From positions 1 through 20,887 of IMG/VR virus record IMGVR_UViG_3300036393_000021: a DNA stretch of 20,887 nucleotides. One strand, given 5' to 3'. Positions 1 through 20,887 of this stretch are shown piece after piece. Below the pieces are notes generated by a model, which saw nothing but the letters and a program-made list of their open reading frames with translations, was not told the DNA's origin and did not search any database. The position numbers and the translations under genes are program-made. Source of the stretch: a virus. Position 1 is the stretch's first letter. The number at the start of each line of letters is the position of its first letter.

Positions 1-695
1 TTACCTCTGCCGGTTTTCACCTGGAGGGCTCCGCATTTCGTAGCCGGTGACAACCCAAGTTTCTCGTCGCCCGTCCCGCATGAGCGACAGCAGGACCCGA
101 TCGCGACCAAGGACGATCTCCGATCTTCGACCAATTCCTGGCCCGGACAGTCGAACGAGATGGCCGCGAGCTAGCACCTCCGGCAGACGTTCCCGCACCC
201 AATCGTTGCCGTTTATGCCATCCACGGCGCTTCGCTTCGCGACGATATGTTGCAGTCCGAAGCCCCCCTCTGAAATCTCGCGCGCTGTCGCCGGGAGTGC
301 CTGCCAGGAAGCTGATCTCGCCGACGGATTCCGCGCGCTTGTTCCACTCTTTCCCATGTGGAACGCGGGACGTACCCAAAATTCCTGGACGCGATCTCCC
401 CGCCGAACTCGGCAAGGTCCGCGCCGGTTTCCGGCGCCACGCCGGCGAGGAGACCACCGACGGCTTGCGGAACGCCACCGGCTATGGTGAACAGCCGGCC
501 AACAGCCCCGCGCCCGGCGTTGTTGAGCCAGGATCGATCTGCCGCCGCCGGCTCGGCGGATGCTGGACCCGACACCGGAACCGCATTCGCTGTCGCGCGA
601 TCGGACGTCGGATCCTCTCTGGCGAAGATCGTCGGATCGGCCTCGACGACCTCGTCGAGCAGCCCGTAGGGTCGCCGTGTCCATACGTCATTCAC
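1..695 (-). pseudogene. Frameshifted phage effector with nuclease-like C-terminus
   Basis: The GTG start at 695 overlaps the stop of the upstream gene (GTGAATGA). The first frame reads MNDVWTRRPYGLLDEVVEADP, then an Ala/Gly-rich amphipathic stretch, to about residue 120 (WERVEQARGIR). After that the coding signal moves to another frame, which reads EISEGGFGLQHIVAKR and RRETWVVTGYEM and ends at the TAA at 1-3. A short piece in the third frame (VGEISFLAGTPG) also looks coding by its third positions, so there may be two indels at about 285-340. The 3' part resembles the barnase/EndoU/colicin/RelE-like nuclease domains found in phage polyvalent proteins. That family call rests on the GGFGLQHI block and the final WVVTGYE strand, and is inference. 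A shorter product of 118 aa from an ATG at 357 is possible. It is the last gene of the visible operon. Confidence 0.55.
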
Positions 696-1110
696 GGTCC
701 AGAAGCCCTCTCCGCCGCTGCTGCTGCAAGTAGGGATTGCCCGGGATCGCCTGACGCATCGGCAGCGCGCCGCCCTGCGGGCGATGGCCGGGCGGCGCCG
801 GTGCCGGGCCTGGCGTCGATCGCGTGGGCGCCGGTGGCCGCGGCACGATTTCGGCCAGGCCCCGCAGGAACGCCACCAGGTTGAAGGCGGCCGGCGGCTT
901 CACGCTGTTGCCGAAAGCCTCGACCGGCTGCGGCGCATCCTGCGCGGCTGCATCGGGTTCCGCTCCTGCCGGCACCGGTACCGACGGCGGCAAGGCCGGC
1001 GGGACAGGCGGTATCGGCAACGGTTCGGGCTGCGGTGCGGCCATGGGCGCCGCCATCGCCGCCGCTTGCTGCTTCTGCCAGAGCTCCAGCAGCTTCGGAT
1101 CGATGATCAT
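688..1110 (-). CDS. Proline-rich phage protein, unknown function
   Basis: 140 aa from the ATG at 1110 (MIIDPKLLELWQKQQ). The longer open frame upstream is a shadow of the neighbouring gene. A short helical N-terminus is followed by a long Pro/Ala tract (residues about 20-60), a hydrophobic helix around FNLVAFLRGLAEIV, and a second Pro-rich tract ending in an Arg/Gln-rich tail. It starts 5 nt after the stop of the internal-virion-like gene, and its stop overlaps the start of the next gene. No family is recognised. Its place between a putative internal virion protein and a putative effector suggests a minor virion component, but this is inference. Confidence 0.6.
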   Translation of the reverse strand: MIIDPKLLELWQKQQAAAMAAPMAAPQPEPLPIPPVPPALPPSVPVPAGAEPDAAAQDAPQPVEAFGNSVKPPAAFNLVAFLRGLAEIVPRPPAPTRSTPGPAPAPPGHRPQGGALPMRQAIPGNPYLQQQRRRGLLDRE

Positions 1111-1115
1111 CCCGC

Positions 1116-2129
1116 TCACCGTTGACCCATGTAGCCGGAGGCGCCGCCGAGCAACCCGCCGGCGATGGCGCCGACCGCGGTCCCGATACCCGGGATGGCC
1201 GATCCCATCATGGCGCCGCTCGCGGCCCCGGACATCGCGCCGCCAAGCGCCCCCATCGCCGGATTGCCGCGCGCCTGCGGCACCGTCGACACCGTCGTCC
1301 CGCCATAAGGCGTGCCGCCGAGTGCCGCGAGCCGCGTCTGCAACTGCTGCGTCGGGTAGTTCCACTGCTCCAGGAAGCGCTGGTAGTTCTGGTCGAGATT
1401 GGCCTGGTCGAGTTGCTGCTGCTGCAACCCGACGCCTTCGAGCGCCGCCAGATCCGTGTAGTTCGCCTGCTGCGCATTCTGCCCGAGCTGCCCCGCGAGG
1501 CCGAGCGCCTGCAGGTTCATCCCGGCCCCCTGCAGGCCAGCCGCCTGGTTGGCCGTCGCTGCCTGCAACTGCCGGTTCAGGTCCGCCTGCGCCATCGTCT
1601 GCGCGTTCTGGTAGGCGCCGCTCCGCAACTGCCCCGACAGCTCGCCTGCCTTCTGCGCCGCCGTCGCGTCGAGCACGCCCGCCTGCAGCGCCTGGCGGCT
1701 GCCGCCGAACGCCTTCGCGCTGACCGCCCGGTCGGCGAGCGAATTCTGCGCCGTCTGCCGCTGCTGCTCGAGCCCGTTCAGCGCGCCGCGCTCCACGCTT
1801 TCGAGATAGGGGTTCATGTAGCCGCCGAGGTCGGTCCCGGGCAGCGTGCCCGCGCCCACCTGCTGCGGCTGATAGCCGGCGAGCGCGGAGGCGCCGCCCG
1901 CGAGCCCCTGCATGAAGCGCCCCGTTTGCCCCTGCATGCCGCGCACGCCCTGCTGCGCCGCGAGCTGGTCCGGCGTGAAGCCGGCGATCCGCGCACCGTC
2001 ATACTGCTGCAGCGGCCGGTTCGCGACTTCGCCGGAGAATTGCAGCGTGTCCTGCGCATACGCATCGAGCCACGGCGGCAGCTTCTGCTCCGTCGTCTGG
2101 CTGGTGTTCTTCGGTGCCGATCCGCCCAT
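1116..2129 (-). CDS. Putative internal virion / DNA-ejection protein
   Basis: 337 aa, ATG at 2129 with GGAG seven bases upstream (GGAGCTTTGAG-ATG). The N-terminus (MGGSAPKNTSQTTEQKLPPW) leads into a long helical, Gln/Ala-rich body containing YMNPYLESVERGALN and SAKAFGGSRQALQAG, typical of internal proteins of short-tailed phages. Residues about 285-335 form a Gly/Ala-rich glycine-zipper-like segment (GAIAGGLLGGASG) that could insert in a membrane during DNA ejection. It lies between the nozzle cluster and the last genes, the usual place for ejection proteins. It is too short and the wrong type for a tape measure. The role is inferred from composition, motif style and position. Confidence 0.65.
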   Translation of the reverse strand: MGGSAPKNTSQTTEQKLPPWLDAYAQDTLQFSGEVANRPLQQYDGARIAGFTPDQLAAQQGVRGMQGQTGRFMQGLAGGASALAGYQPQQVGAGTLPGTDLGGYMNPYLESVERGALNGLEQQRQTAQNSLADRAVSAKAFGGSRQALQAGVLDATAAQKAGELSGQLRSGAYQNAQTMAQADLNRQLQAATANQAAGLQGAGMNLQALGLAGQLGQNAQQANYTDLAALEGVGLQQQQLDQANLDQNYQRFLEQWNYPTQQLQTRLAALGGTPYGGTTVSTVPQARGNPAMGALGGAMSGAASGAMMGSAIPGIGTAVGAIAGGLLGGASGYMGQR

Positions 2130-2130
2130 C

Positions 2131-2490
2131 TCAAAGCTCCTTCACGAACAGGGTGGCGCGCGGCGCATAGCCGTGCCGGCGCGCGAGCCGCGCCCATCCC
2201 GGTCGGCCGAGCGCCTCGGCGCGGATCGCGCCCTGCGCCCGGCCCCAATCCTCGATCGGCGGCAGCATCGCCGCCGCCTCCCGCGCTTCGCCGGCCGCGA
2301 GCCAATGCCGCAGCGCGAGCCCGCGCGGGTAGCGCAGCAACTCGGTCACCGCGACGGTGCCGCCCTGTCGCCAGAATTGCGCGCGGCCATCCCGGATCGC
2401 CTGCACGACGTCGGCAAGCCTCGTCATGCCGCCATCCTCGGCGATTGCGCGCTCCAGCTTGGCGAGCAGCCGTGCCTCCGCCGCAGTCAT
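2131..2490 (-). CDS. Conserved small phage protein, possible GNAT-like fold
   Basis: 119 aa; its ATG (2490) overlaps the previous stop as ATGA. Visible blocks are FWRQGGTVAVTELLRYPRG, LRHWLAAGEA, MLPPIEDWGRAQG and GRPGWARLARRHGY, ending FVKEL. Small phage proteins with this order (a Trp/Gly-containing strand, an 'E.WAR..G' helix, a 'GR.GW.R....GY' motif and a terminal hydrophobic strand) are common in head/tail clusters of alphaproteobacterial podoviruses. They recall a trimmed acyltransferase (GNAT) fold. Enzymatic activity is not shown. It sits in a four-gene overlapping set with the nozzle protein. Confidence 0.6.
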   Translation of the reverse strand: MTAAEARLLAKLERAIAEDGGMTRLADVVQAIRDGRAQFWRQGGTVAVTELLRYPRGLALRHWLAAGEAREAAAMLPPIEDWGRAQGAIRAEALGRPGWARLARRHGYAPRATLFVKEL

Positions 2491-2693
2491 CCCTGCACCT
2501 TCTCGGCCGAGAGCCCGCCATCATCGCCGACCGCGACGCGCCAGATGCCGCCATCCGGCGAGCGCAGCAGCAGGAAGGGTGCGGCTTCCTGCGTCGAGAG
2601 CAGCGGCAGGAAGCTGCGGCGCAGCGCTTCGAAGGCCTGGCGCAGCGCGCCGGCATGCGGCCCGGCGCCGGGATCGGGCAGGTCGAGCCTCAT
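2487..2693 (-). CDS. Small phage protein, unknown
   Basis: 68 aa from the ATG at 2693, overlapping the nozzle gene stop (ATGA) and itself overlapping the next start. It has an N-terminal helix (ALRQAFEALRRSFLPLL) followed by a beta-rich half (FLLLRSPDGGIWRVAVGDDG). The tight translational coupling on both sides is the main evidence that it is real. No family is recognised. A minor tail component is possible. Confidence 0.6.
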   Translation of the reverse strand: MRLDLPDPGAGPHAGALRQAFEALRRSFLPLLSTQEAAPFLLLRSPDGGIWRVAVGDDGGLSAEKVQG

Positions 2694-4204
2694 CGTCCGG
2701 CCCCCGGCTGCGCATCGAGCCGGAGCTCGCCGAGGCTCCAATCCTCGTCCCGCGCCGCTTCGACCCGCAGCCGGATGTCGCGGCCGGAGAAGCGGCAATC
2801 GGTCCAGCCATCCGGACCCGGCAGGAACGGGCCTTCGGCATGCTCGGCGCCGTCCGGCATGTCCTTGGCGAAAGCGAGCAGCCGGGTCGCGCCGAAGCCG
2901 TGGCCGCTGTCGAACTGCACCTGCTGCACCTCGACGCGGCGATCGCCGCCGGCGATCGCGATATTCGCGGTCTCCGCCCAGACCTGGCCGACCCGCGTCA
3001 TGCCGGCCGCCGTCCAGCCCTTCTCATGCTCGAAGATGTGGCCGTCGGTGCCGGCCATCACCGGATAGGGTGCGACGCTGGCGCCGAGCATGGCGCTGCG
3101 TGCCAGCGCGCCGACCGACCACCAGTTCTCCTGCCAGTTCCAGATCACGTAGCGGTCGCATTCGGTCTGGCCCTTGGACGGGTAGAAGAACCAGGCTTCG
3201 GGGAACAGGCCGTTCACCGCGGCATGCACCCGCGGCAGGCCGGAGAATTCGTCGATGCCGGCGAACAGGAAGTTGGCGACGTCGCAGGGCAGCGGCCTGA
3301 CCGTGCCGCCATCGAAGATCCAGAAGGTCTGCCGGCCCATCCAGATCGCGGTGCTGCCGCTGCCGGCGACGCTCAAGGGGCCATAGAGGCTGCACGCCTC
3401 GCCGATCCGCTCGAAGGAATAGACGAAAGGCTGCCCGATGTAGCGGGCCAGCCAGACATCGGCATCGGTGAAGATCAGCACGCCGCCGCGCACCCGGACC
3501 GCGTTGACGATGAAGCCGGAGATCGACAGGTCGAAGAAGCCGGCGGTGTTGGTGGTGCTGGCGAAATCCCAGTCGTTGATGTCCTCCCGCGAGCACCAGG
3601 CGACGCGATAGGGCACGCCGCCGGCGCCGAACAGCATCACGTGCCGCTCCTCGGTCACGACCATGGCGATGGCGTTGGCGGGTGCGGCCGCAACCGGCGC
3701 CGCGCGCGCCGGCAGCGGCAGCACCGTCGTGTCCCAGAGCAGCAGCCGCCCGTCGCTGCCGGAGAGCGCCAGCAGGTTGGCGCCGAAATTGTCGAGCGAC
3801 CAGATCGTCGGCCGCGCGAACAGCCGGCTGTCGACCGGCGGCCGCGGCGTGCCGTAGCGGCCGGTGTCGTAGGGGCCGGTGCCATAGCCGCCATCCGTGG
3901 TGTAGGGCGGCGTCGGGTTGAAATCGACCGGCGTGATGTCGGTGACGGTGCTGCCTTCCAGGATCTGCAAGCGGCCGTCGCTGCCGAGGACGATGCGGAA
4001 GATATCCTTGAGGTCGCGCCAGGCGAAGAGGCGCCGCACCGGCTCGGGCAGCGGTGCGGCGGTGTTGCGCTGCCAGCCGCCGACCGGCAGCAGGTGGTCG
4101 CCGCGCCAGCGGATCAGGTTCGCATCCCAGTAGCGGTCGCGGGCGCGCGACGGCGTCGCGGCCTTCACGACGCCCGGCGGCAATTTGATCGGCTGCATGG
4201 CCAT
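2690..4204 (-). CDS. Tail nozzle/hub protein, P22 gp10-like beta-propeller candidate
   Basis: 504 aa from the ATG at 4204, preceded by GGAGGT eight bases upstream. The longer frame to 4276 has no such site. The start MAMQPIKLPPGVVKAATPS followed by RYWDANLIRWRGDHLLPVGGW is the typical opening of packaged-DNA-stabilisation / tail hub proteins of short-tailed phages. The body is beta-rich with repeated short blades (LLALSGSDGRLLLWDTT, VLIFTDADVWLARYIGQPF, TFWIFDGGTVRPL, WNWQENWWSVG), consistent with a propeller. Such proteins form the distal channel of the tail and hold the packaged genome after the adaptor. It heads the cluster running to base 1. Confidence is good for a tail structural role and moderate for gp10-like identity. 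Confidence 0.72.
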   Translation of the reverse strand: MAMQPIKLPPGVVKAATPSRARDRYWDANLIRWRGDHLLPVGGWQRNTAAPLPEPVRRLFAWRDLKDIFRIVLGSDGRLQILEGSTVTDITPVDFNPTPPYTTDGGYGTGPYDTGRYGTPRPPVDSRLFARPTIWSLDNFGANLLALSGSDGRLLLWDTTVLPLPARAAPVAAAPANAIAMVVTEERHVMLFGAGGVPYRVAWCSREDINDWDFASTTNTAGFFDLSISGFIVNAVRVRGGVLIFTDADVWLARYIGQPFVYSFERIGEACSLYGPLSVAGSGSTAIWMGRQTFWIFDGGTVRPLPCDVANFLFAGIDEFSGLPRVHAAVNGLFPEAWFFYPSKGQTECDRYVIWNWQENWWSVGALARSAMLGASVAPYPVMAGTDGHIFEHEKGWTAAGMTRVGQVWAETANIAIAGGDRRVEVQQVQFDSGHGFGATRLLAFAKDMPDGAEHAEGPFLPGPDGWTDCRFSGRDIRLRVEAARDEDWSLGELRLDAQPGAGR

Positions 4205-4256
4205 CGGCGCGTACCTCCGCGGATGCTGTCCAGTGGAAGGCCGGGCGCCGCAAGCG

Positions 4257-4508
4257 TCATTCGCGACCTGCGGCAACGGCGATCGCCCGGCAACGGGCGC
4301 GGAGATCGCCGTAATCCTCGATCATCGCGGGCCAGGCGGCGCCGGCCGGCGCCGCCGCCAGCTCGGCCGCGACGAGCGACTGCGTCGCGGCCGGGTAGCG
4401 GATCAGCGCCGGGCAGGCGGGCCTAGAAATCTCCGTCGCGCAGCCGCCGAGCAGCACCGCCGTCGCTGCGATAATCGGCGCCCGCCTGGTCCGCCGCCCG
4501 TTGCGCAT
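4257..4508 (-). CDS. Rz1-like outer-membrane spanin lipoprotein
   Basis: 83 aa with a strong ribosome site (GGGAGGAGAACC-ATG) inside the upstream spanin gene, overlapping its 3' end by 86 bp in another frame. The N-terminus MRNGRRTRRAPIIAATAVLL is a basic, hydrophobic signal ending in a lipobox (LLGGC), with Cys23 the predicted lipidated residue. The mature part is short and Pro/Ala-containing (ISRPACPALIRYP). Rz1 proteins form the outer-membrane half of the spanin complex that fuses or disrupts the envelope in the last step of lysis. The nested arrangement after an Rz-like gene and an endolysin is characteristic. Weakness: sequence similarity itself was not testable here. Confidence 0.75.
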   Translation of the reverse strand: MRNGRRTRRAPIIAATAVLLGGCATEISRPACPALIRYPAATQSLVAAELAAAPAGAAWPAMIEDYGDLRARCRAIAVAAGRE

Positions 4509-4671
4509 GGTTCTCCTCCCTGAGCTGGTCGTTGCGCGCCGCTGCCTGGCCGCTGCGGCGGCCGGCCACATAGAGCGCCGCCGCCGCGGCGATGGCGCTG
4601 CCCGCCGCGAGCAGCGCACGCCCGGTCGCGGTGCCGGTGAACCATGTCCAGGCGGCGAACAGCGCGGTCAT
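4423..4671 (-). CDS. Rz-like inner-membrane spanin
   Basis: 82 aa, ATG at 4671 overlapping the endolysin stop (ATGA). A membrane helix (about residues 14-37, GRALLAAGSAIAAAAALYVAG) is followed by a charged, likely coiled-coil segment (RRSGQ, NDQLREENHAQRAADQAGAD), the expected layout of an i-spanin. It is shorter than lambda Rz (153 aa). Its 3' end contains the start of the Rz1-like lipoprotein in a different frame. Context (endolysin, this gene, lipoprotein) carries much of the call. Confidence 0.7.
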   Translation of the reverse strand: MTALFAAWTWFTGTATGRALLAAGSAIAAAAALYVAGRRSGQAAARNDQLREENHAQRAADQAGADYRSDGGAARRLRDGDF

Positions 4672-5330
4672 GCTGCGGCCCCCCGGCGGCCGAGGATGGC
4701 CGCGACCGCGATCGCCGCCGCGGCAAGGGCGATCGCGGCCACCGCCTGCCAGGGCAGGCCGGCGAGGGCCGCGAGACCGGGGCCTGCGGCACCGATCGCA
4801 CCGCCGATCGTCAGCGGCGTCGCAAGTGCTGCGACCGGGCCCGCCGGCGGCGCCGCTTCCACCGCCTTGCCGGCGACGAAATCGCCCCGCACCCAGAGGC
4901 CGGCCTCCGCGGCGCGGCGATTGGCGAGGCCCGCGACGACGCGACCGCCGGCGCGGTTCCACTTCGCGAGCTCGGCCGGCACCGCTTCATGCTCGCCGGC
5001 ATTCAGCCGCCTGAGCAGCGTCGATCGCGCGAAGGCGCCCTCTCCGACATTGAAGGCGAAGCTCACCAGCGCGCCGAACTGGTTGTCGCTCAGCGCGACG
5101 ACGACGAGCCGGTCGACCGCCGCTTCGAAGCGCGCGAGATCGGCGCGCAGCAGGCGTCCGGCCTCGGCTTCGGTGATCCGCTGCCCGGCGCCGACGTCGC
5201 CGGTGTGCCCATAGCCGATGGTCCAGACCCCGCCGACATCGCGATAGGCGTCGAGCCGCAGCCCTTCCCATTGCTTGATCAGCGCGAGCGTCATGCCGTT
5301 GACGTGCCGCGCGGTCACCAGGCCGGTCAT
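4668..5330 (-). CDS. GH24 endolysin (T4/P21-type lysozyme) with C-terminal membrane segment
   Basis: 220 aa, ATG at 5330 overlapping the upstream stop. The muramidase signature is plain: E22 (KQWEGLRLDAYRD), D31 and T37 (GGVWTIGYGHT), the E-x8-D-x5-T catalytic arrangement of glycoside hydrolase 24 enzymes that cleave peptidoglycan. DNQFGALVSFAFNVG and LLRRLNAGEH are further family blocks. Residues 1-150 make a full catalytic domain. Residues about 165-215 add Ala/Gly-rich hydrophobic segments (AVAAIALAAAAIAVAAIL) and a basic tail, predicted to anchor the enzyme in the membrane. There is no clear N-terminal signal-arrest sequence, so export probably depends on a holin or this C-terminal anchor. 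It leads the endolysin-Rz-Rz1 set. Confidence 0.92.
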   Translation of the reverse strand: MTGLVTARHVNGMTLALIKQWEGLRLDAYRDVGGVWTIGYGHTGDVGAGQRITEAEAGRLLRADLARFEAAVDRLVVVALSDNQFGALVSFAFNVGEGAFARSTLLRRLNAGEHEAVPAELAKWNRAGGRVVAGLANRRAAEAGLWVRGDFVAGKAVEAAPPAGPVAALATPLTIGGAIGAAGPGLAALAGLPWQAVAAIALAAAAIAVAAILGRRGAAA

Positions 5331-5548
5331 TCGTCCCTCCCTTGTTCGGGTGTCGCGAGCCAGATGGCGGCGGTCGAGAGGATCCCGACCGCGGTGATCG
5401 GCGAGAGGCCTTCGGTCGTCGCGACCTCGACCTGGCCGTCATCGTTGACCCAGGCGAGGCAGGCCAGGCGGGTGCCGGCCTCGCTGACCCGCTCGGCCAT
5501 CGCGACCAGCGGGTTCTGCGCGAGCGGTTGCGGCGGATTGCGGCGCAT
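5327..5548 (-). CDS. Small single-span membrane protein in lysis cassette
   Basis: 73 aa, ATG at 5548 with GGAGG nine bases upstream; its stop overlaps the endolysin start. The N-terminal half is soluble-looking (MAERVSEAGTRLACLAWVND). Residues about 47-66 (GLSPITAVGILSTAAIWLAT) form one likely membrane helix, followed by an acidic tail. It could be a second holin-like or antiholin-like component, since it sits between an XhlA-like protein and the endolysin. No family motif supports this. Confidence 0.55.
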   Translation of the reverse strand: MRRNPPQPLAQNPLVAMAERVSEAGTRLACLAWVNDDGQVEVATTEGLSPITAVGILSTAAIWLATPEQGRDE

Positions 5549-5564
5549 GCGTGCCTGCCTCCGC

Positions 5565-5774
5565 TCAGCGCAGCCGGGTGAGCCAGGCGAGCGCCGCGCC
5601 GAGCGCTGCCGCCGTCGCGACCAGCAGGCCGATCGCCCGCCAGCCGCCGCGCACCTCGTTGAGCAGCCGGGTGAGCGCGGTGACGGAGCTCTTGAGCTCC
5701 GCCATCTCCTGCCGGAGGTGCTGCACCTCCGCTTCCAGTGCGCCGAAGGCGCGAGCGTCGACGATCGGGGTCAT
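5565..5774 (-). CDS. XhlA-like holin candidate
   Basis: 69 aa from the ATG at 5774, with GGAGG seven bases upstream. Residues about 8-40 (LEAEVQHLRQEMAELKSSV and on) show a clear heptad pattern. Residues 45-66 (WRAIGLLVATAAALGAALAW) form a single membrane helix, ending LTRLR with a positive tail. A coiled coil plus one C-terminal membrane helix in about 70 aa next to an endolysin is the layout of XhlA/haemolysin-type holin partners. The role would be membrane permeabilisation that frees the endolysin. The call rests on topology and neighbours. Confidence 0.6.
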   Translation of the reverse strand: MTPIVDARAFGALEAEVQHLRQEMAELKSSVTALTRLLNEVRGGWRAIGLLVATAAALGAALAWLTRLR

Positions 5775-5812
5775 GCGGATGCCTCCGGGCTTCGGGGTGG
5801 GATCGACGGCGT

Positions 5813-6319
5813 TCACAGCGCGGCCGCCGTCGCGAAGAGGGCGTCGAGCTCGGCGGTGGTCAGGCTGCGCGCCGCCGCGAGCGCGGCGACCAGCGGATCC
5901 TCGCGCGCGATGCTGGTCATGCGCGCGAAGCGGATGCGCGCGGCAAAGGCCTGCTCTGCCGGCAGCCCGGCGAAGACCGCATCGATCGCGGCCGGCACCG
6001 CGCCGGTCTGTGCCGCCGCGATCGCTTCCGCCTCGGTCGCGAGCCCCGCAGCGGGCAGCACGAGGAAGAGCTGGGTCGATGTGATCGAGGCTTGCAACGC
6101 GGGCACGGGCGGCGGTTCGGCCGCGGCGGGCGTCGGCGGCGCTTCGATCGTGAAGCCGCCGCCAGCCTTGGCGATTGCCTCGACGATCGGATCCTCGATC
6201 GGGGCCGGGATGCCTTCGGTCGCGCGATGCGCCTCGAGCGCCGCGTGGAAGCCTGCGATGCGGGTCTCGAGCATGCCGCCGAAGCCGTCGTAGACGGCGC
6301 GCGGGATGGCGATGGTCAT
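5813..6319 (-). CDS. Unknown phage protein after tail-fibre gene, possible fibre accessory
   Basis: 168 aa, ATG at 6319 overlapping the fibre stop (ATGA). Visible parts are an N-terminal MTIAIPRAVYDGFGGMLETR, a central Ala/Pro linker (IEAPPTPAAAEPPPVPALQ), and a helical C-terminus with LPAEQAFAARIRFARMTSI and LTTAELDALFATAAAL. The overlap with a collar-type fibre gene is the position usually taken by fibre-assembly chaperones or baseplate-distal accessory proteins. No recognised motif supports that function. Confidence 0.55.
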   Translation of the reverse strand: MTIAIPRAVYDGFGGMLETRIAGFHAALEAHRATEGIPAPIEDPIVEAIAKAGGGFTIEAPPTPAAAEPPPVPALQASITSTQLFLVLPAAGLATEAEAIAAAQTGAVPAAIDAVFAGLPAEQAFAARIRFARMTSIAREDPLVAALAAARSLTTAELDALFATAAAL

Positions 6320-7194
6320 GCGAAGACCCCCGTGTAGATGATCTTGTTCTTGACGATCGCGGGCTGCACGTTCTGGCTGCCGCCGGCGCCCGCATTCTGG
6401 ACGCCGATGCCGGTGCCGCTGCCGTGGATGCCGATACCGGTGCCGTTGCCGTAGATGCCGATGCCGGTACCGGCACCATTGGTGTTCGGCGTCACGTAGT
6501 CGGTCGAATATCCCGACCCTGCCTGAACGCCGGCACTGCCGCCCGCCTGATAGACACCCCGATCGAGGCTGTGCGCGTGCCCGGGATCATAGACGCCATG
6601 CCCGTGCCCGGGATCGGCGACGCCGTGGCCATGGCCGGGATCGGCGATGCCGTGCGCATGTGCCTGGAGGGCCTGGTTGCCGCCGGCCGCGCCGAGTGTC
6701 GCGCCGGCGATGCCGCAGCCTGCGCTCGTGATCCGTCCGGCGGCGGTGCCGCCCATGGCGTCGCTCCCGATGGCGACGCGCCCGCGGCTGTCCGGCAGGG
6801 CGAAGGTGCTCGATCCGTTGCCGGCGCCGTAGGTGGTGCCGATGGCGGCGAAGAGCTCCGCGTAGGTGGTGCGGGAGACGTTGCTGCCGTCCTCCCAGAG
6901 GAAGCCGGCGGGCAGGCCGGTGCCGCTGTATTCGAGGGAGGTGCCGATCGGCAGGGCGGCGATCCTGAGGGCGCCGAGTGTCGCCCGTGCCGCGGTCGCG
7001 TCCGCGTCGTCGAGCAGCGTCCGCATGAAGGCGGTGACCGCTGCCGCCGGCAGCCGCGCCTCTGCCGCATCCCGCGCCGCCTGCACGGCCGCATCGAGGA
7101 TATCGGCATTGCCGTTCAGCATCGGCCCCCAGGCGTCGTCGTCGCCGCTCGGGTCGGGCTTGGTCAGCCCCAGATTTGGTGTGGTCGTGGCCAT
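6316..7194 (-). CDS. Tail fibre protein with collar domain and His-rich repeats
   Basis: 292 aa, ATG at 7194 with GGAGG seven bases upstream. The N-terminal anchor (NLGLTKPDPSGDDDAWGPML, then LNGNADILDAA) matches that of the other fibre gene. Residues about 82-150 form a phage tail collar domain (LPIGTSLEYSGTGLPAGFLW, YAELFAAIGTTYGAGNGSST, FALPDSRGRVAIG). Next come three HGIADPGHG-type repeats rich in HxH (about 180-208), like the metal-binding HxH sites in trimeric fibre tips. Three GTGIGI repeats (about 242-266) and a short tip ending NKIIYTGVFA follow. It probably contacts the host receptor. It is the first minus-strand gene after the plus-strand insert. Confidence 0.85.
   Translation of the reverse strand: MATTTPNLGLTKPDPSGDDDAWGPMLNGNADILDAAVQAARDAAEARLPAAAVTAFMRTLLDDADATAARATLGALRIAALPIGTSLEYSGTGLPAGFLWEDGSNVSRTTYAELFAAIGTTYGAGNGSSTFALPDSRGRVAIGSDAMGGTAAGRITSAGCGIAGATLGAAGGNQALQAHAHGIADPGHGHGVADPGHGHGVYDPGHAHSLDRGVYQAGGSAGVQAGSGYSTDYVTPNTNGAGTGIGIYGNGTGIGIHGSGTGIGVQNAGAGGSQNVQPAIVKNKIIYTGVFA
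6400..6471 (-). repeat. In-frame GTGIGI tandem repeat
   Basis: Three units of about 24 bp encode GTGIGIYGN, GTGIGIHGS and GTGIGVQNA near the fibre C-terminus, a short beta-structured shaft repeat just before the tip. Such repeats can change copy number by slippage. Confidence 0.7.
6571..6657 (-). repeat. In-frame HGxxDPGHG tandem repeat
   Basis: Three imperfect copies of about 30 bp inside the fibre gene encode HGIADPGHG, HGVADPGHG and HGVYDPGHA. On the plus strand they read as repeated 'cccgggatc...gccgtg' blocks. The His spacing suggests metal coordination along a trimer axis. Confidence 0.75.
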
Positions 7195-7363
7195 TCCGGC
7201 ACCTCCGCGATCCCTGTCCAGTTGGTCCGTCGCAGGTGCAAGTGGAAATTAGGCGGCCAGCCGGTTTTGCCTTATCAATCTTCTTCGCTGCAGGAAGCTG
7301 TCTTGATTTCGGCTCCAATGTTTATGCAAGTTCATCGTGTGCTAAAGGTGCAGGGAGCGGATT
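7195..7363. other. Divergent intergenic region between fibre gene and cargo gene
   Basis: 169 bp separate the fibre start (7194, minus) from the cargo gene start (7364, plus). Composition drops from GC-rich to AT-richer at about 7240-7260, marking one edge of the foreign segment. Any promoter for the plus-strand gene should lie here; the best I see is a TTGATT at about 7303 with no well-spaced -10 box, so no promoter is called. A ribosome site (AGGGAG, six bases before the GTG) is present at its right end. Confidence 0.5.
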
Positions 7364-8911
7364 GTGCGTGTTTTCCTACTCGAAAAGGTTCTGCTTTTTT
7401 TTATCGTTGTGGCATCGATCGCTCGGGCGCTTTCGTCGGGCAAGGACGTCAATTGGGATTTACAAAACTACCATCACTACGCGCCGTGGGCTCTAATTCA
7501 TGGTAGATATACTCAAGACGTGCTCGCCGGAAACTGGCAGTCATACCTGAATCCAACAATATACTTAATTCGATATGCCTCACTTTCATTCGGAACTTGG
7601 TGGTCAGCAATTATATTGTCTAGTCTACAGTCTATTGCACTTATTCTTACGTATAAGATTTCGAGTAATATTTTTCGCAAAGAGCCGATAAAGACGCGCT
7701 TTCAACTCGCATCATCTGCAACGTTTCTTGCCATGCTATCTCCAATTTTCGCATCCGAACTCGGCACTAGTTTCGTTGATGGATTACTTTGTGTTCCAAT
7801 GGTTGCTGCACTTCTACTTCTCAATGTAGATTCTCGTGGCGATCGAACATGGATTATGCTCAGCGTGTCTGGCGTGATGATGGGTTTTGCCGTTGGATTT
7901 AAAGTTACAAACGCTTTATTTCTTCCTGGTTATGCGTTGGCCGCCCTCCTCGGGCAGACATCCGGCGCCGCTATAGTTCGTACTGCATTGGCAACAGCAG
8001 TAGGCGGCATTGTCGGATTGATTGTTTCTGCGGGGCCTTGGGCTTATGTCATGTGGCGTGATTTTGGAAACCCATTCTTCCCGCTTGCCGGATTTATTAA
8101 TCCTCGCGAGGCGCTACTTGTAAACACTTACGATACAAATTTTCTGCCGGATGGAATCATTGGTGCTTTAATCTTGCCTCTGAAATGGGCGCTTGGCATA
8201 CAATCTACTGCTGAAATGGCGTTTACCGATATTCGTCCTGTAATACAACTATCAATTCTTTTTGCATTTTCTGCAAAAATTCTATTCTTAAAAAGAAGAA
8301 AACTACATATTGATGATCTAAATAAATGGCAAATTACTGTGTTCTTAGCGTTGGGAACTGTGATGTGGATTTCGACAAGTTCTATTCACAGGTATGCCGC
8401 AATTCTGGAATTGTTATTAGGTCCTAGTATCATCATTGGAGTATATTTTCTCTTTAATGTTAAGCGGGCGCTGCTAGTAGGCGCCGGGCTAATAATTTTG
8501 GCTGTATTAACAATCGATGTCCCTAATTGGCGGCATGTGCGGCCATTCGGGCAATCATATTTCGTTAACTCTCTACCATACAATCTTCCAGAAAATCCAA
8601 CTTTTATTCTGCTGCCTCAACGAGAATTACCTCTCGGATTTTTGGCTGCGGAGTTTCCATTAGGCTCTGTATTTATTCAAAGCGGGGTTGGGGATTTTTT
8701 TAGTTCCGACTCTGTTTTATATAGGAGGGCGCACGAAATAATATATAATACTCCTGTTAATAACCTACTGCTTCTAACGGACGGCAATCTGCAAGATAAT
8801 AACAATATATTGGTGGCGGGCGTCATTATGCGAAGGGAGGTGCCGTGCCAAGAAATACTAACGGTAGTTAGGAGTGTTTGGATATGTCCATTAATCGTCG
8901 ATAAAAGGTGA
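7364..8911 (+). CDS. GT-C-type membrane glycosyltransferase-like cargo gene (moron)
   Basis: 515 aa, GTG start with AGGGAG six bases upstream, ending TGA at 8911. It is a polytopic membrane protein with about ten hydrophobic segments up to residue 390, then a soluble C-terminal domain. After the first membrane helix comes KDVNWDLQNYHHYAPWALIH, with Asp28 and Asp32 where GT-C enzymes (ArnT/PMT type) carry their catalytic acid in the first periplasmic loop. Later YLNPTIYLIRYA and MGFAVGFKVTNALFLPGYAL also fit this superfamily. Such enzymes move sugars from lipid-linked donors to surface polysaccharides. It is opposite in strand to every neighbour and far more AT-rich (for example 18 of 60 G/C at 8221-8280, against 47 of 60 at 6001-6060). 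It lies between two fibre genes, so a lysogenic-conversion role is inferred. Substrate unknown. Confidence 0.8.
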   Translation: MRVFLLEKVLLFFIVVASIARALSSGKDVNWDLQNYHHYAPWALIHGRYTQDVLAGNWQSYLNPTIYLIRYASLSFGTWWSAIILSSLQSIALILTYKISSNIFRKEPIKTRFQLASSATFLAMLSPIFASELGTSFVDGLLCVPMVAALLLLNVDSRGDRTWIMLSVSGVMMGFAVGFKVTNALFLPGYALAALLGQTSGAAIVRTALATAVGGIVGLIVSAGPWAYVMWRDFGNPFFPLAGFINPREALLVNTYDTNFLPDGIIGALILPLKWALGIQSTAEMAFTDIRPVIQLSILFAFSAKILFLKRRKLHIDDLNKWQITVFLALGTVMWISTSSIHRYAAILELLLGPSIIIGVYFLFNVKRALLVGAGLIILAVLTIDVPNWRHVRPFGQSYFVNSLPYNLPENPTFILLPQRELPLGFLAAEFPLGSVFIQSGVGDFFSSDSVLYRRAHEIIYNTPVNNLLLLTDGNLQDNNNILVAGVIMRREVPCQEILTVVRSVWICPLIVDKR

Positions 8912-8923
8912 ATGTTTTTTACG

Positions 8924-9655
8924 CTATAGTGACAAAGAAAGTGACTTCATTATGAAAGCAAGCGAGTAGTAGGCAGGAGGTGTTTGTAGTGTGATGTTGT
9001 GTGTATGTGCCCCATCATTAAATATTCCATGTAGATGCGCCTGATTACCGCCACGGAAATCGGTCGCGATACCATGGGCGTGGGCGCCCTCCGCCGAAGT
9101 TCGAAATCCTTGGAAAACAGGGCTGTTATGGAAAATCGGGAAGGCACCGCCGGAGCCACCGGTCTGCCCTGGGATCGGTGCATCATGATCGTGATGGCCT
9201 TGGATATCAGTACTACCACCGTGTTGATGGTTCGGCATCTGCGCTTCGGTGATCGCATGCCCCGCCGTCGTTCCACCATGCGCATGCGCCCCCGCCGCCG
9301 CCGTACTCACCGTCACGCTGTCTGCGCCCCCGATGCTCCCAACCGGCCGTGTCGGCCCGGCCGCAACGATGAACTTGTCGCGCAGGTTCGGTGTGCCATT
9401 GCTGCCGTCGCACAGCCGCCAGCCGGCCGGGACCGCATTCTCCGCCCCGCTCCACATCGCGATGAGCCCCGCCGGCACCGCCACGGCCTCCAGCGCGTCG
9501 ACGCGGTCCTCGAGCGTCTCCAGCGCCATCTCCGTCTCCGTGGCGAACTGGTCGATCAGGTCCATGTCGCCGTTGAGCTTGTTCCCCCAGGTGTTGATGC
9601 TCTGGTTGATCTCCGGCTTGGTCAGGTTGAGCGTCGGCGTGAAGCTGTCGGCCAT
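8924..9655 (-). CDS. Tail fibre protein with collar-like domain; foreign-looking tip
   Basis: 243 aa, ATG at 9655 with GGAG seven bases upstream. The N-terminal anchor (FTPTLNLTKPEINQSINTWG, NKLNGDMDLIDQF) is shared with the downstream fibre. It is followed by a short coiled coil (ETEMALETLEDRVDALEAV), then a collar-type module (VPAGLIAMWSGAENAVPAGW, LCDGSNGTPNLRDKFIVAAG). The C-terminal half is His/Gly-rich (GAHAHGG, MPNHQHGG, GHHDHDAP, GAHTHNI) and ends PPAYYSLAFIMKSLSLSL, a usual ending for this class. The last 250-300 bp are clearly more AT-rich than the first half and abut the cargo gene, only 12 bp away tail to tail. It is probably a receptor-binding fibre. Confidence 0.85.
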   Translation of the reverse strand: MADSFTPTLNLTKPEINQSINTWGNKLNGDMDLIDQFATETEMALETLEDRVDALEAVAVPAGLIAMWSGAENAVPAGWRLCDGSNGTPNLRDKFIVAAGPTRPVGSIGGADSVTVSTAAAGAHAHGGTTAGHAITEAQMPNHQHGGSTDIQGHHDHDAPIPGQTGGSGGAFPIFHNSPVFQGFRTSAEGAHAHGIATDFRGGNQAHLHGIFNDGAHTHNITLQTPPAYYSLAFIMKSLSLSL

Positions 9656-9656
9656 C

Positions 9657-10169
9657 TCAGATCTCCTGCGGTGGCCGCGGCGCCCAGGCGGACGGCGGCG
9701 GCGGCGTGACGGGGTTCCAGGGGGCGCCGGCGCCCGGCACGGGCAGCGACGGCTGCCATGAGGGCATTGCCGGAAGGTCGTCCGGCCGATCCCACAGCTC
9801 GCGCAACCGGCCGCGCAGCGCAGCCTGTCCCAGGGCGCGCCCATTGGCGCCGAGCGTCCGCGCCAGGCCGCCCGTCATGTCGCTCAGCCCAGCCACGGCG
9901 GCCCCGCGGATGCCGTCGCGACGCACCGCGCCTTGCACGGCGCTTGAGGCCGCAGCGACGGCACCCGACGCCTTCGGGTTCAGCGCGACGGCCCGCGGCG
10001 CACCGGCAGCTGCCGCGAGGCCCTCCGCCTCCCGCACTCGCCGCACGCCGCCACACGCCTGGCCGGCGGCGGCTGCGCGCACGCCGGCCCGGTCCAGGCG
10101 CCAGCTGCCGAAGCCGGCGAAGCCGAAGGGGCCGTCGCCGAAGGGCCGCGTCCTCCCCACCACCGGCAT
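9657..10169 (-). CDS. Unknown phage protein upstream of fibre
   Basis: 170 aa from the ATG at 10169, one base overlapping the previous stop (TGATG). It opens MPVVGRTRPFGDGPFGFAGF, continues with Ala/Arg-rich helices (AVQGAVRRDGIRGAAVAGLS), and ends in a Pro-rich tail (PVPGAGAPWNPVTPPPPSAW). Translational coupling to a Gp80-like gene and the fibre supports expression. No family is recognised; a minor tail or fibre-attachment protein is possible. Confidence 0.6.
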   Translation of the reverse strand: MPVVGRTRPFGDGPFGFAGFGSWRLDRAGVRAAAAGQACGGVRRVREAEGLAAAAGAPRAVALNPKASGAVAAASSAVQGAVRRDGIRGAAVAGLSDMTGGLARTLGANGRALGQAALRGRLRELWDRPDDLPAMPSWQPSLPVPGAGAPWNPVTPPPPSAWAPRPPQEI

Positions 10170-10600
10170 CAGTCGAGCGCCACCTGCAGCGCCGCCGGCT
10201 CGAACCGGATCGCGTCGCCATAATCCACCGTCTTCGGCAGCGGCGTCACGAAGCCGCTCTCGGGGTCGGTCAGCTGCGCATAGGCCAGCATGTTCCCGCC
10301 GCTCGCCGCATCGAACAGCGCGAACCAGCTCACCACGCCCCAGCCGCCGACGCCGGCCACCGGGAACAGCACCGTCCCGCCGTTGCGCGCCGTCCAACGG
10401 CCGGAGGCGCCGTCCTGCACAAAGCCGAAGGCGACCGGCTGCCGGGCATAGGCGACGCCGCTCACCTCGGCCCCGCCACCGGCCTCGCCGGGGGGCGCCG
10501 TGAACAGCGCCACATGGATCGCCGCCGGCGGCGCGAAGGCGGCGCCCCCGAAGCAGTGTCGGATCAGCTTCTCTTCCAGGTAGTTGGTGAAGCCGGGCAT
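10169..10600 (-). CDS. Gp80-like phage virion protein
   Basis: 143 aa, ATG at 10600 overlapping the adaptor stop (TGATG). The pattern MPGFTNYLEEKLIRHCFGG, then PPAAIHVALFTAPPGE, GGGAEVSGVAYARQPVAFGF, and finally WGVVSWFALFDAASGGNML is that of a widespread small phage structural family. Members are annotated as Gp80-like or 'tail fibre' proteins: beta-rich, about 130-150 aa. It probably assembles at the neck or fibre attachment. The family pattern is clear to me; the exact virion position is not. Confidence 0.7.
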   Translation of the reverse strand: MPGFTNYLEEKLIRHCFGGAAFAPPAAIHVALFTAPPGEAGGGAEVSGVAYARQPVAFGFVQDGASGRWTARNGGTVLFPVAGVGGWGVVSWFALFDAASGGNMLAYAQLTDPESGFVTPLPKTVDYGDAIRFEPAALQVALD

Positions 10601-11250
10601 CAGCGGAACCCCCTGCGGACGCGGCGGATCGGCCCGCCGCCGAAGCGGGCGGCCTCCGTCGCCTGATTGCGGCTGTCGATGCGGTCCTTGTAGAGGCCGG
10701 CCCAGGTCGGCAGCCGCGCATCGTTCTTCAGATAGGGCTCGGCCTGCACCAGGCTGCCGTAGAGCAGGATCGCGCTGTCCTCCGCGAGCAGCCAGTTGGC
10801 CGGCGCTTCGGCGGAGAGGTGCGGCACCTTCTGGCAGTAGACCATCTCGATGGTGACCGGCGCCGATGGCCGCGGAAACACCTCGATCACCGACCCCGCG
10901 ATCGCGAAGTACTGCGGCACGCCGGCCTCGCCCGGATGCTCGGGCGGCAGCGCATCGAGCGGCGCGCGCCGGCCGCGCAGCGCCTGGATATGCGCCAGCG
11001 TGGTCAGGACCAGCGGCCGGTGCCGGCCCTTGACGTTCAGCCGCACCGCCTCCAGCCAGTCCTCCGGCTGCGCCACCGGCTGGTCGCCGATCAGCGCATC
11101 GACGTAGCGATGCATGCGGCGGTCGCGCAGCTTGGTGTTGATGTCGTCCTCCGCCAGGCGGATGAAGTCCGGGATCCGCACCGTCAGGTCGCGCCGATTC
11201 AACCAGTCGGCGATCGCGCCCTGCAGCTCGGCATAGGTCGAGAGCGCCAT
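10600..11250 (-). CDS. Head-tail adaptor protein (P22 gp4-like / phage adaptor family)
   Basis: 216 aa, ATG at 11250, with one-base stop/start overlaps at both ends. The N-terminus MALSTYAELQGAIADWLNRR, then VRIPDFIRLAEDDINTKLR, matches the common phage adaptor family that docks under the portal and begins the short tail. The middle (DWLEAVRLNVKGR, IEMVYCQKVPHLS) and the helix ILLYGSLVQAEPYLKND also match. Length is normal for the family. It acts with the portal (18554-20887) and nozzle (2690-4204) proteins to form the DNA channel. Confidence 0.82.
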   Translation of the reverse strand: MALSTYAELQGAIADWLNRRDLTVRIPDFIRLAEDDINTKLRDRRMHRYVDALIGDQPVAQPEDWLEAVRLNVKGRHRPLVLTTLAHIQALRGRRAPLDALPPEHPGEAGVPQYFAIAGSVIEVFPRPSAPVTIEMVYCQKVPHLSAEAPANWLLAEDSAILLYGSLVQAEPYLKNDARLPTWAGLYKDRIDSRNQATEAARFGGGPIRRVRRGFR

Positions 11251-11570
11251 CAGACACGTCCCCCGGCGACGCGGAAGGCGCGGTTGTCGGGGTCGTTCAG
11301 CCAGCGCCGCCAGGCGGCCTTGTCGTTCATCCAGCCCTCCCGGACGGCACGGTCGACGACCGCGAGCGGCACCCGCGCGGCGAGCCGGAAGGCGCGCTTG
11401 CGCTGATCGACCTCCGCATCGCGACGGTTCGCCGCCACGATGCCGTCGCACTCCTGGCGGGTGACGAAATGCATCGCCCCGCCCTGCCGGCTTTCCGTCT
11501 CCGCCGGGTTCCAGACCAGCGTGCGCAGGATGCCGCCATGCCGATCGTAGATGTGCCGCCGCGTCGCCAT
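11250..11570 (-). CDS. Small head-associated phage protein
   Basis: 106 aa from the ATG at 11570 (MATRRHIYDRHGGILRTLVW); the longer upstream frame runs into the capsid gene and hairpin. HFVTRQECDGIVAANRRDAE and the helical C-terminus (GWMNDKAAWRRWLNDPDNRA) are a pattern often found directly after podoviral capsid genes. The function is probably head completion. It follows the hairpin at 11598-11629, and an AAGGA about 12 bases before the ATG is a weak ribosome site. Its stop overlaps the adaptor start. Confidence 0.7.
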   Translation of the reverse strand: MATRRHIYDRHGGILRTLVWNPAETESRQGGAMHFVTRQECDGIVAANRRDAEVDQRKRAFRLAARVPLAVVDRAVREGWMNDKAAWRRWLNDPDNRAFRVAGGRV

Positions 11571-11597
11571 CTGGTTTGCCGTCCTTCGCTGAGGGGA

Positions 11598-11629
11598 GAG
11601 CGGGCGGGGGCTGACGCTCCCGCCCGCTC
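11598..11629 (-). terminator. GC-rich hairpin just after the capsid gene
   Basis: A perfect 11-bp inverted repeat (GAGCGGGCGGG at 11598-11608 and its complement at 11619-11629) with a 10-nt loop lies 5 bp after the capsid stop. There is no U tract, so a full intrinsic terminator is unlikely. It may act as a partial terminator or 3' mRNA stabiliser that sets capsid against downstream expression. Confidence 0.55.
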
Positions 11630-11634
11630 GGGAC

Positions 11635-12597
11635 TTACGGCTCCTCGGCCGCGGAAGGCGCGATGTCGGCGACCTTGAAATGCGCCGCCTCGTTCGAGAG
11701 CTCGAGCCCGTATTCCGCGACCAGCATCTTGGTCTCGGCATCGCCGATCTTCGCGATGTCCTCGGTCTTCAGCCGCCGGTAGTAGGCGACCTTGGCGTAT
11801 TCGGGATCGATGCCGAACACCGTGCGCGGCCGCTGCCAGCGCGACGGCACCGCCTTCAGCTCCCCGAAGTCCGACAGATAGAAATCGGCGGACGCCACGA
11901 TCTCGTCGGCATCGACCTTCACCCGGCTGTTGGCGCGGCCGGCGAAGCCCGAGAACTTCCGCTTCGCGTAAGGCCCCATCATCAGCAGCGTCGGCTCGCC
12001 GCCATTCTCGTAGGCCTCCTGGATCGCATCCGCGAGCAGCGCCTCGGTGAAGGCGCGGAGCGTGCCGTTGGTGATCGACGCCGTCTCGCTCGCCGGGTTG
12101 GCGCCGCCCGCGCCATAGCTGACGTTGGTGGTGATCCAGTGCTCCAGCGCCCGCGTCGCGCGCGCCGTCGGCGTCGCATCCTCGCCGTTGTTGCGCGCCT
12201 GCTCGCCCGACAGGATGCTCTCCATGTCGCGCAGCAGCGCCTTGCCGTTCAGCGCGATCTGGTGCGCCATCTCGCCCCGCTTGCCGGCCGCGTCCGCACT
12301 CTCCTGGGAGCCGGAGACGGTCGCGTCGCGGGTCGAGATCTGGCAGACATTGGCGCGCCGGACGGTCGGCTGCGCGGCCGAGCGCGTCAGCTCGAACCCT
12401 TCCTCCTTCCGGTTCGCCTTGTTCACCGCCGGCAGGTTCTCGGTCTGCCAGTCGAACTGCACGTTGGTGGCGTTGCGGGTGCCGATCGCGGTCATGAACG
12501 GCCGGTCGGAGGGGTCGATGTTGTAGATGGCGTTCGCGAGGTCCTCGCGATTGCCCTTCGCCCCATAGGTCGTGAAGGCGTTGGTCACCTTGGCCAT
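11635..12597 (-). CDS. Major capsid protein, SU10/DUF5309 family
   Basis: 320 aa, ATG at 12597, TAA at 11635. The N-terminus FTTYGAKGNREDLANAIYNI, then DPSDRPFMTAIG and NVQFDWQTENLPAVN, is diagnostic for the SU10-type (DUF5309) HK97-fold capsid proteins. VCQISTRDATVSGSQESADA, MMGPYAKRKFSGFAG and DFGELKAVPSRWQRPRTVFG are further family blocks. Full length. It forms the icosahedral shell on the scaffold encoded just upstream. The ribosome site is modest (AGGG about 10 bases before the ATG). A 73-bp gap separates it from the scaffold gene, so it may have its own expression control, though I see no promoter I would defend. Confidence 0.93.
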   Translation of the reverse strand: MAKVTNAFTTYGAKGNREDLANAIYNIDPSDRPFMTAIGTRNATNVQFDWQTENLPAVNKANRKEEGFELTRSAAQPTVRRANVCQISTRDATVSGSQESADAAGKRGEMAHQIALNGKALLRDMESILSGEQARNNGEDATPTARATRALEHWITTNVSYGAGGANPASETASITNGTLRAFTEALLADAIQEAYENGGEPTLLMMGPYAKRKFSGFAGRANSRVKVDADEIVASADFYLSDFGELKAVPSRWQRPRTVFGIDPEYAKVAYYRRLKTEDIAKIGDAETKMLVAEYGLELSNEAAHFKVADIAPSAAEEP

Positions 12598-12670
12598 GCT
12601 TGCGGTTCCCTTGTAAGTCGAGCGTCCGATTCAGGCCTCCGGGCCATCCGGCCCTTCGGTCATCGGGTGC

Positions 12671-13657
12671 TCAGAGGAGTTTTTCGATCACCGCCCGCGC
12701 GTCGCGCAGGCTGTTGGATTTCGCCAGGCGATGCTTGGCGCGCATCAGCTCCCCGGTATGGCGCGGCAGCGGCTGGCTGCCGGGCCGCGCTGCCGGCAGG
12801 CCGATGCGCGGCGGCTCCGGCTGCAGCCGCTTCTGCATCGCCTCGTCGTACTTCATCGCCTTGTAGAGGACGACGACGGCGCGGTGATCGGTGACGGAGG
12901 AGAGCTCCGCCTCCGACCAGCCGAGCTTGCGGCCATAGTCGCGCACCTTGCCGCGGTCGGCGTTGCGGCGGTCCTTGTCGCGCCAGGCGGGCATCGCCTG
13001 GACCAGGAGGTCACCTTCCTGCCGCAGCTTGCCGTGCAGCTCGCCTTCGGCGGCGACCGCCTCGGCGACCCGGATGCGTTCATACTCGGCGCGCGCCGCT
13101 TCCATGCGCGCCTGGCCGTCGCGCCATTCCTCGCGCTGCATCACGTAGCCGACCGGGTCCTCCGCCTTCAGCCGCGCCCAGTCCGGCTCCGGCCCTTGCT
13201 GCTGCTGGAACTGGAAGGCGAGCGCCGGCAGCAGCTCCGCATACTGGAGCCGTTCCTGCCGCACCGCGGCCGCTTCGCCGTCGAAGGCACGGCGGTCCTC
13301 CGCCAGCGCCTGGGTCTTCCGCGTATAGTCGGCCTGGCGGAGATAGCCGCGCGTCAGCTCCGAGAGCGGCAGCCGCTCGGTGCGGCCCTCGAGCTCGACG
13401 GCGACGAGCGCCGTGGGATCGGAGGCATCCGCCTCGCCGGCGCTGCGCGCTGCGTCCTCGGTGTCCGGCGCCGCATCCTCGGCGTCGATCGGCATCGCGT
13501 CTTCGGCGTCGCCGGTCTCCGCCTCACGCGCCGGCGTCGCGCCCGGCGTGCCGCTGTCGCGGGCCAGGAGGTCGGCGATGCTGGAAGCCGCGGTGCCGAG
13601 ATCGGTGCCCGGGTTGGCCTCGGGCGTCTCGGTTGCGGCGCTGGTGTCGGGGGCCAT
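12671..13657 (-). CDS. Scaffolding protein
   Basis: 328 aa from the ATG at 13657, with AGGAG six bases upstream; the extension to 13924 is a shadow frame. The first 110 residues are acidic and low complexity (AEDAMPIDAEDAAPDTEDAA). Then comes a VELEGRTERLPLSELTRGYL...QADYTRKTQALAEDRR module, the hallmark of podoviral scaffold proteins. A long helical middle (QLQ-rich, EYERIRVAEAVAAEGELHGK) and a basic C-terminus (MRAKHRLAKSNSLRDARAVI) follow; the last would contact the capsid inner face. It lies immediately before the capsid gene, as usual. It would be absent from mature virions. Confidence 0.85.
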   Translation of the reverse strand: MAPDTSAATETPEANPGTDLGTAASSIADLLARDSGTPGATPAREAETGDAEDAMPIDAEDAAPDTEDAARSAGEADASDPTALVAVELEGRTERLPLSELTRGYLRQADYTRKTQALAEDRRAFDGEAAAVRQERLQYAELLPALAFQFQQQQGPEPDWARLKAEDPVGYVMQREEWRDGQARMEAARAEYERIRVAEAVAAEGELHGKLRQEGDLLVQAMPAWRDKDRRNADRGKVRDYGRKLGWSEAELSSVTDHRAVVVLYKAMKYDEAMQKRLQPEPPRIGLPAARPGSQPLPRHTGELMRAKHRLAKSNSLRDARAVIEKLL

Positions 13658-13658
13658 G

Positions 13659-13949
13659 TCAGCTCCTGCTCTGGCGTTGCAGTTCGAAGCGGAGGTTGCG
13701 CTTCGCGATCGCGGCGCCGGCGGCCGCCGCCGCGAGATCCGCGCGCAGCGCATCGAGCGCGCGGAGCATGAGGAAGGCGGCCTCCCGCTCCTCCCGCCCA
13801 TGGGCGGGGTCGGAGTGGCGGATCTGGCCGAGGCAATGCGCTTCGACGTTGGCGAAGGCGCGCTGCAGCCCGGGATGCTCGATCGCCGCGCGCGCCTGGC
13901 GCGCGGCGGCATCGGCATCGGCAAGAATGGTATCGGCGTTGCGTGCCAT
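13659..13949 (-). CDS. Small helical phage protein
   Basis: 96 aa from the ATG at 13949 (MARNADTILADADAAARQAR), with a GGAG site that lies inside the REP-like repeat (GGGTGGAGACAGCG-ATG). It is almost entirely helical and Ala/Arg-rich (EREAAFLMLRALDALRADLA). The stop is one base before the scaffold start, so the two are probably co-translated. No family is recognised; a head-assembly helper is possible. Confidence 0.6.
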   Translation of the reverse strand: MARNADTILADADAAARQARAAIEHPGLQRAFANVEAHCLGQIRHSDPAHGREEREAAFLMLRALDALRADLAAAAAGAAIAKRNLRFELQRQSRS

Positions 13950-13952
13950 CGC

Positions 13953-13998
13953 TGTCTCCACCCGGGCGGCTATCCAGAGCGTGGTGGAGCGGTGCAAG
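13953..13998 (-). repeat. REP-like 46-bp repeat, copy 1
   Basis: Matches 17366-17411 at 39 of 46 positions by eye, in the same orientation, with the identical core GCGGCTATCCAGAGCG. It lies directly before a start codon and supplies its ribosome site. It looks like a dispersed host repeat, since nothing in the phage genes explains it. Confidence 0.65.
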
Positions 13999-14141
13999 CG
14001 GGAAGTACGAAGAATCTGCGCGGGGGTGAAAGGGGATCGCGACGGGAGGGCGCGCGCGTGTCGTTCGCTGCGCCGGGAGCGTCGTCTGTTACCGCCCAAT
14101 CGCGTGTCGGAAGCGGGGATTCTCGGCAGCGCTATCGACGG

Positions 14142-14579
14142 CTACTGGTAGCGCGCCTCCCGGAACGCGCGCATCGCGGCATTGAGCGCGCGCACAGCCT
14201 CCCGCGGCACGGAGCCGAAGATGTGCCTTTCGCGGGGGGAAGGCGGGTCTATCCACTCGATCACGCCCACGAGGTGGGGGATGTCCCTGTGGCCAGGCCA
14301 ATACGGGGGTGGTTTGTCTCGATTGCCATTGAAGAAGCCATTTATGGGCCCCCGGGCAATGGGGAGGCTCGGAAGGTGCCAGAACGGTCGTATGAAGAAC
14401 CGTTTGCGGTACACACGGGCGATGTAGCCCCGCTTTATCCAAAGGCGTCCGCGATGGAATGCCGGCAAGCGCTGCCGCTTCATTCGCGTCAGCAAGGATG
14501 GTGGGTCATCCATGCCCCGGGGCTGATAGGGGATCGACGGATGCAGTTCCAGGAACGGGCGGCGAGCAGGGGTCTCCAT
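14142..14579 (-). CDS. Unknown basic protein, paralogue A
   Basis: 145 aa from the ATG at 14579 (METPARRPFLELHPSIPYQP); no strong ribosome site is seen. It is rich in Arg, Pro, Trp, Tyr and Phe. It aligns along its whole length with the protein at 14938-15393: SIPY near the start, RQRL, RGRxWxKxGYI, a central GFF, an IP before a hydrophobic strand, and the ending LNAAMRxFREARY. This shared amino-acid pattern with little shared DNA shows both are selected as proteins. No known family is recognised. It lies in the accessory block between portal and scaffold, just after an IS remnant. A toxin, anti-defence or structural role cannot be separated from sequence. Confidence 0.65.
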   Translation of the reverse strand: METPARRPFLELHPSIPYQPRGMDDPPSLLTRMKRQRLPAFHRGRLWIKRGYIARVYRKRFFIRPFWHLPSLPIARGPINGFFNGNRDKPPPYWPGHRDIPHLVGVIEWIDPPSPRERHIFGSVPREAVRALNAAMRAFREARYQ

Positions 14580-14604
14580 CGGGACTATCCGAAATTTCGC
14601 GTGA

Positions 14605-14771
14605 GATCGAGCTGATCGCCGCCCATTGCTAGCCGTGCCCCCCGGCGCCGTCCAGCACCAGCCGCACCCCACGCTCCCGAACCTCAGGCGAGTAGTTCGC
14701 CGCCGTCTTCTTTGCCGTCATCGCTCCATCCTCTCAACGGTTGGAGCCTCCGGCAAACCCGGCGCGGTTCG
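14605..14771 (-). mobile_element. IS3-family remnant: left end and start of orfA
   Basis: Minus-strand bases from 14771 read CGAACCGCGCCGGGTTTGCC, resembling the left inverted repeat of IS3-family (IS407-type) elements, which begin TGAACCGC. After about 50 bp an ATG at 14721 with GGAG upstream encodes MTAKKTAANYSPEVRERGVR, then LVLDGAGGHG, the N-terminus of an IS3-type OrfA. A TAG at 14629-14631 interrupts it, after which QWAAISSI continues in frame to about 14605 and homology ends. No orfB or right end is present, so it is dead. Confidence 0.78.
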
Positions 14772-14923
14772 GACCTTCTCCCCGGCACTGTATCGCCTCC
14801 GGCGCTCCCGGCCGGTGATGATTTCGACGCGCTCAATGGGCTTCGACATAGGCGCACGCCTGGGCTTCCACCTGGGCCCTCACGGTTGCGCCGCCTGTCC
14901 CGTCGAATTGGGGGCCGCTCCAG
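14772..14923 (-). mobile_element. Second IS remnant: end repeat and start of a transposase orfA
   Basis: An ATG at 14849 encodes MSKPIERVEIITGRERRRRY, then SAGEKV, the opening of transposase OrfA proteins of the 'VEVITGRERRRRWS.EEK' type (seen in IS66- and IS3-like elements). It breaks exactly where the IS3-type left end at 14771 begins, so the other element inserted into it. About 40-70 bp upstream, 14890-14923 matches 17451-17484 (27 of 34) and contains a CCCCCAATT..GACGGGACA core like the ends of some IS3 elements. This marks its outer end, 15 bp past the stop of the gene at 14938. Confidence 0.65.
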
Positions 14924-14937
14924 CAGCCCCTGCGGTG

Positions 14938-15393
14938 TCAGCCCTGCGGCGCGGATCGGTATCGTGCCTCGCGAAAGCCGCGCATTGCCGCGTTGAGATC
15001 GCGGACCGCTTTGATATCGACGTCGCCGAGCGGCCACCGATACCCAATCCCAGGTGCGGGCGTAAAGAAAAGAACCACTTCGTTCATGTCGCAGGGAATA
15101 CGCCTGACGCCGGGCTGCAGGGGCCGTTCCTTATGCCTTTCCCCCCGGCAAAAGAAGCCGCCTCGATACGGTCTGACATAGGGCAGGGGAGGGACGTCCC
15201 AGCCTGGTCGAAACCTGTACAAGCGGCTGCGCCTAAGGCGGGAGATGTAGCCCTTCTTCTCCCACCGCCGTCCCCGGTAGACCTGACACAGGCGTTGTCG
15301 CAGCAGTCGCTTGTAAAGCGGCTGCGGGACATCCATGAACATCGGCAGGTAAGGGATGCTCTGCGGGTTGGACTTTGGCCGGTATAGCCTCAT
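14938..15393 (-). CDS. Unknown basic protein, paralogue B
   Basis: 151 aa taken from the ATG at 15393 (MRLYRPKSNPQSIPYLPMFM), because similarity to paralogue A (14142-14579) begins there; the open frame extends to an ATG at 15591. It is Arg/Tyr/Pro-rich, with RQRLCQVYRGRRWEKKGYIS and IKAVRDLNAAMRGFREARYR as the strongest shared blocks. It starts 31 bases after the restored stop of the frameshifted gene upstream, suggesting the pair was one transcription unit. An IS end lies just after its stop. Function unknown. Confidence 0.62.
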   Translation of the reverse strand: MRLYRPKSNPQSIPYLPMFMDVPQPLYKRLLRQRLCQVYRGRRWEKKGYISRLRRSRLYRFRPGWDVPPLPYVRPYRGGFFCRGERHKERPLQPGVRRIPCDMNEVVLFFTPAPGIGYRWPLGDVDIKAVRDLNAAMRGFREARYRSAPQG

Positions 15394-15424
15394 GGCCGGA
15401 CGATAGCCGATGCCGATCCCGCTT

Positions 15425-16490
15425 TCACCTCTCAGCGTCTCGCTGCTCCGGATCGGATGACGGCTCGGCGTCCAGAAGGCCACGCGTCGTGCCGGCACCA
15501 AGAACCACTGCGGGCCCAAGGCTGTTAAGCCCGACAATTCGACTGAGATAGGGGTGCGTATTGACGACTGAACGCAGGTAAGCCGCAGCATCCTATGGCA
15601 GTCGGAGGGTTCAGCTCGGGGCGAATGCGATAGCCCTGTCCCGCCAGTGCCCTGGCCACCCGGTCGATATCCTGCGGGCTCGCCGGCAGATTGGTTCCGT
15701 CCTCCAACCGGCCCGAACGATTAGGCGCTGTTATCGGGCGACCTTCCTGGTCCACGTTCATCCGACGCGGATCGACCACGGTGGCGAAGGCCGCCGCTTC
15801 CTCCGGCGTTGGTTCATGCGGAGAGGCAGGAAATCGTTCTTCGGAAGCGTCGGGCCCCGGCTCGTTCGATGACAGGGCGGCCCTATCGCCAGTTGGTTCA
15901 GACGGACCTGATCGATCGGGGCGCACTGCGTCCGGATTGATCGGAAGCCCAAGCCGTGACCGGGGGACGACAGGGGGAGGCGTTGCCGCCGCTGCAATCT
16001 CGTCACCGGGCATCGGTCCTGGCGGCCCGCCATTGTGCCCGATGCCGATCCGCCGGGCGGCGTCCGCGCCGTCCTCCGCGGCGCTCACGCCCAACCGGCG
16101 CCCCGCGCCCCAGCCTTCCCGCCTGGCTTGCGCGACGGCTGCCTCGCTCGCGGTGGTGGCGCGCGTCGCGGCCCGCGCCGCGTGGCGCCCTATCCGATCG
16201 ATCGGGCCGCCTTCCGCCTCGCTCGAATTGCCCAGCAGCAAGCCGCCGGCCGCGAGCGGGATACGCACCTGAGGCGGCATGGGCAAGCCGGTCGCGGCTT
16301 GGACAGCGACATCGCCGGCATTCTGCGGCGTCGCCAACTGCGCAGCCAGGCGCGCAGTCCACCAGGGCGCCGGATTGCGCGCTTCCTGGATGCGCCTGCG
16401 AAGCGCATCGAAGTGAGGTTGGACGAAAGGGCGATAGGGAACATCACTGTACAGCAGACCTCCGCTCGGATCGTCTCCGGCGACGCTCAT
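15425..16490 (-). pseudogene. Frameshifted accessory protein with VDxEGRPxTAP motif
   Basis: The ATG at 16490 overlaps the previous stop (ATGA). Residues 1-299 look coding: an N-terminus with PYRPFVQPHFDALRRRIQEA, a helical hydrophobic part (QVRIPLAAGGLLLG), IGIGHNGGPP (148-157, a motif frequent in alphaproteobacterial phage proteins), a Pro-rich linker, and VDQEGRPITAPNRSGR (246-261), shared with the gene at 17115-18557. After residue 299 this frame becomes Cys-rich and stops at 15525. One base further on, the +1 frame reads DAAAYLRSVVNTHPYLSRIV, then GLNSLGPAVVLGAGTTRGLL, and stops at 15425, a clearly better C-terminus. One skipped base near 15593 restores 354 aa. It is probably a member of the polyvalent/accessory virion proteins. 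A programmed shift is possible but no slippery site is evident. Confidence 0.65.
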
Positions 16491-17320
16491 CGCATCCTCC
16501 CCAGCAGGGTGTTGAAGGCGGGATTGCCGGCGAGCCCCGCCGCGCCATAGCGCGGCATCACGCCGATCTGCTGCAGCCGCGCGAGCGTCGCCGGGCCCAG
16601 GCCGTAGCCCGGTGGGGCGTCGCTCGGCAGGCCGAGATTGGGCACCGGCGGCAGGCCGCCGCCCGCGGGCGACGTTGCCGGTCCCGGCGGCGCCGGCAAC
16701 GGCCGCAGCGCCACGATCGTCGGCGCCGCCGCCGGGAAGGCGCCGTAGTCGTAGCTCGGCACCGGCATCGCCGCCGCCGCGCCGGCATTGGTGCCGCCGG
16801 CAATGAAGTTTCGCGGCGTCTGGTCGATCGGCGTGGTCAGCGCGCTGCGCCAGGCGGCCAGTTGCGCGGCGCGCGGATCCGGCCCCAACGGCAGCAACTC
16901 GCGGACGGCGTTGCCGAAGCCGGCATCGCCGTTGCCGCCGCTGCCGTCGCTGGTCCCGCTCGGGCTGTTGCCGTGGCCATCCGCCGCACCGGCATCGCCA
17001 TGGCCATCGGCGGCACCGCTGTCGCCATGCCCGTCGCTGCCGTCGCCGCCATCCGAACCCGCGCCGTCACCGCCATCGCCGCCGCCATCGCCGCCGCCAT
17101 CCCCGTCGCCGCCATCATCGAAGGCCGGCACGCCCGCCGGCCCGCGCAAGGGTCGGCCGTCCCGCGTCAGGCCGCCGCCGCGCGCCCGCAGCAGCGCCGC
17201 TTCCGCTGCGGTGATGTAGGCCAGGTGATGCGGCGTGCCGCGCACCAGCGCGCGTCGCGGCGCATCCACCCGCGCGCTGCGTGCGCCGGGCGGGCCGCCG
17301 AGAAGGCCGGGAATGCTCAT
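16487..17320 (-). CDS. Gly/Asp-repeat phage protein
   Basis: 277 aa from the ATG at 17320 (MSIPGLLGGPPG), which has GGAG seven bases upstream. An upstream in-frame ATG lies inside or next to the REP-like repeat and lacks a site. Residues 30-50 (PHHLAYITAAEAALLRARGG) form an 'AYIT..EAALLRA.GG' motif that I associate with podoviral proteins encoded near the portal or tail. Residues 68-132 are almost only Gly, Asp, Ser and His, including ADGHGDAGA-type repeats. The C-terminal half is Pro/Ala-rich and ends NPAFNTLLGRMR. It is acidic and probably disordered in the middle. Virion role unknown. Its stop overlaps the next start. Confidence 0.65.
   Translation of the reverse strand: MSIPGLLGGPPGARSARVDAPRRALVRGTPHHLAYITAAEAALLRARGGGLTRDGRPLRGPAGVPAFDDGGDGDGGGDGGGDGGDGAGSDGGDGSDGHGDSGAADGHGDAGAADGHGNSPSGTSDGSGGNGDAGFGNAVRELLPLGPDPRAAQLAAWRSALTTPIDQTPRNFIAGGTNAGAAAAMPVPSYDYGAFPAAAPTIVALRPLPAPPGPATSPAGGGLPPVPNLGLPSDAPPGYGLGPATLARLQQIGVMPRYGAAGLAGNPAFNTLLGRMR
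16925..17119 (-). repeat. Gly/Asp low-complexity coding repeat
   Basis: About 195 bp of 'gccgccatc'-type triplets encode an acidic Gly/Asp/Ser/His stretch. It contains short tandem units (DGHGDSGAA, DGHGDAGAA, DGHGNS). It is a likely slippage hotspot. Confidence 0.7.
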
Positions 17321-18557
17321 GGGGCTGCTCCGGATATCGGGGGTGGCGGCGTCGCGTGCCGTCATTGTCTTCACCCAAGCGGCTATCCAGAGCGCAGCGA
17401 AGCGGTGCAAGTTCGGACGTGAGGCGGTGGGCAGCCTGTCGGATTCCGAAGCTGCATGTCCGGTCTGATTGGGGGGCGCTCCAACGCGGCGTGCCGGTCC
17501 GATGGCCGCCCTGATCATGGAGCCGGCCAAGCTCCGCACCTGCCCGCGACGTGAGACGCGCGTCGCCTGATCGAATCAGATGGGCCAGATGCCCGATCTC
17601 GTGCGCCTCCGTCATGTCGCCATAGGGCTGGTCGCGGCGTATGTAGGCTTCCGCCACAGCGCGGGCGCGCTCACCACGGCCCGCCAATCGCCCGTCGGGA
17701 ATGCGGACCATGCCAAGCGCATCGCGGCGCGGCATTTCCTCCGCCGACAAACCGCGGCGGACGCCGCCGCCCGCAAGATCGTCTAGTAGCGTACCAACGG
17801 CCTCCACGGAGGAACGCGGAAGCACGTTCCCGGCCGCGTCCCGTCCGAAAATCCGAGGCGCGGTGAGAGGTCGCCCTTCGGGGTCCACCGTGGCTCGCGG
17901 AGGTGCTGCGCCAGAGCCTGTCGGCGCATCCGTTCCCACAGGGTCGGGCGCGGCTGGGCGCCCAGGGGGAAGTATGGGATCATCGCCAACAGTATAACGC
18001 ACAATCGGCCGTTCCGTACCTCCGGAAGCGCCGCCTGAGCCCTCATCGGCAGCACGCCGTGCGCTGGCCTCTGTGCCGCGCTCCGCGGGAACTGCCGGTA
18101 CGGGATCGTCCACGGGACCAAGGGCGCGGTTGCGCCGCCTGGCGACGCCGCCCGCTTCACGGGCCACATCCTCAGTCATGCCTTGCGCAGCCAGACGGCC
18201 GGCCCTTGCCGTCCCGGCTCGCGCGGCGCCCTCCGCCAGGGACCGCGCACCCTGCCTGACCGGGCCGGCTTCGGCGCGCGAAGCCTCGAGGCTCGCCAGG
18301 CCGCCGGCGAGCAGCGTCCGCATCGCGCGGCCGCCAGGACCGAATGCCACCATGAGCGCGGCATCGAGCGGGCTCTGCGGCAGGAGGAGTTCGGACGTCA
18401 GATCCGCGGCCTGCCGCCCCGCCTGCGCCAGGGCGTGGCGCTGCTCCTCCCAGCTCGGCATCGTCGTGCGACCCGTGTCGCGCTCCATGCGCGCCAGCAG
18501 CCGCGCGTCATAGGCTTCGTCGGACATGGGATCGTCGAGAAGTCCCCTGGAAGTCAT
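17115..18557 (-). CDS. Metallopeptidase-like accessory (polyvalent-type) protein, C-terminus truncated
   Basis: The ATG at 18557 overlaps the portal stop (ATGA); the frame is open for 480 codons. Residues 1-150 are helical with a hydrophobic patch (SPLDAALMVAFGPGGRAMRT). A Pro/Gly linker follows, then VDPEGRPLTAPRIFGR (224-239), shared with the gene at 15425-16490. Then comes MTEAHEIGHLAHLI, whose H319-E-I-G-H323 is an HExxH zinc-peptidase motif, with an Arg-rich helix before it. From about residue 358 (base 17484) the frame runs into an IS-end-like sequence, a REP-like repeat and the antiphase of the next gene, so the native C-terminus is lost, perhaps with a third zinc ligand. Proteins of this plan after phage portals fit the polyvalent proteins described in phages and conjugative elements, thought to be delivered with DNA. 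Activity is doubtful in this copy. Confidence 0.6.
   Translation of the reverse strand: MTSRGLLDDPMSDEAYDARLLARMERDTGRTTMPSWEEQRHALAQAGRQAADLTSELLLPQSPLDAALMVAFGPGGRAMRTLLAGGLASLEASRAEAGPVRQGARSLAEGAARAGTARAGRLAAQGMTEDVAREAGGVARRRNRALGPVDDPVPAVPAERGTEASARRAADEGSGGASGGTERPIVRYTVGDDPILPPGRPAAPDPVGTDAPTGSGAAPPRATVDPEGRPLTAPRIFGRDAAGNVLPRSSVEAVGTLLDDLAGGGVRRGLSAEEMPRRDALGMVRIPDGRLAGRGERARAVAEAYIRRDQPYGDMTEAHEIGHLAHLIRSGDARLTSRAGAELGRLHDQGGHRTGTPRWSAPQSDRTCSFGIRQAAHRLTSELAPLRCALDSRLGEDNDGTRRRHPRYPEQPHEHSRPSRRPARRTQRAGGCAATRAGARHAASPGLHHRSGSGAAAGARRRPDAGRPTLARAGGRAGLR
17366..17411 (-). repeat. REP-like 46-bp repeat, copy 2
   Basis: Same-orientation partner of 13953-13998 (39 of 46 identical by eye, all differences transitions). 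It ends two bases before an ATG (caATG) that is open into the Gly/Asp-repeat gene but is probably not its true start. It separates that gene from the IS end at 17451-17484. Confidence 0.65.
17451..17484 (-). repeat. Solo IS-end-like sequence
   Basis: On the minus strand it reads TTGGAGCGCCCCCCAATCAG, then ACCGGACATGCAGC. It matches the outer end of the IS remnant at 14890-14923 in 27 of 34 positions and the same orientation. No transposase start follows it. It coincides with the point where the metallopeptidase-like gene loses coding character. Confidence 0.55.
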
Positions 18558-20887
18558 GGCTGTGCTCCGGGCTGCATCGGCGGCATCGGCGGCTGCGGCG
18601 CTGTGGGCAGCGCCGCCGGCGGCGCCGGCAGCCGCGCGCGCTCCAGCAGCGCCAGGATCGCCGGCAGGTCGACCGGCTGGCCGTGCTTCAACTGCATCTC
18701 ATAGGCGCGCAGCACGATGTCGGCCTCGGCGCGGTCGCGCTCGCGGTCGTCCGTGCGCTCGGCCTTCCACGCCTCCAGCCGCTGCGCTTCCAGCTTCACC
18801 TCCGCATCGAGGCGCGAGGTCGCGATCCGCGCCTCCGCCTCCATCCGCGCATTCGCGACCTGTGCCTGCGCCAGCGCCGCGTTCGGATCGGGCGGCGGCC
18901 CGCCGCGCGCCTGCTGCGCCTGCGCACGGAACGCCATGTCCTCCGCGGCACCAGGGTCGAGGAAGAAGCGGTTCGCGTCCTTGTACCCGCCGAGGCGCAC
19001 GATCTCCGCCAGCGTCGCGCGGAACTGCCGGATGGTGACCAGCGGGTTCTCCGGCCCGATCGTCGTCAGGATCTGCTGCTGCTGTTGCAGCACCATCATC
19101 AGGAAGGCCATGCGCTGGCTGTCCGGACCGCGGCCGAGGGCGACGTTCACCGAGACGTCCATCTCCGCATCCCAGACGCGCGGATCGACCGAGACCCATT
19201 GCCCGCGCAGCCTGACCGTCCGCGGCCGGTCCTGGTGGCGCACCAGCGCCCGCAGCACGCCGCGGAACACCTGCTTGACCAGCGTCTCGGCCAGCGTCCG
19301 CGCGATCATCTCGACCCGCTCCTGCGAGGCCTCGATGGTGTTCTGCACCGCGACCTTGGTCGCCGATTGCAGCGCCTCGGGGTCGAGGCCGCGGCTCGCG
19401 CGGGTGATGCCGGTGCGCTGCGCCTTCACATCGTCCACATAGGCGAGCACGCCCATCGCCTCGGCGCCGACGAAAGGCAGCGTCAGCGGCTGCACCATGC
19501 CCGGCGCCTTCATCCGGATGATCGCGCCGCGTTCGTTGTTGGCGACGTCGTCGAGGTTCACCGCCCCCTCGACCACGCCCATCTTGGGATCGAGCGCTTC
19601 CGCCAGGCTGTCCATCACCGAGCGCAGGATGCCGGTCTTGAGGTCCTGCAGGTCGAGCGTCTGGTCGGCGACCGAGCTGCCGATCACCCGGTGCGGCTGC
19701 CTGAGCGGCGAGCCGAGCGCGATCGGCACCTCCGGCACCACCTCGTCGCTCAGCACCAGCGCGCAATCATCGCCGGCGGTGCAGACCCGGTGCAGCTCGG
19801 CGATGCCGTCGCCGTCGCCGTCGTAGCGGATGAAATGCTCGATGCTCAGCACCCGCCAGGCGCTGCGGTCGGCGGAGGATTGGTCGAAGGGGAGCGAGCG
19901 CGCCGGGTCGCGCTGCGTCGCTTCCGCGTTCAGGGCGAAGTCGGCCTCCGCCGTCGCGTGCCGCGCCAGCGTCTCGAGGTCGCCGGCGCCGCGCGCGACG
20001 AGGTCCGAGATCCGCTCCAGGCTGCGATGCGCGCAATAGGTCGCGCCCTCGATGTCGCGGGCATCGCGGGCGATGACGAATTCCTCGGGCGGGATCGCGG
20101 CCAGCCGCAGCACCCCGCGCCGGACCGTCCGCCGCACGCGGAGATCGGCCGCCGCCATCGGCGGCAGGCCGGGCTCCGACGGCATCGGCATCTCGTGCCG
20201 CTCCAGCAGCGCGATCGCGGGGTCGGCGAGCAGCCGCGCCTCGGTCAGCGGGTCGAGGCCGGAATAGGCGAGCTCCTCGACCCGCACCGCTTCCTCCCAC
20301 CACCATTTGACGATGCCGGTCTTCTTGAGCAGCGCGTCATGCACCGCGTCGTGCAGGGTCGCGAACCAGGAATTGCCGTCGGCGTTGATGACGTACCCGA
20401 CATAGTCGGTCATCTGCTCGGCCATCGCCTCGTCCTCCGGCCCGTGCGGGACGAATTCGACGACGCGCTCGCCGGAGGTGAAGATGCGGATCAGCCCGGG
20501 CAGCATCTGGTGCACGATGTCGGCGACTTCCCGCGCCACCACCGCGCTGCGGCCGGCGAGGTCCTCAAGCTGCTCCGGCCGGTCCTGCCGGTCGTAGATC
20601 AGCCCGTCATAATAGTCCTGCGCCCGTTGGCGTTCCGGCGCCTGTTGGCTGTCGATCGCATCCGCCGCGTCCTGGTAACTCTGGCGGATCAGCGCGCGGA
20701 CCTCCTCCGGCGACAGTCCCAGCGGCTCCTCCGGCGGCTCTGGTGCCGGCGCCACCAAGGGCACGCCATCCTCCGCGCCCAGGATCGCCGCGGCCGCGGC
20801 ATCGAGTGCGGCGCGCATGCCGCCGAGCGGCTTCGGCGGCAGCGCCGCCAGGATGTCGCCGAGCCTGCCGTGCTGCCGTGCCGTCAC
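18554..20887 (-). CDS. Portal protein (short-tailed phage type)
   Basis: 777 aa open from a GTG at the window edge; the start may be this GTG or lie outside. Clear portal blocks are QDYYDGLIYDRQDRPEQLED, SAVVAREVADIVHQMLPGLI, then FTSGERVVEFVPHGPEDEAM, AEQMTDYVGYVINADGNSWF and DALLKKTGIVKWWWEE. Downstream are IPPEEFVIARDARDIEGATY, the wing/stem part, and GLDPEALQSATKVAVQNTIE with its helix. The C-terminus is a long helical barrel-like segment (EARIATSRLDAEVKLEAQRL) and a Pro-rich tail. Length and pattern match the large P22/epsilon15-like portals. The dodecamer forms the DNA entry vertex and docks to the adaptor at 10600-11250. The terminase genes expected upstream are beyond the window. Confidence 0.9.
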   Translation of the reverse strand: MTARQHGRLGDILAALPPKPLGGMRAALDAAAAAILGAEDGVPLVAPAPEPPEEPLGLSPEEVRALIRQSYQDAADAIDSQQAPERQRAQDYYDGLIYDRQDRPEQLEDLAGRSAVVAREVADIVHQMLPGLIRIFTSGERVVEFVPHGPEDEAMAEQMTDYVGYVINADGNSWFATLHDAVHDALLKKTGIVKWWWEEAVRVEELAYSGLDPLTEARLLADPAIALLERHEMPMPSEPGLPPMAAADLRVRRTVRRGVLRLAAIPPEEFVIARDARDIEGATYCAHRSLERISDLVARGAGDLETLARHATAEADFALNAEATQRDPARSLPFDQSSADRSAWRVLSIEHFIRYDGDGDGIAELHRVCTAGDDCALVLSDEVVPEVPIALGSPLRQPHRVIGSSVADQTLDLQDLKTGILRSVMDSLAEALDPKMGVVEGAVNLDDVANNERGAIIRMKAPGMVQPLTLPFVGAEAMGVLAYVDDVKAQRTGITRASRGLDPEALQSATKVAVQNTIEASQERVEMIARTLAETLVKQVFRGVLRALVRHQDRPRTVRLRGQWVSVDPRVWDAEMDVSVNVALGRGPDSQRMAFLMMVLQQQQQILTTIGPENPLVTIRQFRATLAEIVRLGGYKDANRFFLDPGAAEDMAFRAQAQQARGGPPPDPNAALAQAQVANARMEAEARIATSRLDAEVKLEAQRLEAWKAERTDDRERDRAEADIVLRAYEMQLKHGQPVDLPAILALLERARLPAPPAALPTAPQPPMPPMQPGAQP

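Follow-up and report, generated by a model that had tools for sequence, protein, structure and literature searches.

A predicted stand-alone GT-C glycosyltransferase gene in a variable slot between the tail-fibre genes of an SU10-type short-tailed phage

The locus and its foreign composition

The window, that is, the whole stretch of DNA analysed here, is the 20,887-base IMG/VR record IMGVR_UViG_3300036393_000021, which is probably a fragment of a phage genome. It contains a structural module with genes for the portal, the major capsid protein (MCP), an ejection-protein-like product, a phage lysozyme and two collar/tail-fibre proteins, all on the minus strand. By the family matches of the portal (E 2e-181) and the MCP (E 2e-88), this is the module of a short-tailed phage of the SU10 type, with soil-type bacteria as hosts and related podoviruses in Acetobacteraceae. 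Portal relatives include Sinorhizobium phage phiM5 (46% identity), which has been described as temperate (PMC10386132). Elsewhere in the window, two adjoining small minus-strand frames (14142-14672 and 14938-15591) have the common ending ..LNAAMR.FREARY.. and appear to be tandem paralogues. The minus-strand frame at 17115-18557 and its relatives in locus L190 (6893-8152 and 9983-11239) lie between portal and capsid genes and encode proteins with an HExxH zinc-metallopeptidase-like motif (HEIGH or HEVGH), and several copies of such HExxH proteins occur in the Acetobacteraceae genome G178.

The features of the locus are collected in Table 1. As the earlier note had described, the gene under study is wedged between the two tail-fibre genes, is the sole plus-strand gene, since every other gene-like frame with a family match in the window lies on the minus strand, and is strikingly AT-rich. 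Its intact frame opens with GTG and has a G+C content of 0.43 and a GC3 of 0.376, compared with about 70% G+C and a GC3 of about 0.9 in its neighbours and a GC3 of 0.86-0.94 in the portal, MCP, lysozyme and ejection-protein genes. No sigma-70-type promoter was found for the gene, which is a weak test for an alphaproteobacterium, and terminator-like sites around it were no commoner than in shuffled sequences. The lack of a visible GtrB or flippase (GtrA) partner, also remarked on earlier, holds for the 20.9-kb window, which is probably a fragment; no gtrA or gtrB adjoins the gene there, and the related phage contigs show none either.

Table 1. Features of the fibre-gene region (positions in the window)
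Feature	Position	Strand	Basis or remark
Collar/tail-fibre gene 1, 292 aa	6316..7194	-	Pfam Collar, E 2e-17
Leader of fibre gene 1 with its ribosome-binding site, conserved; TGGACAGGGATCGNGGAGGTNCC	7195..7221	-	Common to L005 and the G178 prophage; fixed slot border
Variable slot	7222..8923		Comparison with L095, L013, L005 and the G178 prophage
Plausible ribosome-binding site GCAGGGAGCG, just 5' of the GTG start of the GT-C gene	7350..7359	+	Candidate, read directly from the sequence
Stand-alone gene for a predicted GT-C-fold glycosyltransferase, 515 aa	7364..8911	+	Open reading frame, composition, alignment, AF2 model, Foldseek
Collar/tail-fibre gene 2, 243 aa	8924..9655	-	Tail-fibre PHROGs, down to E 1e-25

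The AT-rich island exceeds the GT-C gene and reaches into fibre gene 2, over its final third. This fibre gene is in frame and homologous to its relatives over the whole length (59-70% identity), and its GC3 is 1.0 in the first 60 codons, which is phage-like, and 0.49 from codon 131 to the end. The last third of the same gene in the relatives has a GC3 of 0.67-0.81 (0.76 in the viral contig L005, 0.67 in L013 and 0.81 in L095, the phage with an empty slot). Because the end of fibre gene 2 is also low in GC3, the foreign island is placed at about 7222-9300. The island is bracketed by 12-nt inverted repeats (7327-7338 and 9366-9377), and an invertible segment was considered and rejected, as 42% of 200 shuffles hold such a pair and inversion would truncate fibre gene 2.

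Fold, family and genomic neighbourhoods

The AF2 model of the protein is confident (pLDDT 90.8, pTM 0.92), and Foldseek places it among GT-C enzymes, which make up its top structural matches in the PDB at a probability of 1.00. The best match was ArnT (5f15; E 8e-6, probability 1.00, TM 0.54), followed by archaeal and human oligosaccharyltransferases, ALG3, ALG9 and AftB. Membership of the predicted protein in the GT-C superfamily, which the earlier note had proposed from the letters alone, is therefore well supported by the model. The model has about 11-12 long transmembrane helices, within the superfamily range of 7-13, and a C-terminal alpha/beta domain from about residue 384. Helix 2-25 is followed by the first extracytoplasmic loop with GKDVNWDLQNYHHY, and the motif WDLQNYHHY (residues 31-39) and the acidic residues Asp28 and Asp32 were found where they had been described; both aspartates come directly after the helix, in keeping with the acidic first loop of GT-C enzymes, and are invariant in 68 of 68 aligned sequences. 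The 68-row alignment contains 13 invariant residues (G26, D28, D32, Y36, H37, D52, G174, K180, P237, P240, P272, R343 and Y344), and the window protein retains all 13. From their conservation and position, D28, D32, D52, K180 and R343 are the putative active site. Two cysteines of the C-terminal domain, C495 and C508, are nearly invariant and may form a periplasmic disulfide.

Sequence searches gave little beyond this family. The protein's Pfam match to PMT_2 (PF13231) was sub-threshold (16.8 bits, E 0.008; gathering score 26.1), and 8 of the 68 aligned members match PMT_2 with E-values of 0.001 or lower. No match came from PHROGs, NCBIfam or PDB sequences, solved structures searched by single sequence and by profile gave no meaningful one, and the model had no match at E 0.001 in the viral structure library. 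IMG/VR and phage records returned no other viral relative, and the gene was found in one record only; locus L002, a candidate viral homologue, was a false match, antisense to a protease/capsid-type reading frame. No close homologue was found. A scan of 84,980 genomes returned 211 loci with relatives, the best 80 of which show 23-33% identity and come mostly from Pseudomonadota; the family is widespread in bacterial chromosomes and has no curated model.

Most family members adjoin a GtrB-like or GtrA gene: a GT2/GtrB-like gene is nearby in 63 of 82 loci and a GtrA gene in 30 of 82, counts that are approximate because the homology model was iterated. In the tree, the window gene lies on a long branch in a five-row clade (support 100/98) with the alphaproteobacterial loci L014-L017, from Rhodospirillales, Acetobacteraceae, Tardiphaga and Bradyrhizobiaceae. 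The genes at these four loci stand alone, with no GT2/GtrB-like or GtrA gene nearby, and lie outside obvious O-antigen clusters. The three host genomes searched (L014, L015 and L016) each encode a GtrA and a GtrB homologue elsewhere, and G178 encodes a GtrB homologue (42% identity) with GtrA 127 nt away on one contig. A phage need not bring these partners, since its potential hosts can encode both, and a host-made donor is available in principle; a one-gene conversion system, which had been raised earlier, is not favoured over host partners.

The variable slot and the related prophage

Besides the window, three viral contigs and one prophage cover the region between the fibre genes, and wider searches returned only these same four; the comparison thus comprises five cases, which are few. 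Portal identity is 75-89% where measured. The slot is empty in L095, with fibre gene 2 extending over the start of fibre gene 1. It is occupied by a methyltransferase gene in L013 and by a Methyltransf_11 gene in L005, both on the strand of the fibres; the two are different SAM methyltransferases (24% identity over 123 residues). The G178 prophage has an FkbM-like gene (E 2e-4, just below the cut-off) on the opposite strand, as is the GT-C gene in the window. The fibre-1 leader that borders the slot is weaker in L013 and absent in L095. Beyond the cargo of G178, the 3' end of fibre gene 2 recurs as a 37-nt copy (86%); this copy is a trace of how cargo genes enter, and it indicates that exchanges happen at the end of the fibre gene.

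Because relatives without the GT-C gene carry other genes at the same spot, the GT-C gene is foreign cargo, and since these are different enzymes of surface-modifying type or nothing at all, the site resembles an exchange slot that serves to alter the coat recognised by the fibres. Presence or absence at one site among close relatives together with foreign composition is what marks a moron, and the GT-C gene shows both. The earlier description of the gene as a lysogenic-conversion moron thus stands as to foreign cargo, and on the lysogenic side it gains a related prophage, a finding that concerns the relative only.

That prophage was found among 397 Acetobacteraceae genomes, the family having been drawn around the metagenome-assembled genome of L015; an MCP with 92% identity occurs in one of them, G178. 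On contig C69 of this one draft assembly, the sequence is homologous to the phage (81-82% DNA identity) up to about 10,341, and LysR, SDR and other chromosomal genes come next. A related phage is therefore present as a prophage in an Acetobacteraceae genome, and integration is observed for this relative only. The phage-bearing contigs of G178 carry no integrase, all viral records are fragments, and neither an integrase nor an attachment site was seen in the phage group. A tRNA at the G178 junction was rejected as attachment site because the nearest one lies some 2 kb from it, and the tRNA-Ala called within the phage part is a 92-nt prediction of doubtful value.

Other cargo was observed in the phage group. 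At L109 (11018-12660), genes of lower G+C (0.54-0.59) are flanked by the lysis genes and the phrog_3287 gene, a place that may serve the group as a second variable cargo slot. At the same place inside the G178 prophage (contig C69; L194, 5192-6828), a minus-strand ACC deaminase gene (TIGR01274, 594.7 bits, cut-off 392) lies beside a plus-strand Lrp-type regulator, a pair which we take to be plant-ethylene-related cargo. Large membrane proteins are encoded on the opposite strand beside the portal or between head genes (L012, 3460-6147; L190, 4035-6608 and 15847-17202). A sub-threshold patatin-like motif (E 3e-4 to 5e-4) was seen in the L012 copy and the second L190 copy, and the first L190 copy has similar GGG.R / G.SGGS residues. 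Beyond the patatin-like gene of L012, the frame at 6520-9939 has eight passenger-associated-transport repeats (autotransporter-like) and is possibly host sequence beside a prophage end.

Proposed function and relation to known systems

On balance, the GT-C gene is probably a horizontally acquired lysogenic-conversion moron whose product would transfer sugar from a host-made polyprenyl-phosphate carrier to a host surface glycan and lower adsorption. The analysis itself provides the fold, the conserved putative active site, the slot and its turnover, the foreign composition, the related prophage and the host-encoded GtrA and GtrB; from these we infer the donor, the acceptor, expression from the gene's own promoter and the effect on adsorption. 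In the lysogen, the gene would be expressed from its own promoter, while GtrB- and GtrA-type proteins of the host would make and flip the polyprenyl-phosphate-sugar. The inner-membrane enzyme would then move the sugar, on the periplasmic side, onto a host glycan such as the O-antigen, the capsule or another envelope polysaccharide. Phages bearing the same fibres would adsorb less to cells with the altered glycan, presumably the receptor of the neighbouring fibres, and released progeny would re-adsorb less. The slot itself is repeatedly refilled with enzymes of surface-modifying type.

It is possible, though less likely, that the target of the enzyme is an envelope component distinct from the fibre receptor (lipid A, as for ArnT, another polysaccharide or a protein), with a host benefit unrelated to adsorption, and that the slot is merely a tolerant insertion site. 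Some GT-C enzymes modify proteins or lipid A instead of surface polysaccharide, and ArnT is the best structural match; moreover, no obvious O-antigen cluster surrounds the nearest genomic relatives, and the related phages carry non-surface cargo such as the ACC deaminase and Lrp-type regulator of the G178 prophage. However, the family is mostly linked to GtrB/GtrA genes, a polysaccharide-glucosylation module, and all four filled versions of the slot hold a glycosyltransferase or a methyltransferase, which is suggestive only, because methyltransferases have many other substrates.

The single composition island (GC3 0.38 in the GT-C gene) and the fibre-end copy flanking the G178 cargo are also what would be expected if the GT-C gene had arrived from a relative together with the AT-rich end of fibre gene 2 as one functional cassette, in which a new fibre tip is matched to an enzyme that alters or hides its receptor. 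We consider this unlikely, as the fibre end is only mildly lower in GC3 in L005 and L013 (compare the empty-slot phage), and fibre tips can be atypical on their own. That the gene is a decaying passenger or an assembly chimera without function in the phage is highly improbable: it would agree with the single viral record and with the lack of a promoter-like site, but the frame is complete with every invariant residue kept, both junctions fall at a slot which three independent sequences also have filled, and the change in composition leaves the frame of fibre gene 2 unbroken.

A broader proposal is tentative and rather doubtful, namely that the site is a receptor-remodelling slot of Acetobacteraceae podoviruses in which the distal part of the fibre and a matching enzyme (methyltransferase, FkbM-like or lone GT-C) are exchanged together. 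If this were true, recognition and self-exclusion would evolve as one unit, with the GT-C enzyme drawing on host donor lipids. With one empty slot and four different cargoes, the group offers a clean comparative system in which the link between fibre tip and receptor enzyme is testable.

The moron proposed here resembles the gtrABC systems of phages P22, SfV and SfII, in which a polytopic glycosyltransferase encoded by the phage is proposed to draw on a polyprenyl-phosphate sugar outside the cytoplasm and converts the surface of the host (PMC3688519). Like these phages, the window phage carries a predicted polytopic glycosyltransferase; unlike them, it has no gtrA or gtrB beside it, and whereas the gtr genes of P22 lie next to int, the GT-C gene is flanked by fibre genes and runs on the opposite strand. 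The earlier comparison with serotype-converting phages thus concerns function and does not extend to sequence: a relation to P22 GtrC was rejected (hhalign gave a probability of 0.4%, and BLASTP an E of 0.018 over a membrane stretch), and GtrC families in general have little sequence in common (PMC3688519). In prophage BTP1, a single gene, gtrC, changes the O-antigen and blocks superinfection by phages that use the same receptor as well as re-adsorption (PMC4413052). BTP1 GtrC is an acetyltransferase that needs no lipid-linked sugar donor, unlike the reaction proposed for the window enzyme, so that BTP1 is a precedent for the effect and not for the chemistry, and the gtrB-less gtrC operons of Salmonella are weaker as a precedent for a stand-alone glycosyltransferase.

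ArnT, a 4-amino-arabinose transferase, has a TM score of about 0.5 and 12% identity to the window protein, and lipid A is not implied as the acceptor. The nearest relatives, the genes of L014-L017 (about 30% identity), are likewise without a GT2 or GtrA neighbour, but they are chromosomal and have about 64-70% G+C. The Bartonella HY038 and Polaromonas JS666 plasmid copies belong to the same family (26-30% identity) and, unlike the window gene, are part of complete GT-C/GtrB/GtrA sets. On Polaromonas JS666 plasmid 2 (L004, 3900-9717), methyltransferase, GT-C, glycosyltransferase and GtrA genes lie directly 3' of the pilV shufflon adhesin, another adhesin paired with genes of surface-modifying type. 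What is new in the present case is the slot with its turnover, together with the link to a prophage and the partners encoded by the host. Phage-driven surface conversion is known mostly from enterobacterial gtrABC phages, and the locus described here would add to its range both SU10-type podoviruses of Acetobacteraceae and a GT-C family that has no curated model.

What the first reader, a model, noticed from the sequence alone, without database searches (positions are those of the whole stretch)
17485..18557. HExxH metallopeptidase-like protein coupled to the portal gene
HEIGH at residues 319-323 follows a shared VDPEGRPLTAP motif in a protein whose start overlaps the portal stop. This fits the polyvalent proteins that phages are thought to inject with their DNA. 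In this position it could be virion-packaged. The copy is cut by an IS-end-like sequence about 35 residues after the motif, so it may be a fossil of an active effector in relatives.
Basis: partly seen in the sequence, partly recalled or inferred. Interest (0 to 1): 0.62.

Follow-up and report, generated by a model that had tools for sequence, protein, structure and literature searches.

The report
Phage peptidase gene with hidden second gene
The flagged phage gene is a broken copy of a peptidase probably delivered into bacteria with the phage DNA, and the same stretch of DNA also appears to encode a second, conserved small protein in another reading frame, possibly the peptidase's partner or inhibitor.

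Summary
HEIGH lies at residues 319-323, and the ORF start overlaps the portal stop. A profile of full-length relatives matches up to about residue 355 (E=5e-20); an IS3-end-like sequence follows. Full-length relatives exist after portals in IMG/VR contig L003 and Plastoroseomonas hellenica (L009, two copies). They carry HExxH plus a downstream Glu and model as an LF/PPEP-like zincin. A distant relative (L048) fuses this domain to LPD23, so "polyvalent-type peptidase, decayed here" is well supported; packaging and injection remain inferred.

The larger result lies inside the gene. The linker plus VDPEGRPLTAP DNA also encodes, in the +1 frame, a conserved basic peptide (window 17983-17783, minus strand). 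All five copies of this zincin type found (four genomes) keep it. Substitutions in the linker follow +1-frame codons: dN/dS is above 1 in the zincin frame for all ten pairs and at most 0.54 in the +1 frame. A profile of standalone small ORFs (window 15393-14938, 14579-14142; L009 10363-10737) hits all five nested copies. The second zincin type lacks the nested copy but has a standalone one directly downstream. I read this as a small zincin partner, possibly an inhibitor, overprinted inside its own effector gene. Coding is likely (about 0.75); the inhibitor role is a guess (about 0.3).

The parts
18554..20887 (-). SU10/LUZ24-type portal gene (5' end at the contig end)
   Evidence: Pfam SU10_portal E=1.6e-181, PHROG 1216 portal
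17485..18557 (-). Truncated zincin effector gene (zincin-frame part), N-terminal module + linker + VDPEGR motif + HEIGH; lacks the third-ligand region
   Evidence: full-length relatives L003 8884-9972, L009 6010-7221 and 9052-10311
17783..17983 (-). Nested +1-frame ORF (66 aa, MIPYFPLGAQPRPTLWERMRRQALAQHLREPRWTPKGDLS...)
   Evidence: profile homology and codon-position signal
17991..17996 (-). TATACT, a -10-like hexamer 7 nt before the nested ATG (TAYAAT-like in all five copies); suggestive only
   Evidence: promoter scan found no full promoter
17457..17483 (-). IS3-family terminal sequence that ends the zincin homology
17347..17411 (-). Repeat of phage upstream/promoter-like element CTTGCA...CTCTGGATAGC
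   Evidence: 83% to 13998-13934; also upstream of portal in L003 and L009 and before scaffold region in L003 and L004
16487..17321 (-). Cassette gene starting MSIPGLLGG (weak PHROG 10432 match)
   Evidence: orthologues in L003, L004, L009
15428..16490 (-). Second zincin-type gene (VDQEGRPITAP); core with HExxH deleted, tail YLRSVVNTHPYLSRIVGLN still readable in another frame at 15592-15428
   Evidence: intact counterpart L009 9052-10311
14938..15393 (-). Standalone small ORF sm1 (151 aa), same family as the nested ORF
14605..14922 (-). IS3-family debris
   Evidence: 93% and 87% matches to Roseomonas plasmid IS3 regions
14142..14579 (-). Standalone small ORF sm2 (145 aa)
12671..13924 (-). Scaffold protein region (with the small scaffold-proximal gene at its upstream end)
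   Evidence: PHROG 3927 E=2e-54
11635..12597 (-). Major capsid protein (SU10_MCP)
   Evidence: Pfam E=1.9e-88

Best explanation
The ORF is the remnant of a portal-linked phage effector of the polyvalent-protein kind: a shuffled N-terminal module, a Pro/Ala-rich linker, the motif VDPEGRxLTAP, and a C-terminal zincin that cleaves the protein itself or a host protein. In the window an IS3-type event removed the third zinc-ligand region, so this copy should be inactive; relatives are full length. The linker+motif DNA carries a second gene in the +1 frame, encoding a small basic protein of the same family as standalone ORFs next to the other zincin type. Most likely mechanism: the zincin is made late and packaged with the DNA (inferred). 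The small protein is made beside it and binds it as inhibitor, chaperone or packaging partner (inferred). Shown: zincin family, decay, +1-frame homology and +1-frame constraint. Inferred: translation of the +1 frame, its promoter, packaging, partner role.
For: Zincin: the profile of full-length relatives matches the ORF at E=5e-20. HExxH plus downstream Glu are conserved. The model's structural matches are LF, Certhrax and PPEP zincins, Z about 5-7 over 120-139 residues for most rows. Polyvalent context: L048 joins LPD23 (E=3e-14) to this zincin next to an SU10-type portal. Nested gene: (1) a profile of the three standalone ORFs hits the +1 frame of all five zincin copies, E 5e-6 to 1e-3 among 3764 ORFs, and the reciprocal profile finds the standalone ORFs. 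(2) The standalone profile alone also hit one nested copy in a 7.3 Mb genome, E=9e-4. (3) Linker changes on the tree fall 32/15/16 on zincin-frame positions 1/2/3, that is mainly on +1-frame third positions (permutation p=0.0003). (4) Orthologue pairs: linker 21/8/10 versus downstream zincin 92/85/172 (Fisher, position 1 versus 3, p=0.0007); control pair without the nested ORF 13/8/20. (5) Over 28 linker codons dN/dS exceeds 1 in the zincin frame in all ten pairs and is 0.16-0.54 in the +1 frame. (6) The +1 peptide persists where the zincin is decayed: window, L004 (in-frame TAG), L009 third copy (HQIGH). Partner role: the zincin type without the nested ORF has a standalone copy directly downstream in L009 and the window.
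Against: Only five nested copies from four genomes were found; the linker is short and the pairs are not independent. The third frame is also open in all copies, so openness proves nothing. The contrast with the control pair alone is not significant (p=0.075). No Shine-Dalgarno sequence is evident and no sigma-70 promoter was found; the -10-like hexamer could be explained by the zincin-frame Tyr-Asn codons. L048 has no nested copy. Window sm2 and the L003 mini copy have no zincin beside them. The small protein model is of low confidence, and nothing shows binding or inhibition. The zincin model has mean pLDDT 58.
Confidence: 0.6

Rival explanations
1. Plain decayed polyvalent zincin; the +1-frame resemblance is a by-product of DNA shared with the small genes, through gene conversion or an ancient out-of-frame fusion, and is not translated inside the zincin gene.
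For: The linker tolerates almost any sequence in the zincin frame. The region is clearly shuffled between cassettes. No strong promoter or ribosome site was found.
Against: The +1-frame constraint is seen between orthologous zincin pairs. Nested copies resemble nested copies of other genomes more than the standalone copy of their own genome (L009), which argues against local conversion. The zincin-frame motif is shared with L048 and the second zincin type, so it is not derived from the small genes.
Confidence: 0.3
2. The zincin is not a delivered effector but a maturation protease that trims the polyvalent protein or head proteins before or during packaging, as proposed for P1 DdrB; the small protein is then a scaffold or adaptor.
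For: Position between portal and scaffold in the head gene block. Autoproteolysis is one role proposed for polyvalent MPTases (PMC5512222).
Against: Dispensable: the window and L004 copies are broken, related portal neighbourhoods lack it, and typical LUZ24-like phages have only small genes here.
Confidence: 0.3
3. Chance HExxH in a GC-rich ORF.
For: Short motif; no Pfam or PHROG match to the ORF itself.
Against: Profile match E=5e-20, conserved Glu, and a zincin-like model.
Confidence: 0.01

Closest known systems
Zincin-like MPTase domains of phage polyvalent proteins (Iyer et al. 2017, PMC5512222)
   Same: HExxH plus Glu on a later helix, LF-like fold, phage with portal-terminase packaging, variable domain architecture; relative L048 has LPD23
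   Different: Short proteins (362-423 aa) just after the portal; no Pfam model detects them; a second gene lies in the +1 frame of the linker
MuF toxins of temperate phages (PMC5576092)
   Same: Gene directly after the portal, exchangeable C-terminal domain; a small ORF follows most of those toxin genes and is proposed to be immunity
   Different: No MuF domain was found; the candidate partner is nested in another frame for one zincin type and follows downstream for the other
LF/PPEP-type (M34-like) zincins
   Same: Best structural matches of the model
   Different: About 15% identity, modest Z, no sequence-level link in PDB; a fold resemblance only
Overprinted (overlapping) genes of viruses (review PMC8227390)
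   Same: A new protein read from an alternative frame of an older gene
   Different: Here the overprinted sequence also occurs as standalone genes beside a sister effector

Membership tests
Polyvalent-protein MPTase | HExxH and a Glu on a following helix | tested here: met
   In full-length relatives; the window copy has HEIGH but lost the Glu region
Polyvalent-protein MPTase | Zincin core fold | tested here: met
   Model of the L003 domain, pLDDT 58 overall but about 66-84 for residues 121-180; matches are zincins
Polyvalent-protein MPTase | Found fused to other polyvalent domains | tested here: met
   LPD23 plus zincin in L048; not in the window protein itself
Polyvalent-protein MPTase | Packaged in the virion or injected | not testable with these tools
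   Needs virion proteomics
MuF toxin | MuF domain | tested here: not met
   No Pfam match in P0001, L003 or L009 zincin proteins at E up to 1-5
MuF toxin | Gene directly after the portal with a small candidate immunity ORF | tested here: met
   immunity function itself not tested
LF/PPEP (M34) peptidase | Family-level similarity beyond the zincin core | tested here: inconclusive
   Z about 5-7, no Foldseek match below E=0.001; PDB sequence search gave no natural protein
Overlapping gene pair | Both frames under protein-level constraint | tested here: met
   +1 frame in the linker, zincin frame in motif and domain; small sample
Overlapping gene pair | Both products made | not testable with these tools
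   Needs ribosome profiling or mass spectrometry

The most novel reading that the evidence does not exclude
A phage effector peptidase carries its own inhibitor or immunity protein as an overprinted gene in the +1 frame of its linker, so that effector and protection move together in one cassette; standalone versions guard a sister effector.
Probability: 0.27. Interest if true: 0.85.

Novelty: new variant of a known kind. Interest (0 to 1): 0.6.

Why it matters
Polyvalent and MuF-type phage effectors are common, but how the producing cell is protected is mostly unknown because candidate immunity genes are sought only as separate downstream ORFs. A partner hidden in another frame of the effector would be missed by standard annotation. 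It would also show a simple way to keep effector and partner linked during cassette exchange, and it gives a rare case where an overprinted sequence can be compared with standalone copies of itself.

Tried and rejected
Pattern scans with the ORF itself found no relatives in viral or genome contigs and tblastn found none in phages; relatives came only through the portal. 80 further portal neighbourhoods gave no zincin. Searches of up to 397 genomes per query in the family and order of the Plastoroseomonas strain gave only that strain, apart from ten weak zincin-profile matches (E 4e-4 to 8e-4) that I did not follow up. I first took the 17347-17411 repeat as evidence against an IS end; a closer look showed both a phage repeat and, next to it, a true IS3-like end. 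Considered and rejected: that the VDPEGR motif is only DNA-level conservation (L048 and the second zincin type share it at protein level without the +1 peptide); that the +1 frame is notable because it is open (the third frame is open too). The small protein model was too poor to search. L138 was a pattern coincidence. PADLOC and NCBIfam were not searched.

Full report
What was checked. The window is the whole of one virus record of 20,887 bases. Its minus-strand block holds a portal (SU10_portal), a run of cassette genes, a scaffold protein and a major capsid protein. The flagged ORF starts on the portal stop, has VDPEGRPLTAP at residues 224-234 and HEIGH at 319-323.

Relatives. The ORF itself finds nothing by pattern or tblastn, but the portal leads to three close relatives: IMG/VR contigs L003 (85%) and L004 (75%), and a contig of Plastoroseomonas hellenica, L009 (82%). 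After those portals lie full-length versions: one in L003 and two in L009, each with HExxH, a later Glu (NELFAEG, NELYADG, KELFANA) and a tail ending in GLLG. L004 has one interrupted by a TAG codon; L009 has a third, degenerate copy with HQIGH. A more distant relative, L048, was found by searching the motif: a 718-residue protein with the polyvalent domain LPD23 and the same zincin, next to an SU10-type portal. A profile of the full-length domains recovers the window ORF at E=5e-20, up to about residue 355.

Fold. AlphaFold with six sequences gave a moderate model (mean pLDDT 58; about 66-84 for residues 121-180). HExxH and the conserved Glu sit on separate helices of the predicted core. Foldseek and VIA-align list LF, Certhrax and PPEP zincins (Z about 5-7). 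This fits the description of polyvalent MPTases as LF-like zincins with HExxH and a Glu on a later helix (PMC5512222). It is a fold resemblance only; no sequence-level link to any solved natural protein was found.

Decay in the window. The homology stops where an IS3-family terminal sequence begins (17483, minus); the same end closes the IS3 debris at 14922 and occurs on a Roseomonas plasmid. The second zincin-type gene (15525-16490) lost its core by an internal deletion, with the tail still readable. So both zincins of this phage are broken here, while full-length copies exist elsewhere.

The hidden frame. Two small ORFs (15393-14938 and 14579-14142) and L009 10363-10737 form a family. Their N-terminal part reads like the +1 frame of the DNA that encodes the zincin linker and VDPEGRPLTAP. 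A profile made only from these standalone ORFs hits the +1 frame of all five zincin copies (window, L003, L004, L009 twice), and the reverse profile hits the standalone ORFs. In the linker, distant copies share 12-15 of 24 residues in the +1 frame but only 5-8 of 25 in the zincin frame. Changes fall mainly on +1-frame third positions: 32 against 15 and 16 (p=0.0003). In orthologue pairs the linker shows 21/8/10 changes at zincin-frame positions 1/2/3, against 92/85/172 downstream; a control pair without the nested ORF shows the ordinary 13/8/20. dN/dS over the linker is above 1 in the zincin frame in all ten pairs and 0.16-0.54 in the +1 frame. The motif itself is shared in the zincin frame by L048 and by the second zincin type, which lack the +1 peptide, so the zincin frame is the older one and the +1 frame looks overprinted.

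Arrangement. The zincin type with the nested ORF has no standalone copy directly behind it; the second type has no nested copy but a standalone one directly downstream (L009 9052-10311 then 10363; window second zincin then 15393). Window sm2 and the 48-residue L003 copy (11059-11205) are unpaired, perhaps leftovers. The +1 peptide survives where the zincin is broken (window, L004, L009 third copy). This pairing is why I favour a partner or inhibitor role; it resembles MuF toxins, whose genes sit by the portal and are mostly followed by a small candidate immunity ORF (PMC5576092). No MuF domain was found here.

Limits. Five copies from four genomes, short linker, non-independent pairs; the third frame is open too; the nested start has a TAYAAT-like hexamer 7 nt upstream in all five copies, but no full promoter or ribosome site was found. 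Packaging, injection, translation of the +1 frame and any binding are inferences. The held collections contain few further members.

Noticed in passing
L003 8884, 9969; L004 2869, 5654; L009 6010, 8135; L030 9888; L048 103; window 17321: Portal-adjacent cassette proteins mostly begin M..GLL[D/G/S] and several end in GLLG or similar, across otherwise unrelated domains; a possible packaging tag.
   Followed up: partly
window 16490-15800; L009 3884-5968 and 9052-10311; L030 9888-11402: A shared N-terminal module (RNPAPW..LxTPQ..GD..A..RIPLAAxGLL) is joined to different C-terminal domains, one matching DUF7178 (Microcystis phage MJing1).
   Followed up: partly
window 13998-13934 and 17411-17347; L003 6474-6507 and 11677-11746; L009 1351-1384; L004 8487-8556: Repeat CTTGCA(C/T)C...GCTCTGGATAGCCGC upstream of the portal and of the scaffold-proximal gene: possibly a phage late promoter.
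   Followed up: partly
L009 10734-11822: The P. hellenica prophage contig turns into a patatin-like reading frame on the other strand where scaffold and capsid genes are expected, so this prophage is probably rearranged.
   Followed up: no
window 14605-14922: IS3-family debris inside the late gene block.
   Followed up: partly
L004 4394-4837: A minus-strand ORF lies in the cassette region of L004, against the direction of the late genes.
   Followed up: no
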